Shown here one piece after another: positions 1-64,000 of a stretch of 64,000 bases of DNA. The DNA comes from an uncultured Verrucomicrobia subdivision 3 bacterium. Lineage in GTDB: Bacteria > Verrucomicrobiota > Verrucomicrobiia > Limisphaerales > UBA11358. Numbering within the stretch: the stretch's first letter is position 1; the number at the start of each line of letters is the position of its first letter. The stretch lies in contig CAINLR010000177.1 in NCBI GenBank assembly GCA_903850425.1, positions 1 through 64,000 of the forward strand, written 5' to 3'. The notes beneath the pieces were generated by a model. That model was not told where the DNA came from and did no database searches. It was given only the letters and a program-made list of their open reading frames with translations. Position numbers and translations under genes: made by a program.

Positions 1-2
1 GC

Positions 3-299
3 GGGCATATCGAAATCACGGTGCGGGGCCAAAGCATCGCTGGCGTGCTGGAGATTTTGCTAAACACCTTGTCGGTAGTGCCGCTGGATCTCGACGCCGG
101 CTTAGCTCTCAGCTTGCGTTACTACCATCTGGATGAGGACTGCGGCACGCAGGAACTGACGGCGTATGAAGCTTGCTATGAATTCGAGACAAACCCAATG
201 CGCGTAATTCGCCGCATGGCCGCCGATGCCAAGACCAGCTTGGTTCAGAAGCTCGCGCAACATCACATCACTCTGCAAGGCGAGAGGGGCGAGCTATGA
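3..299 (+). CDS. hypothetical phage protein, 5' end outside window
   Basis: The frame is open from the first bases of the window. The first possible start inside is GTG at 21, but the codons before it (G-H-I-E-I-T) read naturally into the protein, so the gene probably begins further left. I do not recognise the family. The visible part is acidic in the middle (residues around YHLDEDCGTQELTAYEAC) and ends in a basic/amphipathic helix. Its stop overlaps the next start by 4 bases, so it is the first visible cistron of the phage early operon. Confidence 0.6.
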   Translation, partial: GHIEITVRGQSIAGVLEILLNTLSVVPLDLDAGLALSLRYYHLDEDCGTQELTAYEACYEFETNPMRVIRRMAADAKTSLVQKLAQHHITLQGERGEL

Positions 300-523
300 T
301 GACCCTCCTCGAAGCCATCTCGCCCACAGCCCGGCAACTGTTGATGATGCCGCGCACGGGCATTACCAAAGCGCCGAAGAATCGCACCCACGCGGTGCGC
401 GAGGATGGCCGGCCGCTCTGCGGCGGCGGTTTCCAATCCAGCGCGGTGAGCCAATGGCAGACCGATATGGGCGGCGTCAATTGCGCGGCCTGCCTGGGCA
501 TCATTGAACGGAGGGCCACATGA
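296..523 (+). CDS. small phage protein with cysteine pairs
   Basis: A 75-residue protein. The middle (residues about 28-45) carries the stretch THAVREDGRPLCGGG and the end carries NCAACLGI, so cysteines at both sites could bind one metal ion. Short proteins with this H-V-x-x-D-G-R-P-L-C-G-G-G pattern are common in the early regions of Mu-like and other temperate phages, but no function is known to me. It overlaps both neighbours by 4 bases, which suggests translational coupling. Confidence 0.6.
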   Translation: MMTLLEAISPTARQLLMMPRTGITKAPKNRTHAVREDGRPLCGGGFQSSAVSQWQTDMGGVNCAACLGIIERRAT

Positions 524-834
524 GCGCGATCATTGAAGTGGGACCCGATCTGGTCCGTGAGTTCACCGGTGGCGATGTGCTGTGCTTGCATCCCATCTGC
601 CAGCCGGTGGTGAACGAAATGCAGGCGGTCATTCGTCACCAACGCGAGCAGTTGGTCCGCGCCGTGGCGGCGATGGACTATGTCGTGAGGGTGCAGGGTG
701 AGAAGCTCCTGGCCACGGAACAATTTGGCCGCCTCACACTCGCCATCGCCGAGATCAAGGGACAAGACGTGCATGGGTTGCGGGAACAGTATCTCCCTGG
801 CTCGGCCAACTTCTACCGGAGGGATGACGAATGA
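520..834 (+). CDS. hypothetical phage early protein
   Basis: A 104-residue protein of unknown function. Residues about 25-75 look mainly helical with regular charged/hydrophobic spacing, consistent with a short coiled-coil. No catalytic motif, signal peptide or membrane segment is visible. The start ATG overlaps the preceding stop (ATGA at 520) and its own stop overlaps the next start at 831. It is called real because it is part of the unbroken chain of coupled cistrons. Confidence 0.55.
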   Translation: MSAIIEVGPDLVREFTGGDVLCLHPICQPVVNEMQAVIRHQREQLVRAVAAMDYVVRVQGEKLLATEQFGRLTLAIAEIKGQDVHGLREQYLPGSANFYRRDDE

Positions 835-1052
835 GCACCACGCTCGCGCCCGCCACGACCGCGCCGAAAGGCATCCGCTTCCACAGTGGGCAGCGCCGGC
901 AGGACATGGTGCTCGTGGACGATCCGAAAAACATCTGGCACGGCTGGCTAATGTTTCAGGCCGCCGATGGCCACTGGGCACCACTGCGCCTGGCTGAACC
1001 GGAAGACCACGCCGAACTGACCGCTGCCATTGTAAAATCTCATCACCAGTAA
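831..1052 (+). CDS. hypothetical phage early protein
   Basis: A 73-residue protein coupled to the previous gene by an ATGA overlap. The sequence has several tryptophans and an acidic end (EPEDHAELTAAI). I do not recognise a family. A 31-base gap containing a short AT-rich stretch follows before the Gam-like gene; this is one of the few gaps in the operon. Confidence 0.5.
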   Translation: MSTTLAPATTAPKGIRFHSGQRRQDMVLVDDPKNIWHGWLMFQAADGHWAPLRLAEPEDHAELTAAIVKSHHQ

Positions 1053-1083
1053 ACACACAACCAACATCGCCAGTTAAACTATT

Positions 1084-1635
1084 ATGATCAGCACCACAGA
1101 AAACCTCGGCGGACAATCCCAGGCATTTGCCTCCTTCGTCGAGCTGCAACAACAGCACACGGAACTTTCCAACCAGCTCGACCAGTTGGAAGTGACCATC
1201 AATCGGGACGCGCAGGCATCGGCCAAAGCCAGCGCCGAGGCTTACATCGTCTTGCAGGAAAACATCGCGGCCCTGGACATCAAACTCAAAGCGTTCTTCG
1301 CGGCGCACCCGGAATGGCGCGGTGAGAAGAAGAAGAGTGTGAGCACGCCGTTCGGTTCGGTGGAGCAGCGCACGGCCAATGAACTCGAAGTGCCGAATGC
1401 GGCCATGACGGTGGCCTTGATCGAAGCCTGCGGTAAATCGGATGCGGCCTTCAAGGCGGACGACTTCCTGCATGTGAGCAAAGAGCCGAATCTGGAAGCG
1501 CTGGAACGATTGGATGACAGCGCCCTGGCGAAGCTCGGCATCAACCGCGTGACGACGGAACGCGTGACGGTGAAGCCGGCCAAGGTGAGTGTGGCCAAGG
1601 CCGTGAAGGCGGCGAAAGCGAAGGTGGGGAAGTGA
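1084..1635 (+). CDS. gam: host-nuclease inhibitor, Mu Gam-like
   Basis: This 183-residue protein matches the layout of Mu Gam: a long N-terminal helical/coiled-coil region (about 17-75, rich in Q, E and L), then a compact core with the usual FFAAHPEW and STPFGSVEQR-type stretches (about 75-110), then a helical part with the L-x-K-L-G-I pattern (about 145-153). Mu Gam dimers bind the ends of linear double-stranded DNA and shield them from RecBCD-type nucleases; this role is carried over from the family. The last 20 residues are an unusual lysine/alanine/valine tail (repeated AKVSVAKAVKAAKAK), probably extra DNA-binding charge. The stop overlaps the GTG start of the next gene. Confidence 0.8.
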   Translation: MISTTENLGGQSQAFASFVELQQQHTELSNQLDQLEVTINRDAQASAKASAEAYIVLQENIAALDIKLKAFFAAHPEWRGEKKKSVSTPFGSVEQRTANELEVPNAAMTVALIEACGKSDAAFKADDFLHVSKEPNLEALERLDDSALAKLGINRVTTERVTVKPAKVSVAKAVKAAKAKVGK

Positions 1636-2141
1636 GTGATAAACGCGCCAAGTGTGCCCGCCGCAAATGCGGCTGGATCGGGATGGAGTCCCAAATGCGA
1701 AACGTGGTGGTGAAAACTACTCCGCTTAAAATCACCGAGCTGCATTGCCCGCGCTGCGATGGCAACGAGTTTTATTATAAGCTCAAAGAGAATGAGGCGG
1801 AGAAGCCGAAGTCCGGCGCACAACTCATCGCGAACGAACGCGATCGCCAAATTAAAATTAAGGGCTTCACCAATGACGACCATCACACTCTCGGAGAATT
1901 GAGTTCTGCGGCCGGAGCTTATTTGCTGGTCGCGTCAGCCGAAGTGCGCGGCAGCCAAGCGAGTGAATGGCCGTGGGAAATGGTATGCTCGTCCAGTGAG
2001 CTTATGCTGTCGTGGCCTTGGCGCAAAACTTTCTGGAAGCCGAGCGATGATCCCATCCGCAACCTGGTCAAAGCCGGCGCGCTGATCGCCGCTGAGATTG
2101 ACCGGCTACAGCGGCTGCAGGGGAAGGCGGGGCAATCATGA
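1632..2141 (+). CDS. conserved phage protein with N-terminal zinc ribbon
   Basis: A 169-residue protein whose GTG start overlaps the gam stop. The N-terminus has cysteines C-x4-C (CARRKC) and C-x2-C (CPRC, about residue 39), a likely zinc ribbon. The C-terminal two thirds carry a pattern common in phage genomes: ERDRQIKIKGF, then D-D-H-H-T-L-G-E-L-x-x-A-A, then WPW...W-K-P and finally LVKAGALIAAEIDRL. That family is widespread in temperate phages but I know no demonstrated function. Fusion of this module to a zinc ribbon seems less usual. Confidence 0.65.
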   Translation: MSDKRAKCARRKCGWIGMESQMRNVVVKTTPLKITELHCPRCDGNEFYYKLKENEAEKPKSGAQLIANERDRQIKIKGFTNDDHHTLGELSSAAGAYLLVASAEVRGSQASEWPWEMVCSSSELMLSWPWRKTFWKPSDDPIRNLVKAGALIAAEIDRLQRLQGKAGQS

Positions 2142-2566
2142 ACATCTCCAAGCTCACCATTGGCCGACTGTTCAACCTCGGGAACTACGAGCACATCCGC
2201 TACGAGCTGACCGTGGACGTGCAGCCAGGCGAAGCTTCGGAGGCAGTGCTCGGCGTTGAAACTCTGCTGCGCGCACTCAATCCCAAGCGCCCTTGCGGCG
2301 TGATGACTGATTCGGAACTCGCCCAGGCGAAAAACAAGATTGATCTGATCCGGTCTATGACCGATGAAGCCGTCCGCCGCAATTATGGTATGTCCAAATA
2401 CGGCTTGATTCGGAGATATACCGCCGATCTGGCTGAGGCTACATCCAAAACCGAGCTGTGGCGGGTTCGCCAAAAGTCAGCGCGTAAATTGTTTGACGAT
2501 CTCGGCGGTGCCAGCCAATACCGCGACGCTAAACAGGACTGGGAAGACTTCGACACGGAAAATTGA
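2138..2566 (+). CDS. conserved phage protein, unknown function
   Basis: A 142-residue protein beginning MNISKLTIGRLFNLGNYEHI. A very similar opening (TIGRLxNLGNYExxRYE) recurs in small proteins of phages and integrative elements. The beginning looks like a beta-rich domain (about 1-50), followed by a helical part (about 65-135). No catalytic residues can be pointed to. It overlaps its upstream neighbour by 4 bases and is followed after one base by the next start. Confidence 0.6.
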   Translation: MNISKLTIGRLFNLGNYEHIRYELTVDVQPGEASEAVLGVETLLRALNPKRPCGVMTDSELAQAKNKIDLIRSMTDEAVRRNYGMSKYGLIRRYTADLAEATSKTELWRVRQKSARKLFDDLGGASQYRDAKQDWEDFDTEN

Positions 2567-2567
2567 T

Positions 2568-3026
2568 ATGAGCTACAAACTTTCTGACGACGAGCGCGCC
2601 GAGTTCCGTCCGCACAAACCGAAATACATTCGCTGTGCCGATCGTATGTGCGGAGCCGAGGATTGCCCCAACTGCCACCCGGAGATTCTGACGCCGCAGC
2701 CAGTGAAGAAGATGACTTCCATCCGCGAACAGATGGAAGCCGATGTTGACGATGTGGCCATGGCCGTCCGCGCCATCAAGGATGCGGTCGAAGGGATCAC
2801 GAACTTGCACAATCAGTTGAGCACACCCATTAGTGCAGCGGAAGGAAGTCTGCGCGTAATGCTGTCAAAATCGTTCATCTCGCGTGATGAGAAACTACGG
2901 CCCCAGGTGGAGAAGTTTCTGGACCTGGTGCAACGCGTCCACGAATTAAAAAACACGATGGACATGGGCACTCTCGTCGTGCAAACGGATCGCGTGATGG
3001 ATGCCGTCTGGAAATCACTGCCATGA
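2568..3026 (+). CDS. phage protein with Cys-rich zinc-binding N-terminus
   Basis: I placed the start at ATG 2568, directly after the preceding stop; an upstream GTG at 2493 would overlap the previous gene by 74 bases. Residues about 24-37 hold CADRMCGAEDCPNCH, a compact C-x4-C-x4-C-x2-C-H cluster like those in many phage early proteins. The rest (about 50-150) is predicted helical with heptad-like leucine/valine spacing. The function is unknown; nucleic-acid binding is possible but not shown. Confidence 0.6.
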   Translation: MSYKLSDDERAEFRPHKPKYIRCADRMCGAEDCPNCHPEILTPQPVKKMTSIREQMEADVDDVAMAVRAIKDAVEGITNLHNQLSTPISAAEGSLRVMLSKSFISRDEKLRPQVEKFLDLVQRVHELKNTMDMGTLVVQTDRVMDAVWKSLP

Positions 3027-3523
3027 ATAAAATCCTTATCAAGAAAGTCAGCCGGCCGGGTGTGGATTCGGAAATGTTTCGCGCCTATAAAGATGATGGG
3101 GCTGAGCCATCGGCACGGACCACACTCAAAGTTTCGGCAAGCACCACTGGCGGCACTGAGATAGGGGCCATCCGCTGCGCGGCCAAAGCGTTCAAACGTT
3201 ATGTAGAGCCCGGCGGCGATCTGAATGAAATCGAAACGCGCATCAAGCTGACTCCCGACCAGCATATTGACGACCTCTGGGTGGCAGAACTCTCGCCCAA
3301 AAGCCCGTGCGATCATACTCATCCGATGGCAAATCATTCATGGATCAGCGCTGCCATGGGCTTGCCTGATTCCGAGCAGAGCGTTTTGGTCCATGCGCCA
3401 GACGCGGATGAACCGGTCTGGCTGGGCTTCCACGATGGCGAATGCTGGCGCTGGGCCAGCGCTGAGCGCATCGAGACGGAAGTGACGCACTGGATGACCA
3501 TCCCGGAACCGCCCGAGCCATGA
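3023..3523 (+). CDS. DUF551-containing phage protein
   Basis: A 166-residue protein. The C-terminal 60 residues match the DUF551 pattern: a W-I-S-A start, the M-G-L-P-D-S step, V-L-V-H, then G-F-H-D-G-E-C-W-R-W and the closing VTHWMTIPEPPEP. DUF551 is a small domain of unknown function found mainly in phages. The first 100 residues are a separate module (about 1-95) that I do not recognise. It is coupled at both ends by 4-base overlaps. Confidence 0.65.
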   Translation: MNKILIKKVSRPGVDSEMFRAYKDDGAEPSARTTLKVSASTTGGTEIGAIRCAAKAFKRYVEPGGDLNEIETRIKLTPDQHIDDLWVAELSPKSPCDHTHPMANHSWISAAMGLPDSEQSVLVHAPDADEPVWLGFHDGECWRWASAERIETEVTHWMTIPEPPEP

Positions 3524-3741
3524 ATATTAAGATGACACCGAGGGCGCTTCGTATCATGCACACGGCCCAGATCATTGCCGCCGAAATGCGCGATACCCAT
3601 GTGGGTGCCACCCATCTTTTAATTGCCATGACCCGTGAGGAGTGCGCCACCATGATGATCCTGAAAGAAAAGGGCATTACCGAGGAGGTGCTCTGGGATT
3701 ATTTCGGAGTCTCCAAGTGGAAACTGGATTTCCAGATATGA
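3520..3741 (+). CDS. free-standing Clp N-terminal (Clp R) domain miniprotein
   Basis: The 73 residues align over nearly their whole length with one repeat of the ClpA/ClpC N-domain. The opening MTPRALRIMHTAQ corresponds to the ClpC pattern FTERAQKVLALAQ, HVGATHLLIAMTREE corresponds to the G-T-E-H-L-L-L-x-L-x-R-E core, and ILKEKGITEEVL to the closing A-x-x-L-x-x-L-G. The full domain normally has two such repeats fused to AAA+ modules; here only one is present, with no ATPase. In Clp ATPases this domain recruits adaptors and substrates, so a free phage copy could compete for or redirect host Clp proteolysis. That role is inference. It lies between the DUF551 and ASCH-like genes. Confidence 0.72.
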   Translation: MNIKMTPRALRIMHTAQIIAAEMRDTHVGATHLLIAMTREECATMMILKEKGITEEVLWDYFGVSKWKLDFQI

Positions 3742-3771
3742 TCATCACCTTCACCGAACGGAGATAATACG

Positions 3772-4182
3772 ATGCGCAACATTTCCGCCGCCCTCACCAA
3801 ATGCCAGATGCGCGACAGCGCGGCGGCCGTGGCCTATGGCAAGCCGCCGATCAAGGATGTGACGCGCCGGCTGGGCTGGCTCAATGCACGCGCGGGCGAG
3901 CGCCTGCAGGTGTGCGAGAAATGCCAGGGCCTGAAGCCCGGCCAGTCGCTGGTGAAAATTTGCGTGATCGAAGTGGTGGCGGTGCGGCGCGAACCGTTGA
4001 ACGCGCTCACTTACGATGTGAATTATGGCCGCCGCGAAACCAAGCGCGAGGGCTTTGCCTTGCACCCCGAGGTAATGGGGGATCCGCAACGCTTCGTGGC
4101 CTTTTTCTGTCGCACGCACAAGGACTGCACGCCGGCCACGGAGGTCACGCGGATTGAATTTAGATACGAGGGCAAGCGATGA
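3772..4182 (+). CDS. ASCH-like phage protein
   Basis: A 136-residue protein with the signature of a common Mu-like phage family: KDVTRRLGW near residue 22, C-E-K-C-Q-G-L-K-P-G-Q at about 47, the V-V-A-V-R-R-E-P-L strand at about 66, and the F-F-C-R-T-H-K...VTRIEF end. Members are usually annotated as ASCH-domain proteins, a small beta-barrel related to PUA domains and thought to bind RNA or modified nucleotides. Its role in phage growth is not established. A 30-base gap with a GGAG-like ribosome site precedes the start; its stop overlaps the next gene. Confidence 0.65.
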   Translation: MRNISAALTKCQMRDSAAAVAYGKPPIKDVTRRLGWLNARAGERLQVCEKCQGLKPGQSLVKICVIEVVAVRREPLNALTYDVNYGRRETKREGFALHPEVMGDPQRFVAFFCRTHKDCTPATEVTRIEFRYEGKR

Positions 4183-4400
4183 GTGAGCAGGCCATCAATA
4201 AAACGCCGTGTCGCGCGTGCGGTAAAACGCATTGTGTTTCAGCTGATCATTATGACCGGATACAAACGGAGTGTGGTGCGCTGTGGTTTGTTCTCCGGCC
4301 AAAACGTAATGGCCCGTTGGAACTTCGCCATCATCCCGGTCTTCCGCTGACCCGCTGGGAAATGGCGGAGAAGGAAAAATCGGCGGAGGGCAAGCGATGA
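4179..4400 (+). CDS. small phage protein, CxxC motif
   Basis: A 73-residue basic protein with C-R-A-C-G-K-T-H-C near the N-terminus (about 11-19), likely a metal site, followed by a tryptophan and arginine-rich part. The family is not recognised. ATGA overlaps link it to both neighbours. Confidence 0.5.
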   Translation: MSEQAINKTPCRACGKTHCVSADHYDRIQTECGALWFVLRPKRNGPLELRHHPGLPLTRWEMAEKEKSAEGKR

Positions 4401-4801
4401 AACGCCTCAGCCCTGGTGCCCCCATTTCTGCCTCCCTACGGCACTATCGCAACCAGGTCGCTGGCTTCAAGGCGCGCGGCCTGACGACGAAGGGCACGCG
4501 GTTCCAACGGCGGCCGAATTTCAAGGATGCTGACACTCGTTTGCAAGCCCGGCGCGAACGGGGACTGCGCGCGTGGAACAAGGTCGCGCTGCGCCGGCAG
4601 GTGGCGGGCCTGACCACGCGCGGCGGCCAGCCGGTCCTGGCTTATCGCGCACGGCGCAATGAGTGCGTGATTTTGTTGACGGAAGTCGAGGCGTTGGCCA
4701 CGAGTCTGGCCAATGTATTTGAGGCGTTGCCCGCCAGCGCCAAGGCGCAGTGCCTGACCCTTTCCAACCATTTGGCGACGATTCGCCAGCGGATCCTATG
4801 A
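4397..4801 (+). CDS. basic phage protein with two AGLTTRG-type motifs
   Basis: A strongly basic 134-residue protein. Two short motifs repeat: VAGFKARGLTTKG (about 21-33) and RRQVAGLTTRGGQP (about 67-80), separated by an arginine-rich stretch. Each could be a small helix-turn-helix-like nucleic-acid binding unit, but this is speculative. The C-terminal 45 residues form an amphipathic helix. The stop overlaps the start of the next gene at 4798. Confidence 0.55.
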   Translation: MKRLSPGAPISASLRHYRNQVAGFKARGLTTKGTRFQRRPNFKDADTRLQARRERGLRAWNKVALRRQVAGLTTRGGQPVLAYRARRNECVILLTEVEALATSLANVFEALPASAKAQCLTLSNHLATIRQRIL

Positions 4802-5496
4802 CCATCACCACCTCCCAACGCACGACGATCATGAAGCTCTGGGGCCGCGTCTGCAAAGATCACGGCTGGAAAGCCAGCGACCGAGGCTTGCGCCTGGCCA
4901 AGTTCAGCGAACTGATCGGCCGCGAAATTGCCAGCACGGATGACGTGGAACGGATCGCGGAATGCACAAAGCTGATGAATGAGTTGAAGGCGCTGCTGGG
5001 CATCAGCCTGCAGGCCGGCCTGGAAGCGGCGGATCAGACGATCAATGAGGCGCGCGTGTTGCGCAACCAGATCGCCGGTGAACTCATCCCCTGTCTGGAG
5101 CTTTACGTGGCTGATGTGCCGGCCTATTTGACGGCCATCATGGAGGATAAAAACCGGTGGTGGAAAATTGACCGGCCCGCCCGCGATATAACCATCATGG
5201 ACCTCGACGCCAAGCCGGTTCGCAAGTGGAACGTCAAGTCCAAGGCCATGCAGGAATATCCCAGCACCTTGAAACAGCTCCAGTTCACCCTGGCCGCCCG
5301 CCTAAACACGCTCCGCAATGCGGCCGGCGACCGCATCCACGATATGAAGATCAAAGCCCAGGTGCCGTGCGGTTGCACGCTCTGCGCGGAGGCGGCCAAT
5401 GCCAAGGGGTTTGCCGCCGAATTGGCCGGCGTGGAACCGGCCCTGATCCCGGCCTTGCCCGTGGGGGCAACTGCGCAGAGCGAACGACCTTTTTGA
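4798..5496 (+). CDS. possible GemA-like phage regulator
   Basis: I took ATG 4798 as start because it makes the usual ATGA overlap; a GTG at 4750 would lie inside the previous gene. The 232-residue protein opens with a helical region (about 1-65: T-S-Q-R-T-T-I-M-K-L-W, later R-L-A-K-F-S-E-L-I-G and L-M-N-E-L-K-A-L-L-G) that recalls Mu GemA (gp16), which affects host gene expression. The order gam then gemA also fits Mu. The rest contains a CGCTLC cysteine pair (about 199-204) and does not obviously fit GemA, so the name is tentative. Confidence 0.45.
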   Translation: MTITTSQRTTIMKLWGRVCKDHGWKASDRGLRLAKFSELIGREIASTDDVERIAECTKLMNELKALLGISLQAGLEAADQTINEARVLRNQIAGELIPCLELYVADVPAYLTAIMEDKNRWWKIDRPARDITIMDLDAKPVRKWNVKSKAMQEYPSTLKQLQFTLAARLNTLRNAAGDRIHDMKIKAQVPCGCTLCAEAANAKGFAAELAGVEPALIPALPVGATAQSERPF

Positions 5497-5499
5497 GCC

Positions 5500-6021
5500 A
5501 TGGCCCGGACGAAAAATTATCAGCGGATTAAGCAGCCGGTTTCGGCTGAATTATCGGCCTCGCTGATGGACTTCATCCGCCGCAAATTCTACGCGGGCGA
5601 TGACAAGTGTTTCTACCAGGATCGGCGGGACCTGATGCGGTGGGCTGTGCTCTGGCCGGCGAGTTGGCTGGATGCCAAGGGCGTGACCATCCATGGCGAG
5701 CGTTATCGGGAGATTTGCTTCAAGGTTTTGCTGCAGGCCAATGCCCATGCCGCCGACAAGATCAAATACCGCCCGGTGTGGCTGAAAGCGGTGCTCCAAA
5801 ATCACTTCAAGATTCATGGCGAGGAGTATCTGGCGGAAGCCAAGTCCGTGCTCCATTTGGCGGAGCAGGTATTGCTGATGGTCGGGAATCGCGTGGCAGC
5901 GCCGGATCCCGTCCTGGAACTGGCCAAAGCGCGGCAGATTCTGGTTGCCGGCCAGCCCAAAAAGAAGGCGTCTAAAACGGTCGTTAAAGGGGCTGTTAAC
6001 TTGGAGCTTTCCCTGGGCTGA
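5500..6021 (+). CDS. hypothetical phage protein, last gene of the element
   Basis: A 173-residue protein with tryptophan-rich helices (D-L-M-R-W-A-V-L-W-P-A-S-W, about 44-57) and a lysine-rich tail. I do not recognise it. It starts 3 bases after the previous stop and is the last gene before the break in context. In Mu-like phages the middle/late genes (mor, lysis, head) would follow; here the sequence changes to short repeats and a fragment of a secreted-protein gene within 130 bases. Confidence 0.55.
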   Translation: MARTKNYQRIKQPVSAELSASLMDFIRRKFYAGDDKCFYQDRRDLMRWAVLWPASWLDAKGVTIHGERYREICFKVLLQANAHAADKIKYRPVWLKAVLQNHFKIHGEEYLAEAKSVLHLAEQVLLMVGNRVAAPDPVLELAKARQILVAGQPKKKASKTVVKGAVNLELSLG

Positions 6022-6081
6022 ATTGGGTCTAACCCATTTCAATACCGCCGTTTTAGGCCGCTTCGCTTCTCAAACCAGCCA

Positions 6082-6150
6082 TTCCGGCTGGATTCGCGGG
6101 AAACCCTTTGTTTTCCGCATAATCACCCCTTGTTCCGGCTAGTTCCGGCT
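6082..6150. repeat. three TTCCGGCT repeats with hairpin, candidate element end
   Basis: The octamer TTCCGGCT occurs at 6082-6089, 6133-6140 and 6143-6150. Between the first and second lies a hairpin: GCGGGAAAC at 6096-6104 pairs with GTTTTCCGC at 6110-6118 (one G-U pair, 5-base loop). Mu-type elements carry several transposase-binding repeats at each end, and this cluster sits exactly where phage genes stop and the truncated chromosomal gene begins. Its role as the right end is inference. Confidence 0.4.
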
Positions 6151-6550
6151 TCTGAAATCGCGCGCGGAGATTCATTACGGTGAATTGCCGCAAAATGTTC
6201 CGATTTATGACCTCACGACCCCCAACGGACCCGACCTCACCACGCTGGTTGACCGTGAAATCTTCGCCGTCAACAACGTGAACGGCAATGGCACGGGCGC
6301 GGTCGCCTTCGACGTCGCGGGCGGTCGCATTTTCGCGCTCAACTCCAACAACGGCATGCTCGCCCTGACTTATGCGGGTCGGCTTAGCATTGCGCGCGGG
6401 GTTGGTGAACAGGTTCTGACCTGGCCGACGGCGGTTTCGATGTTGCAATCGGCCACCAACGTGGCCGGGCCTTACCTGGATATGCCGGCCGCCACCAGTC
6501 CTTACACGAACAGCACCGATGCGGTGAAGTTCTTCCGGCTGAAACATTGA
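6143..6550 (+). pseudogene. 3' remnant of a large secreted protein gene
   Basis: The frame is open from 6143 (a stop lies at 6140-6142), but there is no plausible start or signal peptide. The translation is the end of a larger exported protein: YDLTTPNGPDLTTL, then REIFAVNNVNGNGTGAV and GRIFALNSNNGMLALTY, then a C-terminal module with LTWP...LQSATNV..GPY and ending KFFRLKH. The module resembles the C-termini of the two secreted proteins downstream. The 5' part was apparently lost when the Mu-like element inserted; the rest of the gene may lie to the left of the element outside the window. Confidence 0.65.
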
Positions 6551-6567
6551 TTGAAAGGGAAATCCAC

Positions 6568-6605
6568 AATGCAACCGGGGCTGCGGCTCCGGTTGCATTT
6601 TTTTT
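6568..6605 (+). terminator. rho-independent terminator
   Basis: An 11-base stem (6568-6578 pairing with 6589-6599) with a 10-base loop is followed by a run of T (6598-6605). It lies 18 bases after the stop of the truncated gene and before the next + strand gene. Confidence 0.85.
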
Positions 6606-6647
6606 GGCGCGCGGCTGCCACCGTTGCCCGAGTTTAAGCCCGTCATC

Positions 6648-8756
6648 ATGAGTCTATTTGCGCGATACAAACTGCCTGCCGCCCTCGCCGTGGTGCTGGG
6701 CCAGTGGTTTTGCGGTCACGCGCAGGTTCGCGACGGCGGCATTGATCCGCAAAATCTCGGCAAGGGCGTCTGGATGTTTTCGCTCATGGACGCGACGAAC
6801 AAGGTTGGCGGCCATGTCGCCGGCGTGACGAATGTGAACAGCCTGATGCAGTTTTATCGCGCCAGCGGCCTCCGCTACTGCATCGTCAAGGCGGCGACGA
6901 GCGACAAGCTTTTCGGCGACTGTTACGCCACCCCGCAGTTCACCAGCAATCTCGTCAACACGGCGCATGCGAACGGGCTTGCCATCTTTGGCTACAACCG
7001 CTCCTATGGTTCGAACATCGTCGGCGAAGTGGCCGTGGCGGATTACGTTTTCAATCAGGGCGCGGATGGATTTGTGTTCGACGCGGAGGCGGAATGGGAG
7101 GCTGGCCCGGCGTGGATCACCAATGGCCCGGCGCAGGCGTGGCAGCTTTGTGCCACGGTGCGCGCCCACTGGCCGAACAAGTTTCTCGCCCATGCGCCGT
7201 TTCCGATCATTTATTTGCACAGCAGTTTTCCCTACAAGGAATTTGGTTTCTGGTGCGACGCCGTGATGCCCCAGATTTATCATTTCGCTTCGACCGGAAT
7301 CAAAGGTTCGCCCAGCGCCGCCATCAACTGGTCCGATGTCAATTGGGCTTACTGGCAAAAAAGTCTTTACGCGCTGCCCCTCACCAATCTCAACGGCGTG
7401 GCCGTGAACTGGACGAACGCCATCAAACCGCTGCTGCCGTTGCAGGATGTTTATGGCGAGGTGGTGAACGGCGGCATCATTTGCGAAAGCGCGGCCAGCG
7501 CGGTTTATCCCGACCAGGACGTGCAGGAATTTATAGATTATTCCGCCGCCGATCCGAATGCGCCGACGGCCGGCGGTTATCGCGGCGTGAATTTCTGGCG
7601 TGCCGACACCACGGGCTCCAATCAATGGGCGAACATCGCCGCCGGCACCAGCGGCAATTATTCCAACGTCGTCAACCACCTGGTGCTGGATGATGCCCGC
7701 GCCACCATCACTGGCGGCTGGACGTTTGTCCTGACGTTCAACGTCACCAACCGGACGACGCCGGGTTTCGTGGGCGCGACCGGCACGGACACGAATTCCT
7801 TCGGCCCCAATTATTATTTCAAGACCCACGGCGACGGCTCGGCGTTTATGCAATTCACGCCGAATATTTTAATTCCGGGAAATTACGACGTGTATCAGTG
7901 GCATCCGTTTCTCACCAACGCCTCGGCGGGCACGCCGTTGGTCATCGGCACGCCCGCCGGCACGAACACGGTTTTCGTCAATCAGCAGACCAACTCCGGC
8001 GCGTGGTCTTTCGTCGGCCGGTTCAGTTTTGCCGCCGGCAATGCCAGCTTCATCCGCGTGCAAGATAATTTTTCTGACGTCAACAATCTTGCCGTGGTGG
8101 ATGGCTTGAAGCTGGTTTATGCCAACGCGGACATCGTGCTCGACAACCCCAATGCGCGCGTTGATTACAGCGGCAGTTGGAGCACCGCCAGCGCGGCGGC
8201 CGACAAGTATTCGGCGGATTACCGCTATGCGACGAGCGCCGCCAGCGTCACCGCCACGGCGACATATCGGCCCGATTTCCCGAACGCCGGACTTTACGAT
8301 GTCTTCATCTGGTATCCGCAGGGCGGCAATCGCGCGACGAATGCGCCGTGGACGATTTCCTTTCTGGGTGGCCGCACAAATGTGTTCGTGAATCAACAAA
8401 GCAACGGCGGCGGCTGGCGGCAACTCGCGGCCGCCCTTCCGTTCAGTGCGGGGACCAATGGTTTCGTGCAGCTCGCGAACAACGCCGGGCCGAGCATTGT
8501 GCTGGCCGACGCGGTGAGATTTGCGTTCGCCGGGCCGTTGTCACCGGTGGCGTTTCAAGCCGTCAACCGGCAGGCCGACGGCCGGATCACGCTGACCGTG
8601 AGCAGCACCCCGGGTTATCCCCTGTGGCTGGATCGCACGACGAATCTGCTTAGTTGGCGGCCGTGGACCAACTTGCTAAATCCGAGCGGCACCCTTAATT
8701 TTACGGACGATTCCGCGACCAACCACGACGCTGGCTATTACCGCGCCCACCAATGA
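6648..8756 (+). CDS. secreted TIM-barrel protein with two golvesin-like domains
   Basis: I chose ATG 6648 because it gives a normal signal peptide ([16 protein letters not shown]) cut near residue 27; a TTG at 6624 adds nothing. The 702 residues read as: a barrel domain (about 28-310) with strands such as [30 protein letters not shown] and [11 protein letters not shown], typical of glycosidase-like TIM barrels with acidic residues at strand ends; then two golvesin/xanthan-lyase-type beta domains (about 335-495 and 500-635; the second has [19 protein letters not shown] and V-L-A-D-A-V-R-F); then a C-terminal module ending YYRAHQ. Likely an exported carbohydrate-active protein; the substrate is unknown. 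Its stop overlaps the following pseudopilin start. Confidence 0.75.
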
Positions 8757-9514
8757 ATAATATGAAAACCTGCTCCCCGCCCACCACCGCGCCGCGCCGC
8801 TCACTTTGGGCGTTTACGCTGATTGAGTTGCTCGTCGTCATCGCCATCATCGCCATTCTCGCCGCGATGCTGCTGCCCGCGCTGGCGGCGGCGAAGCGCA
8901 AAGCTTACCAGATCAACTGCACCAGCAACCTCAAGCAGACCGGCACGGCCATCGCGATGTATGTGAACGACAATAATGACCAGTTGCCCGGGCCCTGCTG
9001 GACGGGGATGTTTTTCACCTACACCGACCCCGGTGTGGCGGCTGACCGCTACAATGGCTCGCTCGCGGCGTTTCTCACTGCATACCTCGCCTACCCGCCA
9101 CCAAAACCCCTGGTGCTCAATACGGCCATGGTCGCCATCTGTCCGGCGCAAAAATTAAAGCTGCCCGCGGTTGCGCCCAGTCCGCCGCTCTACGTGCCCG
9201 TCAGTTATTTTTCCCAGTCCAGAGTCACCAACGACCCGCCGACGGGGAATGACGTGGTGACGTATCCGTTTGGCCGTCCCAACAGCGCCGCCGATGCCGC
9301 GCCCGTCAAAAAACAGCTTGCCATCCGGCTCCCCTCAGACAGTTGGGTGATGACCGACTGCGACCAGCAATTTTTGCTGAGTCTGGGAATTTCCGGGGCG
9401 ACCTATCAAAGCTACGTCCCGTTGCTGCCGGTGCACTCCGCTGGCAAATCCCCGGCGTTGCGGATGTTTTTGTATTACGACTGGAGCGTGCGCGGCCTGA
9501 AGTCGGCGCAATAA
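8753..9514 (+). CDS. pseudopilin-like protein (type II secretion/prepilin leader)
   Basis: This 253-residue protein carries a class III prepilin leader: a basic, proline-rich start, then [20 protein letters not shown], which a PilD-type peptidase would cleave and methylate. The helix continues through A-A-A-K-R-K-A-Y-Q and N-L-K-Q-T-G. Verrucomicrobia carry many such proteins, most with a C-terminal H-X9-D-G motif; here the end ([17 protein letters not shown]) is only a degenerate version. The start overlaps the stop of the upstream barrel protein, so the two are probably co-translated and may be exported together. ATG 8762 is an alternative start. Confidence 0.8.
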
Positions 9515-9758
9515 ATCGTTGCGGCCAACCATCAAAACCCACGGGCCGGGCCGGCCCCGGCGCGTTGTTACATATCTACAATAAAAGTGACATCTTTCGC
9601 CTGTCCAAAAAAACGCCGTGGGGAATAATGCAAATCAGCAATGGGATTTTGCCGCCGCCAGAATGGATGAACTTGCCCGCGACGTGTGGTAAGCTCTCGA
9701 GTCACCAGTGCGTTGCCCGCTGGAGCGATTTTGTTTCAGGAACTGGAGGCAAGGACCG

Positions 9759-10622
9759 ATGTTACCCAGAATGACCGACCAACGAAAATGTGCCGCCCCG
9801 TGCCGGGGATTCACCTTGATTGAACTGCTCGTGGTCATCGCCATCATCGCCATTCTGGCGGCGATGCTGCTGCCGGCACTCTCCCGCGCCAAGGCGAAGG
9901 CGCAGGCCATTGGCTGCTTAAATAATGTCCGCCAACTGACCATCGCGTTTGTCATGTATGCCGGAGACAACCAGGAACGGTTGGTGAACAATCATACGCA
10001 GGGCAACTCACAGTGCGGGCCCAATGCCTGGGTCAAATCCGGCGGCCTGGGTCTGAACAGTTACTCCGGCAACGCCCGGCAGGATGCCAATGACCTCGCC
10101 ATCCAAAACGGGGTGTTGTATCCCTTCAACTCAAGCTCCAAGATTTATCATTGCGGGGTTGACCAGTCGGTCATCATCACCAGCGCCACCACATTGCGCT
10201 CACGGAGTTATGCCATGAGCACCGGCATCAACTGGACCAATTACTCCGGCAGCGGCCCGGATTTGGACCCAGCCGGCGGCAGCTTCGTAAAATCTACCAG
10301 CGTAATAAATCCGGGGCCGTCGCAAGCCATGGTATTTTTGGATGAGGCGGCCAACAGCATTGATAACAATGCGCTGGGAATTTTCGGTCCTTCAGGACTT
10401 TCAAACCAGCAGTTTTGGAATCTCCCAGCGAGCCGCCATAACAATGGCTGCAACGTCGCTTTCGCGGATGCCCATGCGGAATATCATAAGTGGAAAAGCA
10501 GCAAAATCATTGCGGACAATAACATTCCCGATCAACCGGTGACGCCCGGGCCGGGCGTTTTTGGTCCGGCGAGCGCCAACGATCCCGATGCGCAGTGGCT
10601 GGCTGAAGGGGTGCCCCAATGA
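9759..10622 (+). CDS. pseudopilin-like protein with H-X9-DG-type end
   Basis: The start ATG 9759 is fixed by a clear GGAGG at 9745-9749, nine bases upstream. Residues 14-45 hold the prepilin leader [21 protein letters not shown], followed by the usual [19 protein letters not shown] helix. The globular part ends with [20 protein letters not shown], a close variant of the H-X9-D-G motif. Probably a minor pseudopilin or pilin-derived envelope protein. About 240 bases separate it from the previous pseudopilin gene; that gap holds no gene that I can support. Confidence 0.82.
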
Positions 10623-10712
10623 ATAATTTATTGCGTCATCAGCCAATTATGAGCTGAATCGTTGACGCATCCCGCCGTCGGCCAATCCCTGACGGCAGGA
10701 GCGATTTTAATC

Positions 10713-12035
10713 ATGGAAAAAATAAATCGTCGAAACTTCCTGGGCAAAAGCGCGCTCGCCGCGCTCGCGGTCGGCACCTTTGACGCACCCTTCATCCGCG
10801 TCGCCCGCGCGGGTGAACCGGGCGCGAATGACAAAATTCGGCTCGGCCTCATCGGCTGCGGCGGCCAGGGGCAGGTGGATTTGAAATGCTTTTTCCTGAA
10901 TCCCGAAGTGGAATGCGTGGTTGCCTGCGACGTGGATGAGGCGCAGCTTGCCAAAGCCGTGGCCATCTGCGCAGACCACAACCGCAAGCCGCCGGACACG
11001 GTGAGAGATTTTCGCCGCGTTCTCGATCGCAAGGATGTGGATGTGGTGCTTATCGCCACGCCGGATCATTGGCACGCCTTGCCGATGGTGATGGCCGCGC
11101 AGGCGGGCAAGGATGTTTACGTCTAGAAGCCGCTGGCCAAGACCATTGATGAAGGCCGCGCCATGCTCGAAGCCGCCAAGAAATATAATCGCGTGGTGCA
11201 GATGGGTTCGCAATGGCGCAGCGCGGCACACATCATCGAGGCGGCGGAAATCATCCGCTCCGGCAAGCTCGGCAAGGTCAGCCTGGCGCGCGCATGGGCG
11301 TTTCTCGACTGGCTGCCGAGCATCGGCCACATCGCCAACAGCCCGGTGCCGGCCGGTGTGGATTACGACCTGTGGCTTGGCCCCGCGCCGAAACACGACT
11401 TCAACCTGAACCGTTTTCATTTCAACTTTCGCTGGTTCTGGGATTACGCCGGCGGCTTGATGACCGATTGGGGCGTGCATCTGCTCAACATGGCTTCGAT
11501 GGGTTTGCCGCCGGAGAACCCCAAGTCGGTCACGGCGGCGGGGGGTAAATTTATTTTGGATGATGACTCGGAAACCCCGGATTCGCTTGTCACCGTTTAT
11601 GATTATCCGAGCTGCCAGTTGATTTGGGAGCATCGCGCCGGGTTGAACAACGGACTGAACGGGCGTTCGTGGGGCGTGGAATGGCACGGCACGGAAGGCA
11701 ACATCATCCTCAACGATGCCGGCTACGAACTCGTGACCGAGCCGAAGAAGGCAAACCTCCCGTCGCAGAAAAAGAAAGGGTCGGGCGATCCGCGTCCGGC
11801 GCACGTCCGCAATTTTCTCGACTGCTGCAAATCGCGCCAGTCGCCCGTGCTGAATCTGGAAATCGGCCACCGCGTCTCGACCCTCGCGCATCTGGGCAAC
11901 ATCGCCTACCGCACCGGCCATAAAGTTGTCTGGGATGAGGTCGCGGAAAAAGTGGTCGGCGATCCCGAGGCCGATAAAATGGTCAGCGTGAAATATCGCA
12001 AACCTTGGCACTTGCCTTATATGCGCCGTGCTTGA
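10713..12035 (+). pseudogene. Gfo/Idh/MocA oxidoreductase interrupted by one amber codon
   Basis: The frame runs from ATG 10713 to 12035 with one internal stop, TAG at 11124-11126. The N-terminus is a Tat signal (INRRNFLGKSALAALAV), followed by the nucleotide-binding motif RLGLIGCGGQGQ and VDVVLIATPDHWH. The stop falls at the position before K-P-L-A-K-T in the conserved E/Q-K-P substrate/cofactor motif (KDVYV-stop-KPLAK). The downstream part (RVVQMGSQWRSA, WDYAGGLMTDWGVHLLNM) is intact, giving 440 codons overall. The related gene at 58123 has CAG (Gln) in the same place, so one C-to-T change would explain it. It may be a recent pseudogene, a sequencing error, or readthrough. A sugar isomerase/epimerase gene follows. 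Confidence 0.8.
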
Positions 12036-12048
12036 AAAATACGATCAA

Positions 12049-12912
12049 ATGAAAAACACTCAATCCATCCCCCGCCGTCAATTCCTCCAACTCTCCGCGC
12101 TCGGCCTCGCCGGAGCTGCTCTCGGCCTCGCTGGTTGCACCACGAACAAATCGGGTTGCGCCCTGCAAACCCAAAAGAAAATTCCCGTCGGCCTGGAGCT
12201 TTACTCCGTGCGCAACGAGTGCCAGAAGGACTTTCCCGGCACCATCGAACAGGTGGCCAAGATCGGCTACCAAGGCGTGGAGTTCGCCGGTTACTGGGGC
12301 CGTTCGGCCAAAGAGATTCGCAAGATGATTGACGACAACGGCCTTGTCACCTGCGGCACGCACACACAACTCACCGATCTGCAGCCCGACAAAATTGACG
12401 CCACCATTGAGTTCAACCAGATCATCGGCAACAAATTTATCATCTGCCCGTGGATGACCGGCAAGACGCGCGCCGAATGGCTGGCGCATGCGGAGCTGTT
12501 TAACCACCTCGCCGACAAACTGAAACCGCTCGGCCTGTGGACCGGCTATCACGCGCACCAGCACGATTTTGAACTCATCGAAGGCGAGTCGGCGTGGGAT
12601 ATTTTCTTCGGCCACACCAAGCCGGAAGTGATCATGCAGCTCGACACCAGCAATTGCTGCGAGGGCGGCGCCGATCCCGTGGCGGTGCTGAACAAATATC
12701 CCGGCCGCGTGCGGACTATTCACATCAAAGCCAACGGCGGCGGCCCGGAAGCGGTCATCGGCGAAGACAAAATCAACTGGCCCGCCGTGTTTGAGTTTTG
12801 CGAAACGCGCGGCCACACGCAGTGGTATGTGCTCGAACATGAAACCAGCCAGACGCCGATCCCAACGGTGGCGCGCTCGTTTGCCGCGCTGAAAAAAATG
12901 GGCAAGGTGTGA
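12049..12912 (+). CDS. Tat-exported sugar phosphate isomerase/epimerase family protein
   Basis: I chose ATG 12049, just after the previous gene; a GTG at 12028 would overlap it. The N-terminus has a Tat-like RRQFLQLSALGLAGAALGLAGC with a lipobox, so the protein may be exported folded and lipid-anchored. The rest is an AP-endonuclease-2/xylose-isomerase-like TIM barrel: PVGLELYSVRNE, GYQGVEFAGYWG, YHAHQHDFE, MQLDTSNC, IHIKANG and WYVLEHE carry the usual metal-binding H, E and D residues. Such proteins often pair with Gfo/Idh/MocA oxidoreductases in sugar or inositol breakdown, as here. The substrate is unknown. Confidence 0.82.
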   Translation: MKNTQSIPRRQFLQLSALGLAGAALGLAGCTTNKSGCALQTQKKIPVGLELYSVRNECQKDFPGTIEQVAKIGYQGVEFAGYWGRSAKEIRKMIDDNGLVTCGTHTQLTDLQPDKIDATIEFNQIIGNKFIICPWMTGKTRAEWLAHAELFNHLADKLKPLGLWTGYHAHQHDFELIEGESAWDIFFGHTKPEVIMQLDTSNCCEGGADPVAVLNKYPGRVRTIHIKANGGGPEAVIGEDKINWPAVFEFCETRGHTQWYVLEHETSQTPIPTVARSFAALKKMGKV

Positions 12913-12998
12913 CCGGTTTTGTCGCGCTGGTCGCGCGGTAGGGGACAGCCTGTCAACCTGGCCAGCGCATGAAACCACGCCACCATCAAAAACCAACT

Positions 12999-13019
12999 GG
13001 ACCGGCAAGATGCCGGTCC
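12999..13019. repeat. palindromic intergenic repeat
   Basis: GGACCGGCA at 12999-13007 pairs with TGCCGGTCC at 13011-13019 around a 3-base AGA loop. Not followed by T; probably a REP-like dispersed element. Confidence 0.55.
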
Positions 13020-13198
13020 CACGCTCCGTCGCTTGACGCCAGGCTCGGCGCGGGCGTTGGTCGCCGCGTGGCCGGCACCGCCGTGCCGGGCATTTCCGGG
13101 GGGATCGTTTTTCCTCGTTCTGTGCTGATGGCGGTCGCTGTCAGTTTTTGCGCCTAATTCAATTTCGCGGTCAAGCGGAGACGAACCGGTTTTATTGC

Positions 13199-13228
13199 AT
13201 TAGCACCGGGCTTCAGCCCGGTGCTAAT
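13199..13228. repeat. 30-base palindromic intergenic repeat
   Basis: ATTAGCACCGGGCT at 13199-13212 is mirrored exactly by 13215-13228, with two bases in the centre. It lacks a T run, so a dispersed REP-like repeat is more likely than a terminator. Confidence 0.6.
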
Positions 13229-13286
13229 AACCGGCTCAACTTGAACGCGAATTGGAATAAGAAAGTATTTTGGTGGACATGAACTC

Positions 13287-15017
13287 ATGAACAACTCAGC
13301 GAACAAACTCGGGCGGCGTGATTTTTTGAAAAGGGTTGGACTAGTGGCGCCGGTGATCCTAGTCGCGCCGGGCATTGCCGCCGCGGAAACGGCAACCTCT
13401 TCCCCCGCCCCGCCGCATCCGCCAAGACGCCCGGTAGAATTCGGCGCCGACCTCGTCATCATCGGTGGCGGACTCGGCGGTTGCGCCGCCGCGCTCGCCG
13501 CCGCACGCAACGGTTTGCGCGTCATCCTGACGGAAGAGACCGATTGGATTGGCGGCCAACTCACGCAACAGGCCGTGCCGCCGGATGAAAATGGCTGGGT
13601 CGAAACGTTTGGCGGCACGCGCAGTTATCAAACGCTCCGCGCGGGCATCCGCGAGTATTATCTGCGCAATTATCCGCTCACGGAAAAAGCCCGCGCGGAC
13701 AAATATCTCAATCCCGGAAACTGCTGGGTGTCGCGGATCGGCTGCGAACCGCGTGTTGCGCTGGCGGTCTTGCAGGAAATGCTCGCGCCCTATTTGAGCA
13801 CCGGCCGGCTGCAAATTTTTCTGAACCACAAGGCCACCAGCGCGGAAACGAACGGCGACCGCGTCCAGGCCGTGAGCGTTTTGAGTGTCGAAACCGGGGC
13901 TGAAAAAATTCTGCGCGCGCCATTTTTTCTGGATGCCACCGAGCAGGGCGATCTGCTGCCGCTGACCAAAACGGAATATGTTCTCGGCGCGGAGGCCAAG
14001 ACCGACACCACCGAGCCGCACGCCAAGGAAAAAGCCGAGCCGGACAATGTGCAGGGCTTCACTTGTTGCTTCGCGCTGGACTATCTGGCGGGCGAAGACC
14101 ATACCATTGATAAGCCGACAGATTACGCTTTTTGGCACGATTTTCGATTACCCCCGGCACCGGAAAAATCCGAGCGCTTCTTAAGTTTCGATGCGCCGGA
14201 TTCAAAAAAAATCGGTTTCGATCCGGAAGCGCGCAAAGGATTCTGGACCTACCGGCGCATCGCCGATCGGGATTTGTTCGCGCCGGGATTTTATCGCGGC
14301 GACCTCACCATCGTGAACTGGCCGCAGAATGATTATTCCTTCGGCCGCATCTGCGACGTGGATGCGGCGACGGTGAAAAAGCATCTCGACCATGCCAAGC
14401 AGTTGAGCCTGTCGCTGGTTTACTGGCTGCAAACGGAAGCGCCGCGTCCCGACGGCGGTGCGGGCTGGCAAGGACTGCGGCTGCGCGCGGACGTGGTCGG
14501 CACCGAGGACGGCCTGGCAAAATATCCCTACATCCGCGAAGGCCGGCGCCTCCGCGCGGAGTTCACGGTGCTGGAGCAGCACGTCACCACCGAGGCGCGG
14601 ATGCAGGCCACCGGGTTGGACAAAACCGCGGTGCGCGCCACCCCGTTTTATGATTCGGCGGGCATCGGCAGCTATCACATGGATTTGCACCTCACGACGA
14701 CCGGTGATCGCGGCGCTTACGGCAGCACGCTGCCGTTTCAGATTCCGCTGGGGGCCTTGATTCCGCAGCGGGTGGAAAATCTTTTGCCGGCGTGCAAAAA
14801 CCTGGGGGTGACGCATCTCACCAACGGCTGTTACCGCCTGCATCCGGTCGAATGGAATATTGGCGAAGCGGCGGGAGCGCTCGCGGCGTTTTGTTTGGCG
14901 CGGAAAAAATCGCCGCGCGCAGTGCGGAACAAAAAATCGCTGCTCGCGGACTTTCAGAAGCTGCTGCGCGCCGACGGCGTGCGGCTCGAATGGCCGAAGG
15001 AAGCCGGCGCGATTTGA
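13287..15017 (+). CDS. Tat-exported FAD-dependent oxidoreductase
   Basis: A 576-residue protein. It starts with a Tat signal (GRRDFLKRVGLVAPVILVAPG). The FAD-binding Rossmann fold follows immediately: DLVIIGGGLGGCAAALAAAR with the G-x-G-x-x-G pattern (about 54-70) and an acidic residue at the end of the second strand (VILTEE). A second nucleotide-contacting stretch is FFLDATEQGDLLPL (about 213-226). The overall pattern matches the FAD-dependent oxidoreductase family common in Planctomycetes and Verrucomicrobia; the substrate is probably a sugar or small organic molecule but unknown. It sits downstream of the oxidoreductase/isomerase pair and 18 bases upstream of a sensor kinase gene. Confidence 0.82.
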   Translation: MNNSANKLGRRDFLKRVGLVAPVILVAPGIAAAETATSSPAPPHPPRRPVEFGADLVIIGGGLGGCAAALAAARNGLRVILTEETDWIGGQLTQQAVPPDENGWVETFGGTRSYQTLRAGIREYYLRNYPLTEKARADKYLNPGNCWVSRIGCEPRVALAVLQEMLAPYLSTGRLQIFLNHKATSAETNGDRVQAVSVLSVETGAEKILRAPFFLDATEQGDLLPLTKTEYVLGAEAKTDTTEPHAKEKAEPDNVQGFTCCFALDYLAGEDHTIDKPTDYAFWHDFRLPPAPEKSERFLSFDAPDSKKIGFDPEARKGFWTYRRIADRDLFAPGFYRGDLTIVNWPQNDYSFGRICDVDAATVKKHLDHAKQLSLSLVYWLQTEAPRPDGGAGWQGLRLRADVVGTEDGLAKYPYIREGRRLRAEFTVLEQHVTTEARMQATGLDKTAVRATPFYDSAGIGSYHMDLHLTTTGDRGAYGSTLPFQIPLGALIPQRVENLLPACKNLGVTHLTNGCYRLHPVEWNIGEAAGALAAFCLARKKSPRAVRNKKSLLADFQKLLRADGVRLEWPKEAGAI

Positions 15018-15035
15018 AAACGACGGCCGCGAACA

Positions 15036-18000
15036 ATGAAACAGCGCGGCGGAATGGGGGCAAAACGGAGCCGCTTTGCGATGGTGTTTTTCCAGTCCGG
15101 CGCTATTTTTTCGTCGGTGCCACCTCCCTTCATACCATCGCCGCTGCGCCGCGCCGTGCTCGTCGGCATCGCGGTTGCCAGTTGCCAGTTGCCGCTGACC
15201 ACCGTGGCGACGACGGATTATCTGGTGGATGCGGAAAACAATCTGCCAAGCAGCTCCGTCACGTCGGTGGCACAGACGCCGGATGGTTATCTCTGGGTCG
15301 GCACTTACGATGGGCTGGCGCGGTTCGACGGCGCGCGGTTTGTGACGTTCGATCCGGCCAACCGACCGGCGTTGAGCCAGTCGCGCATCCAGGATCTGTT
15401 TCTCGATGTGCAGGGCACGCTGTGGATCAATACGTTTCGCGGCGGCCTGACGTCGTATCGCGACGGCGTTTTCCGCGCGGAACTGCTGGACCAGCCGACC
15501 TTTGATCTGCACACCTCGCTCGTTTTTTCCACTTCCAACCGGGTGGTGTTCGTGACGCAATTCGGCGAAGTGTTGTCCCGCGATCCCGCCAAAGTCGGCG
15601 GCGAATGGGCCGTGGTCAAACCGCCGCCGGCGGAGCGCCCGCCGATTTTTCAATGTGCCGACCGCGACGGCCGGCTTTGGTTTCTGACACGCGATGGTCA
15701 TATTCTCCAGTTTGCCGACGGCCAATTCCAAATGTTGGCCGATGACGGCGGGCTCGCCGGCAGCCAGATTTACACGCTGGTGGCCGATGCGCGCGGCAAC
15801 ATTTTTGCCGGCGCGGAAAATGAAATTGCCCGCTGGAGCGGCAAACAATTTGAAGCCATCACGCCCACCAACGGCGAAGCGGACGTGCAGCCGCAACTGC
15901 TCTTCCCGACCAAATCCGGGGCCATCTGGGTTTTGGATGGCGAGCGGTTGCGCAAAATGGTCGGCCGCGAATGGGTGGCCGAAGCCACGCAATGGCGCGG
16001 CCTGCTGGGTCCGGCGTCAGGTCGTGCCATGGGCGCACATGAAGATCGCGACGGCGGCTTGTGGTTTAATCATTATGGCAACGGCCTCTTCCATATCACG
16101 CCGGACGGTCATTTTCAGCGGCTGACCTCGCAAGACAATTTACCGAGCGACCGCGTAGGCGCTTGGTTTCAGAGCAATGACGGCGGCGTCTGGGTGGGGG
16201 CCACGCTCGGCGGCCTCGCCCGGTTGCGCGACCGGCGTTTTCACGTCGTCGGTCCGGCGGAAGGTCTGCCCGCGCGCACGGCGTTGTCGGTCTGCGAAGA
16301 CACGCCCGGCGCCGTCTGGATCGGCACCGGCGGCGGCGGCTTGTGTCGTTGGACGAATGGCGTGATCACGCGTTACTCGGTCGGCGCGAGCGCGTCGGCG
16401 AATTTTATTTTTTCCATTTCACCGCGACCTGATGGCGGCGCGTGGTTGAGCGCGGCCGAAGGCGAAGACTTGTATCAGTTTTACGATGGCCGGGTGCAGC
16501 GCGTGTCGTGGGACGTGCATGGCATCAAGTGTATTTTGACCGACCACCTGGGCCGCGTCTGGATCGGCACCAAATCCGGCATCGCGCAATGGGCCGGTGA
16601 GCAGCGCTGGCTGCTCGGCACAAACAACGCCACGACGACGCCCTCGGTGCGCGCGTTGGTGGAAACGGCAGCGGGCGTCGTTTGGGCGGGTGCGGATGAC
16701 GGCACGCTGTATCGTTGCGCGGCGGAGCAGTTGACCGCGTTTCGTCCGAAAGATGCGCTGGCGGACCAACCAATTTATTCCCTCGTGGCCGACGCCGATG
16801 GCACCCTGTGGGCCGGCACGTTTCGCGGCGGATTGCTGCGCTTCAAAAATGGCCGGTTCAGCCGGATCACGGCCAAGCAGGGATTGCCGGTGGAGGTGAT
16901 CTGTCAAATGCTCGAAGACCAGCACGGACGGCTCTGGCTCGGCACGCATCAGGGAATTTATTGCGTGGCCAAAGCCGCCTTGGAGACCTGCGCCGACAGC
17001 CCGACCAACAAACTGGATTACATCACCTACGGCGTGCATGACGGCATGCCGGCCTTGGAATGTTCTGACGGTTATCAGCCTTCCTGTTGGCGGGCGACGG
17101 ATGGCCGGTTCTGGTTTACCACGGTGCGCGGTGCCGTGTGGGTGAACCCGGATGAACTGACGGCGCGCGCCGCACCGCCGAAAGTAGTCATCGAGGAGTT
17201 CCGCGTGGACGGCGAACTGGTGAGCTTGGGGTCGGGGGGCACGCCGCTGGGTTCTGAGCCGCCCCCGCACGCCAGTGGCCCGACGCCCGACCCCATCATC
17301 ATTTCACCGGGGCACAAACAACTGGACTTCCAATTCACGGCGCTGAGTTTTGATGCCGGGGAGCAGGCGCGGTTTCGATATCGCGTGGATGGACTGGATA
17401 CCGACTGGGTGGACTGGGACACCCGGCGCACGCTGCAATTGCGCAATCTGGCCCCGCGCGAATATCGCCTGCATGTCATCGCCTGCAATAGTGAAGGGGT
17501 TTGGAACACCACCGGGGCGACCCTTGCGTTTGAAGTGCAACCGCATGTTTACCAGACCTGGACGTTCAAAATCATCGGTGGCTTGGTGCTCATCGGCGGC
17601 ATTTCCTTCGGGGTGCGGCGTGCGGCCACGCGGAAATACCGGCGCAAACTTGCCCTGCTCCAGCAACAGCACGCCATCGAACGTGATCGCGCCCGCATTG
17701 CCAAAGACATTCACGACGACGTGGGCGCGGGCCTGACGCAGATCACGCTGCTCACCGAGCTCGCCCGGCGCGATCCCGAACAAACGAACGCGAATCTCGG
17801 GCGCATTTCGGATTCCGCGCGCAAGCTGACCAAGGCGATGGATGAAATTGTCTGGGCGGTGGATCCGCAGCACGACACGTTTGACGGCCTGTTGGATTAC
17901 ATTTCGGCCTACGCGGAAGATTTTCTGCGCGTGGCCGGCATCCGGTTCCGCATGGACTTGCCGGCGCAGTTGCCCGTGGCGCGGGTGGATGCGGAGTTGC

Positions 18001-18353
18001 GCTACAATTTGTTCCTCGCCTTGAAAGAGACGTTGAACAACATCGTCAAACACGCCAAGGCCACGGAAGTCTGGCTGCGGCTGCGGCTCGAACCGAAGTC
18101 ATTCACGCTGATCATCGAGGATAACGGACAGGGTTTGCCGGACGTGACTGAACAACGGGAGTTGAACTTGAGCAAAGCGCGCCTCACGGCTGGGTCTGGG
18201 ATGGGGAATCTGGAAAAACGGCTGACCGCGATCGGCGGCCACTGCAAAATTCACAGTGCTGGCGGCCAGGGCACCCGCGTGGAAATGTCCGTGGACATCA
18301 ACTACGCCGCATCACCAGTTATGGCGATTGGCCGCGATGACTATGAAGAGTAA
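15036..18353 (+). CDS. Reg_prop/Y_Y_Y sensor histidine kinase (NarX-like core)
   Basis: A 1105-residue membrane kinase. After an N-terminal hydrophobic segment (about 43-60), a large periplasmic double propeller built of Reg_prop repeats (GYLWVGTYDGLARFDG, LWFLTRDG, VWIGTGGGGLCRW, LWAGTFRGGLLRF) spans about 65-700. A Y_Y_Y domain follows (about 762-836, F-R-Y-R-V-D-G-L-D...W), then a membrane helix (about 842-860), a HisKA_3 domain with phospho-acceptor His893 in AKDIHDDVGAGLTQI, and a HATPase domain (N box ETLNNIVKHA, G box DNGQGLP and GSGMGNL). There is no receiver, so it needs a partner, most likely the response regulator at 18436. Such kinases usually sense sugars or degradation products; the ligand here is unknown. 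Confidence 0.88.
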   Translation: MKQRGGMGAKRSRFAMVFFQSGAIFSSVPPPFIPSPLRRAVLVGIAVASCQLPLTTVATTDYLVDAENNLPSSSVTSVAQTPDGYLWVGTYDGLARFDGARFVTFDPANRPALSQSRIQDLFLDVQGTLWINTFRGGLTSYRDGVFRAELLDQPTFDLHTSLVFSTSNRVVFVTQFGEVLSRDPAKVGGEWAVVKPPPAERPPIFQCADRDGRLWFLTRDGHILQFADGQFQMLADDGGLAGSQIYTLVADARGNIFAGAENEIARWSGKQFEAITPTNGEADVQPQLLFPTKSGAIWVLDGERLRKMVGREWVAEATQWRGLLGPASGRAMGAHEDRDGGLWFNHYGNGLFHITPDGHFQRLTSQDNLPSDRVGAWFQSNDGGVWVGATLGGLARLRDRRFHVVGPAEGLPARTALSVCEDTPGAVWIGTGGGGLCRWTNGVITRYSVGASASANFIFSISPRPDGGAWLSAAEGEDLYQFYDGRVQRVSWDVHGIKCILTDHLGRVWIGTKSGIAQWAGEQRWLLGTNNATTTPSVRALVETAAGVVWAGADDGTLYRCAAEQLTAFRPKDALADQPIYSLVADADGTLWAGTFRGGLLRFKNGRFSRITAKQGLPVEVICQMLEDQHGRLWLGTHQGIYCVAKAALETCADSPTNKLDYITYGVHDGMPALECSDGYQPSCWRATDGRFWFTTVRGAVWVNPDELTARAAPPKVVIEEFRVDGELVSLGSGGTPLGSEPPPHASGPTPDPIIISPGHKQLDFQFTALSFDAGEQARFRYRVDGLDTDWVDWDTRRTLQLRNLAPREYRLHVIACNSEGVWNTTGATLAFEVQPHVYQTWTFKIIGGLVLIGGISFGVRRAATRKYRRKLALLQQQHAIERDRARIAKDIHDDVGAGLTQITLLTELARRDPEQTNANLGRISDSARKLTKAMDEIVWAVDPQHDTFDGLLDYISAYAEDFLRVAGIRFRMDLPAQLPVARVDAELRYNLFLALKETLNNIVKHAKATEVWLRLRLEPKSFTLIIEDNGQGLPDVTEQRELNLSKARLTAGSGMGNLEKRLTAIGGHCKIHSAGGQGTRVEMSVDINYAASPVMAIGRDDYEE

Positions 18354-18435
18354 AGTCACGCCATGACACCTTTGATTCGCCGCGAGGGTTTGCTGTCGTC
18401 GCGAATGGGGAGGTTCCATTATCTCTTAACCGCAC

Positions 18436-19095
18436 ATGAGCATTGCTGTTTCCATTGTTGAAGATGACGCGCAGGTGCGGGCGAGCCTGGTCAAGTTGAT
18501 CGACAGTTCGCCGGGGTTTCGCTGCGTGAGCCAGCATGGCAGCGCGGAAAACGCGTTGTCGGAAATTCCCAAGGCCAAATCCGAAGTGGTGCTGATGGAC
18601 ATCAACCTGCCGGGCATCAACGGCGTCGAATGCGCGCGCCGGCTCAAACCGCAGTTGCCCGCCACGCAGATCATCATGCTGACGGTGTATCAGAACACGG
18701 AACACATCTTCAATGCGCTGGCGGCGGGAGCCACCGGTTACATGCTCAAGCAGACGCCGCCGGCGGAATTGCTCGCGGCCATCAAGGAGGTCCATGCGGG
18801 CGGCTCGCCGATGAGCAGTCACATCGCGCGAAAAATCGTTTCGTCCTTCCAACAGGTCGCTCCCACCACGCCCGCATCGCAGAGCCTGTCGCCGCGCGAA
18901 GCGGAAGTCCTGGACTTGCTGGCCAAGGGATTTCTCTACAAGGAAATTGCCGAAGCCATGAAGGTCACTTACGCCACCGTCCATACCCACATCCGCCATA
19001 TTTACGAGAAGCTCCATGTGCGATCGCGGACGGAAGCGGTGGCCAAGCATCTGGGTCAGGGCCGCTCCCGGCGGGACCCCATTGCCGCCAACTGA
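18436..19095 (+). CDS. NarL/FixJ-type response regulator
   Basis: A 219-residue regulator with a receiver domain (1-120; acidic pocket E9-D10-D11, phospho-acceptor Asp55 in LMDINLPG, the T/Y switch residues and K in YMLKQ) and a LuxR-type HTH domain (about 150-215; LSPREAEVLDLLAKGFLYKEIA then TVHTHIRHIYEKLHV). It lies 82 bases after the Reg_prop kinase gene, which has a HisKA_3 core of the type that pairs with NarL regulators, so the two form a probable two-component system. The large repeat protein downstream is a possible target. Confidence 0.9.
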   Translation: MSIAVSIVEDDAQVRASLVKLIDSSPGFRCVSQHGSAENALSEIPKAKSEVVLMDINLPGINGVECARRLKPQLPATQIIMLTVYQNTEHIFNALAAGATGYMLKQTPPAELLAAIKEVHAGGSPMSSHIARKIVSSFQQVAPTTPASQSLSPREAEVLDLLAKGFLYKEIAEAMKVTYATVHTHIRHIYEKLHVRSRTEAVAKHLGQGRSRRDPIAAN

Positions 19096-19216
19096 TGGTC
19101 ATCCCCAGAACTGGCGATGGTGGCTCATCCGTTCTATGATACTCTTCGATTAATGCCCTTTGTTCCGAATCAATTCGTGCCTTGCTGTCTTTAGGAAATT
19201 CAACCCCAAAAACCAA

Positions 19217-22200
19217 ATGAAAACCCAAAATCAAACCCGCTGGCAGCGTTTCCTGCCGCTGACTGCGTTGCTAACCGCCATCGGCCTGAGTGCCACGCTG
19301 CCGACTCGAGCTGCCAATGCCACCTGGAACAGTGCCCCGGCGGATGCCACCTGGACCAATGTGCTGAACTGGAGTGGTGCCACCGTGCCGGGAACGCTCA
19401 ACAACACCGGCAATAATGGCGTGGATTCCGCCTCGATTGCTTTGTTCACCAACGCCATTGTTACTTACGGCGGCGCGGTCAATCCAGTTATTCCTGACGA
19501 TGCGACCCTTGGCAATGGCAAGGCGCGCATGATGGGCCAGATCAATTTTGATGGGGTCAACTGTGGTGCCTATGTGTTTTCTTCGCCCAGCGCTTACGCC
19601 GCCCAGACGGCCGACCTCCCGGAAACGGGGGTTCTCAGCCTGTGTGTCAACTCAGGCGTCAACTCCACCAATGGTTCCTTCATCGGTGCCGCCGTCACCA
19701 CGCCGCAGATTTTCATGGTTCCCGTGCAAATCCGGCTCCCCTCGTCCACGGACGGCACCTATTGTTTCACCAACAATGCCATCAGCCCGCAGGCAACTTA
19801 TTATTTCAACAACCTCTTCTTGTATCCCGGCGGCACCACGCGCGGCGTGACCTTTGTTTTTGACGGCTCGAACACGGGCACCAACACGGTGGCCACTCTC
19901 GCGCAGAGCATCAATCAAAGCACGGGCAACACTGGCATCCGCAAACAAGGCACTGGCCGCTGGATTCTTTCCGGCGCTAATACGTTCAAAGCCGCCGCGC
20001 CGTTGAACATCATCGGCGGGACGTTGGAAGTCAAAGATCCCGCCGCTTTCGGGATCGCCAACAATGTGAACGTGACCAATTCCATCCTGCAAATTGACGG
20101 CATTTCCCTGAACGTCGGCGCGGTCACGCTTCAAAACAACGGCACCAACCTCATGATTGGCAGCGGCACGGTCAACGGTATCACGGTGGCCAACACGGCG
20201 AACACGGTCGCTTATGTGACTACCACCAGCGCCAGCGATGTGCTGACCATTGGCAATGCCGCCAACAAGATCACCGGCGGCGCGGTCACCACCACGCTCA
20301 CCATGTCGGGGCCGGGAACGGTTGTGTTTCCATTCGCGAACAACTACACGGGCAAGTATGCGTTGAACACCGGCACCAATCAGCTTGCGGATGCGGGCGC
20401 GCTGGGAGCGGCTGCCAACTATAACTTGAATGCCGGCGCGGTTTTGGATGTGACCCCGCTCACCGTCAGCAGCGGCACCTATAGTTTTAGCGCCAAGGCG
20501 ATCAGTGCCAACGGCACCGGCACCGGCGTGGGTGCGACCGCTTCGGCGCTCCTGATGGATGCGACGGGCATCTTTGATTTCGGTTCCAAGGCGATGACTC
20601 TGACGTATTCACCGACCGCGACGAACGGCGATCTCTCGCACCCCGTCATTTACGCCCCGCAAGGCAAGTTGAACTTCATTGGCAACGCCATCACTGTCCT
20701 CAACACTGGCGCGCTCCCGCTGGGTGCCGGCACCTACACGATTGTTCAACAAGGAAGCGGGACCATCACTTCCAGCGGTGCGTTCGTGACCATCGTCCTC
20801 GGCAGCGGCCTGGCCCCGGGCATGGTGGGCGAAATCGTGGCTTCCGGTAACAGCTTGAACCTGCTGGTGTATCCCTACACGCCGAAGAGCCTGGTGTGGA
20901 TCGGCAATGATCCGCTGGTGCCGGGCGTATGGGACCGGCAGATCAGCACCAATTTCTTGAACGTTGCCACGCCTTCCGTGTTCAACATTTATGACACCGC
21001 CCTGTTCAACGTGACGGGCATTGCCCAAGCCACCGCCACTCTCGCTTCCACCCTGGTTCCCGGTGGCGTGACCGTGGACACAAGCGCGGGTGATTACACT
21101 CTGACCGGTGTCGGCCAGATCGCGGGCGGCACGATGCTGCTCAAGAAGAGCGCCGGCACTTTGAATCTGAACACGGTCAACACTTACAGCGGCGGCACCG
21201 TGGTTTCCAACGGCGTTGTCAAAATCGGATTGGATAATGCCATTCCGAGCACGGGCCTGGGCGACGTCACCAATGTCAGTCCGGCGGTGATTGACTTGAA
21301 CGGCTATGCCGACACCATCGGCGCGCTGAACGGCAATGGCACCATTGATGTCACCAGCGGTGGCTCGTCCATTTTGAGTGTGGGGGCCAATGACAACAGC
21401 GGCACTTTCTCGGGTGTGCTGACGAATACTTCCGGCACGCTGGGCCTGACCAAACTCGGCTTGGGCACCCAAACGCTCACGCGCTCGAATGCTTACATTG
21501 GCGTCACGGACATCGAACTCGGCACTTTGAAAGTGACCGATCCTTACGCGTTCGGTCCGGTCGCGTCAGTGGTGATCAACGGCGGTTCGCTGGACATGGG
21601 CACGAATCTGTTCATTGACAATCTCTCGGGCGCGGGCGGCACCATCGCCAACAACACTTCCGCCACCACCAACAACTTGATCGTGAAAGGCACTTCCGCG
21701 ACGGTCTATTCCTTCGGCGGCTCCATTCTCAACAGCGCCGGGAAAATTGTGTTAAGAGTGTTGGGCGGCACCTTGCGCATGACGGCAGGCAACGCCTACA
21801 CCAATGGAACTTATGTCGGCAACGGCGCGACGTTCCAAATTCACAACTCGCCCGCCGGGGTGACCGGTCCGGTGATCGCGAGCAACAACGCCACGCTTGG
21901 CCTCTCCGGTGGCAGTTCTTCGCCCGCTACGACCCCCACCACGGTGACCTCGGTGGATGGTGCCGCCGTCACTTTCACCTCCGGTGCGGAAGGCGAAATC
22001 TGGGGCGGCCAGTTCCTCGGCAGCGCCACCACCACCAACGTATTTACCGGCCCGCAATCGGTCGGCGGCGTGATGACCTTCTCCAATTTCCTAGGTGTGG
22101 CGCGCTTTGCCCTCGCTTCCGGCAACTTCCGTTTCTTCAACGGCGGCGGCGTGAGCGGCGGTGACAATACCATGTTCGACTTTGTCACCGGCAACGTGCA

Positions 22201-24598
22201 TACCCGCGATGCCCAGACCGTTTCTTTGGGTGCAATCAGAGGTGGCACTTCGGCCTCGGGCATCGGCGGCAATGGCACGGGCGGCACGGTGTCCACTTGG
22301 ATCATCGGTGCCAAGAATGTGGATTGTTCTTTCCAAGGATATATCAACGGGAGCAACAACCTCGTAAAAGCCGGCTCGGGCGTGTTGACGCTGGATGGCG
22401 CAGCGGTGACGACCACCACCGATGGTGCCACCTGGACGAATTACCAATACGCTCCGGTCATCGCTTATCTCGGCACCACCACGATCAGCAATGGAATGCT
22501 GGCCGTGTCCGTGCCGAATGACCTGGCCAACGCCACGGCCATCCAGCTGGCCACCACCGGCAGCGTGTTGAACGCCGCCAACATGGGCTATGTGTCCAAC
22601 TTCACGGACGTCAATGGTGCCAATGCCGCCCTCGTCACCAACGGCGTCCTCACGGTTCTCGCCGCCACGCCGGCGGGCGCGCCGCAGGTGCTCGGCGGTT
22701 TCGGCGTCGTGAAAGGCAACGGCGTGACCAACAGCGGCACGATCAATCCGGGCAACGCGGCCGCCGGCGGCACGTTGAGCATCTCCAACAGCCTCGCCAT
22801 CACCGCGGGCGCGACCAATTACTTCGACTTGTCCGACGACCTCACCGGTTTGGTGAAGCCAAGTGACATGATCGTGGTGCAGGGCGACGTGAACCTCACC
22901 GGCAACAGTGTCATCGGCATCGGCGCGCTGAACGGCGTGGTGAAAACCGGCAAGTATCCGCTGATCAAATACGGCGGCAGCTTGAAGAACGAAAGCGGCG
23001 TGGTTCCGACGGGAACCAGCATCCCCAATTTGTCGTTAGGCGGACTCTTCACCGCCACGTCGCGCGCGACGATGGTGTTGAGCAACGCCCCGGGCGAACT
23101 GGATTTGGTGGTGGTCAGCCTCAACACCAAGAATTTGACCTGGGCCGGCGACGGGGTCAGCAATTTGTGGGATGTCGTTGCCAGTTCCACCTGGCGCGAT
23201 GTCACGACGCCGATTCAATTCTATCAGCTCGACTTCGTCACGTTTGACAACACGGCTACGAACCAGAACGTGTCATTGCAGGGCACTCTGGTGCCGAGCG
23301 GCATCACGGTCAACAGCACCAGCAACTACGTGTTCAGCACGCCGGGCATCATCGGCGGCACCGGCACACTCATCAAGACGGGCACGGGCACTTTGACGAT
23401 CACCAACGGCGCCAACACCTACACTGGCGGCACGATTGTCAGCAACGGCCTGCTGAGCATCGGCACCGACAGCGGCAACAATCAAAACGATCAAGCCCTC
23501 GGCATCGGCCCGGTGACGGTCTCGGGCGGTGAACTGCGTTTTGGCGGCAATGCCGGATCAACGGTGGTGACGCACTCGATCAGCAACGCGATTGTGCTCA
23601 ATGGCGGCAGCGTCAAGGCGCAGGACGGCCTTCAGCGGTTCACCAATTCCACCGTCACTGCGGCGGCGGGTGGCGGTTCGCTCGTGACCGTGTTTGCGAC
23701 CAAAAATCTCATGCTGGATTCGCCGCTCATCGGCACTGGCAGCGTCACCGTGACCGCCGTGGCAGCGGGCACGAATGCGGCGGGCGGTCAGGTCATCCTG
23801 AACAACGCCACCAACACGATCAGCGGTTCGGTGATTGTCGCCACCAACGGCAACCTGGCTCTGGTCGGCGCGGCAGGTTTGTCCAACAGCGTCGCGATTG
23901 ATGTCCAACTCGGTGGCATTCTGGATGTCACCGGCCGCACCAATGTTTCGCAAACATTGACCCTGCTTTCCGGCCAGACGCTCAAAGGCAACGGCGTGGT
24001 GCGCGGTAATATCGTCCTGAACAACGGTGCCACGCTCGCGCCGGGAGCGACTGGAGCCATCGGCACGCTGGGTATCACGAACGCTGCCACCACGGTGACG
24101 ATGGGCGGCACCATCTCGCTGGACATCAACCGTTCCGCCACGCCGAACTGCGACCGTTTGGTGTCCACCACCAACGTCTTCGGCGGCACCCTCACCGTGA
24201 ACAACCTGGGCGGCCCGTTGCAGTTGAACGACACCTTCACCCTGTTCACCAGCGTCACCAATCGGGGCGCGTTCGCCGTGACCAATCTCCCGAGTCTGCC
24301 GACCGGCTGGGGTTGGAGCAATTCCTTGGCCTCGAATGGCAAGCTGACGGTCGTGGTGACGGTGAGTGCGACGCCGACCAACCTCGTGTTCGCGGTGAAT
24401 GGCACGAACCTGACCTTGTCCTGGCCGGCGGATCATACCGGCTGGCGCTTGCTAATGCAGACCAACAAACTGGGCTTGGGATTGAGTTCCAATACCAACG
24501 ATTGGAGCACGGTCACCGGTTCCGCCGCCACCAACCAAGTGGTGCTGCCGATGGATCCGGCCAAGCCGACGGAATTCTACCGGCTGGCCTATCCGTAA
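19217..24598 (+). CDS. large secreted autotransporter-strand repeat protein
   Basis: I placed the start at ATG 19217, which gives a clear signal peptide (RFLPLTALLTAIGLSATLPTRA). The 1793 residues are low in charge and rich in G, T, N and S. They carry repeated autotransporter-associated beta-strand units, for example KSAGTLNLNTVNTYSGGTVV, GTGTLTITNGANTYTGGTIV and SNGLLSIG, spread over about 240-1650, so the protein should fold as a long beta helix. A translocator barrel is absent: the end is a small module (LTLSWPADHTGWRLLMQTN ... EFYRLAYP) like those on the other secreted proteins here. Probably a surface or matrix protein. A terminator follows. Confidence 0.85.
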   Translation: MKTQNQTRWQRFLPLTALLTAIGLSATLPTRAANATWNSAPADATWTNVLNWSGATVPGTLNNTGNNGVDSASIALFTNAIVTYGGAVNPVIPDDATLGNGKARMMGQINFDGVNCGAYVFSSPSAYAAQTADLPETGVLSLCVNSGVNSTNGSFIGAAVTTPQIFMVPVQIRLPSSTDGTYCFTNNAISPQATYYFNNLFLYPGGTTRGVTFVFDGSNTGTNTVATLAQSINQSTGNTGIRKQGTGRWILSGANTFKAAAPLNIIGGTLEVKDPAAFGIANNVNVTNSILQIDGISLNVGAVTLQNNGTNLMIGSGTVNGITVANTANTVAYVTTTSASDVLTIGNAANKITGGAVTTTLTMSGPGTVVFPFANNYTGKYALNTGTNQLADAGALGAAANYNLNAGAVLDVTPLTVSSGTYSFSAKAISANGTGTGVGATASALLMDATGIFDFGSKAMTLTYSPTATNGDLSHPVIYAPQGKLNFIGNAITVLNTGALPLGAGTYTIVQQGSGTITSSGAFVTIVLGSGLAPGMVGEIVASGNSLNLLVYPYTPKSLVWIGNDPLVPGVWDRQISTNFLNVATPSVFNIYDTALFNVTGIAQATATLASTLVPGGVTVDTSAGDYTLTGVGQIAGGTMLLKKSAGTLNLNTVNTYSGGTVVSNGVVKIGLDNAIPSTGLGDVTNVSPAVIDLNGYADTIGALNGNGTIDVTSGGSSILSVGANDNSGTFSGVLTNTSGTLGLTKLGLGTQTLTRSNAYIGVTDIELGTLKVTDPYAFGPVASVVINGGSLDMGTNLFIDNLSGAGGTIANNTSATTNNLIVKGTSATVYSFGGSILNSAGKIVLRVLGGTLRMTAGNAYTNGTYVGNGATFQIHNSPAGVTGPVIASNNATLGLSGGSSSPATTPTTVTSVDGAAVTFTSGAEGEIWGGQFLGSATTTNVFTGPQSVGGVMTFSNFLGVARFALASGNFRFFNGGGVSGGDNTMFDFVTGNVHTRDAQTVSLGAIRGGTSASGIGGNGTGGTVSTWIIGAKNVDCSFQGYINGSNNLVKAGSGVLTLDGAAVTTTTDGATWTNYQYAPVIAYLGTTTISNGMLAVSVPNDLANATAIQLATTGSVLNAANMGYVSNFTDVNGANAALVTNGVLTVLAATPAGAPQVLGGFGVVKGNGVTNSGTINPGNAAAGGTLSISNSLAITAGATNYFDLSDDLTGLVKPSDMIVVQGDVNLTGNSVIGIGALNGVVKTGKYPLIKYGGSLKNESGVVPTGTSIPNLSLGGLFTATSRATMVLSNAPGELDLVVVSLNTKNLTWAGDGVSNLWDVVASSTWRDVTTPIQFYQLDFVTFDNTATNQNVSLQGTLVPSGITVNSTSNYVFSTPGIIGGTGTLIKTGTGTLTITNGANTYTGGTIVSNGLLSIGTDSGNNQNDQALGIGPVTVSGGELRFGGNAGSTVVTHSISNAIVLNGGSVKAQDGLQRFTNSTVTAAAGGGSLVTVFATKNLMLDSPLIGTGSVTVTAVAAGTNAAGGQVILNNATNTISGSVIVATNGNLALVGAAGLSNSVAIDVQLGGILDVTGRTNVSQTLTLLSGQTLKGNGVVRGNIVLNNGATLAPGATGAIGTLGITNAATTVTMGGTISLDINRSATPNCDRLVSTTNVFGGTLTVNNLGGPLQLNDTFTLFTSVTNRGAFAVTNLPSLPTGWGWSNSLASNGKLTVVVTVSATPTNLVFAVNGTNLTLSWPADHTGWRLLMQTNKLGLGLSSNTNDWSTVTGSAATNQVVLPMDPAKPTEFYRLAYP

Positions 24599-24613
24599 TG
24601 AGTCTGATCCTTG

Positions 24614-24647
24614 ATGGCGCGGCCAGGCGACTGGTCGCGCCATTTTT
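24614..24647 (+). terminator. rho-independent terminator
   Basis: Bases 24614-24625 pair with 24632-24643 (12 positions, one G-T), loop of 6, then TTTTT at 24643-24647. It ends the transcript of the large repeat protein. Confidence 0.85.
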
Positions 24648-24826
24648 GTGTCAACGAGACGATCGAGCCGAAGCGCCGCTTCGGAAGCAGTTTGCACTGT
24701 CCGCGCTCAACCTCGTCGGAAGCGGGAAAGATGACAAAACTGTCACGCAGCATTGGTTGAAAATTCATCCGGCTTGGGTTTAATGTCGAGGTCGGCACTT
24801 AGCGGCGACCAGCAAATTAAACCACT

Positions 24827-25222
24827 ATGAAAAATAGAATGATCCTCAGTTCTCTGCTCGCCGCGAGCTTGCTCGTCGGCTGCGCTTCGGAAAAATGCGC
24901 CATGTGCCAGAAAGACGGCGGCGGCAAAACCGCCAAACTCATGGCCCAAGCCAAAGTCAGCAAGGAAACCGCCCAACAAGCGGCACTGGCCAAAGTGCCC
25001 GGTGGCACGGTCAAGGACGGCGAGCTGGAAAAGGAAAACGGAAAATTAATCTGGTCGTTTGACATTGCGATTCCCGGCACCAAAGACATCAAGGAGGTGG
25101 CCGTGGATGCGATCACCGGCGACGTCATCGCCGTGGAAACTGAAACTCTCGCCGAGCAGGCCAAGGAAGCCGCGGAAGATGCCGCGAACGCCAAAAAGAA
25201 AAAAGGCGACGACAAAGACTGA
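24827..25222 (+). CDS. PepSY-domain lipoprotein
   Basis: A 131-residue protein with a lipoprotein signal (LLAASLLVGC, lipidated Cys19). After a short linker with CAMC, a PepSY-type domain follows (about 45-105): a helix K-E-T-A-Q-Q-A-A-L-A-K-V-P-G-G, then strands around LIWSFDIAI and KEVAVDAITGDVIAVE, the usual D-x-x-T-G-x-V turn. The tail is highly charged (KKKKGDDKD). PepSY domains are thought to inhibit or sense envelope proteins. It is the first gene of the co-directional block leading to the efflux pump, so it may act in the same envelope process; this is inference. Confidence 0.8.
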   Translation: MKNRMILSSLLAASLLVGCASEKCAMCQKDGGGKTAKLMAQAKVSKETAQQAALAKVPGGTVKDGELEKENGKLIWSFDIAIPGTKDIKEVAVDAITGDVIAVETETLAEQAKEAAEDAANAKKKKGDDKD

Positions 25223-25281
25223 TTGACGGGAATCTGAAACAAGCCAAAAGTCCTCAACTTCTATTTAACCAAATCACCTCC

Positions 25282-26292
25282 ATGAAAAAACTCCTCTTGC
25301 CCATTTTGTTTTCACTCGCCATCGCGACGGCTGCCCGCGCGGCGGAACCGTATCATTTCATCAAGGAAATTCCCGTGGGCGGCGAGGGCGGCTGGGATTA
25401 TTGCACCGTGGATTCGGCGGCGCAGCGGCTTTACGTTTCGCACGGCACGAAGGTGGTGGTGATTGATCTGGCCAAAGACGTGGTCGCCGGCGAGATCACC
25501 AACACGCCGGGCGTTCACGGCATGGCCGTCGCGCCGGAGTTGAATCGCGGTTTCACCAGCAACGGCCGCGAGAACAAGGCGGGCATCGTGGATTTGAAAA
25601 CCTTGCAGACGCTTTCCAAAGTCGAGACCGGCGCCAATCCAGACGGGATGTTGTATGAACCGGGGCAGCAGGAAGTTTATATGTTCAACGGACGCGGCGA
25701 GTCCGCCACGGTCATTGACGCCAAGACTGGCAAGGTGGTCGCCACGATTCCGCTCGGCGGCAAACCGGAGTTCGCGCAGGCCGATCCCAAGGCCGGCCGC
25801 GTCTTCAACAACCTTGAAGACAAAAACGAAGTGGTGGCGATTGATACCCAGACGCACACCGTCGTGAACCACTGGCCGATTGCGCCGGGCGAAGAAGCGA
25901 GCGGCCTGGCCTTCGATGAAAAAAATCACCGCTTGTTCCTCGGCTGCGGCGGCAGCAAAACGATGGTGATGATGGACAGCATTAGCGGCAAAGTGCTCGC
26001 GAGCGTGCCGATTGGCGACGGCGTGGATGCGAACTCGTTTGATCCCGCCACGCAATTCGCCTTCGCTTCCTGCGGCGACGGCACAGTGACGATTGCCCAC
26101 GAAGACGGCACCACGCTGACCGTGGTGCAAACCTTGAAAACGGAAAAAGGGTCGCGCACGATGACGATTGATCCGGCCACGCACAAAATTTATCTGGCCG
26201 CGGCGAAGTTCGACGCGCCCGCCGCCGGCCAGCGCCGCGGCAAGATGGCTCCCGACAGTTTCAAGATTCTGGTTTATGGCATGGAGAAATAA
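25282..26292 (+). CDS. exported YncE-like beta-propeller protein
   Basis: A 336-residue protein with a signal peptide (LLLPILFSLAIATAARA). The mature part is a propeller of YVTN-type repeats of about 40-45 residues: RLYVSHGTKVVVIDLAKDVV, then the blades ending in IVDLKTLQ, ATVIDAKTGKVVATIPLGG, EVVAIDTQT and MVMMDSISGKVLASVPIGD. These fit the YncE/quinoprotein-amine-dehydrogenase beta-chain-like fold, a scaffold without a known active site. It lies in the periplasm between a PepSY lipoprotein and another lipoprotein, upstream of a two-component system and an RND efflux pump. The ligand is unknown. Confidence 0.83.
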   Translation: MKKLLLPILFSLAIATAARAAEPYHFIKEIPVGGEGGWDYCTVDSAAQRLYVSHGTKVVVIDLAKDVVAGEITNTPGVHGMAVAPELNRGFTSNGRENKAGIVDLKTLQTLSKVETGANPDGMLYEPGQQEVYMFNGRGESATVIDAKTGKVVATIPLGGKPEFAQADPKAGRVFNNLEDKNEVVAIDTQTHTVVNHWPIAPGEEASGLAFDEKNHRLFLGCGGSKTMVMMDSISGKVLASVPIGDGVDANSFDPATQFAFASCGDGTVTIAHEDGTTLTVVQTLKTEKGSRTMTIDPATHKIYLAAAKFDAPAAGQRRGKMAPDSFKILVYGMEK

Positions 26293-26296
26293 TTCC

Positions 26297-27010
26297 ATGG
26301 AGACAAAGAAATGTTTCCCAATTTTATTCGCGGCGACGGGGGCGCTGGCTTTAGCTGGTTGCATCAGTGGCCCGACGGATCGCCATGCGCCGAAGGTTGT
26401 AAAAATCCCGACGTTTTCACATCCGCGCGACATCACGAATCCGTATCTGCCCCTCGCTTCGCTCAAGCAGGATATTCTTGAAAATAAAAGCGAACGCGTC
26501 GAGCGCACGGCCCGGCCGAATGTCCACAAGACGTTTCAGATTGGCGGACAAACGGTCGAAGCGTTGACGGTCGAGGATCGGGAATATACGGCGAGCGGTG
26601 AATTGACCGAGGCGACGCTGGATTATTTCGCGCAGGACGACGTCGGGAATGTTTATTACTTCGGCGAAGACGTGAATACCTACAAAAATGGAAAAATCTC
26701 CGGGCACAGCGGCGCGTGGCTGCTCGGTCGGGATACGAAAACTCCCGGCATCTTGTTGCCCGCGCATCCGAAGACCAGTGACAAGTTTCAATCCGAAAAT
26801 GTTCCCGGCATCACGCGCGAGGACGACGAAGTGGTTTCCATTTCCGAGACCGTGACCGTGCCGGCGGGAACTTTTCATGATTGCGTGAAGGTCAAGGAAC
26901 ATGCTTCCGACGGTGCGACGGAATTCAAACTCTACGCACCCGGAGTCGGTGTCATTGCCGAGATGGATTCGGAAGCGGGGCTTTTGTTAACATCCCACTC
27001 GACGAAGTGA
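26297..27010 (+). CDS. uncharacterised lipoprotein
   Basis: The start ATG 26297 lies 4 bases after the previous stop and gives a lipoprotein signal (ILFAATGALALAGC). The 237-residue protein shows the features of a recurrent family of exported proteins without known function: NPYLPL near the N-terminus, a Y-F-A-Q-D-D-V-G-N-V-Y-Y-F-G-E segment (about 110-125), ILLPAHPKTSDKF, ETVTVPAGTFHDCVKVKE and the closing KLYAPGVGVIAE. The mature part is mostly beta strands. It probably shares a transcript with the propeller gene and sits 22 bases before the response regulator. Confidence 0.65.
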   Translation: METKKCFPILFAATGALALAGCISGPTDRHAPKVVKIPTFSHPRDITNPYLPLASLKQDILENKSERVERTARPNVHKTFQIGGQTVEALTVEDREYTASGELTEATLDYFAQDDVGNVYYFGEDVNTYKNGKISGHSGAWLLGRDTKTPGILLPAHPKTSDKFQSENVPGITREDDEVVSISETVTVPAGTFHDCVKVKEHASDGATEFKLYAPGVGVIAEMDSEAGLLLTSHSTK

Positions 27011-27032
27011 ACCTCGCTCACAGCACTTTTCC

Positions 27033-27707
27033 ATGCGCGTCCTAGTTGTCGAAGACGAAAAGAAAACCGCCTCGTTCGTGCGCAAGGCACTGCAGGCCGA
27101 AGGATTCGCGGTGGACGTTTGCGACAATGGCGAGGCTGCGCTCGCGGCGGCGGCGGGCACGCCGTTCGACGGCATGGTGCTGGACATTATGCTGCCCGGG
27201 CGCGACGGCTTGAGCGTGCTGCGGCAACTCCGCGAGCGCGGAAATAAAACACCCGTGCTGCTGCTCTCGGCGCGCGGTGCCGTGAACGAACGCGTCGAGG
27301 GTCTTAATGCCGGGGCCGATGATTACCTGCCAAAACCGTTTGTCATCGCCGAGTTGGTGGCGCGGGTTCGCGCGCTGGGGCGACGCGGCGGTGAAGTGAA
27401 ACCCACGGTGCTGCGACTCGCGGATCTCACGCTCGACACGATCTCGCACCGCGCCCAGCGCGGCGGGAAAACCTTTGAGATGACCGCCCGTGAATTTCGC
27501 CTGCTGGAATTTCTGATGCGCTCGCCCGGCCGGATCTGCGGCCGCATGAGCATTATTGAAAAAGTGTGGGACTACGATTTCGATCCGGGCACCAACCTCG
27601 TGGACGTTTACATCAGGCGGCTGCGCGAAAAAATTGACGACGGCTTCGAACCAAAACTGCTGCACACTGTGCGCGGCATCGGTTATGTGCTCAAGGAGAC
27701 TCCATGA
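27033..27707 (+). CDS. OmpR-family response regulator
   Basis: A 224-residue regulator: a receiver domain (1-115; E7-D8-E9 pocket, phospho-acceptor Asp51 in VLDIMLPGRDG, Lys in YLPKPF) and a winged-helix OmpR/PhoB DNA-binding domain (about 125-223; FEMTAREFRLLEFLM, then NLVDVYIRRLREKID and TVRGIGYVLKE). The layout and neighbours (histidine kinase, then outer-membrane channel, adaptor and RND pump) match CusRS/CzcRS-like metal-response systems. It probably controls the efflux genes downstream. Confidence 0.92.
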   Translation: MRVLVVEDEKKTASFVRKALQAEGFAVDVCDNGEAALAAAAGTPFDGMVLDIMLPGRDGLSVLRQLRERGNKTPVLLLSARGAVNERVEGLNAGADDYLPKPFVIAELVARVRALGRRGGEVKPTVLRLADLTLDTISHRAQRGGKTFEMTAREFRLLEFLMRSPGRICGRMSIIEKVWDYDFDPGTNLVDVYIRRLREKIDDGFEPKLLHTVRGIGYVLKETP

Positions 27708-27717
27708 ATGGCGTTGT

Positions 27718-27908
27718 CTGCCCCGCACCCCGGCCCGCTCGCCTTCCGACGGGGTGCGGGGGAATTGGTTCCAGGCTCATCCAAAATTTCCCCGCTGGTT
27801 TTGACCGTTGGATTTTTCAAATGGGAGTTCAAGCCAGCTCGGACCTTCGCGACGTTCTCCCTCTCCGCTCCAGCGGCTGGAGGGGCGAGGGCCGGGGTGC
27901 GGTGAGGC
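27718..27908. repeat. short palindromic insertion-like segment between regulator and kinase genes
   Basis: This segment has related G/C-rich ends in opposite orientation. CCGCACCCCGGCCC occurs near 27722-27735, and its complement GGGCCGGGGTGCGG lies near 27889-27902. The right end also has an inner palindrome, CTCCAGC-G-GCTGGAG at 27868-27882, and a CCCTCTCC start. The design (pyrimidine-rich arm, hairpin, then GAGGGC..GGGGTG..GTGAGG) resembles the terminal repeats of the DUF559 cassette at 31432-31983. No gene lies within. It separates the two halves of a two-component operon. Confidence 0.5.
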
Positions 27909-27951
27909 CGGACTCGCCTCAAAACAGCAACTTCCCCAGCGCCATAATTTC

Positions 27952-29019
27952 ATGACCATCCGCACGCGCCTCACCCTTTGGTATGCGGTCGTTTTGGCCG
28001 CGTCGCTGCTGGTCATCGGAGTGGGCACTTACACGGAGATTGACGAACAACTGCGCCACGACCATCGCCGCGCAGCAGACGAACATGCCTTTGCGGAAAC
28101 CGGTGAGCTGCTATTTCAGGTCGGCCTGCCCGCGATCCTGCTGGGCTTGCTCGGCGGCTGGTGGATGACGCGACGCGCGCTGGTGCCGGTGGCGGCCCTG
28201 ACCAAAGCGGTGGAAAAAATTCATGATCATAATCTCTCGGCGCAGCTCCCGCGCACCGGCAATGGCGACGAACTCGATCGGCTCACGGAAGTGTTTAACG
28301 CCATGACTGCACGGTTGGACGGCTCATTCCAGCGCATCCGTGAATTCACCTTGCACGCTTCGCACGAATTAAAAACGCCACTCACCATTTTGCATGGCGA
28401 ACTCGAAACCGAGCTGGGCGAGGAAAATCTGCCAGCGCCGCAACGCGAACGCCTGGCCAGCCAGCTCGATGAAATCCAGCGGCTCGCCAAAATTGTGGAC
28501 GGCCTCACGTTGCTCACCAAGGCGGACGCGGGTCAGATCACGCTGCATTTTGCAGCGCTCCCGCTCGATGGAATTATCCGCGACGTGTTCGCCGACGCTC
28601 AGATGCTCGCCAAGTCCGCAGACATTTCCGTGACAATGGCGATTTGCGAGGCGGCCAATATTCGCGGCGACAAGCACCGGTTGCGGCAACTCCTGTTGAA
28701 CCTGGCCGACAACGCCATCAAATACAATCAGTCCGGCGGCACGGTGGAATTTTCGTTGCGTGCAAACGGCGCGGAGGCCGAATTGAAAATCACCAACACG
28801 GGCAAAGGCATTCCGCCGGACATGCTGCCGCGCCTGTTCGAGCGCTTTTTTCGCGGCGACGCCAGCCACAATTCTGCCGTGGACGGCTGCGGTCTTGGCT
28901 TGAGCATTGCCCAGTGGATTGTCCACGCGCACAATGGTCAGATCGAAATCACATCGCAGCCGGACCGGCTCACGACGGTCACCGTCCGGCTGCCCATTTC
29001 GTCTGACAGCACAACTTAG
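27952..29019 (+). CDS. sensor histidine kinase, CusS/heavy-metal-type
   Basis: I use ATG 27952, which gives an N-terminal basic T-I-R-T-R-L-T-L-W-Y before the first membrane helix (8-27); a longer frame reaches back into the palindromic repeat segment and looks artificial. The 355 residues continue with a very short periplasmic loop (28-52), a second membrane helix (about 57-73), a HAMP domain, a HisKA domain with phospho-acceptor His138 in HASHELKTPL, and a HATPase domain (N box LLLNLADNAIKYN, G1 TNTGKGIP, F box LFERFFRG, G2 GCGLGLSI). The loop is too small for a typical sensor fold, so it may sense through the membrane or a partner such as the upstream lipoproteins. It pairs with the regulator at 27033. 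Confidence 0.88.
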   Translation: MTIRTRLTLWYAVVLAASLLVIGVGTYTEIDEQLRHDHRRAADEHAFAETGELLFQVGLPAILLGLLGGWWMTRRALVPVAALTKAVEKIHDHNLSAQLPRTGNGDELDRLTEVFNAMTARLDGSFQRIREFTLHASHELKTPLTILHGELETELGEENLPAPQRERLASQLDEIQRLAKIVDGLTLLTKADAGQITLHFAALPLDGIIRDVFADAQMLAKSADISVTMAICEAANIRGDKHRLRQLLLNLADNAIKYNQSGGTVEFSLRANGAEAELKITNTGKGIPPDMLPRLFERFFRGDASHNSAVDGCGLGLSIAQWIVHAHNGQIEITSQPDRLTTVTVRLPISSDSTT

Positions 29020-30395
29020 TGAAACGCACCATCATCATTTTGAGCGGTTGTCTGCTCGCGGGCTGCGCGCATTTTGAATCGCAGCCGTTGGCGCCGGACA
29101 AATCCGCGGCGCAACTGGAATCGCGCCGGCTGGAAGACGCCGGGCTCAAACTTTTTCTTCAGACCAATTCGATCAGCAAACCAACCAACTGGCCGCTGCC
29201 GCAATGGGATTTGGATTCGCTCACGCTGGCAGCGTTTTATTTTCATCCCAGCCTCCAGGTCGCGCGGGCGCAATGGCGCGAGGCGTTGGCCGGAATCAAA
29301 ACTGCGGCCGGCCGGCCCAATCCCACCGTGACCGTCGGCCCGGGTTACGATTTCAGCGCCTTGTCCGGGGTGAACCCGTGGCTGCCGTTTGGTTCGATGG
29401 ATGTGCCGATCGAGACAGCTGGCAAACGTGGCAAGCGCATGTCCCAGGCGGGGAAACGGGCCGAGGTTGCGCGCCAGAATTTCTTCGTGGCTGCGTGGTC
29501 GGTTCGGGCCAACGTGCGCGCCAGTCTGGTGGAATTCATTGTCGCCCGCGATCGGACGGTGCTGGTGGAAACACAGTTCACCGCCCAGTCGGAAATTTCA
29601 CGACGACAAGAACAGCGCCTGGCCGCCGGGGACATTTCCCGCGCCGAGGTGAACGTTTCGCGCATCGCGCTGGGCCGGCTGCAACTGGAGCTGGGTGACG
29701 CGCAAGCCAGGCGCGCCGAAGCGCGGGCGCAGTTGGCTGCGTCCATCGGTGTCCCGGCCCGCGCGCTGGACGGGGTGAAATTAGCTTTCAGCTTGGCGGC
29801 AAGTGCGCCGCACGATTTGACCGACGCGGCTGCCCGTCGCCTCGCGTTGTGCGGTCGCGCGGATGTGCGCGCGGCGCTCGCGGATTACGCGGCGGCGGAA
29901 GCGGCGCTGCGATTGGAGATCGCCAAACAATATCCGGACCTGCATCTGAATCCCGGCTATCAATTTGATCAGGGCGAACACAAATGGACGCTTGGCTTCA
30001 CGTTCGAACTGCCGTTGCTCAACCAGAACCAGGGGCCGATCGCCGAAGCCAGGGCGCAACGCGAAGTGGCAGCCGCGAAATTTGTCGCACGGCAGGCGGA
30101 GATCATCGGGGAGATTGACCGCGCCGTGGCGCAGTTTCGAGTCGCCAACGCGCAGCTGAAATCGAGCGGCGATTTTTACCGGGCCGCGGAACAACAGCAA
30201 CAGGCAGTGCGCGCGGGGCTCCAAGCCGGCGCCACCGATCACTTGGATTTGCTCAGCGGACAAATTGAATTTGCCGCCGCCGCGCTCGTTCGGCTGGAGG
30301 CCGAAACAAAATGGCAAACCGCCATTGGCGCACTTGAAAACGCGCTGCAACGTCCGACCGATTCCCTCGCCGCCTTGGATTCCAGCCAACCATGA
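29019..30395 (+). CDS. outer-membrane efflux lipoprotein, TolC/CusC-like
   Basis: The start is GTG 29019, overlapping the last base of the kinase stop. The 458-residue protein has a lipobox (LSGCLLAGC) and the long helical repeats of the outer-membrane efflux protein family, once per half: LTLAAFYFHPSLQVARAQW with A-G-R-P-N-P-T-V-T-V-G-P-G-Y in the first, and RLALCGRADVRAALADYAAA with Y-P-D-L-H-L-N-P-G-Y-Q-F in the second. It should form the trimeric outer-membrane duct of the RND pump encoded downstream. It overlaps the adaptor gene by 4 bases. Confidence 0.87.
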   Translation: MKRTIIILSGCLLAGCAHFESQPLAPDKSAAQLESRRLEDAGLKLFLQTNSISKPTNWPLPQWDLDSLTLAAFYFHPSLQVARAQWREALAGIKTAAGRPNPTVTVGPGYDFSALSGVNPWLPFGSMDVPIETAGKRGKRMSQAGKRAEVARQNFFVAAWSVRANVRASLVEFIVARDRTVLVETQFTAQSEISRRQEQRLAAGDISRAEVNVSRIALGRLQLELGDAQARRAEARAQLAASIGVPARALDGVKLAFSLAASAPHDLTDAAARRLALCGRADVRAALADYAAAEAALRLEIAKQYPDLHLNPGYQFDQGEHKWTLGFTFELPLLNQNQGPIAEARAQREVAAAKFVARQAEIIGEIDRAVAQFRVANAQLKSSGDFYRAAEQQQQAVRAGLQAGATDHLDLLSGQIEFAAAALVRLEAETKWQTAIGALENALQRPTDSLAALDSSQP

Positions 30396-31354
30396 AAAGA
30401 AATTTTCTCACAACTGTTGCCGCCTTCGCGCTGGTTCTGGCGCTGGCCGGCTGCGCCAAATCTGCGGATGAAAAGGTGAAGGCCGACGAGAAACCTTCGG
30501 CAGCCGCCGAACCAGGCGTGAAGCTGGAGGCCGAAACGCAAACGCGCCTCGGGCTCGCCACCACCAATCTCCCCGCCGCCGAATGGACTCCGGAAATCAA
30601 GGGGTTTGGGCGGGTCGTGGATGCCGCCAGCCTCGCGGCGGCGGTGGGCGAATTTGCGGCCGCGCGGTCAGCGCTGGAGGTTTCCACCAAGGAACTGGCG
30701 CGGGTGAAGACGCTGACCGGGCAAGGCAACGCGTCGGACCGGGCCCTGCAAACGGCCGACGCGGCCATGAATCACGACCAGTTGGCTTTTGTCGCCGCCC
30801 GGGCAAAATTGGAAATGAACTGGGGCAAGCGGCTCGCGGAAAATCCGGCGGACATGCTCCAGCGGTTGGAGGATGGTCAAAGCGCTTTGGTGCGAATTGA
30901 TTTGGCGGCTGGCGAGCAGTTGCCATCACCCGGCGCGGCGCGCATCGCTCCGCTCAACCAGGCGGCGACCGTTGTCACCGCCGAATTTTTCGACGCCACG
31001 GCGGGAGTTGATCCGCAGACGCAGTCGCAGAGTTTTCTGTTCGTCGCCAAGTCCGGCGCGCTCACGCCCGGCGCGGCCGTCACGGGTTTGCTAAAGACTT
31101 CCGGCGCGTCCATCAGCGGCGTGGTCGTGCCGGCGTCGGCGGTGCTGCGCCACGAAGGCAAAGGCTGGATTTATGTGCAGACGGAAACCAACCGGTTTGC
31201 GCGGACGGAAATTCCGCTCGACCGCTTGACGGACGGCGGCTGGTTTGTTTCGGAAAATGTCTGGGCGACGAACCGTATCGTCATCAACGGTGCACAGACG
31301 CTTTTGTCCGCCGAACTGGGCGGCGGCGGTTTCAACACGGGCAATCGCGACTAG
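30392..31354 (+). CDS. efflux RND transporter periplasmic adaptor (lipoprotein)
   Basis: A 320-residue protein with a lipoprotein signal (FALVLALAGC). Residues about 45-75 hold the strand R-L-G-L-A-T-T-N-L-P that opens CusB/HlyD-type adaptors, then an alpha hairpin (about 88-150, R-V-K-T-L-T-G-Q-G-N-A-S-D-R-A-L) and a beta-barrel/membrane-proximal part ending in VVVPASAVLRHEGKGWIYVQ and VINGAQTLLSAEL. It links the pump to the outer-membrane duct. It is short for the family, and a distinct lipoyl half is hard to see. The pump gene should follow directly but is 720 bases away because the DUF559 cassette lies between. Confidence 0.82.
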   Translation: MKRNFLTTVAAFALVLALAGCAKSADEKVKADEKPSAAAEPGVKLEAETQTRLGLATTNLPAAEWTPEIKGFGRVVDAASLAAAVGEFAAARSALEVSTKELARVKTLTGQGNASDRALQTADAAMNHDQLAFVAARAKLEMNWGKRLAENPADMLQRLEDGQSALVRIDLAAGEQLPSPGAARIAPLNQAATVVTAEFFDATAGVDPQTQSQSFLFVAKSGALTPGAAVTGLLKTSGASISGVVVPASAVLRHEGKGWIYVQTETNRFARTEIPLDRLTDGGWFVSENVWATNRIVINGAQTLLSAELGGGGFNTGNRD

Positions 31355-31431
31355 CAGGTGATTTATTGATGGCATGAACTTCGATTTTTCAAACGGCAAT
31401 CGGATTTTTCAGCGGCGCACGCTGGCCGTCC

Positions 31432-31471
31432 CCTCTCCCCTCAACGGGGAGAGGGCTAGGGTGAGGGGTGG
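31432..31471 (+). repeat. left inverted repeat of DUF559 cassette
   Basis: Forty bases. The first part forms a hairpin: CCTCTCCCC pairs with GGGGAGAGG around a TCAAC loop, followed by a G-rich arm AGGGTGAGGGGTGG. The TA of CTAGGG at 31456-31460 supplies the stop codon of the DUF559 gene; the right copy has CC there. Confidence 0.8.
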
Positions 31472-31890
31472 TCAGGTGTTGGAGGTTCCCATTTCTTCAA
31501 GTGTGTCGGCAGGCGAGTTGGTATTTCCGGCAGAACATTATCCTGATGCGGCGCGCGTGACTGCAAGTCCGCCCAAATCGGTTCGCGCACGAACCGAACA
31601 TCCTGCAATTGCGAATTCCAAAACCGCCGCGTCTGGATGTTTCGCGATTTCAAATACTCTTCCCGCAGTTTGTCGTGCGCTTGTTGCTCCGGAAATCCGT
31701 GCTGGCCGCCGTCCAGTTCGAGGTTGTAGCGCGCCTCGGCACAGAAAAAATCCAGATAGGATGCGCCGACTTGGTGCTGACGCAGAAAATTGTAGGCAGA
31801 GAAACGACGGTCGCGGAGAATCGCCCACAGCTTTTTTTCCGCCCAAGTGGATTTCTTCCGCAGGGCGCGGGACAGGGAAACCGGATTCAT
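31456..31890 (-). CDS. DUF559 (Vsr-like fold) endonuclease-domain protein
   Basis: A 144-residue protein with the DUF559 pattern: LRKKSTWAEKKLWAILRDRR (about 10-29, with the conserved A-E), FLRQHQVGASYLDFFCAEA (about 36-54) and YNLELDGGQHGFPEQQ (about 55-70). The D of Y-L-D-F and the E of L-E-L-D-G-G-Q-H are the presumed PD-(D/E)xK-type metal ligands, as in very-short-patch-repair endonucleases. The nuclease activity of this family is predicted from fold. The last residues (PDHPSP) and the stop are encoded by the left inverted repeat, so gene and repeat are one unit. It is transcribed against the efflux operon. Confidence 0.8.
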   Translation of the reverse strand: MNPVSLSRALRKKSTWAEKKLWAILRDRRFSAYNFLRQHQVGASYLDFFCAEARYNLELDGGQHGFPEQQAHDKLREEYLKSRNIQTRRFWNSQLQDVRFVREPIWADLQSRAPHQDNVLPEIPTRLPTHLKKWEPPTPDHPSP

Positions 31891-31943
31891 TACGGAATGA
31901 TTTAACGGGCCGGCGGTTTCAATTCAAGCGTTGCTTTTTATTC

Positions 31944-31983
31944 CCACCCCTCACCCTGGCCCTCTCCCCGTTGAGGGGAGAGG
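31944..31983 (-). repeat. right inverted repeat of DUF559 cassette
   Basis: The reverse complement of 31944-31983 equals 31432-31471 except at one base (GGGCCAGGG instead of GGGCTAGGG). It contains the same CCTCTCCCC/GGGGAGAGG hairpin. Confidence 0.8.
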
Positions 31984-32074
31984 AATTGGCTTTGGATGAC
32001 TCGCTGATTACGAGCGTCTCGATGCCTGTGACCGTGGCATCCACGCGAATGTTTTCTGGCAATTACTTTGCATC

Positions 32075-35000
32075 ATGCTGAGGCAACTCGTTGAAAATTC
32101 CCTGCGGTTGCGCGGCGTGGTCATCACGCTGGCGATTGCGCTCATTGTTTACGGGCTGTTTGTCACGTCGCGGGCCAAGCTGGATGTCTTCCCGGAATTC
32201 GTCCAGCCGCAGGCCACGGTGCAGACGGAAGCGCCGGGTCTCGCGCCGGAACAAGTGGAAACACTCGTCACGCGGCCGGTCGAAAATGCCTTGAACGGCG
32301 CGGGCAATCTGGATTCCATCCGCTCCGAATCCATTCAAGGCTTGTCCGTCGTCACGGCGGTGTTCAAGGAAGGCACGGATATTTATCTCGCGCGACAGAT
32401 GCTCGCCGAACGGCTCGCGCAACTGGCGGGCGATCTGCCTGCCGGCGTGCAATCGCCGAAGATGGAGCCGCTCACGTCCTCGACGATGGATCTGCTGAAG
32501 TTCGGCTTGATCTCGGAGAAGTTGTCGCCGATGGAGCTGCGGACCTTTGCGGAGTGGACGGTGCGCCCGCGCATGTTGTCGGTGCAAGGCGTGGCGGCGG
32601 TGAAAGTTTTCGGCGGTGAAGTGCGGCAGTTGCAAATTCAAGTGAAGCCGGAACGACTGCTCGCGTTTGGAATTTCCATCTCCGACGTATTGAATGCCGC
32701 GCGCGAGGCGACCGGCGTGCGCGGCGCGGGCTTTGTGGAAACGGCGGCGCAGCGAATCGTGTTGCAGACCGAAGGCCAGTCGCTCACCGCAGAATTTCTC
32801 GGCGAAGTCGTCGTAACCCAGCGCGACGGACGCAGCGTGCGCTTAAAGGACGTGGCGAACGTCGTTGCGAGCGCCGAACCGAAATTTGGCGATGCGATCA
32901 TCAACGGCAAACCGGGCGTGCTGATGACCACGTCGAGTCAATACGGTGCCAACACGATGGAAGTGACGCTGGACCTGGAGCGCGCGTTGGAGGAAATGAA
33001 GCCGGTGTTTGCGGCGGAGAACATTGCGTTCGTTCCCGCGCTGCACCGGCCGGCGACGTTCATCGAACACGCGCTCCACAACATGAAATGGTCGCTGCTG
33101 CTCGGCGCGTTGTTCGTGGCCGTGGTGCTGTTTTTGTTTTTGCTCGACCTGCGCACGGCCTTGATTGCGTTCCTCGCGATCCCGCTGTCGTTGCTGGCGG
33201 CGATCATCGTGCTCGACCATTTTGGCGTGACGCTCAATACGATGACGCTCGGCGGACTCGCCGCCGTGCTGGGCGTGGTGGTGGATGACGCGATCATCAA
33301 CGTCGAAAACATTCTGCGCCGGCTCCGGGAAAATTCTGCGCGACTTTCGCCGCGCCCGTTACTCGCAGTGATTCTCGCTGCCTCGCTCGAAGTGCGCAGC
33401 GCGGTGGTCTATGCCACCTTCATCGTCGCGCTCGTTTTCCTGCCGGTGTTGACCATGAGCGGTCTGCAAGGACGATTCTTCGCGCCGCTAGGTGTCGCTT
33501 TCATACTCGCCAATCTCGCCTCGCTTGTCGTCGCGCTAACAGTGACGCCAACGCTTTGTTACACCTTGCTGTCGCGTTCTGGACCGCATGAAGAGCCGGC
33601 TTATTTGCGGCGGCTGAAACAAGTTCATCAACGGACTTTGCAGCGCGTGAGCCGGTGGCCGAAAACGATCATCGCGATTGTGCTGGCCTTGTTCATTGCG
33701 GCCCTGACGACGCTGCCGTATTTCGGCGGCGAGCTTTTGCCGGATTTTCGCGAAGGTCACTTTGTCGTGGGCATCACGATGGCCCCGGGCACTTCCTTGA
33801 CCGAAATGAAACGGCTCGGCACGCAGATTTCGGTGGAACTGCTGAAAAATCCGAATCTTCAAAGCGTCGAGGAACAAATCGGGCGCGCGGAGGGCGGCGA
33901 AGACACTTGGGGCACGCATCGCGGCGAAATGCACATCGAGCTGAAACCCACGGGCGGCGAGGCCCAGGAAAAAGTGCAGGAAGAAATTCGCGACACGATG
34001 GCGAAATTTCCCGGGGTCCAAAGCGAGGTGCTGACCTTCCTGGGCGATCGCATCGGCGAAACCATTGCCGGCGAAACGGCGCAAGTGGTCGTGAATATTT
34101 TTGGCGATGATCTGGATGTGCTGGATGCCAAAGCAAAGGAAGTCGCGGCCGCCTTGAACCAGGTTCCTGGCGCAGCGGACGTGCAGGTTTCCGCGCCGCC
34201 CGGCGCGCCGAGCATGATGGTGCAGTTGCGGCCCGAACGGCTGACGCAATTTGGTTTTCGCCCGGTGGAAGTGCTCGCAGCGGTGCAGACCGCGTATCAA
34301 GGCGAGGTCGTGGCGCAGACTTACGAAGGCGACAAAGTTTTTAACGTCGCCGTGATCTTGGAGCCATCAGCGCGGCAGCAGCCGGAAACCGTCGGCGACC
34401 TGCTCGTCAGCAATGCGCAAGGCCGGCAGATGCCCTTGAAGCAATTGGCGAATGTGTTTCTGACGACCGGACGCTTCGCCATTTTGCACGACGGCGCGCG
34501 GCGGCGGCAGACGATCACCTGCAATCCGGCGGGGCGCGACGTGGCGTCGTTTGTGGCTGACGCAAAAAAACAGATCGCGACGCAGGTGCAATTTCCGGCG
34601 GGTGTTTATGCGGTGTTCAGCGGCGCGGCGGAAGAACAGAAAGAGGCCCAGCGGGAATTACTGCTGCATTCGCTCGTGGCGGCGGCGGGCGTGATTTTGC
34701 TGCTCGCCATGGTTTTTCGCAAAGCCAGCCATCTATTGCTTGTGCTGGCAAACCTGCCGTTTGCATTGGTCGGGGGCGTGCTGGCGATTTTTCTCGTTGG
34801 TTATTTTGGTGAGGCCGGGCGCGGCTCACTCTCACTCGGAACCCTCGTCGGCTTCGTCACGTTGTTCGGCATCACGATGCGGAATTCCATCATGATGATT
34901 TCGCATTTCGAACATTTGGTGAACGAAGAAGGGCTGCCGTGGGGTCTCGAAACCGCAACGCGCGGTGCCACCGAACGGCTGGTGCCGATTTTGATGACCG

Positions 35001-35200
35001 CGCTCGTCACGGGGCTCGGTTTGCTTCCTTTGGCCATCGGTAGCGGCGAAGCGGGCCGCGAAATCGAAGGCCCGATGGCGATCGTGATTCTGGGCGGACT
35101 GGTGACCTCGACGCTGTTGAACCTGCTCGTGCTGCCGACGCTGGCGCTGCGCTATGGAGAGTTTGGTGAAGCCAGCGGCGCAAAAACTCGCCCCACTTGA
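32075..35200 (+). CDS. efflux RND transporter permease, CusA/CzcA-like
   Basis: A 1041-residue pump of usual family length. It starts with LRLRGVVITLAIALIVYGLF (first membrane helix), has two large periplasmic loops (about 35-335 and 540-835) and two sets of membrane helices (about 336-535 and 850-1030), including GVVVDDAIINVENILRRLRE (about 405-425) with the acidic residues of the proton relay. VFPEFVQPQATVQTEAPG fits the heavy-metal-efflux subfamily. It should export cations or small molecules using the proton gradient, together with the adaptor and duct upstream. The substrate cannot be read from the sequence. The DUF559 cassette precedes it, so its expression may depend on read-through. 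Confidence 0.9.
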   Translation: MLRQLVENSLRLRGVVITLAIALIVYGLFVTSRAKLDVFPEFVQPQATVQTEAPGLAPEQVETLVTRPVENALNGAGNLDSIRSESIQGLSVVTAVFKEGTDIYLARQMLAERLAQLAGDLPAGVQSPKMEPLTSSTMDLLKFGLISEKLSPMELRTFAEWTVRPRMLSVQGVAAVKVFGGEVRQLQIQVKPERLLAFGISISDVLNAAREATGVRGAGFVETAAQRIVLQTEGQSLTAEFLGEVVVTQRDGRSVRLKDVANVVASAEPKFGDAIINGKPGVLMTTSSQYGANTMEVTLDLERALEEMKPVFAAENIAFVPALHRPATFIEHALHNMKWSLLLGALFVAVVLFLFLLDLRTALIAFLAIPLSLLAAIIVLDHFGVTLNTMTLGGLAAVLGVVVDDAIINVENILRRLRENSARLSPRPLLAVILAASLEVRSAVVYATFIVALVFLPVLTMSGLQGRFFAPLGVAFILANLASLVVALTVTPTLCYTLLSRSGPHEEPAYLRRLKQVHQRTLQRVSRWPKTIIAIVLALFIAALTTLPYFGGELLPDFREGHFVVGITMAPGTSLTEMKRLGTQISVELLKNPNLQSVEEQIGRAEGGEDTWGTHRGEMHIELKPTGGEAQEKVQEEIRDTMAKFPGVQSEVLTFLGDRIGETIAGETAQVVVNIFGDDLDVLDAKAKEVAAALNQVPGAADVQVSAPPGAPSMMVQLRPERLTQFGFRPVEVLAAVQTAYQGEVVAQTYEGDKVFNVAVILEPSARQQPETVGDLLVSNAQGRQMPLKQLANVFLTTGRFAILHDGARRRQTITCNPAGRDVASFVADAKKQIATQVQFPAGVYAVFSGAAEEQKEAQRELLLHSLVAAAGVILLLAMVFRKASHLLLVLANLPFALVGGVLAIFLVGYFGEAGRGSLSLGTLVGFVTLFGITMRNSIMMISHFEHLVNEEGLPWGLETATRGATERLVPILMTALVTGLGLLPLAIGSGEAGREIEGPMAIVILGGLVTSTLLNLLVLPTLALRYGEFGEASGAKTRPT

Positions 35201-35212
35201 GCTAGGCGCACG

Positions 35213-36082
35213 CTACGGCCCGAGCACGAGTTCGCCGAATCCCAGAACGACGGGATTCAAGTCAGCCAGCGTCACGGGCTGGCCATTGGTCCGGAAAATT
35301 CCGGCCGGAACTTTTGCCTTTTCAATCACCGCGAGCGCCCGCAACCGGCGTTTTTCTGCCGTAGAAATGGCCGGAGATTGCGCCGTCAATTTACCGCTCT
35401 TGAGCACCGCGATATCGTTGGTGGTGAAGCTCGCGCCGTAATGGTTGAGCACGTCCACGAAGGCTTCCTTCTTGCGTGTGCCATCGGTCAATTGCAGTGA
35501 GGCGACGCGTTTGAGGCCGATCCGGGCGCGCAGCTCGGCGAGCAGATCGTGAAGGTCGGGACTCGCTTCCACTTTCGACAACTCCAAATCGAACGCATCA
35601 AGATGCTCCCGCGACTTCACCAGTTGCGCCTCGTCGAGCGCCGTTGTCTGGCTGTGTTCCCACCACCAAATGATCGGCTCGGCCAGCGTCTTGAGGGCTT
35701 TGTCGCGATCGGCCTTAAGTTCGGTGGCGTCCGCAAACGCCGTGCGCGCCAATTCGTATTCACCGTGGACGATCAGCAGCATGGCCTGCCGCACACGCAG
35801 GGCGCTGGTGGCGACTTTCTGATCCGGGTGCGCGGCGATGAAGTCATCAATTTTTTTCGATACCACCGCCGGGTCGGATGGTTTATTGGCGCCGACCGGA
35901 TCGCCGCCCAGGTCAATGTCCGGAAGCTGCGCCGCGAACATCGCGGCGTTGGATTCGGCCACAATGGATTTGACTTGGTTGCTGGTGGCGCAGCCTGCAA
36001 ACAAGGCGGCCACGAGAACGGTCACGACCAGCCAGGCGGCGGCGCGACGAACGGTGGGGCGAAACAGTTGGAGAATTTTCAT
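35213..36082 (-). CDS. uncharacterised lipoprotein with helical repeats
   Basis: A 289-residue protein with a lipoprotein signal (WLVVTVLVAALFAGC). The mature part looks TPR-like in places (about 75-120: DDFIAAHPDQKVATSALRVR then A-M-L-L-I-V-H-G-E-Y-E-L-A-R-T-A-F) and helical elsewhere. No catalytic motif is visible. It is the last gene of a three-gene minus-strand operon, 22 bases after the helical-repeat protein gene, and converges with the RND pump gene 12 bases away. Function unknown; probably an envelope partner of the two other products. Confidence 0.7.
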   Translation of the reverse strand: MKILQLFRPTVRRAAAWLVVTVLVAALFAGCATSNQVKSIVAESNAAMFAAQLPDIDLGGDPVGANKPSDPAVVSKKIDDFIAAHPDQKVATSALRVRQAMLLIVHGEYELARTAFADATELKADRDKALKTLAEPIIWWWEHSQTTALDEAQLVKSREHLDAFDLELSKVEASPDLHDLLAELRARIGLKRVASLQLTDGTRKKEAFVDVLNHYGASFTTNDIAVLKSGKLTAQSPAISTAEKRRLRALAVIEKAKVPAGIFRTNGQPVTLADLNPVVLGFGELVLGP

Positions 36083-36104
36083 GCGGTGTCAGTGGGTGGA
36101 AGAT

Positions 36105-38102
36105 TCAGGGAGCGATGGCCTCGGCGATTTCGCTGAACAGCTTTTTGAAGTTCTCCGATTCAGGATCGAGATCGGCAAGTTCGCCGCGCAGGAGCTTGCG
36201 AACGAGGGCGGCCAGCACGGCGGGCAGCGCGGCGTGATCCATGCGGCGGCCCATTTCCTTGGCGGCGCGTTCCAAGCCGGCCGTGAGCACTTCGGCCACG
36301 CGGTCGCCCAGCAGCTTGACGCTGTTGTTCTCAACAAAACCGGCACCGTAGCGGGCCACGGCGGCGAGCACGTCGCCGGCAACCTCGACCAGGGTGGCCC
36401 CGGCCAACAGTTTAATCTGACCGGCGGTGCCTTGACCTTGATCGGCCGCGGTGAGGACGGCTTGCAGGACGGCGGTGGCGACGTTCTTTTCCAGCGCGGC
36501 GAACAGCTGTGCATTGCGCAGCATGGCTTCGATGGCCGCGTCCATGAGGTCGGCGGCTTGCAGCGCGGCGAGGCCGTGGTCTTTCACTTGTTGCGCGAGC
36601 AGACCCGCAAGTTCGGCGACATAGGGACCAAAATTCGTTCCGGTCAGTTCCGGATGTTTCGCCAAGGCTTGCAACGCGCCACCGACGGCGGCATTGGCCA
36701 GCGGCCAGGCTTCCATGCCGTCGCTTTTTGCCACGGCTGCCAGCACGCTTCCCACCACATCCTGCGCGAGACCGGCGTCGGCGATGATTAATTCGGGATG
36801 TTGCGCGAACGTCGCCAATGCGTCTTTGAAGATGCGTTCCATGCCGTCGCGGCCGAATACGGCGCGCAGGCCGGTGTCATTGATGGTCGAGGCAACCGAA
36901 GAAATCAGCAGCCGCAGCCATTTTTCGCCCACCGCGCCGTCGAGCAAATCCGGCTTGCGCGCGACGGCACCGATGGCGGCTTCGGCCAGATGCAACACCG
37001 TGTCGGATGAGAAATAAGCGGTGCTCGGTGTGGCGGCGAGCTGGTTCATCACGGCCAGTAAGGTCTCGCTCAGGAGTGGCGATTGTCCTGCGAGCAACTG
37101 CGGGCCGTGCTTGGCCACGGCGTTGATGCCGCCGCGCACGAGGTCACCCCAATGGTCTTTGAAGAAAGTTCCAAAATCATTCTTGTTTGCTTTCACCAGG
37201 GGCGCGGCATCCGTGAGAAAAGTGGCGACGATGTCGCGAAAAACGCCGGCGTGTTCGGAGGCGAGCTGTTCGCCCGCCAACTGCAAACCTTCGCCGATGA
37301 GCAGGCTGTAACCCTGGCCGCGCAACAAGCCAACCAGATAGTCGTCGGGACTGTCGGCATCGTCGCGAGCGCGGGCGAGCGCTTCGAGCAGCGCATCGGC
37401 CCATTGCGCGTGACCCTCGACTACCACTCGCGCATCGAGCAGGCCGTTGAGGGTCGAACTTAAAACGTGACGCAGGAGCGGGCTCCAATCCTCGAAATCG
37501 TCGAGGTCCGGTTTGGAGAAACGTTGCAGCACGGACTGCACAATGGTCTGGGCATTTTTGTCGCGGATGAAGAGCGACGTGTTTTCCGCGCCGAACTCCG
37601 CGACGACGTCGGCCACCAGCAAGCCGAGCCGCGCGCCGTAGCCGAGTCCGCGCTGGTCGCGCCCGGCGGCGGTGTAGAAAGCCGCCTTGCAGATATCGGC
37701 GTTCGCCTTGTCGTCCCAGTTGACGGACGGCACCCATTGCTTGAGCGCTTTCAAATATTCGGCGTCGGGATTGATCGCCGGCGGATGGGCCTGCTCGGGG
37801 AAAAGTTTTTCAAAAAATCCAATCCAATCGCCGGGCACGGGATTTTTGGCGAGCAGGGCTTTCAGCCGGGCGCGATCGTCGCCGAGCGGATCGGGGTTGT
37901 CGTTCTTGGTCTGTTCGAGATAATCGCGCAACCTCGGCAGCGCGAGATCCACATCGGCCACGCCACTTTCGGGCGGCATGGGAACGTAGAGCGCGCCGGT
38001 GACGGCTTCCTTTTCCGCGGTCAACCGGTCAATGCGGCCGGCGAGTTTGATGATGCCCTTGGCAATGGAAATGGCCAGACCAGCAGCTTCGGCGGTAATC
38101 AT
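36105..38102 (-). CDS. large alpha-helical repeat protein, unknown function
   Basis: A 665-residue protein with no signal peptide or clear membrane helix. It is alanine/leucine-rich with repeating helical units of about 40-50 residues, for example ALATFAQHPELIIADAGLAQ, then GALQALAKHPELTGTNFG and VAGDVLAAVARYG, spaced through about 250-640. The N-terminus (LAISIAKGIIKLAGRIDRL) is amphipathic and might touch the membrane. I do not recognise the family. It lies 60 bases after the lipase-fusion gene and before the lipoprotein gene, all three apparently one operon. Confidence 0.65.
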   Translation of the reverse strand: MITAEAAGLAISIAKGIIKLAGRIDRLTAEKEAVTGALYVPMPPESGVADVDLALPRLRDYLEQTKNDNPDPLGDDRARLKALLAKNPVPGDWIGFFEKLFPEQAHPPAINPDAEYLKALKQWVPSVNWDDKANADICKAAFYTAAGRDQRGLGYGARLGLLVADVVAEFGAENTSLFIRDKNAQTIVQSVLQRFSKPDLDDFEDWSPLLRHVLSSTLNGLLDARVVVEGHAQWADALLEALARARDDADSPDDYLVGLLRGQGYSLLIGEGLQLAGEQLASEHAGVFRDIVATFLTDAAPLVKANKNDFGTFFKDHWGDLVRGGINAVAKHGPQLLAGQSPLLSETLLAVMNQLAATPSTAYFSSDTVLHLAEAAIGAVARKPDLLDGAVGEKWLRLLISSVASTINDTGLRAVFGRDGMERIFKDALATFAQHPELIIADAGLAQDVVGSVLAAVAKSDGMEAWPLANAAVGGALQALAKHPELTGTNFGPYVAELAGLLAQQVKDHGLAALQAADLMDAAIEAMLRNAQLFAALEKNVATAVLQAVLTAADQGQGTAGQIKLLAGATLVEVAGDVLAAVARYGAGFVENNSVKLLGDRVAEVLTAGLERAAKEMGRRMDHAALPAVLAALVRKLLRGELADLDPESENFKKLFSEIAEAIAP

Positions 38103-38162
38103 AATTGAGGTCGGGTGGGAATGAGTTTGCAGTGGAGCGGTTGGGAAACGGTTTGAATCCGG

Positions 38163-40196
38163 TCATTTCTCATCCGGCGTGATGGCGACGCGTTTCAGGT
38201 GTTCGCAATAAAGCGCCATGCTGTGGTCGCGCACGGTGGTCTTGGCAGCCTGCTTGAAATCGGCCGCCGCATTGGCGACCAGGTTCAGAAAGCGATACCA
38301 GAAGCCAATGTCGCGCTGCAGCCGCCCGGTGTCGTCAATATAGACCATTTCGCCGACGTGCTCGTAGCCGACAGCGCGCGGCGGAACCCGCGTGACGAGA
38401 TCTTCATTGTTGACCAGCCGAAACGTGCGCGGGCCAAGAGCGGTTTGATAATTCTTGGCGAAATCAGGATTGCCCACGCGCGGGCTGCCGTAGTTGCAAA
38501 CACCTTGAATCGGATAGCCGCGCGCCGCCGTGAGCCGATGCGCGCAGAGGGTCGCCAGCGCCGCGCCAAGGCTGTGACCGGTGACGTAGAGCAGCGCGCC
38601 CGAGCCGGGCAGGGCGTCCAGCGCCGACTGCACCGGCGCATAAACACTGGCCAGCGCGCGGGCAAAGCCGTCGTGAATTTCTCCGGGAAAATCCGGGGAC
38701 GCTCTCAAGAACGCCCGGGCGTCCGACTCCCAATCGGGCAACTGCGACGGCTCCGTGCCACGGAAGGCGAGGATGGCGACGCCCGCGCCGACGGCGAGAA
38801 AACCCTGGGTGCTGGTCGGCTCGTCGTTGAAGTGCGTGACGCGGTCGAAGCGCCAGACGCCTTTGACCGTGGCTTCAATTTCCGCCGGCGTGGCATACGC
38901 CAGCAGCGACGCTTCGGCGAGCCAGTAAGCCTTGGCGACTTGGAATTGCGTGCTCGGCTCGCGCAGCGCTTCGCCAATGGGCAGCAGGGGTTTGGCTGGT
39001 TGCGGGGCGGTTCCAGCGGGTGCCGGGGCGGTGGAAACGGCCGGTGAATTTGGCGGCGGCGCGGCGGCCGAGTTGGCGGCGGGCGCAGTGTCCGCGCCGG
39101 TTTTTGCACCCAGGCTGCGCAGCTTGAGCAGTTGGTTCAAGATATCGAACCAGAACGGCGCGCCGAGGCAGACGGCGAACGCGGTGGCCACCAGGCCGAG
39201 GAGTTTTAGAATCAAAGCTGCCGCCATCCACTTTTTGCCGACGTGCTCGTCTTGCGCGTGCAGCGGCAGGAAGTTGTCCCGGAACGGGGCCACCCAGCCG
39301 ATTGGGAAACCGATGCGCTCGAGCTTTTGCAGTTCCTTGATCTGCGTTTTCAAGGATGACTGCAATTCCGCGATGGCCGTGCCGTTCGTGGAGGCGGCAT
39401 TTGCCAACGCGAGGTTGGTTGCATCCGCGGTGGGCAGGTTGGTTGAAACCACTGTTGGCACACTGATGGTTTTTGCATAATCCACCATCGAACTGCGCAG
39501 TCCCGGATCGCGGAACAGCACATAGCTGATGCGCAACGCGTCGCAATTCAGAATCAGCGCGACGGTCAGCCCGCTCCAGAACAGCCATTTCTGCACCTTG
39601 CGTTTGTAGCCGCCGGTGGTGCGCGCCATGGCCTCGCCAAACCAGCGGGCCAGCGCGGCGGTGACCTCGGCACGAACGGCCAGGGTGTCGGCGGGAAGGC
39701 TGCGCAGCAAACTGCTGAGCCGCTCGCGTAATTTGGGGGAAGCGTGTCGCTCAAACGCCCGGCTCAAGGCGGCGCGACTGTCTGGAATCACGCCATCCGC
39801 ACCTTTGCCGGTGGCGATATCCAGGACGACTTTGGCAAACCGCGTCGCATCCATGTAAGCCGGTGACTCGGAATCCGCCGCCCGGAGCGGTTCGATTTCC
39901 GGGTGGGTCCAGAAAAGTTCTTCCATGCCTTCGCCGTGAGCGTTCTTCTCTGCGGCCAGCTTTGCGTCACCCGTCAGTTGACCGGCGGCGGGCGGCGGTC
40001 CGGCACCGGCGGATTTCTTTTTGGTGCCGCGGTCCTCGTGGCCTTTCAGCAGCGCGTTGACCGTGATTTTGAGGGTGTCGTGACGCCACCTCAGCCAATT
40101 GGCGAGCAGTTCGACCAGGATTGAGCAAATGCTGGCGAGCAGGAAAAAGACGGCGACTAGTCCGAGGCCGACATCAAGGATGGCTGGAAAGTTCAT
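38163..40196 (-). CDS. membrane-domain/class-3 lipase fusion
   Basis: I chose ATG 40196, which opens with a membrane helix (LDVGLGLVAVFFLLASICSI). The 677-residue protein has two parts. The N-terminal 360 residues match a widespread unnamed membrane module: L-F-W-T-H-P-E-I-E-P-L, S-P-A-Y-M-D-A-T-R-F-A, WFGEAMARTTGGYKRKVQ before a second helix, and LGAPFWFDILNQLLKLR after a third. After a proline/alanine linker comes a lipase class 3 alpha/beta hydrolase (about 430-640): AFRGTEPSQ, the nucleophile Ser542 in VTGHSLGAALA, NNEDLVTRVPP (Asp) and YEHVGEMVYID (His). It should be a membrane-anchored lipase or phospholipase; the substrate and trigger are unknown. First gene of a three-gene operon. Confidence 0.8.
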   Translation of the reverse strand: MNFPAILDVGLGLVAVFFLLASICSILVELLANWLRWRHDTLKITVNALLKGHEDRGTKKKSAGAGPPPAAGQLTGDAKLAAEKNAHGEGMEELFWTHPEIEPLRAADSESPAYMDATRFAKVVLDIATGKGADGVIPDSRAALSRAFERHASPKLRERLSSLLRSLPADTLAVRAEVTAALARWFGEAMARTTGGYKRKVQKWLFWSGLTVALILNCDALRISYVLFRDPGLRSSMVDYAKTISVPTVVSTNLPTADATNLALANAASTNGTAIAELQSSLKTQIKELQKLERIGFPIGWVAPFRDNFLPLHAQDEHVGKKWMAAALILKLLGLVATAFAVCLGAPFWFDILNQLLKLRSLGAKTGADTAPAANSAAAPPPNSPAVSTAPAPAGTAPQPAKPLLPIGEALREPSTQFQVAKAYWLAEASLLAYATPAEIEATVKGVWRFDRVTHFNDEPTSTQGFLAVGAGVAILAFRGTEPSQLPDWESDARAFLRASPDFPGEIHDGFARALASVYAPVQSALDALPGSGALLYVTGHSLGAALATLCAHRLTAARGYPIQGVCNYGSPRVGNPDFAKNYQTALGPRTFRLVNNEDLVTRVPPRAVGYEHVGEMVYIDDTGRLQRDIGFWYRFLNLVANAAADFKQAAKTTVRDHSMALYCEHLKRVAITPDEK

Positions 40197-40825
40197 GGTG
40201 AATAAAAAGTTGGCGTGGCTAAATGGTCCGCGGGGCCGGTGATGTTCCCATACTCCATACTCCCGCTCCGGGCCGCAGCGCAAATGAATTCGGCGCGGTG
40301 GTGGCGGGGTGCGGGGTGCGGGCGGATTCGACCCCGATGATTGGATCTCGGGCCGCCCGGTGGCAACGGTGCCTAGGTTGATCGTTCATAACACAGTTGA
40401 GCCTGAACTTAATACTTATCCCGAACCCAGACTGCATTCGGGGTTTTGAAACGAATGACGGCCAAACGATAGGAGAGCCGCAATGGTGATGCAAGTGAAT
40501 ATGATGTTAGCTACAAGCGCAATTAATGCTGTGGGCGGTCGCCGCCAACCGTTGAAACGATTTTGAAGTTCGCTGCGACCGGACCACCCCGCGGAAGCCC
40601 GGGGCTAATGAGCGTGGCAACCGGAAGTCGGAAAATTTGTGAAACGTCCGGGCCAAGTTTCCCAACCGTTCAACGTGCGGCCGAATGGAATCTGGCCGCT
40701 TCCCGAGCCATCGGGACCGCGTCCCGATGCCCGCGGCGAACGGCAGGATGACTCTCGACGCGCCCCGCATTCGCTGGTTATGATCTGGCTGCAACGCCCG
40801 TGCAGCCGATCCAGGTTCCTGACCC
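40197..40825. other. intergenic region between divergent operons
   Basis: These 629 bases separate the minus-strand lipase operon from the + strand hybrid kinase gene. Short open frames exist on both strands, but none has a family pattern, a ribosome site or composition that I would trust. Promoters of both units should lie here; I cannot point to one. Confidence 0.5.
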
Positions 40826-43800
40826 ATGCGCCGAAATTTGTCAGTCCGATTTTTTTTGGTTGACCTGACCCGCCTGATTTTTTTTGAAATCGCGCGGCCG
40901 GCGCTGGTCTTGGCCGTGCTGCTGCAACTGATGGGGAGCGGGCCGGCGTGGAGCCAGAATTCCGACTATCTCATTGATTCCTGGCGCAATCACGAAGGGG
41001 TTCCGGAAAGTTCCGTCCTGACGGTGGCCCAGTCGCCGGATGGCTATCTGTGGGTGGGATCGCCCGAGGGATTGCTGCGTTTCAATGGTGTCAATTTCGT
41101 CAAAGCCGAGCAGTTTTCGGCCATGCTCCGATTGCAGACCTCGATTGACTTTCTCGCCACCGATCGCTCCGGCCGGTTGTGGGCGGGGGCGGACGGGCGT
41201 CTCGCCCGTTATGACCACGGCCGCTGGCACGGCGTGGGCAGCACCAATGTTTTCTTCCGCAGTGTCGCCGAAGCCAATGATGGCCGGGTTTTTCTGGGTG
41301 GCATGGTTGGCCAGCTTTACACGATCAAAGACAACCAAGTGGTCACCCACCCGCCGCCTGCTGGCCTGACCAACAGCGGAGTGTTTTGCATCAGCGATGT
41401 CAAGGACGGTGGCTTCTGGCTGGTCAACCGGGGATTTATTGGCCGGTTGACGACCAAGGGTTGGTTGCGGCTGGGGCCAACCAACGCCATCGCAAAATCG
41501 TTGGTCGCCGCGCCGGCGCGACAAGGCGGCATCTGGGTTTATGTTCCGGGCGAACTCCGGCGGTTTCAGGCCGACGGCACGGTGACGTCATTTCCCGCCA
41601 TTGATCTGGATCAACCACGCGAGATCATCGAAGACCGGTTCGGCACGATTTGGGTGGCTTCCATTGCCGCTGGCTTGACGCATTTCCGGCCCGGCGGGAG
41701 AGCGGTTACGATCAACGCCGCCAATGGCTTGGCGCACAATACGGTGCGGTGCGTGCTGGAAGATTTTGAAGGCAACCTTTGGGCGGGTGGGAGCGTGAGC
41801 GGCCTGAATCGGCTGAAGCCGCGGCAATTCCTCACGCTCGGACGCGGTGACGGATTGCCGGACAATGCTGTCCGGACGGTCGCGGAAGAATCGCCTGGCC
41901 ACATCCTCGTGGGCACGCAGGGTGGCGGCATGGCGCGAATTCACGATGGCAAGGTCGTGGTGGAAACTTCTTCTTCAGCGGGTGTGCCGAGCAAAAATAT
42001 TTGGAGTCTGCTGCGGGATCGGGGCGGACGGCTCTGGGTCGGCACTTACCACGACGGGCTGTTTGTGGAAACCAACGGCTTCCCGCGTCCGTTTCCGCTG
42101 GTCGCGGGCTGGGAGAAATCCGTTGCCTGCCTGATGGAAGATGCCCACGGGCGCGTCTGGGCAGGCGGCCCCACGGGTTTATGCGTCATCGAGACTAATT
42201 CAACCGTCACATCTATTACCAACTCGGTTATCAAGGGCTTCGCGGTGACCAGTCTCGCGAAAGATTCCAAGTCCCACACGATTTGGATTGGCACTTTTGC
42301 GCATGGCGTCTATCGGATGGATAAAGGCGACCCCTCGCGAATCAGTCCGCTGGCCGACTTGCCGGGCCGACGCATTAGTTCGCTGACGATGGATCAGGAT
42401 GGGTTTCTTTGGGTGGGCATTTTTGAACACGGCCTCGCCTGTGTCCACGACGGCATCACTACCCTGATCGGGGTGGAACAAGGCCTCCCCGCCGACACGA
42501 TTGGCTCCCTCCTCGAGGACGGTCACGGCTGGTTCTGGCTCGGCTCGACCCGAGGAATTCTCCGGGTGGCCGTCAACGACCTGCACCGCCAGGCGCAGCA
42601 GCCCAACCTGACCGCCAGCTGGAGTGTCTTCAACACAAGCGACGGCATGGATTCTGAATATTGTGCCGAAGGCTACCAGCCCACCGCGCTGCGGGCCAGT
42701 CAGGGTCGGCTCTGGTTTGGCACCGACCGGGGGGTCGTCACGGTGGACCCGGCCGGATTGCGCCTGAACACCAACCTGCCACCAGTGCTGGTGGAGCGCG
42801 TCGGCTTTACCGACCATGCCGGCACGAATCATATCCTCCTCAAACCGTTCGCGGACAAACTGGTGATCCCGGCGGGCAGCACCGAACTGGCGTTCTTCTT
42901 TGACGCGTTGAGTTACACCGCCCCGGAGAAAGTGGAGTTTGCCTACCGGCTGGAAGGCGTGAACAAAAACTGGGTGAGCCTCGGCCATCAGCGCGAACTC
43001 CATTTTCGAGCCATGGCCCCCGGCAGCTATGAATTGCACATCCAGGCCGCCAACAACGACGGCCTCTGGAATGAGACCGGGGCCACGCTGGCTTTCACCA
43101 TCAAGCCGTTTCTCTGGCAGACACTGTGGTTCCGGTTACTCGTGTTGCTGGCGGTCGGGGGCGGCGGCGGCATGGCCATCTGGCGCACGACGCGCGGGCG
43201 CTTTCAACGCCGCATTGAACAACTACAGCAGCAACGACTGCTCGAACAGGAACGCGCCCGGCTGGCCACCGTCATGGAAAACACCAGCGACCTCGTGGTT
43301 TTTGCCGACCATCAGGGCGGCGTGATTCACGTCAACTCGGCCGGGCGGAAACTACTCGGTCTGGCCGCCGGCGAAGCCGTCCACACTCTCACCCTGGCGG
43401 AGTTGCAGCCGCGCTGGGCTGCCACTTTGGTGGCGAACCAAGCCATTCCCGCCGCCCGGCAGCAGGGCACCTGGGAAGGCGAAACCGCCCTGTTGCACCG
43501 CGACGGCCATGAAATCCCGGTGTCCCAAGTCATCATCGCCCACAAGGACGCGGCGGGCAGCGACACGTTTCTCTCCACCATCGCGCGCGACATCACCGAG
43601 CAGAAACGCGCGGAAGCCGAGTTGCAGCGGCGCGAAAAACATTTTCGTTCGCTCATCGAACATGCCTCCGACAGCATCACCGTGATCAATCCGCAGGCGA
43701 TCGTCACCTATCAAAGTTCTTCCGGCGAACGGCTCTTGGGTTATCCCGCCGAAGCGATGCTGGGCCGCTGCCTGCTGGATCTGGTCCATCCGGAGGATTT

Positions 43801-45181
43801 GCCCAAGGCGCAAGCCGGCTTGGCGCAAACCGTGGCGCAACCCGACGCTTCCGTCACGGTGATCGCGCGCCTGCGTCACCAGAAAGGTGATTGGCGCACC
43901 GTGGAAGCGGTGGGCACCAGCCTGCGGACCGATGCCGGCGACCAGCAGATCATTCTCAACTCCCGCGATCTGACGGATACGTTAAAACTGGAAGAACAAT
44001 TCCGGCAGGCGCAAAAAATGGAGGCGGTCGGCCGCTTGTCCGGCGGCATCGCCCATGATTTCAACAACATCCTGACGGTGATCCAAGGCAATGTGGATTT
44101 TCTGAAGGCCGGTGAAAAATTATCGCCCGGCGAACGCGAAGCCTTGGCCGACATCACGGTCGGGGCGGAGCGCGCGGCCGCGCTGACCCGGCAGTTGCTC
44201 GCCTTCAGCCGGCGGCAGACCATGCAACTGGCCAGCCTCGACGTCAACCAGGTCGTGACGCAGATGGTGCGGATGCTGCGGCGCATTCTCGGCGAGGATA
44301 TCGAGATGCAGTTGACGTATGCGGCGCCGCCGCCTTTCGTCCGCGCGGATGCCGGCATGTTGGAGCAGGTCTTGTTGAATCTGGTGGTGAATTCGCGCGA
44401 TGCCATGCCCAAAGGCGGCCGCTTGGAAATCGAAACGACCGCCGCCGTCTTTGACCGGGCGATGGTCGCGCAAGATCCGCAATTGCGGGAAGGCGACTTT
44501 GCCTGCCTGCGCGTCACCGACAATGGCTGCGGCATTCCTCCCGACTTGATGACGCGGATTTTTGAACCGTTCTTCACCACCAAGGATGTCGGCAAAGGCA
44601 CCGGGCTGGGGCTGGCCACCGTTTATGGCATTGTCGAACAGCATAACGGCTGGGTGAATGTGACCAGTGAAATCGGGCGGGGAACCACCTTCCGCATTTA
44701 TCTGCCCCGCCACGCGCCGAGCGAGGCGGCCAAACCGCCGGCCCAGAAATTGGCCACGGTGGACGGCGGAAATGAAACCATCCTCTTGGTGGAAGACGAA
44801 CCTTCGTTGCGAATGCTGGCGCGAAAATACCTGACGCGGCTGGGCTATCAAATCATTGAAGCCGAGACCGGCGTCCAAGCGCTGAAAATATGGCCCCGGC
44901 ACAAACATGAAATCGCCTTGGTGGTGACCGACATGGTCATGCCCGGCGGCGTGAGCGGGCGCGAGCTGGGGGAACAACTGCGCCGCGACCTCGCCGGCTT
45001 GAAAATTATTTACACCAGCGGTTACAGCGCGGACATCGCCGGCAAGGATTTTCCGTTGCAGGAAGGCGTGAACTTTCTGCCCAAGCCGTTCAACTCGGCG
45101 GACCTGGCCCGCCTCGTCCGCAAGACCATTGATGAACCGGCCACTTTCAACACCCTCGCACCCGGGGCCATGACGGAATAA
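40826..45181 (+). CDS. hybrid Reg_prop/PAS sensor histidine kinase with receiver
   Basis: A 1451-residue one-protein phosphorelay. An N-terminal hydrophobic segment (about 12-42) leads to a periplasmic Reg_prop double propeller (about 46-660; GYLWVGSPEGLLRFNG, LWVGTYHDGLF, LWFGTDRGVV), a Y_Y_Y domain (about 675-760) and a membrane helix (about 767-787). Cytoplasmic parts are two PAS domains (about 812-930 and 938-1060), a HisKA domain with His1077 in GGIAHDFNNILTVI, a HATPase (about 1175-1292; DNGCGIP, GKGTGLGLATVYG) and a C-terminal receiver (about 1316-1435) with Asp1369 in VVTDMVMPGG. No DNA-binding output is present, so a further partner is needed. Its upstream neighbour is the divergent lipase operon. 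Confidence 0.88.
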   Translation: MRRNLSVRFFLVDLTRLIFFEIARPALVLAVLLQLMGSGPAWSQNSDYLIDSWRNHEGVPESSVLTVAQSPDGYLWVGSPEGLLRFNGVNFVKAEQFSAMLRLQTSIDFLATDRSGRLWAGADGRLARYDHGRWHGVGSTNVFFRSVAEANDGRVFLGGMVGQLYTIKDNQVVTHPPPAGLTNSGVFCISDVKDGGFWLVNRGFIGRLTTKGWLRLGPTNAIAKSLVAAPARQGGIWVYVPGELRRFQADGTVTSFPAIDLDQPREIIEDRFGTIWVASIAAGLTHFRPGGRAVTINAANGLAHNTVRCVLEDFEGNLWAGGSVSGLNRLKPRQFLTLGRGDGLPDNAVRTVAEESPGHILVGTQGGGMARIHDGKVVVETSSSAGVPSKNIWSLLRDRGGRLWVGTYHDGLFVETNGFPRPFPLVAGWEKSVACLMEDAHGRVWAGGPTGLCVIETNSTVTSITNSVIKGFAVTSLAKDSKSHTIWIGTFAHGVYRMDKGDPSRISPLADLPGRRISSLTMDQDGFLWVGIFEHGLACVHDGITTLIGVEQGLPADTIGSLLEDGHGWFWLGSTRGILRVAVNDLHRQAQQPNLTASWSVFNTSDGMDSEYCAEGYQPTALRASQGRLWFGTDRGVVTVDPAGLRLNTNLPPVLVERVGFTDHAGTNHILLKPFADKLVIPAGSTELAFFFDALSYTAPEKVEFAYRLEGVNKNWVSLGHQRELHFRAMAPGSYELHIQAANNDGLWNETGATLAFTIKPFLWQTLWFRLLVLLAVGGGGGMAIWRTTRGRFQRRIEQLQQQRLLEQERARLATVMENTSDLVVFADHQGGVIHVNSAGRKLLGLAAGEAVHTLTLAELQPRWAATLVANQAIPAARQQGTWEGETALLHRDGHEIPVSQVIIAHKDAAGSDTFLSTIARDITEQKRAEAELQRREKHFRSLIEHASDSITVINPQAIVTYQSSSGERLLGYPAEAMLGRCLLDLVHPEDLPKAQAGLAQTVAQPDASVTVIARLRHQKGDWRTVEAVGTSLRTDAGDQQIILNSRDLTDTLKLEEQFRQAQKMEAVGRLSGGIAHDFNNILTVIQGNVDFLKAGEKLSPGEREALADITVGAERAAALTRQLLAFSRRQTMQLASLDVNQVVTQMVRMLRRILGEDIEMQLTYAAPPPFVRADAGMLEQVLLNLVVNSRDAMPKGGRLEIETTAAVFDRAMVAQDPQLREGDFACLRVTDNGCGIPPDLMTRIFEPFFTTKDVGKGTGLGLATVYGIVEQHNGWVNVTSEIGRGTTFRIYLPRHAPSEAAKPPAQKLATVDGGNETILLVEDEPSLRMLARKYLTRLGYQIIEAETGVQALKIWPRHKHEIALVVTDMVMPGGVSGRELGEQLRRDLAGLKIIYTSGYSADIAGKDFPLQEGVNFLPKPFNSADLARLVRKTIDEPATFNTLAPGAMTE

Positions 45182-45313
45182 TTCCGTTGACAGGATTTCG
45201 GCAAGCGCAAACCATCTGCGAAATGAGTCCGGGAAATTTTTGATGTTGCCGACCAACCCAATCCAATCGCCGCCGCCCGCGCGGACGGCACCCTTCGCTG
45301 TTCATTCCTCATT

Positions 45314-46618
45314 GTGAAAAATTACATTCTCGACACGAACGTCCTGCTGCACGATCCGCATTCGCTCCTCAACTTCAAAGAGAACCACGTCGTGGTGCCC
45401 ATTGAGGTGATCGAGGAAATTGACCGCTTCAAACGCGAGTCCACCGAGCTGGGCCGCAACGCGCGCACGGTGTCGCGGTTGCTGGACGGCTTTCGCGGCG
45501 ACGGCAGCCTGAGCGCGGGCGTGAGTTTGCCCAATGGCGGCAAGCTGGAAATCGCCTTCCACAAAAATGGGCACGACGAAAATGGTTTCAACGGCAATTC
45601 CGTGGACAACCGCATTTTGGCCCTCGCGGCCAGCATTCAAAAAGCGTCGCCGAAAAAAATCACGATCCTCGTCTCCAAAGACATCAACCTGCGCATCAAG
45701 GCGGACGCGCTCGGACTGCAGGCCGAAGATTACGAGACCGATCGGGTGCCGCTAACCGATCTCTACACCGGCATGTCCGACCTGGCCGTGTCAGCGGAAA
45801 AAATTGCGGCCTTTCGAGCCAAAGGTGAGTTCGCACTGGATAGCGGAAAAAAATATTCCCCGAACGAATACTTCACGCTCACGGACGAAGCGAACCCCAA
45901 GAAGACGGCGCTGGCGAAAGTGGATGCGACCGGCACCAAGCTGGTGCCCATCCTGGACTGCCGCGAGGGCGTCTGGGGCATCAAGCCGCGCAACCGCGAA
46001 CAGCATTTCGCGCTGGACGCGCTGCTCGATGACCGCGTGAAACTGGTCACGCTCATGGGCAAGGCCGGCACGGGCAAAACGCTGATCGCCATGGCCGCCG
46101 GATTGAAGCGCGTCATCAACGACCGCGAATTCCGCCGGCTCGTCGTCGCGCGGCCGACCATTTCCATGGGCAAGGAACTGGGCTTCCTGCCCGGGTCGCT
46201 GGACGAGAAGCTGGCGCCCTGGATGCAGCCCATTCACGACGCGCTGGAAATGCTGAGCGACCTGAACATGGGGCACGAACAGCGCCGGGCTGCCGATCTC
46301 ATGCGCAGCGGCAGCATCGTGGTGGAGGCGTTGAGCTACATTCGCGGCCGGAGCATTGCGAACCAGTTCATGATCATTGACGAGTCGCAAAACCTCACGC
46401 CGCTGGAGGCCAAGACCATCGTCACGCGCGTCGGCCAGGGCACAAAAATTATTTTCACCGGCGACCCATATCAGATTGACAATCCCTACGTGGACAGTTC
46501 ATCGAACGGATTCAACTACGTCATCAGCCGTTTCCGCGATCAGGCGATCGCCGCGCACATCGAGCTGCAAAAGGGCGAGCGCTCCGAATTGGCCGAGCTG
46601 GCGGCCAATATTCTTTGA
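45314..46618 (+). CDS. PhoH2-type protein: PIN domain fused to PhoH ATPase
   Basis: The start is GTG 45314. The 434-residue protein has an N-terminal PIN ribonuclease domain (about 1-135; ILDTNVLLHD, EVIEEIDRFKR, then the late acidic V-D-N-R-I-L-A-L) and a C-terminal PhoH ATPase (about 220-434; Walker A MGKAGTGKTLIA, ARPTISMGKELGFLPG, Walker B FMIIDESQNLT, TKIIFTGDPYQID). PIN-PhoH proteins combine RNA unwinding with RNase activity and are conserved in many bacteria; the cellular substrate is unclear. It lies upstream of a PUR-domain nucleic-acid-binding protein. Confidence 0.9.
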   Translation: MKNYILDTNVLLHDPHSLLNFKENHVVVPIEVIEEIDRFKRESTELGRNARTVSRLLDGFRGDGSLSAGVSLPNGGKLEIAFHKNGHDENGFNGNSVDNRILALAASIQKASPKKITILVSKDINLRIKADALGLQAEDYETDRVPLTDLYTGMSDLAVSAEKIAAFRAKGEFALDSGKKYSPNEYFTLTDEANPKKTALAKVDATGTKLVPILDCREGVWGIKPRNREQHFALDALLDDRVKLVTLMGKAGTGKTLIAMAAGLKRVINDREFRRLVVARPTISMGKELGFLPGSLDEKLAPWMQPIHDALEMLSDLNMGHEQRRAADLMRSGSIVVEALSYIRGRSIANQFMIIDESQNLTPLEAKTIVTRVGQGTKIIFTGDPYQIDNPYVDSSSNGFNYVISRFRDQAIAAHIELQKGERSELAELAANIL

Positions 46619-46726
46619 GGGGTGGGCCGGTCGTAATGGTGGCAAAGGTGAAGGAGGTGAATGGATTGCCAACCGTTTACCCGCCAGCCCCCCCGAATTA
46701 GGGATGCTCAAAATACAGATTTACAT

Positions 46727-46755
46727 TTGACAATTGCGCCAATCTGCCGAAATTT
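46727..46755 (+). promoter_or_regulatory. possible promoter of the PUR-domain gene
   Basis: TTGACA at 46727-46732 is followed 17 bases later by AAATTT at 46750-46755, within an AT-rich stretch just upstream of ATG 46770. The -10 box is poor, so this is only a candidate. Confidence 0.3.
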
Positions 46756-46769
46756 ATGCAAACTTAATT

Positions 46770-47120
46770 ATGATATCAAATGAACGCCCCTCGCCTTACG
46801 GTCGGCAGCCGTATCCCAGCCATAGCCATGGCCATAGTAGTTATGGCGCACCGAAATATAATGCCCAACCCAGACCGCCGGTGAACGAAGACACGCTCAA
46901 GAGTGCGGAAGTCCAGATTGAACGAAAGTTTTTTGTGTTCACGCTGAAGGAAAATCCGCGGGGCCGCTTTCTCCGCATCACCGAAGACGTCGGCGGTCGC
47001 CGCGACACCATCATCATCCCCTCCACCGGCCTTGCCGACTTCAAAAAGATCGTGGACGAAATGGTGAAAGCCGCCGACGAAATTCCGTCCAAGACGCCGC
47101 CGCCCGAGCCGCTGCCGTAA
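46770..47120 (+). CDS. PUR-domain (DUF3276-like) nucleic-acid-binding protein
   Basis: I use ATG 46770; an upstream TTG at 46734 would sit on the promoter-like stretch. After a flexible start rich in P, S, Y and H (RPSPYGRQPYPSHSHGHSSY), residues about 40-95 form one PUR repeat: EVQIERKFFVFTLKENPRGR, FLRITEDVGGRRDTIIIP and GLADFKKIVDEM. This small beta-beta-beta-beta-alpha domain binds single-stranded DNA or RNA and works as a dimer; in Borrelia a relative binds its own mRNA. The last residues are proline-rich. Gene position after PhoH2 suggests a shared RNA-related role, which is inference. Confidence 0.82.
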   Translation: MISNERPSPYGRQPYPSHSHGHSSYGAPKYNAQPRPPVNEDTLKSAEVQIERKFFVFTLKENPRGRFLRITEDVGGRRDTIIIPSTGLADFKKIVDEMVKAADEIPSKTPPPEPLP

Positions 47121-47153
47121 CCGCTTGACCCAACGCGGAAGCCCGCCGGAGTT

Positions 47154-47570
47154 TTATTCCTGACGGCTTCCGGCTTTGCTTTTCGGCGACCGGGCGGTTT
47201 TGAGCTTCGCCTTGGTCGCCGGTTTTTTCTTCGGCTTCACCTTCGCCGCATCGCCCCAAAGCCCTTCCAGATCGTAGCGCGCCCGCGCTTCCGTGTGCAT
47301 GACGTGGACAATCACGTCGAAGAAATCGAGCACCATCCAATCCCCGGTCAGCGGCCCGTCAGTGCGCAGCGGCCGCAGGTCATGTTCATCCCGCAGCTTG
47401 CTGGTGATCTCCTCCATGATCGCGCGCAGATGCGGCTGGCTCGTGCCGGTGGCAATGACGAAATAATCCGTCACCGACGACACTTTTTGCACGTCGAGCA
47501 CGGCGATGTTTTCCGCCTTCTTATTGTCCGCCAGATCGCGGCACAGCAGGGCCAGTTTTTTAGAATCCAT
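47154..47570 (-). CDS. rsfS: ribosomal silencing factor RsfS
   Basis: A 138-residue protein with the RsfS/Iojap core (about 1-105): ENIAVLDVQKVSSVTDYFVI, ATGTSQPHLRAIMEEI, and GDWMVLDFFDVIVHVMH. RsfS binds ribosomal protein L14 and keeps the subunits apart when nutrients run low. The family is about 105-120 residues; the extra lysine-rich tail (PKKKPATKAKLKTARSPKSK) is not part of the fold. It lies downstream of nadD on the same strand, the usual arrangement (nadD-rsfS). Confidence 0.92.
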   Translation of the reverse strand: MDSKKLALLCRDLADNKKAENIAVLDVQKVSSVTDYFVIATGTSQPHLRAIMEEITSKLRDEHDLRPLRTDGPLTGDWMVLDFFDVIVHVMHTEARARYDLEGLWGDAAKVKPKKKPATKAKLKTARSPKSKAGSRQE

Positions 47571-47663
47571 ATTTGCGAAGGAGATTAAACCACAGATGGG
47601 CGCGGATGGACATGGATTTTTACTGGATTCGTGGATCCCACCAGCCAGCCACCCCGCCCGGGT

Positions 47664-48278
47664 TCAGCAGTAAAATTTTGCATTGCGGATCGCCTCAACC
47701 ACCGCCGGCGGCACCAGGTTTTCAATCGGCAAGCCGGCTTTCACGCGGGCACGGATCTCGGATGACGACACGCCGAACGGAAAACCTCGCAAGGCGCGGC
47801 CGCGAAACGGCGGGGGAAAACCCGCGTCCGCCCCGCCGGGCCGCGGCACGGTCACAAACTCCGCCAGCTTGGCCAGCTCCGCCGGCTCGCGCCACGCGTT
47901 CAGTTTGGCCGCATTGTCCGCGCCGATGAGATAAAACAAATGCGCGCCCGGAAATCGTTGGGCGTAGTCGCGCAACGTGTCCACGGTGTAGGATATACCG
48001 CCGCGCCGGATTTCCTGGTCATCCACGTCGCAATTGGTTTCGCCCGCGAGCGCGAGCCGAAGCCATTGCAACCGCGCGGCGTCCGGGGCCGGTTTATTTT
48101 CCGGCTTGAATGGGGATTGCGCCGCCGGAATGAAAAAAAGCCGGTCAAGCCCCAGTTCCTCCACCGCCGCCTGCGCCACGAGGAGGTGGCCCAGGTGAAC
48201 CGGATCAAAGGAACCGCCGTAAATGCCGATTTTTAAGTTGGCCTTCAAAATTGAGGGTTCAGGGTTGCAAAAGCCCAC
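47664..48278 (-). CDS. nadD: nicotinate-nucleotide adenylyltransferase NadD
   Basis: Adds AMP to nicotinate mononucleotide in NAD synthesis. The 204 residues hold the nucleotidyltransferase motif IGIYGGSFDPVHLGHLLVAQ (about 17-36), FFIPAAQSPFK, the FYLIGADNAAKL stretch (about 115-126) and FGVSSSEIRARV (about 168-179) in place of the usual I-S-S-T-x-I-R. The first codon is uncertain: GTG at 48278 or TTG at 48248, which would trim ten residues that the fold does not need. It lies before rsfS on the same strand, 93 bases away; that gap holds an AACCACAGATG-like stretch. Confidence 0.92.
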   Translation of the reverse strand: MGFCNPEPSILKANLKIGIYGGSFDPVHLGHLLVAQAAVEELGLDRLFFIPAAQSPFKPENKPAPDAARLQWLRLALAGETNCDVDDQEIRRGGISYTVDTLRDYAQRFPGAHLFYLIGADNAAKLNAWREPAELAKLAEFVTVPRPGGADAGFPPPFRGRALRGFPFGVSSSEIRARVKAGLPIENLVPPAVVEAIRNAKFYC

Positions 48279-48424
48279 CCCGATTCCAACACCGAACTCG
48301 CACGCTCATCCGGATGGCGATGCTGCCAGGAGTTGAGCCCTGATGCGCGCCCCACTGGCTCCCGCTCAACTGCACCCGCCAGTTTTGCATCGTCTGCCCC
48401 ACGCGCCTCGGTTACGCTGAAACC

Positions 48425-49138
48425 ATGTTGTCGCAAAAGCCGTGGCGGGGCGAAGCCGTGATTCAATTGATCGCGGCGCTGTTTGTTGCGCTGTTCTTCG
48501 CGGTAATTATGGCGGCCGTGCTGGGCCAGTTGGGCGTGGCCGCCTTCAAGTCGCCCGATAGTTTTGCGAACGTGCTGGCGGGCACCCTGGGATTTCAAGG
48601 CGTGGCTTGGATCTTCATTTTCATCTTTTTGAAACTGCACGACGTTGACTGGCGCGACGTGCTGGGTCTGCGCGGACCGGATTTGTCCAAAACCCTGCTG
48701 CTCGCGGGCGGGTTGCTGCTGGTGATGCTGCCGGTGGTGCTGGGTCTGCAAAAAGTTTCCGTCCTCGCGCTCGACAAGCTCGGCTGGCCGACGGATGATC
48801 AACGTGCCGTGGAAATTTTCGCCCACGCCAAATCGTTCTGGATGCGTGGCTATCTCGCCCTGTTCGCCGTGGTCATCGCGCCGGTCGCGGAAGAGTTTAT
48901 TTTTCGCGGCATTTTGTATCCGTTCCTCAAGCGGCTGGGCTGGCCCAAACTGGCCTGGTTCGGCGTCAGCTTTTTGTTCGCGCTGATTCATTTGAATGCG
49001 CCCATCTTCCTGCCGCTGTTTGTGTTTGCGCTCGCGCTGACCTGGCTTTACGAACGAACCGATAAGCTGATTGCGCCGATCGTCGTCCACGCCATGTTCA
49101 ACGGCGTCAACCTCATCATCCTGTTCTCGCGAATCTGA
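48425..49138 (+). CDS. CPBP-family intramembrane glutamic endopeptidase
   Basis: A 237-residue membrane protein with about six helices. The CPBP/Abi motifs are clear: VAEEFIFRGILYPFLKRLG (about 157-175, with the catalytic E-E and the R of motif 1), F-G-V-S-F-L-F-A-L-I-H-L-N (about 179-191, His of motif 2) and IVVHAMFNGVNL (about 220-231, His and Asn). Relatives include Rce1-type proteases that cut within membranes; the substrate is unknown. It overlaps the thiL start by one base (TGATG). Confidence 0.88.
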   Translation: MLSQKPWRGEAVIQLIAALFVALFFAVIMAAVLGQLGVAAFKSPDSFANVLAGTLGFQGVAWIFIFIFLKLHDVDWRDVLGLRGPDLSKTLLLAGGLLLVMLPVVLGLQKVSVLALDKLGWPTDDQRAVEIFAHAKSFWMRGYLALFAVVIAPVAEEFIFRGILYPFLKRLGWPKLAWFGVSFLFALIHLNAPIFLPLFVFALALTWLYERTDKLIAPIVVHAMFNGVNLIILFSRI

Positions 49139-50070
49139 TGCACGAATTTGAACTCATCGCCCGCCTTACCAAAGCCCTGCCAACGAACGAAAGCGTGGTC
49201 ACTGGCGCGGGCGACGACTGTGCCGTGCTGGACCTCGGCGTGCCGGAGAAATTGATTTTATTCAAGACGGACGCGGTGGTCGAAGGCATTCATTTCACGC
49301 GCGCGACGCCGCCGGCGAAGATCGGGCGCAAGGCGCTCGCGCGCGGCCTGAGCGACATCGCCGCCATGGCCGGCACGCCGACCGCTGCGCTCGTGACCGT
49401 GGCGCTGCCGCCGGATTTTGACGCGGAGTTCGTTGCCCAAATTTACGACGGTCTGAATGCGCTCGCGGAAAAACATGCGGTGGCCATTGTCGGCGGCGAA
49501 ACGACCACGAATCCCGAACGGATTTTGATTTCCATCGCGCTGCTCGGCACCGTGCCGCGCGGCCAACCGGTGTTGCGTGCCGGCGCCAAAATCGGCGACG
49601 CGATTTTTGTGACCGGCGAGCTCGGCGGCTCGCTGGCGGGCAAGCATTTGGACTTCGAGCCGCGACTGGCGGAGGCGCGCTGGCTGACCGAACATTTTGC
49701 AATCCACGCGCTGATGGATTTAAGCGATGGACTGGGCGGCGACTTGCGACAGATCTTAAACGCAAGCCAGGTAGGTGCGGAGATTTTGAAATCCGCGCTG
49801 CCGATTTCCCGCGCCGCCAAACTCGCAGCGCGGGGCAATTCCGCCGCGAAACCGCCGGTGATGGCGGCGCTGACCGATGGCGAGGATTTTGAACTGTTGT
49901 TCACCGTCGCCAGCAATGACGCGGTGAAACTGCTGGATGCGTGGCGGGCAGTTTTCCCCAAATTGAAATTAAGTTGCATCGGGAAAATCGTGGCGGGCTC
50001 GGGGATTGTGCTCCGCGACCGGCATGGCTCGCACCCATTCAATGCGGGCGGTTACGAGCATTTTGGCTAA
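49138..50070 (+). CDS. thiL: thiamine-monophosphate kinase ThiL
   Basis: Phosphorylates thiamine monophosphate to the active diphosphate cofactor. The 310-residue protein shows the ThiL/AIR-synthase pattern: TGAGDDCAVLDLG (about 21-33), FKTDAVVEGIHF (about 42-53), KIGRKALARGLSDIAAMAG (about 61-79), GGETT (about 119-123), and LMDLSDGLGGDL (about 192-203), which supply the ATP and magnesium ligands. Length is normal. It overlaps the protease gene by one base. A 119-base gap with no gene follows. Confidence 0.93.
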   Translation: MHEFELIARLTKALPTNESVVTGAGDDCAVLDLGVPEKLILFKTDAVVEGIHFTRATPPAKIGRKALARGLSDIAAMAGTPTAALVTVALPPDFDAEFVAQIYDGLNALAEKHAVAIVGGETTTNPERILISIALLGTVPRGQPVLRAGAKIGDAIFVTGELGGSLAGKHLDFEPRLAEARWLTEHFAIHALMDLSDGLGGDLRQILNASQVGAEILKSALPISRAAKLAARGNSAAKPPVMAALTDGEDFELLFTVASNDAVKLLDAWRAVFPKLKLSCIGKIVAGSGIVLRDRHGSHPFNAGGYEHFG

Positions 50071-50189
50071 TGACGAGCTGCGGCACCCGGACGGACGGTG
50101 ATGGCCAGCGGTGAATGGCTTCCAGGCCGATCATGCGGCAATGATCACCGCTGCCTGCTTACCGGCTGCCACCCAAGCAGGGAATCTCG

Positions 50190-50396
50190 TCACGGCGCGG
50201 GCACTTGCTGGAGCCAGACAGCGAGTTTCATGAAGAGCGCGTTGGCTGCCGGATAGGTCAAGGCGGCGCGGGCTTTCACGGTTTCAGTAAACCCATCCGC
50301 ATCGTTGGCGCGGAAGAATTCATCGAGCGCGTTCGTGCCGAGCGCATCGTCGAACGTCCAGTGCAGTTCATTGGTCAGCGTCAGATCCGCGGTCAC
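50190..50396 (-). CDS. small protein coupled to moaD, unknown function
   Basis: A 68-residue frame whose GTG start overlaps the moaD stop (GTGA at 50393-50396), so it is probably translated with moaD. The sequence (N-E-L-H-W-T-F-D-D-A-L-G-T-N-A-L-D...) is not MoaE, which often follows moaD, and I do not recognise it. It ends the molybdenum gene cluster. Confidence 0.45.
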   Translation of the reverse strand: MTADLTLTNELHWTFDDALGTNALDEFFRANDADGFTETVKARAALTYPAANALFMKLAVWLQQVPAP

Positions 50397-50629
50397 CCGC
50401 CCGACACCGGGGGGATCAAAGCCACTTCATCGGTGTCGGTGAACTGGGTGTCGGCCTCCGCGTATTCCCAGTTGCGCGCGAGCCGGACGTTGCCGCGATG
50501 CGCAGCCAGCGCGGGAAATTTTTCCACCAGCAACGCCCAAAGTTGCTCGCGGTTGAGCGGTGCCGCCGCCAGCTCGACCGCATCGCAGCCGGTCACATCT
50601 TGGAGTTGGGCAAAAAACAGGACGCGCAT
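50393..50629 (-). CDS. moaD: molybdopterin synthase sulfur carrier subunit MoaD
   Basis: A 78-residue ubiquitin-like protein: VLFFAQLQDVTGCDAVEL at the start, the helix L-W-A-L-L-V-E-K-F-P-A-L, then D-E-V-A-L-I-P-P-V-S-G-G ending in the required C-terminal Gly-Gly. The terminal glycine is thiocarboxylated and donates sulfur when cyclic pyranopterin becomes molybdopterin. It follows modC by 21 bases. MoaE, its partner, is not in the window. Confidence 0.9.
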   Translation of the reverse strand: MRVLFFAQLQDVTGCDAVELAAAPLNREQLWALLVEKFPALAAHRGNVRLARNWEYAEADTQFTDTDEVALIPPVSGG

Positions 50630-50650
50630 GGCAGTTCTTTAGCAGCTCAT

Positions 50651-51721
50651 TCAGCGCGGCACAAGATGGATGGCTGGAGTTTTGATGAGGGCGGTGATGG
50701 CGTCCCCTTCGCGCAGCGCGAGCTCGGCGCAACCGGGACGTGTGATCAGGGCGAAGAGCGGAAAGCCGGCATCCAGTTCCACCCGGACCAGCGCGCCTTG
50801 CGGGCGCAGCGCCTTGATGCGCGCGGGCAGACGATTGCGCACGCTGCTGGCCGTGGCGGCTTCGCGCTGCAACATCACGTCCTCGCCGCGAATGCACACG
50901 AAAACTTCGGTCGCCGCGAGCTCGGGTGCCAGGGCGGTGAGCCGCGTCTGGTTGATGCTCACGGTGGCGAGGCCATCATGCACCTCCGTGATGCAGCCCG
51001 GCTGCAGAGTTTCCATGCCGACAAATTTCGCAACCTCCGGGTTGGCGGGGCGATTAAACACCTCGAGTGTCGGGCCGGCTTGCATGACCTTGCCGCCGGC
51101 GATCACCACCACTTCATCCGCGAGCGTGAGCGCTTCCAGCCGGTCGTGCGTCACGCACAACATCGGAATGCGGAACTCGTCGCGGATGCGAGCGAGGTAG
51201 GGAATGATTTTCGCCTTCAACGGTTCGTCGAGACTGGCGAGCGGTTCGTCCAGCAGCAACAGTTGCGGCGACGCGAGCAGCGCGCGGGCCAGCGCGACGC
51301 GTTGCTTCTCGCCGCCGGAAAGTGCCGTCACGCTACGGGTGATCAGCGGCGCGATTTCCAGGACGCTGATCACATGGTCGAACGCAAACAGCGGATTAAT
51401 CGCCGCACCGGATTTGCAGCCGTAGAGCAGATTCTGGCGCACGGAGAGATGCGGGAACAACGCGAGGTCCTGCGGCACATAGCCAATGCCGCGAGCGCAC
51501 GTCGGCACGAGCCGGCCGGTGGCGGTGTCCGTCAGCACCCGGTCGTCGAGCTGGATGAAAGCCGAGGGTGCGCGCCGCAATCCGGCCACGAGATCGAGCA
51601 GCGAAGTCTTGCCGGCACCGGACGGGCCAAAGATCGCGGTGACGCGGCTGCGGACCTCGACATCCACGGCCAGCGTGAAGTGGGCGAGCGGCAATACGAT
51701 GTTTTTTAGCAGCAGGCTCAT
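50651..51721 (-). CDS. modC: molybdate ABC transporter ATP-binding protein ModC
   Basis: A 356-residue ATPase: Walker A FGPSGAGKTS (about 30-39), Q loop YVPQDLALFPHLSVRQNLLYG, signature ALSGGEKQRVALARALLASP (about 133-152) and Walker B LLLLDEPLASLD, then a C-terminal region (about 235-350) with the TOBE/molbindin-like beta domain (GCITEVHDGLATVSI, FVCIRGEDVMLQ) typical of ModC. It powers molybdate uptake through ModB. It overlaps modB by 4 bases. Confidence 0.93.
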   Translation of the reverse strand: MSLLLKNIVLPLAHFTLAVDVEVRSRVTAIFGPSGAGKTSLLDLVAGLRRAPSAFIQLDDRVLTDTATGRLVPTCARGIGYVPQDLALFPHLSVRQNLLYGCKSGAAINPLFAFDHVISVLEIAPLITRSVTALSGGEKQRVALARALLASPQLLLLDEPLASLDEPLKAKIIPYLARIRDEFRIPMLCVTHDRLEALTLADEVVVIAGGKVMQAGPTLEVFNRPANPEVAKFVGMETLQPGCITEVHDGLATVSINQTRLTALAPELAATEVFVCIRGEDVMLQREAATASSVRNRLPARIKALRPQGALVRVELDAGFPLFALITRPGCAELALREGDAITALIKTPAIHLVPR

Positions 51722-52386
51722 GGCGTTTTCCGCCGCAGCAATAATTCGCTGGCCCAGACCGCCGCGAAAGCGAGCACCACCGACACGCCCAGCAGGCGAA
51801 AGGCGCTTGAGTCTTCGCCCATCTGCACGTCTTGAAAAATGGCGAGCGAGAGCGTGGAGGTTTTGCCGGGAATGTTACCGGCGATCATGATGGTCGCGCC
51901 AAATTCACCGAGCGCGCGAGCGAACGCGAGGATCATGCCTGCGATGATGCCGCGCGCCGCCAGCGGCACGGTGATGGTGCAGAACACCCGCCAATTTCCC
52001 GCGCCGAGAGTCCGGGCGATTTGCTCCAAGCGCGGATTCACTTCCTCAAAGGCCACGCGTGCGGACCGGACGAGCAACGGCAGCGACATCACGCTCAGCG
52101 CCAGCAGCACCGCGCGCCAGGTGAAGAGGACATCGAAATTCAGATGGTCGTGAAGAAAGCCGCCGATCGGTCCGCGTCGCCCGAAGAGTTTGAGCAGCAT
52201 CAAACCGGTGGCCACCGGCGGCATCACCAGCGGCAGCGAGACCAGGGTTTCCACGATGGATTTTCCCGGCCAGTTGCGCCGCGCCAGCGCCCACGCGAGC
52301 GCGAGGCCAATCGGCAGAATTACCAGCGTGCTCAAGGCCGAGACCCACGCGGTGAACCAGACGATCTGCCATTCTTCAGCGTTCAT
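51718..52386 (-). CDS. modB: molybdate ABC transporter permease ModB
   Basis: A 222-residue inner-membrane protein with five to six helices. The permease loop that touches the ATPase is present: LEQIARTLGAGNWRVFCTITVP (E-x-A-R-x-L-G-A, about 126-147), and FARALGEFGATIMIAGN (about 163-179) is the characteristic ModB stretch. Transports molybdate handed over by ModA. Gene order modA-modB-modC, with a 77-base gap after modA and a 4-base overlap with modC. Confidence 0.93.
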   Translation of the reverse strand: MNAEEWQIVWFTAWVSALSTLVILPIGLALAWALARRNWPGKSIVETLVSLPLVMPPVATGLMLLKLFGRRGPIGGFLHDHLNFDVLFTWRAVLLALSVMSLPLLVRSARVAFEEVNPRLEQIARTLGAGNWRVFCTITVPLAARGIIAGMILAFARALGEFGATIMIAGNIPGKTSTLSLAIFQDVQMGEDSSAFRLLGVSVVLAFAAVWASELLLRRKTP

Positions 52387-52463
52387 GGCGTTGGACGTTC
52401 GGCATTGTTAGCGCCTGATGAAACCAGATTTGCCAAACCACTGTCCAGCTTCGTCACGGCCCT

Positions 52464-53222
52464 TCATTTGAGAACCAGGAAACCAAATTTCTGGAACACC
52501 GCTGCGGCGGCATCCGCATTCAGATAGGCGATGAATTTTCTCGCCGCGTCCGGCTGCGGCGACTCCTTCACCAGTGCGAGCGGGTAGGAAATTTTCGGCG
52601 CATCTGCGGCCGCGACTTCAACCGCCACCCGCACTTTTTTGGAGATGGCCGCGTCGGTTTTATAGACGATGCCCGCGTCCACGTTGCCGGATTCCACGGC
52701 GGCCAGCACGGCGCGGACGTTTTCGCAGGGCACCACTTTGGGTTCAACGGCGTGCCAGAGCGACAACTTTTCAAGATACGCTTTGGCGTAAGTTCCTGCC
52801 GGAACACCCTTCACATCACCCAGCGCGATGTGCTGGATGGCGGCGTTGGTCAAATCCGCAGGCGAACGAATCGCCACGGTTTCCGGCGCGGTGACGATGA
52901 CGAGTGAATTGCCCAGCAGACTCTTTCGTGTGCTGCGGACCAGTCGGCCTTTTTTCTCCAGTGCATCAGCCTTGGTTTCATCGGCGGAAAAGAAAATATC
53001 GGCCGGCGCGCCCGCCTCGATCTGCCGCGACAACGTGCCGGAGGCGGCGAAGTTGAAATTGATTTTGTCACCCGATTGTTTTTCGTAACTGGTGGCAATC
53101 TGCTGGAGCGAATCGGTCAGACTCGTGGCGGCAAACACCGTGATTTCAGCGGCGCGCAGGCGGCCCGTAGCCAACAGGACGCAACCGCAGGTGAAAATGC
53201 TTTCTAAACAGCGTGCTCTCAT
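52464..53222 (-). CDS. modA: molybdate ABC transporter substrate-binding protein ModA
   Basis: A 252-residue periplasmic protein with a signal peptide ending near R-L-R-A-A-E. The ModA pattern is clear: ITVFAATSLTDSLQQIA (Ser/Thr ligands for the oxyanion), NFAASGTLSRQIEAGAPADI with the second Ser, FFSADET, and AVESGNVDAGIVYKTDA (Tyr ligand). It delivers molybdate (or tungstate) to ModBC. It begins 6 bases after the stop of the pseudopilin-like gene upstream. Confidence 0.93.
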   Translation of the reverse strand: MRARCLESIFTCGCVLLATGRLRAAEITVFAATSLTDSLQQIATSYEKQSGDKINFNFAASGTLSRQIEAGAPADIFFSADETKADALEKKGRLVRSTRKSLLGNSLVIVTAPETVAIRSPADLTNAAIQHIALGDVKGVPAGTYAKAYLEKLSLWHAVEPKVVPCENVRAVLAAVESGNVDAGIVYKTDAAISKKVRVAVEVAAADAPKISYPLALVKESPQPDAARKFIAYLNADAAAAVFQKFGFLVLK

Positions 53223-53228
53223 GTTTTT

Positions 53229-53993
53229 TTATTCACCAGGGTAACCAGCCACATCGGGTGCCGAACCGGGTTGACGGAAATTCCGCAGGCTCAAATCAAC
53301 CGGTCGCAGCATTTGGACGCGGGCATCGTAGAAAAGTCCGTTCATGCGTCCGTTGTGGCGCGGCGGATAATGCGTTTCACTGCTCGTGCCGGTGAACGGC
53401 AAAAACGGCGGGCGCGGCGTGGTGGTGATGCGTGAATCCGAACAACCCGGCGTGCGGCGATGATCCCACGCGATGAGCCGGTCGCTGGTCTGGGTGACAA
53501 AACTGTCGCGTTGCGCCGCCGGACTGCCGGTGCTGTAGTTCATCGCGTAAGCACACTGCCATTGTTTCTCGATCGGGCACTTGAAAATGGTCGCGCTGTT
53601 GGTCGTGCCGAGAAAAGACGAGAGCAAACCATTTTTGTAAGTCGCGCCGGGCGTGCCATCAGGGACTTGATAGGGATCGTAGGGTGACCACCAGATTTCG
53701 TTCGGGCCGGTCGGCGCCGGACTGCCCGCGCTCGTGCCACTCGGCACGGGCGACGACAAGCCGTAAGGATCGTTTGGCGTGTCGGGGCACAGGCGTTGCG
53801 GACAATTCACGTCGTTATTGTCACCGCGATACATCGTGTAAGCCAGACCGGTTTGTTTGAGATTGTTGAGGCAGGTGGTCTGCTGGGCCTTGGCTTTGGC
53901 TTTGGCGAGCGCGGGCAGCAGCATCGCGGCCAGAATGGCGATGATGGCAATGACCACCAGCAGTTCGATCAGCGTGAATCCTTGTTTCCTCAT
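53229..53993 (-). CDS. pseudopilin-like protein inside the molybdate operon
   Basis: A 254-residue protein with a prepilin leader right at the N-terminus (basic RKQ, then [20 protein letters not shown]), the helix [12 protein letters not shown] and N-L-K-Q-T-G, and a C-terminal [19 protein letters not shown] that fits the H-X9-D-G-type motif. It is of the same family as the genes at 8753 and 9759. The unusual part is position: it lies between a ModE-type operator and modA, 6 bases before modA on the same strand, so it should be co-transcribed with the molybdate transporter. What a pilin-like protein would do there is unknown. Confidence 0.85.
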
Positions 53994-54013
53994 GCGCCCA
54001 GATGAAACACAAA

Positions 54014-54039
54014 CCGATATATTATGTCAAATATAACGG
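54014..54039 (-). promoter_or_regulatory. ModE-type operator palindrome
   Basis: CCGATATATT at 54014-54023 and AATATAACGG at 54030-54039 are inverted half-sites matching at 9 of 10 positions, with a 6-base spacer. This fits the known ModE box (C-G-T-T-A-T-A-T half-sites, 4-8 apart). It lies in the gap between the modE-like gene and the pseudopilin-modABC genes, 20 bases upstream of the pseudopilin start codon. Confidence 0.75.
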
Positions 54040-54048
54040 CGCGAAGTT

Positions 54049-54414
54049 TCAGGCGCGCAGCAGGGTCTGCAAGGTGGCCCAGTCCTTTCGGACCGCCCCC
54101 AGGCTGTCCGCCTCCATGCGCTGGTATAATGCCAGCACGCGCTGTCCCGTCGCCGTCAGTTCGGCGCCGCCGCGTTTGTGCCCGCCGCGCACCGTCGTAA
54201 TGACCGGCGCTTTGAAGCAGGTGTTCATGGTCTGAATCAGCGACCACGCCCGCATATACGACATTTCCATGCGTTTCGCGGCTTCGCCAATCGAGCCGGT
54301 CTCTTCCACGAGCCTGAGCAAGGCCGCCTTTCCCGGGCCAAAGGCGATTTTCGTTCCACCCGTAATCCGAAAGCGAGGTGACAATGAAGGCTGATCGGCC
54401 GATTTCCTTTTCAT
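54049..54414 (-). CDS. modE: ModE-like winged-helix regulator (DNA-binding domain only)
   Basis: I use ATG 54414; a TTG at 54447 adds 11 residues. The 121-residue protein matches the ModE N-terminal domain: AFGPGKAALLRLVEETGSIG, EAAKRMEMSYMRAWSLIQTM (helix-turn-helix), TVRGGHKRGGAELTATGQRV (wing) and a dimerising helix. Full ModE also has two molybdate-binding Mop/TOBE domains; these are absent, so how it senses molybdate is unclear. A ModE-type palindrome lies just downstream. It follows moaA by 35 bases. Confidence 0.85.
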   Translation of the reverse strand: MKRKSADQPSLSPRFRITGGTKIAFGPGKAALLRLVEETGSIGEAAKRMEMSYMRAWSLIQTMNTCFKAPVITTVRGGHKRGGAELTATGQRVLALYQRMEADSLGAVRKDWATLQTLLRA

Positions 54415-54449
54415 TTGGCAGCAAATAGCACGGGCGAATTTCAGCACGT

Positions 54450-55424
54450 TCAGCCGCCGATGGCAGTCATCGGCCGGCAGGGCGTGTAATTTTCGCGGAA
54501 CTGATGTTCAAACGGTTTCAGCCGCAGCGCGGTGAGGAGCAGTTCACGCAGCGCCGCGTCATCGGTGTGGTGCCGCAAGGTTGTGCGCAGATCCAGTTCC
54601 ACATGGTTGCCGAGGCACGGACGGATTTTGCCATCGGCGGTGAGGCGCATCTTGTTGCAGGTGTCGCAGAAATGCTGGTTGGTCAGCGCGCCGATGAAAC
54701 CGATGGTCGCGTTGGTGTGTTTCAATAAATAATATTTCGCCGGGCCGTGGCCGAGGCGGCGCTCGGGTTGCGCGATCAATTCATCCTTCTGCGCCAGCAG
54801 CCGCATGACTTCGGCGACCGGCAGGAAATTTTTATCCGTCAACACGTCGGTCGAGGTCAGCGGCATCAACTCGATGAACCGCAGCGGCAGACCGTGTTCG
54901 GCGGCGAACAGCACCAGCGGCCAGAGTTCCGGCTCGTTCATGCCGCGCATGAGGACGCAGTTCAGTTTGACGCACTCGAAGCCGGCGGCCACCGCGGCGC
55001 GAATGCCCGCGAGGACCAAATTCACATCGCCGCCGCTCACCCGCCGGTAAATTTGCGGGTCCAGCGCATCGAGACTCACGTTCACCGTGCGCAATCCGGC
55101 GTGGCGCAATGGTTGCGCCAGCGCGGCCAGCTTGGTCCCATTGGTGGAAAGGGCGATGGTTTCCACCCCGGGGATGCGCGCCATCGCGCGGACGATTTCC
55201 GGGACGTCGCGCCGCACGAGCGGTTCGCCGCCGGTCAGCCGGAATTTGCGAAAGCCCAGGCCGGCCGCGACCCGCGCGACGCGGACAATTTCGTCCGCCG
55301 TCAGGTGGTCCGGCTTGCTCTCCCACCCCTTGTAACCTTCCGGCATGCAATAGAGACAGCGCTCATTGCATCGGTCGGTCACCGAGATGCGGAGGTAATC
55401 CACAATGCGTCCGTAAGCATCCAT
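54450..55424 (-). CDS. moaA: GTP 3',8-cyclase MoaA
   Basis: Radical SAM enzyme for the first step of molybdenum cofactor synthesis. I use ATG 55424, giving 324 residues, the usual length; upstream residues read from the longer frame are not family-like. Motifs: SVTDRCNERCLYCMP (radical SAM cluster, C-x3-C-x2-C), RLTGGEPLVRRD, VSLDALD, the second iron-sulfur cluster FCDTCNKMRLTADGKIRPC (C-x2-C-x13-C), and the C-terminal Gly-Gly (TAIGG), needed for activity. First gene of the minus-strand molybdenum cluster. Confidence 0.95.
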   Translation of the reverse strand: MDAYGRIVDYLRISVTDRCNERCLYCMPEGYKGWESKPDHLTADEIVRVARVAAGLGFRKFRLTGGEPLVRRDVPEIVRAMARIPGVETIALSTNGTKLAALAQPLRHAGLRTVNVSLDALDPQIYRRVSGGDVNLVLAGIRAAVAAGFECVKLNCVLMRGMNEPELWPLVLFAAEHGLPLRFIELMPLTSTDVLTDKNFLPVAEVMRLLAQKDELIAQPERRLGHGPAKYYLLKHTNATIGFIGALTNQHFCDTCNKMRLTADGKIRPCLGNHVELDLRTTLRHHTDDAALRELLLTALRLKPFEHQFRENYTPCRPMTAIGG

Positions 55425-55564
55425 TCGCACTATGGGGGCAAAAGTTGCGCCGCCAATCAATCTAATTTTTTCCGGCCCCGGGCGATCGCGCGACAAAAGA
55501 CTTGCGCCGCCCCAAATGAGTTGCATATAAGCGGACGTGCAACAAATAATTAGAAAGGAAAATT

Positions 55565-56296
55565 ATGCTTGCCGCCGCCGATGCCGAAGGTTTTTTTGAA
55601 ATCCTGGCCAACTACCTCAATTTCTCCATTGATTTCCTGCGCCTGCGCGGCATGGACGAGTTTCACCTCAAAGGCTCGATTGACAAAGATTTGGTCGCCT
55701 ACTTTGTGGCGGGCGTGACGGTGGCGTTTCTGCTGGCGAACATCAAGCGCCTGCCGAGCTACGACGAGATGACCAGCCGGCTGTTGGCGGGGAAAACTGC
55801 GTCGTCGCCCGGCGCGGACAAACTGGAAGCCGCCCCGGAGGCTTCCTCGGACCAGGCGCAGATCGCCGCCTTCGTGCTGATTTCCGTGGTGGGCTCGTGT
55901 TTCTTTCACGGGATCCTGATCTTATACAGCCGGTGGATTCACACCTTCCCGCATGGGGGGATCAAAGATACGCTGAATGGCATCTTCGCTTTTAACGCCG
56001 TCTATATTCCGCTGGATGCGCTGTTGAAAAAAGCGCAGCAGTTTCTCAAGCGGCTCGGCCAGGCGGGCGGCGGCTCCGCCTTGTTTGCCGCGAGTCTGCT
56101 GTTCGTCACTTCCCTGCTGTATTTTAGTTTGGCGGGCTTGTCCATCTGGGCTTTGGCCCGGGTGCATGACGCCACGTTCGGGCAGATGTTCTGGCCGGCC
56201 ATGATTGCGGGCATCCTCATGTTCGTGATCATTTTGATTCCTATTATGATGTGGTTGCAGAACCGGGGCGGGCCGGACGCCAATCCGCCGGGCTGA
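55565..56296 (+). CDS. membrane protein, unknown function
   Basis: A 243-residue protein with an AGAAAGGA ribosome site before ATG 55565. Four likely membrane helices: about 46-62 (VAYFVAGVTVAFLLANI), 99-120 (IAAFVLISVVGSCFFHGILIL), 173-195 (ASLLFVTSLLYFSLAGLSIWAL) and 208-232 (MIAGILMFVIILIPIMMWLQ). A proline- and alanine-rich loop lies between helices one and two. No family is recognised. It is transcribed away from moaA and is followed after 99 bases by the YihY/BrkB gene. Confidence 0.65.
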   Translation: MLAAADAEGFFEILANYLNFSIDFLRLRGMDEFHLKGSIDKDLVAYFVAGVTVAFLLANIKRLPSYDEMTSRLLAGKTASSPGADKLEAAPEASSDQAQIAAFVLISVVGSCFFHGILILYSRWIHTFPHGGIKDTLNGIFAFNAVYIPLDALLKKAQQFLKRLGQAGGGSALFAASLLFVTSLLYFSLAGLSIWALARVHDATFGQMFWPAMIAGILMFVIILIPIMMWLQNRGGPDANPPG

Positions 56297-56395
56297 GTCA
56301 GGCGGCGGTCGGCCGCCCGGCACCCGAGGAGTCGGCCCAAGGCGGGCGTGGTCGCGCCGTTGACTTGCCGGCCCGCTTTGTTAGCGTGACGGCAC

Positions 56396-58072
56396 ATGGC
56401 AATCAAACGGTTTTCACGGCTCGGCAAAATCCTCCTCGGTGCCAACCCCGACGCGGAGGAACAACTTTTTCTACTCGAAGGCCGGGGGGAACGCTTGGTT
56501 CATTTCTGGGTGCTCGTGGTCCGCCAGTTTGTGCGGCATCGCTGCCTCATCCGCGCCTCGGCGCTGGCTTACACCACGCTGCTCGCGCTCATCCCGCTGC
56601 TCGCCGTCGTGATCAGCGTCAGCAGCAGCCTGCTCAAAAACCAGGACGAAGAAAAATTTTATCAGGCCATCGCCAGCATCGCCCCGCCGGTAATCACGCC
56701 GGCGACGCATGCCGCTTCTCCCGTTAGCGGGAGCACCAATTTTTTCAGCTCAGAAATCTCCACGAATGCCGGAGCGTCAACCAACGCCGTCGCCGCGACG
56801 GAGGCCGCCCCGCCGCCGGAATTGGGCGTCAATACGCAAAAGGAGCTGGCCCGGCAGCTCCGCCACTTCGTTCAACAAACTCAGGGGGCCAAGCTTGGCG
56901 TGGCGGGGATGTTGGTGTTCGTGTTCATCGCCATCATGATGCTGAGCCGCATCGAGGAGACGTTCAACGACATCTGGGGCGTCGTGCGCGGCCGCAGTTG
57001 GCTGTGGCGCGTGGTGCTTTACTGGGCGACCATCACGCTCGGCCCGCTGCTGCTGCTCGTCGCCATCGGTCTCACCAGCGGCGCGCATTTCCAGGCCGCG
57101 CAGGATTATTTCCGGCAGATGCCCGTCTTTGGCGGTTTCATTTTTAAACTGCTGCCGCTCGTCGTGCTGTGGCTGGCGTTTGCGCTCATTTACCAAATCG
57201 TGCCCAATACGAAGGTGAACTTTTCCGCGGCCCTCATCGGCGGCATGGTCGCCGGCACGCTCTGGCATTTGAACAACGTGTTCGGCTCCATTTACCTTTC
57301 GCGCGTGATCACGAACAGCGACATGTATGGCAAACTCGGCCTTGTGCCGATCTTCATGCTGGGACTTTATTTCACGTGGGCGATTCTGCTCTTCGGGGCG
57401 CAAATCGCCTACGCGTTTCAAAATCGCACCGCTTATCTGCAGGATAAGCTCGCCGATAATGTCAACCAGCGCGGCCGCGAATTCGTGGCCCTGCGCCTGA
57501 TGACCTGTCTTGGCCAGCGCTTCCAAAACGCGCTGCGGCCTGCGACCGTCAGCGAAATGTCCCATGAGCTCGCCGTGCCCAGCCGGCTCACGCAACAAGT
57601 GCTCCGCACGCTCGCCGCCGCGCACCTCGTCACGGAAGTCACGGGGGCCGAGAACGCCTATATTCCCGCACGTCCGCTGGACACCATCAACGCGCACGAC
57701 ATTCTTCTCGCGCTGCGCTCCGGGCATGGTCAGGAACTGCCGCTGAACACCGAGCCGGCGCTCGCCGAAGTCTATGGCGAGTTCGCGCGGATCGAGGAAG
57801 CCGAGCGCCGCGCCGCCAGCGCCATCAGTCTGCTCGCCCTCATCCAGCGGATGCCGGCCCGCGCCGCGCTCGCTGAACCCGCCCCAGCATTGGGCCAAAT
57901 GGATTCCGCGCCCGTGGCTGAATCCCTTTCTGAACCGGAAAAAACCGCGCCCGTGCCGACCTTTGCCGAGAGCGCGAGGCCCCAAAATGCGCCGCCAGAA
58001 ATTCCCATCGTGGATAAAATTGCGCGGCGCGAAGTGGTGCGGCCGACGGACGACAACGAATTTCCGCTCTGA
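56396..58072 (+). CDS. YihY/BrkB-family membrane protein
   Basis: A 558-residue protein. The YihY/virulence-factor BrkB domain spans about 30-345 with six helices: ASALAYTTLLALIPLLAVVI, the extra loop (about 90-155), then MLVFVFIAIMMLSRIEETFN with the conserved W-G-V-x-R-G-R-S-W, and LGLVPIFMLGLYFTWAILLF. After the last helix, residues about 365-470 look like a winged-helix domain (LRPATVSEMSHELAVPSRLT), as in many long YihY proteins. The tail is proline-rich and low in order. The function of the family is uncertain. The loop enriched in A, T, S and P (about 100-140) is unusual. Confidence 0.85.
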   Translation: MAIKRFSRLGKILLGANPDAEEQLFLLEGRGERLVHFWVLVVRQFVRHRCLIRASALAYTTLLALIPLLAVVISVSSSLLKNQDEEKFYQAIASIAPPVITPATHAASPVSGSTNFFSSEISTNAGASTNAVAATEAAPPPELGVNTQKELARQLRHFVQQTQGAKLGVAGMLVFVFIAIMMLSRIEETFNDIWGVVRGRSWLWRVVLYWATITLGPLLLLVAIGLTSGAHFQAAQDYFRQMPVFGGFIFKLLPLVVLWLAFALIYQIVPNTKVNFSAALIGGMVAGTLWHLNNVFGSIYLSRVITNSDMYGKLGLVPIFMLGLYFTWAILLFGAQIAYAFQNRTAYLQDKLADNVNQRGREFVALRLMTCLGQRFQNALRPATVSEMSHELAVPSRLTQQVLRTLAAAHLVTEVTGAENAYIPARPLDTINAHDILLALRSGHGQELPLNTEPALAEVYGEFARIEEAERRAASAISLLALIQRMPARAALAEPAPALGQMDSAPVAESLSEPEKTAPVPTFAESARPQNAPPEIPIVDKIARREVVRPTDDNEFPL

Positions 58073-58122
58073 CGTGCAGTTTTTCCTTTTGCCCGCCGCC
58101 GGATGCCGTTAGGTTTTCCGGC

Positions 58123-59574
58123 ATGAAGCCATCCAAGAGAAAGATCCAACCTGCGTGGAATCGTCGGGATTTCATCAAAGCAACCTCGCTCGCCACTGGC
58201 GCGCTGGTCTTCGGAGTGCCGACGCTGCTGCGCGGCCAGAACCTTAACAGCAAGCTCAACATTGCCGCCATTGGGGCGGGAGGCAAAGGCGGCAGTGACA
58301 CGGATTGCTGCAACGCGGAAAACATCGTTGCCCTCTGCGACGTGGATTCCGATCATTGTTCCGGCCAGTTGAAAAAATATCCGACGGCGAAGTTCTACCA
58401 GGATTTCCGCAAGATGTTTGATGAAATGGGCAAGGGCATTGACGCCGTCACCGTTTCCACGCCGGATCATTTCCACGCCATCGCCGCCTCGTCGGCCATG
58501 CATCTGGGCAAACACGTTTATGTCCAGAAGCCGCTGACGCAGACGATTTACGAGGCACGCTATCTGCGCAACCTCGCGAGCGATTCCAAGCTCATTACGC
58601 AGATGGGCAACCAAGGCAGCGCGCAGGATGGTTTGCGCCGCGCGGTGGAGGTGATCCAAGCCGGCCTCATCGGTCAGGTGAGCGAAGTGCATGTCTGGAC
58701 CAACCGTCCGATCTGGCCCCAAGGCGGCCAGCGCCCGACCGGTTCGGATCCCGTGCCGAAGAATCTCGACTGGGACATCTGGCTCGGGCCGGCCCCGGTG
58801 CGACCTTACAAGAGCGGCGTCTATAATCCGTTCAACTGGCGCGGCTGGCTGGATTTCGGCACCGGTGCCCTCGGCGACATGGCGTGTCACACCGTCAACA
58901 TGCCGTTCCGCGCGCTGCGCCTCGGCCATCCGACGGAAGTTTCCGCCGAATCCTTCGGCCGCGTGGAGGAAATGTATCCCATCGGCTCGAAAATCCGCTT
59001 CCAATTTCCGGCCCGTAAAACCGGCACCACCGAACAGGGACCCGTCACCTTGTTCTGGTATGACGGCGGCAAGCCGCTCGCGGACAATCCGACCAAGCAC
59101 GACGGCAGCAACAAGCCGCCGCACGAACTCACCGCGGACATCCAGGAAATGCTCGGCGAAATGCCCGGCAGCGGCTGCATGCTTATCGGCGACAAGGGTA
59201 AAATCTTTTCGCCGGACGATTACGGCGAGCAGTTTTTCGTGAAGCTCACGGGCGAACAGAAATTTGCCCATTACAAAAAGCACGACGCGATCACGCCCAT
59301 CCCGCAGACCATCCCGCGCAATACCTTCAAAGGCGATACCGACCGCCGCCATCATTTGGAATGGCTCGCGGCCATCAAAGCCAACAAGCCGGAAGACTGC
59401 TACTCGCGCTTCGCGGTCGGCGGCCAGTTGGCGGAAATCATGTTGCTCGGCTGCGTGGCGCTGCGCGTCGGCAAGAAGATCGAATGGGACGGACCTAATT
59501 TGAAGGCCAAGAACTGCCCCGAAGCCGCGCCGTTCATCAAGCGTGACAACCGCGCGCCCTGGCTTTTGGCGTGA
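58123..59574 (+). CDS. Tat-exported Gfo/Idh/MocA oxidoreductase
   Basis: A 483-residue protein with a Tat signal (NRRDFIKATSLATGALVFG) and the NAD(P)-binding start N-I-A-A-I-G-A-G-G-K-G-G. VTVSTPDHFHAIAASSAMHL and the motif KHVYVQKPL carry the active-site lysine (here in the Q-K-P variant common in this family). Later W-D-I-W-L-G-P and LGDMACHTVNMPFRAL are typical of the long planctomycete/verrucomicrobial members. It probably oxidises a sugar or inositol derivative in the periplasm. A terminator follows. Compare the amber-interrupted relative at 10713. Confidence 0.88.
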   Translation: MKPSKRKIQPAWNRRDFIKATSLATGALVFGVPTLLRGQNLNSKLNIAAIGAGGKGGSDTDCCNAENIVALCDVDSDHCSGQLKKYPTAKFYQDFRKMFDEMGKGIDAVTVSTPDHFHAIAASSAMHLGKHVYVQKPLTQTIYEARYLRNLASDSKLITQMGNQGSAQDGLRRAVEVIQAGLIGQVSEVHVWTNRPIWPQGGQRPTGSDPVPKNLDWDIWLGPAPVRPYKSGVYNPFNWRGWLDFGTGALGDMACHTVNMPFRALRLGHPTEVSAESFGRVEEMYPIGSKIRFQFPARKTGTTEQGPVTLFWYDGGKPLADNPTKHDGSNKPPHELTADIQEMLGEMPGSGCMLIGDKGKIFSPDDYGEQFFVKLTGEQKFAHYKKHDAITPIPQTIPRNTFKGDTDRRHHLEWLAAIKANKPEDCYSRFAVGGQLAEIMLLGCVALRVGKKIEWDGPNLKAKNCPEAAPFIKRDNRAPWLLA

Positions 59575-59608
59575 GTAGGCTGAATCTGTCGTAACATCGA
59601 ATCCACTT

Positions 59609-59645
59609 AAACCGGCCAACCTTCCAAGGTTGGCCGGTTTTCCTT
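59609..59645 (+). terminator. rho-independent terminator
   Basis: AAACCGGCCAACCTT at 59609-59623 is mirrored exactly by 59626-59640 and followed by a T-rich run (TTTTCCTTTT). It ends the Gfo/Idh/MocA transcript. Confidence 0.88.
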
Positions 59646-59814
59646 TTCCATTTCATTGAGGTGGTATTGACCACGCGGTGGCCAATGCCGTCGCCGAGCG
59701 CGGCGTTAGGTGCCGGAGGCAATCGCGCGCCAGCAAACTGCCATACTCCAAAGTGCCCGCTGCGCGGGCAAACCAAGCCGCAGCGCGACATTGTCCACGA
59801 GCCTTGCCGGCACG

Positions 59815-59853
59815 TCTTAACACTTTCTTAACGCGGCCGGCATTCTTCTTAAT
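59815..59853. promoter_or_regulatory. spaced TCTTAAC repeats upstream of kdp
   Basis: TCTTAAC occurs at 59815-59821 and 59826-59832, start to start 11 bases, and TCTTAAT follows at 59847-59853, 21 bases after the second. Direct repeats one helix turn apart are the usual layout of OmpR/PhoB-family sites, so this could be the operator for KdpE or another such regulator of the kdp operon. Inferred from spacing only. Confidence 0.45.
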
Positions 59854-59904
59854 TAGCCGCCGAGCGTCGAACGGTTCAAGGTCCTAATCAGAAAGATAAA
59901 GCTT

Positions 59905-59988
59905 ATGCCTGACTTGATTTTCATCGCCGTCCTCGCGCTGTTCTTTGGCGCAGCGCAACTCTACGCGCATTGGTGCGAAAAACTTTGA
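59905..59988 (+). CDS. 27-residue membrane miniprotein before kdpF
   Basis: ATG 59905 to TGA 59988. The protein is one hydrophobic helix (LIFIAVLALFFGAAQLYAHW) ending in C-E-K-L. Small proteins of this design, a helix ending in a C-E-[KR]-L-like tail, seem to precede kdpF/kdpA in other bacteria, but I know no function. It starts 7 bases before the KdpF start codon and may be an extra subunit of the pump. Confidence 0.6.
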   Translation: MPDLIFIAVLALFFGAAQLYAHWCEKL

Positions 59989-59995
59989 ATCATTT

Positions 59996-60079
59996 ATGGA
60001 AAATATCATTGTCGGTCTCATCGCCCTCGCGCTGTTCGCGTATCTATTTTTCGCGATGGTTTATCCCGAAAAATTTTAA
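59996..60079 (+). CDS. kdpF: KdpF, potassium pump stabilising peptide
   Basis: A 27-residue peptide with one membrane helix (IIVGLIALALFAYLFFAMVY) ending P-E-K-F, like other KdpF peptides (A-Y-L-x-x-A-x-x-P-E-x-F). KdpF stabilises the KdpABC complex. It lies 6 bases before kdpA, as expected. Confidence 0.82.
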   Translation: MENIIVGLIALALFAYLFFAMVYPEKF

Positions 60080-60085
60080 TGCTTT

Positions 60086-61885
60086 ATGAACTCATCCGGC
60101 TGGATTCAACTCGCGCTCTTTGTCGGCGCGCTCGCGCTCATCACCAAACCCATGGGGCTTTATCTCATGCAGGTGCTCGACGCGAACGGCAAAACTTGGC
60201 TTGACCCGGTTTTGAAACCGCTCGAACGGCTCACTTACAAAATCATGGGCGTGCGCGCCGGTGAGGAACACGATTGGCGCGGTTACACGTGGGCGATGCT
60301 CTTGTTCAGCCTCGCGAGCTGCGTGTTCACTTATGCGATCCTGCGGCTGCAAAACTTTCTGCCGCTCAACCCGCAGGGCTTTGGCGCGCTCTCGCCGGAT
60401 CTCGCGTTCAACACCGCCGTCAGCTTCACGACGAACACGAATTGGCAGAGTTATGCCGGCGAATCCACGATGTCGTATCTCTCGCAGATGGTCGCGCTGA
60501 CGATTCACAACTTCGCCTCCGCCGCCATCGGCATCGCCATCGCGGCGGCGCTCGTGCGCGGCATCGCGCGGCACTCCACGCGTCTGCTCGGCAACTTCTG
60601 GGTCGATACGGTGCGCGTCACATATTACCTGCTAGTGCCGATCTGCCTGGTCTTCGCCATCGTGCTGGTGTCGCAAGGCATGATTCAAAATTTCCTGCCC
60701 TACACGAAAGCGAAGTTGCTTGAGCCAATGAAAATTTCCGTGGCCAAGGTGGATGACAAAGGCCAACCCGTGCTCGACCAAGCGGGCAAACCGGTGATGG
60801 AGGAGCAAACTATCGAGGACCAAACCATCGTGCAGGGACCGATGGCGTCGCAGGTCGCGATCAAAATGCTCGGCACGAACGGCGGCGGCTATACGAATGC
60901 CAACGCCGCGCATCCGTTTGAAAACCCCACGCCGCTTTCCAACTTTTTGCAGATGCTGTCCATCTTCAGCATCGGCAGCGGACTGACGTGGTATCTCGGC
61001 CGCATGACGAAAAACCAGGCGCACGGCTGGGCGATCTGGGCGACGATGACGATTTTATTTCTCACCGGCGCGGTCGTCGCGTGGCATTACGAGGCGGCAG
61101 GCAATCCGATTCATCAGCAACTCGGCGTTTCGTTTGCGGACGGCAACATGGAAGGCAAGGAAGTCCGCTTCGGCATTTTTAATTCCGCCGTGTTCGCCAC
61201 GATCACGACCGATGCGTCATGCGGCGCGGTCAATGCGATGCACGATTCCTTCACCGCGCTCGGCGGACTCGTGCCGCTGTTCAACATCCAGCTCGGCGAA
61301 ATTATTTTCGGCGGCGTCGGCGCGGGACTTTACGGAATGCTCGTGTTTGTCGTGCTTGCCGTGTTCATCGCCGGTTTGATGGTCGGCCGCACACCGGAAT
61401 ATCTCGGCAAAAAAATCGGCGCCTTCGATGTCAAAATGGCGATGCTAACGCTGCTGATCCTCGCGATGACCATTCTTGGATTTTCTGCTTGGGCTGTCGT
61501 GAGCCCCTGGGGTTTGGCCGGCCTCAATAACTCCGGACCGCACGGCTTGAGCGAAATTCTCTACGCCTTCAGTTCCGCCACCGGCAACAACGGCAGCGCG
61601 TTCGCCGGCCTCACCGCCAACACGCCTTGGTATAACACCGCGCTCGGGATCGCGATGTTGTTCGGCCGCTTCCTGATGATCGTGCCGATCATGGCGCTCG
61701 CCGGTTCGCTCGCGCAAAAAAAACTCGTGCCCGCCAGCGCCGGAACTTTTCCTGTTCATGGCGGCACATTTGTCATTTTGCTCATTGGCACCATCCTACT
61801 CGTCGGCGCGCTGAACTTTCTGCCGGTGCTCGCGCTCGGCCCGATCGTCGAACACTTCCTGACGGCACAAGGAAAATTATTTTAA
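60086..61885 (+). CDS. kdpA: potassium-transporting ATPase subunit KdpA
   Basis: The channel-like subunit of the KdpFABC potassium pump, 599 residues (family about 550-600). It has the four repeated selectivity-filter regions of the SKT superfamily: [14 protein letters not shown] (about 113-126), [20 protein letters not shown] (about 264-283), [13 protein letters not shown] (about 377-389) and [14 protein letters not shown] (about 497-510). Around ten membrane helices. It imports K+ when potassium is scarce, driven by KdpB. Confidence 0.96.
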
Positions 61886-61898
61886 CGCGCAAATTTTT

Positions 61899-63941
61899 AT
61901 GACGCACAAAGCTCCTTCCCTTTTCGATTGGAAAATCGCCGGTCCGGCGGTGGGTGACGCTTTCAAAAAGCTTGATCCGCGCCTGATGTTCAAAAATCCG
62001 GTGATGTTCGTCACGCTCGTCGGCGCGGTGCTGACCACCGTCGGCATTTTCACGGCGACGGCGGATCGCGGCTTCATCACGCAGCTGGCCGTGTGGCTTT
62101 GGTTCACGGTTTTGTTCGCGAACTTTGCCGAAGCCGTTGCGGAAGGTCGCGGCAAGGCGCAGGCGCAGGTGTTGCGTGGCACGCGCGTGAATACCGTCGC
62201 CCGGCGCGTCGGGAAAAACGGTGAAGCCGAAGAAGTCAGCGCCGATAATTTGCGCAAAGGCGATGTCGTGATCGTGCGCGCCGGCGAACCGATTCCGGCC
62301 GACGGCGACGTGATCGAAGGCGCGGCCACGGTGGACGAATCCGCCATCACCGGCGAATCCGCGCCGGTCATCCGCGAGAGCGGCGGCGACCGCAGCGCCG
62401 TCACCGGCGGCACGCGCGTGTTGTCCGATGAAATCAAGATCCGCATTTCGATCAATCCCGGCGAAGGTTTTCTCGATCGTATGATTTCGCTCGTCGAAGG
62501 TGCCGCGCGCCAAAAAACGCCGAACGAAATCGCGCTCACGATTTTACTCTCCGCACTCACGCTGATTTTCCTGCTCGTCTGCGTGACGCTAAAACCGTTC
62601 AGCCTCTATTCCGCCACCGTGTTTTCCGTGCCGGTGTTGATCGCGCTGCTCGTCTGTTTGATTCCCACGACCATCGGCGGTTTGTTGAGCGCCATCGGTA
62701 TCGCGGGCATGGATCGTTTGTTGCAACACAATGTGCTCGCGATGAGCGGCCGCGCCGTCGAAGCGTCGGGCGACGTGGACGTGCTGCTGCTCGACAAGAC
62801 CGGCACGATCACACTCGGCAATCGCCAGGCCACCGATTTTCTGCCCGCCCCGGGCATCGCCATCGAACGGCTCGTCGACGCCGCGCAACTGGCTTCGCTC
62901 GCGGACGAAACGCCGGAAGGCCGCAGCATCGCCGTGCTTGCCAAGGAAAAATTCGGTTTGCGCGGCCGCGAAGTTGCGGCGGCCCACGCGGTATTCGTTC
63001 CGTTCACTGCGCAGACGCGCATGAGCGGCGTGGATTTTCCCGCATTAGACGGCAAGCCTGCGCGCCGCATTCGCAAAGGCGCATCCGAAGCGATGCGCGT
63101 TTTGATTGACCGCGAAGGCGGCGTGTTCCCGCAAGCCATCGTGGAGACCGTGGACAATGTCTCGCGTTCCGGCGGCACACCGCTTGTCGTCACCGACGGC
63201 AAGGAAGTGCTCGGCGTGATTAATCTCAAGGACATCGTCAAAGGCGGTATCAAGGAACGCTTCGCTCAGCTCCGCAAGATGGGCATCCGCACTGTGATGA
63301 TCACCGGCGACAACAAACTCACCGCCGCGGCCATCGCCGCCGAAGCGGGCGTGGATGATTTTCTTGCCGAAGCCAAACCGGAGGACAAACTCGCGCTCAT
63401 CCGCAAGGAACAAGCGGGTGGCCGCATGGTCGCGATGATCGGTGACGGCACGAATGACGCGCCCGCCTTGGCTCAAGCCGATGTCGGCGTGGCGATGAAC
63501 ACCGGCACGCAAGCCGCGAAGGAAGCCGGCAACATGGTAGATCTCGATTCGAATCCGACGAAGCTCATCGAGATCATCGAGATCAGCAAGCAACTGCTCA
63601 TTACGCGCGGCTCGTTGACCACGTTCAGCATCGCGAACGACGTGGCCAAATATTTCGCGATCATTCCCGCGATGTTGATGGCCACGTTTCCGGCGATTTC
63701 GCCGCTCAACGTGATGCATCTGCACAGCCCAAACAGCGCGATCTTGAGCGCGATCATTTTCAACGCGCTGATCATCGTGGCGCTGATTCCACTCGCGTTG
63801 CGCGGTGTGAAGTTCCGGCCGATTGGCGCGCTCGCCATCTTGCAGCGCAACCTGATCATTTACGGCGGCGGCGGCGTCCTGCTGCCATTCGTCGGCATCA
63901 AAGTCATTGATGTGCTCATCACCGCCCTGAAACTCGTTTAA
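61899..63941 (+). CDS. kdpB: potassium-transporting ATPase ATP-binding subunit KdpB
   Basis: A P-type ATPase of 680 residues, the energy-coupling subunit. Phosphorylated Asp299 lies in [14 protein letters not shown]; the actuator motif A-I-T-G-E-S-A-P-V, the hinge [20 protein letters not shown] and the membrane stretch [20 protein letters not shown] fit the family throughout. It starts 13 bases after kdpA and is followed by kdpC 4 bases later. Confidence 0.97.
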
Positions 63942-63945
63942 GTTT

Positions 63946-64000
63946 ATGAAAAAATTATTCTCTGAACTCCGCAGCGCCATCATGCTGACGCTGGCGCTGG
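63946..64000 (+). CDS. kdpC: KdpC, N-terminus only (cut by window end)
   Basis: ATG 63946 begins MKKLFSELRSAIMLTLAL, the cytoplasmic start and first part of the single membrane helix of KdpC. The rest lies beyond the window. Position after kdpB confirms the call. Confidence 0.85.
   Translation, partial: MKKLFSELRSAIMLTLAL

Follow-up and report, generated by a model that had tools for sequence, protein, structure and literature searches.

Within the window, as the whole stretch of 64,000 nucleotides analyzed here is called (taken from an assembly of 6.9 Mb in 197 contigs), a cassette of 552 bp lies between the adaptor and pump genes of an efflux operon (Table 1). It carries at its ends two inverted arms of 40 nt each (31432-31471 and 31944-31983), complementary at 39 of 40 positions and separated by 472 nt. 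Each end is a hairpin with a 5-nt loop, the stem being 10 bp on the left and 9 bp on the right; the z-score of their folding energy is just -1.9, because the composition itself is GC-rich. The sequence CCTCTCCCC occurs four times in the window, always within the cassette, compared with a mean of 0.26 in shuffled sequence. The single open reading frame between the arms is recognized as Pfam DUF559 (E 2.9e-23), so the arrangement outlined in the preliminary description, hairpin ends around one DUF559 gene, was confirmed. On the opposite strand, a 235-aa open frame (31374-32081, +) spans the whole cassette and is probably a by-product of composition. The same description drew attention to the stop codon of the gene, made inside the left repeat by the only mismatch between the arms. 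The feature is present: the C-terminal residues HPSP and the TAG stop lie in the repeat, and CTA instead of CCA creates the stop. Its importance was not upheld. The mismatch falls in the 3-nt spacer, a part that varies among members of the motif family, and the stop lies inside the element in only 8 of 52 relatives; a meaningful role is ruled out on these two grounds, and the mismatch is regarded as incidental.

Table 1. Features of the cassette and of the neighboring efflux genes, in window coordinates.
Feature	Position	Strand	Remarks
Efflux adaptor gene, upstream of the insertion	30392..31354	+	orthologues in congeners
Outer flank of left end, probably part of the element	31404..31431	+	77% identity over window 31404-31467 to a solo-motif flank at G000:C70
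Left hairpin	31431..31455	+	arm CCCTCTCCCC, loop TCAAC, arm GGGGAGAGGG
Left spacer	31456-31458	+	CTA
Left tail, proposed third strand	31459..31468	+	GGGTGAGGGG; mirror of 3' arm, 9/10 identical, tenth T over A
DUF559 gene (YcjD-type, Vsr-fold), 144 aa	31456..31890	-	stop codon 31456-31458 in left repeat
Right tail	31947..31956	-	GGGTGAGGGG on minus strand
Right spacer	31957-31959	-
Right hairpin	31960..31983	-	inverted copy of left hairpin
RND-type pump gene, downstream of the insertion	32075..35200	+	orthologues in congeners

The insertion and its nuclease

Sixteen congener orthologues of the pump gene, 66-83% identical, have the adaptor gene directly upstream. In 15 of them, the gap from adaptor stop to pump start is 1-13 nt, as expected from the earlier claim that these genes normally touch, and in the remaining one it is about 115 nt; here it is 720 nt. 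Because the congener gaps are short, the DNA between adaptor and pump is an insertion in this lineage. It is absent from all 16 congener orthologues, so the gene is not fixed at this site, and the empty sites contain no triplex motif. The adaptor–pump interval also includes DNA outside the hairpins, about 77 nt to the left and 91 nt to the right. Since the outer left flank recurs beside a solo motif (Table 1), the element probably reaches past the hairpins, whose edges would then not be its true borders; the view of a cassette bounded by its palindromes is thus probably incorrect. No target-site duplication, as expected for a DDE-type insertion sequence or MITE, was seen at three E. coli loci or at dispersed pairs, among which precise filled/empty pairs were few, and neither an excision product nor a precise border was found at the E. 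coli loci or dispersed pairs examined.

The window protein scores 82.3 bits against the DUF559/YcjD family (PF04480; cut-off 20.6), compared with 167 bits for K-12 YcjD, and its closest named relatives are in Verrucomicrobiota assemblies. The Pfam scan of the protein returned DUF559 only and no Y1 (HUH) domain (PF01797); the genes read next to it are efflux genes. The nuclease may be active, because the conserved LDF, ELDGGQH, and RFWN motifs are retained. Its structure model (mean pLDDT 77) best matches NGO0050 of Neisseria gonorrhoeae (PDB 3hrl; Z 14.1, rmsd 1.9 over 93), followed by the homing endonuclease I-Bth0305I (Z 13.0) and Vsr (1cw0, Z 10.2; 1vsr, Z 9.8). The model thus favors the Vsr-like fold that had been proposed from the sequence. 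An earlier study had assigned YcjD to the PD-(D/E)XK superfamily and detected Vsr as its relative (PMC1189080). NGO0050 and YcjD share family and fold with the window protein, and their genes also adjoin motifs of the kind described below. However, they are on record as proteins of unknown function or putative endonucleases.

The ends as triplex motifs

The cassette ends are assigned by sequence to the intrastrand triplex motif (TM/PIT) repeat family, known from E. coli: they contain the TM_ECO/PIT palindrome CCCTCTCC...GGAGAGGG and, behind it, the spacer and the tail of purines. Holder and co-workers listed 23 copies in K-12 and showed that TM_ECO, the copy tested there rather than the window end, forms a stable triplex in vitro, whereas footprinting revealed no stable triplex in vivo (Holder et al., 2015, PMC4666352). 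They reported that the motifs were not associated with transposons, phages, or plasmids and that their surroundings held no mobility genes; earlier TM/PIT work by Hoyne et al. is cited there. The window ends and the published repeats have in common the palindrome, spacer, and tail, the occurrence as inverted pairs, the intergenic dispersal, and the polymorphism among strains. They differ in that the published repeat is an orphan without a mobility gene, while here it flanks a nuclease gene. The palindromes had initially been taken as the cassette’s own. This is ruled out, as 34 strict copies are present in the window genome and 0-238 in its relatives; the ends are members of a widespread family in which the tail, too, is a structural part.

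The tail deserves closer consideration. Read in reverse, it repeats the 3' arm except for a single T over A. A T·AT triad is permitted in the purine triplex motif, in which a reverse-Hoogsteen third strand needs mirror symmetry. Among 131 distinct elements, the mirror match averages 8.96/10, compared with 8.42 ± 0.05 for shuffled tails (z = 11.4). An A at arm position 3 is followed by the tail in 62% against 1%, and at arm position 9 the figures are 80% against 4%. The mirror relation of stem and tail is therefore maintained by covariation. A direct-repeat relation of tail and arm was considered and rejected as weaker than the mirror relation; a protein-dimer site would instead give inverted or direct symmetry. 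The design is not tied to one sequence. The N. gonorrhoeae element has the stem GGGAGAGAG and the tail GAGAGAGGG, and some DUF559 genes outside this order retain the mirror design with other letters, such as TTCCCCTCCC-TTGA-GGGGAGGGGAA-TTG-AAGGGGTG at L168.

The motif and stand-alone DUF559 genes

A survey of 97 relatives provided 61 stand-alone DUF559 genes and ten DUF559 domains fused to large proteins. A motif was found within 600 bp of 60 of the 61 stand-alone genes, compared with one of the ten fused domains, and on both sides in 47 of 58. The strict pattern accompanies 53 of the 61, where 1.3 would be predicted from motif density. A sequence-independent search for exact mirror triplexes recovered 52 of the 61 loci, but none of 29 pump loci and one of the ten fused domains; reversed-pattern controls gave 0-1 matches per genome. 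Copy number is also linked to the gene. The median is 44 motifs per genome with a full-length DUF559 gene and 4.5 without (p = 2e-9), and genomes devoid of motifs number 0 of 37 in the first group and 11 of 60 in the rest. The link is seen within the genus alone (p = 1.2e-4) and in a set of one genome per family (p = 1e-5), in tests that treat genomes as independent. The record of 238 copies belongs to a genome (G066) whose DUF559 gene lies inside a motif array (L032) and in which Y1 transposases gave no match. Solo motifs also occur in genomes without DUF559, with up to 83 copies in one (G085) that has only weak DUF559 matches; yet the link to DUF559 is very strong. Neither objection foreseen in the preliminary description, repeats around many unrelated genes with no DUF559 link or a gene fixed at this site in all relatives, applies.

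A general link of DUF559 domains to the motifs is ruled out for the fused and the long types. The long class, of about 300 aa, reaches ten or so genes per genome in the phylum of genome G097 (L174-L195). Exact triplexes lie beside none of 22 long-type genes of that phylum, in which four of eight short YcjD-type genes have one, and the long class probably does something else.

Outside Verrucomicrobiota, Proteobacteria, cyanobacteria, and Deinococcota were sampled through eight loci of a plasmid collection and E. coli genomes. The DUF559 genes of E. coli, S. meliloti pSymB, Synechocystis, and N. gonorrhoeae were found to have the motif in their flanks; in Azospirillum the flanks hold sequence-divergent triplexes, and in Shinella they hold hairpins that lack a clear tail. 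As judged from these flanks, the pairing is common to Verrucomicrobiota, Pseudomonadota, Cyanobacteriota, and Deinococcota. On a Deinococcus plasmid, the DUF559 gene (L132:2977-3330) lies between paaD and paaZ with divergent mirror triplexes on both sides, a second cassette inside an operon (paa). After the N. gonorrhoeae gene comes a tandem array of 281 bp whose units each contain triplex motifs (L130:3484-4178). In E. coli K-12, ycjD itself is a DUF559 gene (L140:1784-2137; NC_000913.3 1351407-1351760) and adjoins catalogued motif no. 9. It is located between sapF and fabI, its C-terminus RRSPSP-stop is read from a second, degenerate motif, and the region is covered in 3365 of 5426 complete genomes. 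Strains that have the eefRABCD efflux operon at this position are without ycjD (PMC12817139).

The type of hairpin follows the protein. Hairpin distance tracks protein distance (Mantel r 0.42 upstream and 0.54 downstream, 0 of 2000 permutations), and the result remains 0 of 2000 for proteins less than 60% identical from different genomes. A protein shares its 10-nt downstream arm with its closest counterpart from another genome in 26 of 52 cases, where 5.6 are expected, and within one genome several DUF559 genes each have a hairpin type of their own (G035, G021). The exact window hairpin was found in none of 48 congeners. It occurs in 38 copies in G086, 26 in the L044 genome, and 3 in the L043 genome, whose DUF559 genes carry it. 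G065 and the L047 genome hold it as well, with other hairpins at the DUF559 genes seen there, and so does G085 with its weak DUF559 matches. From the absence in congeners and the copies in distant genomes, the distribution of this subtype is read as patchy rather than vertical. Gene and hairpin thus form a linked, covarying unit, and the early suggestion that nuclease and palindromic ends travel together is borne out across phyla. It should be kept in mind that linked sequences are co-inherited, and co-evolution alone does not prove recognition.

Many copies have no gene. Several of the strict matches in the window genome are inverted pairs about 105 nt apart, which can be aligned with one another; in other genomes, hairpin, tail, and spacing are conserved among pairs whose spacers and flanks vary, an arrangement reminiscent of REPINs. 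Among E. coli strains, K-12 and O55:H7 carry the hrpB-mrcB pair, NQ3 lacks it, and in UTAK-23 it has collapsed to a single hairpin; at alx-sstT, ESM2.2 has one motif in place of the pair, and AVS0528 has no motif at tauD-hemB. The reduction of E. coli pairs to single hairpins proceeds via deletions between the like arms of both copies (L146, L147). In other E. coli strains, ORFs of about 100 aa without a Pfam match replace the motif at alx-sstT and zntA-tusA (L149:506-808 and L150:484-792).

How the motifs may spread

We consider it probable that the cassette is a gene-bearing selfish element whose Vsr-fold nuclease recognizes the folded ends and spreads them. It consists of a stand-alone DUF559 nuclease (YcjD-type) between two inverted triplex-forming palindromes. 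In each of these, a pyrimidine arm and its purine complement enclose a loop, and a spacer of 3 nt leads to the purine tail. Since the tail mirrors the purine arm, a single strand could form a hairpin to which the tail adds a third strand, in reverse-Hoogsteen G·GC, A·AT, and T·AT triads. When the ends are single-stranded, for example at replication forks, the nuclease would bind this fold and nick at or beside it, and the whole cassette would be copied or moved. Acting in trans, it might do likewise with pairs that lack the gene and with single hairpins. In this view, the dispersed TM/PIT repeats would be non-autonomous progeny of the nuclease, as REPs are of RAYTs. While the co-travel of gene and hairpin is a matter of observation, we infer cleavage and transposition, together with the single-stranded intermediate. 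This model is the best of those considered because hairpin abundance, type, and placement follow DUF559, and Y1 is uncorrelated once DUF559 is allowed for. The Y1 transposase as the real mobilizer is disfavored by this lack of partial correlation and by the missing Y1 match in G066, the genome richest in motifs.

The analogy to REP/RAYT systems was drawn in the preliminary description and is well founded in several respects. Both have small palindromes that occur as inverted pairs and as many solo copies, and in both the repeats flank a small nuclease gene to which their copy number is tied. However, a Vsr-fold PD-(D/E)XK-like enzyme is found here in place of an HUH/Y1 enzyme, and a triplex tail in place of the tag. 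A GTAG-type tag at the palindrome foot is reportedly part of the REP definition (PMC3733652); at this position, the cassette has the spacer CTA or CCA and the tail GGGTGAGGGG. The system works like REP/RAYT but is not a member of it, because both the Y1 domain and the GTAG tag are missing. Neither its enzyme class nor its DNA structure fits a known dispersal system.

The main rival is homing, in which the palindromes spread by other means and a homing-like DUF559 gene inserts between the halves of existing triplex pairs, the ends being its target. The nearest characterized fold after NGO0050 is indeed that of I-Bth0305I, an enzyme with a role in mobile DNA. Gene-less pairs with inward tails exist (E. 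coli hrpB-mrcB; the L044 genome), the cassette resembles such a pair with a gene inside, and solo motifs are found without DUF559. However, a shared target would be expected for all invaders, yet each DUF559 clade has its own hairpin type and several types coexist in one genome. Moreover, motif number rises with DUF559 while no other mobilizer is apparent, and the congener empty sites in this operon have no motif. Homing is considered unlikely. The cassette also appears to differ from the Vsr-like homing endonucleases in its setting: neither an intron nor an intein was seen around the gene, which is placed in intergenic DNA with palindromes on both sides, and the insertion separates two intact genes.

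It is less likely still that the nuclease does housekeeping work, repairing or resolving replication-blocking triplexes or correcting mismatches as Vsr does, with the motifs serving as regulation or as a testing ground and nothing selfish involved. Such a role could be supported by the Vsr fold, by the instability of TM loci in E. coli (PMC4666352), and by the DUF559 protein VsrA of Caulobacter, which is linked to SOS and causes DNA damage in a methyltransferase mutant (PMC12907096). However, the gene is patchy, occurs several times per genome with different flanking hairpins, and sits inside unrelated operons of single lineages, and this role leaves inverted flanks of matched type unexplained. 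The idea that DUF559 is a bystander, one of many genes caught between motifs recombining among themselves, agrees with the collapse of E. coli pairs through deletions between copies and with the inheritance of DNA adjoining a gene along with it, but is already disfavored and highly improbable given the copy-number link and the same protein family at the motifs across Verrucomicrobiota, alpha-, beta-, and gammaproteobacteria, cyanobacteria, and Deinococcota.

Extended beyond this cassette, the selfish-element model would imply a new class of mobile element, in which a stand-alone Vsr-fold nuclease recognizes intramolecular triplex ends and spreads them in trans, the TM/PIT repeats of E. coli, Neisseria, and cyanobacteria being its non-autonomous progeny. 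This wider proposal is tentative, and we regard it as about evenly balanced. Its parts were each known before; the link between DUF559 and the motif was not found in a literature search that covered no preprints and only a minority of subscription journals, and none of the papers covered connects DUF559 with repeats of palindromic or triplex type. Catalogues of TM/PIT repeats exist for hundreds of genomes, and the repeats have been tied to genome instability without an enzyme, for which DUF559, found in E. coli K-12 itself, is now a candidate. If the proposal is correct, a second, unrelated enzyme class would be added to the REP/RAYT logic, and a large family of unknown function, with a structure already solved, would gain a function. 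The mirror covariation would, in turn, be evolutionary evidence for a DNA triplex as a selected biological structure.
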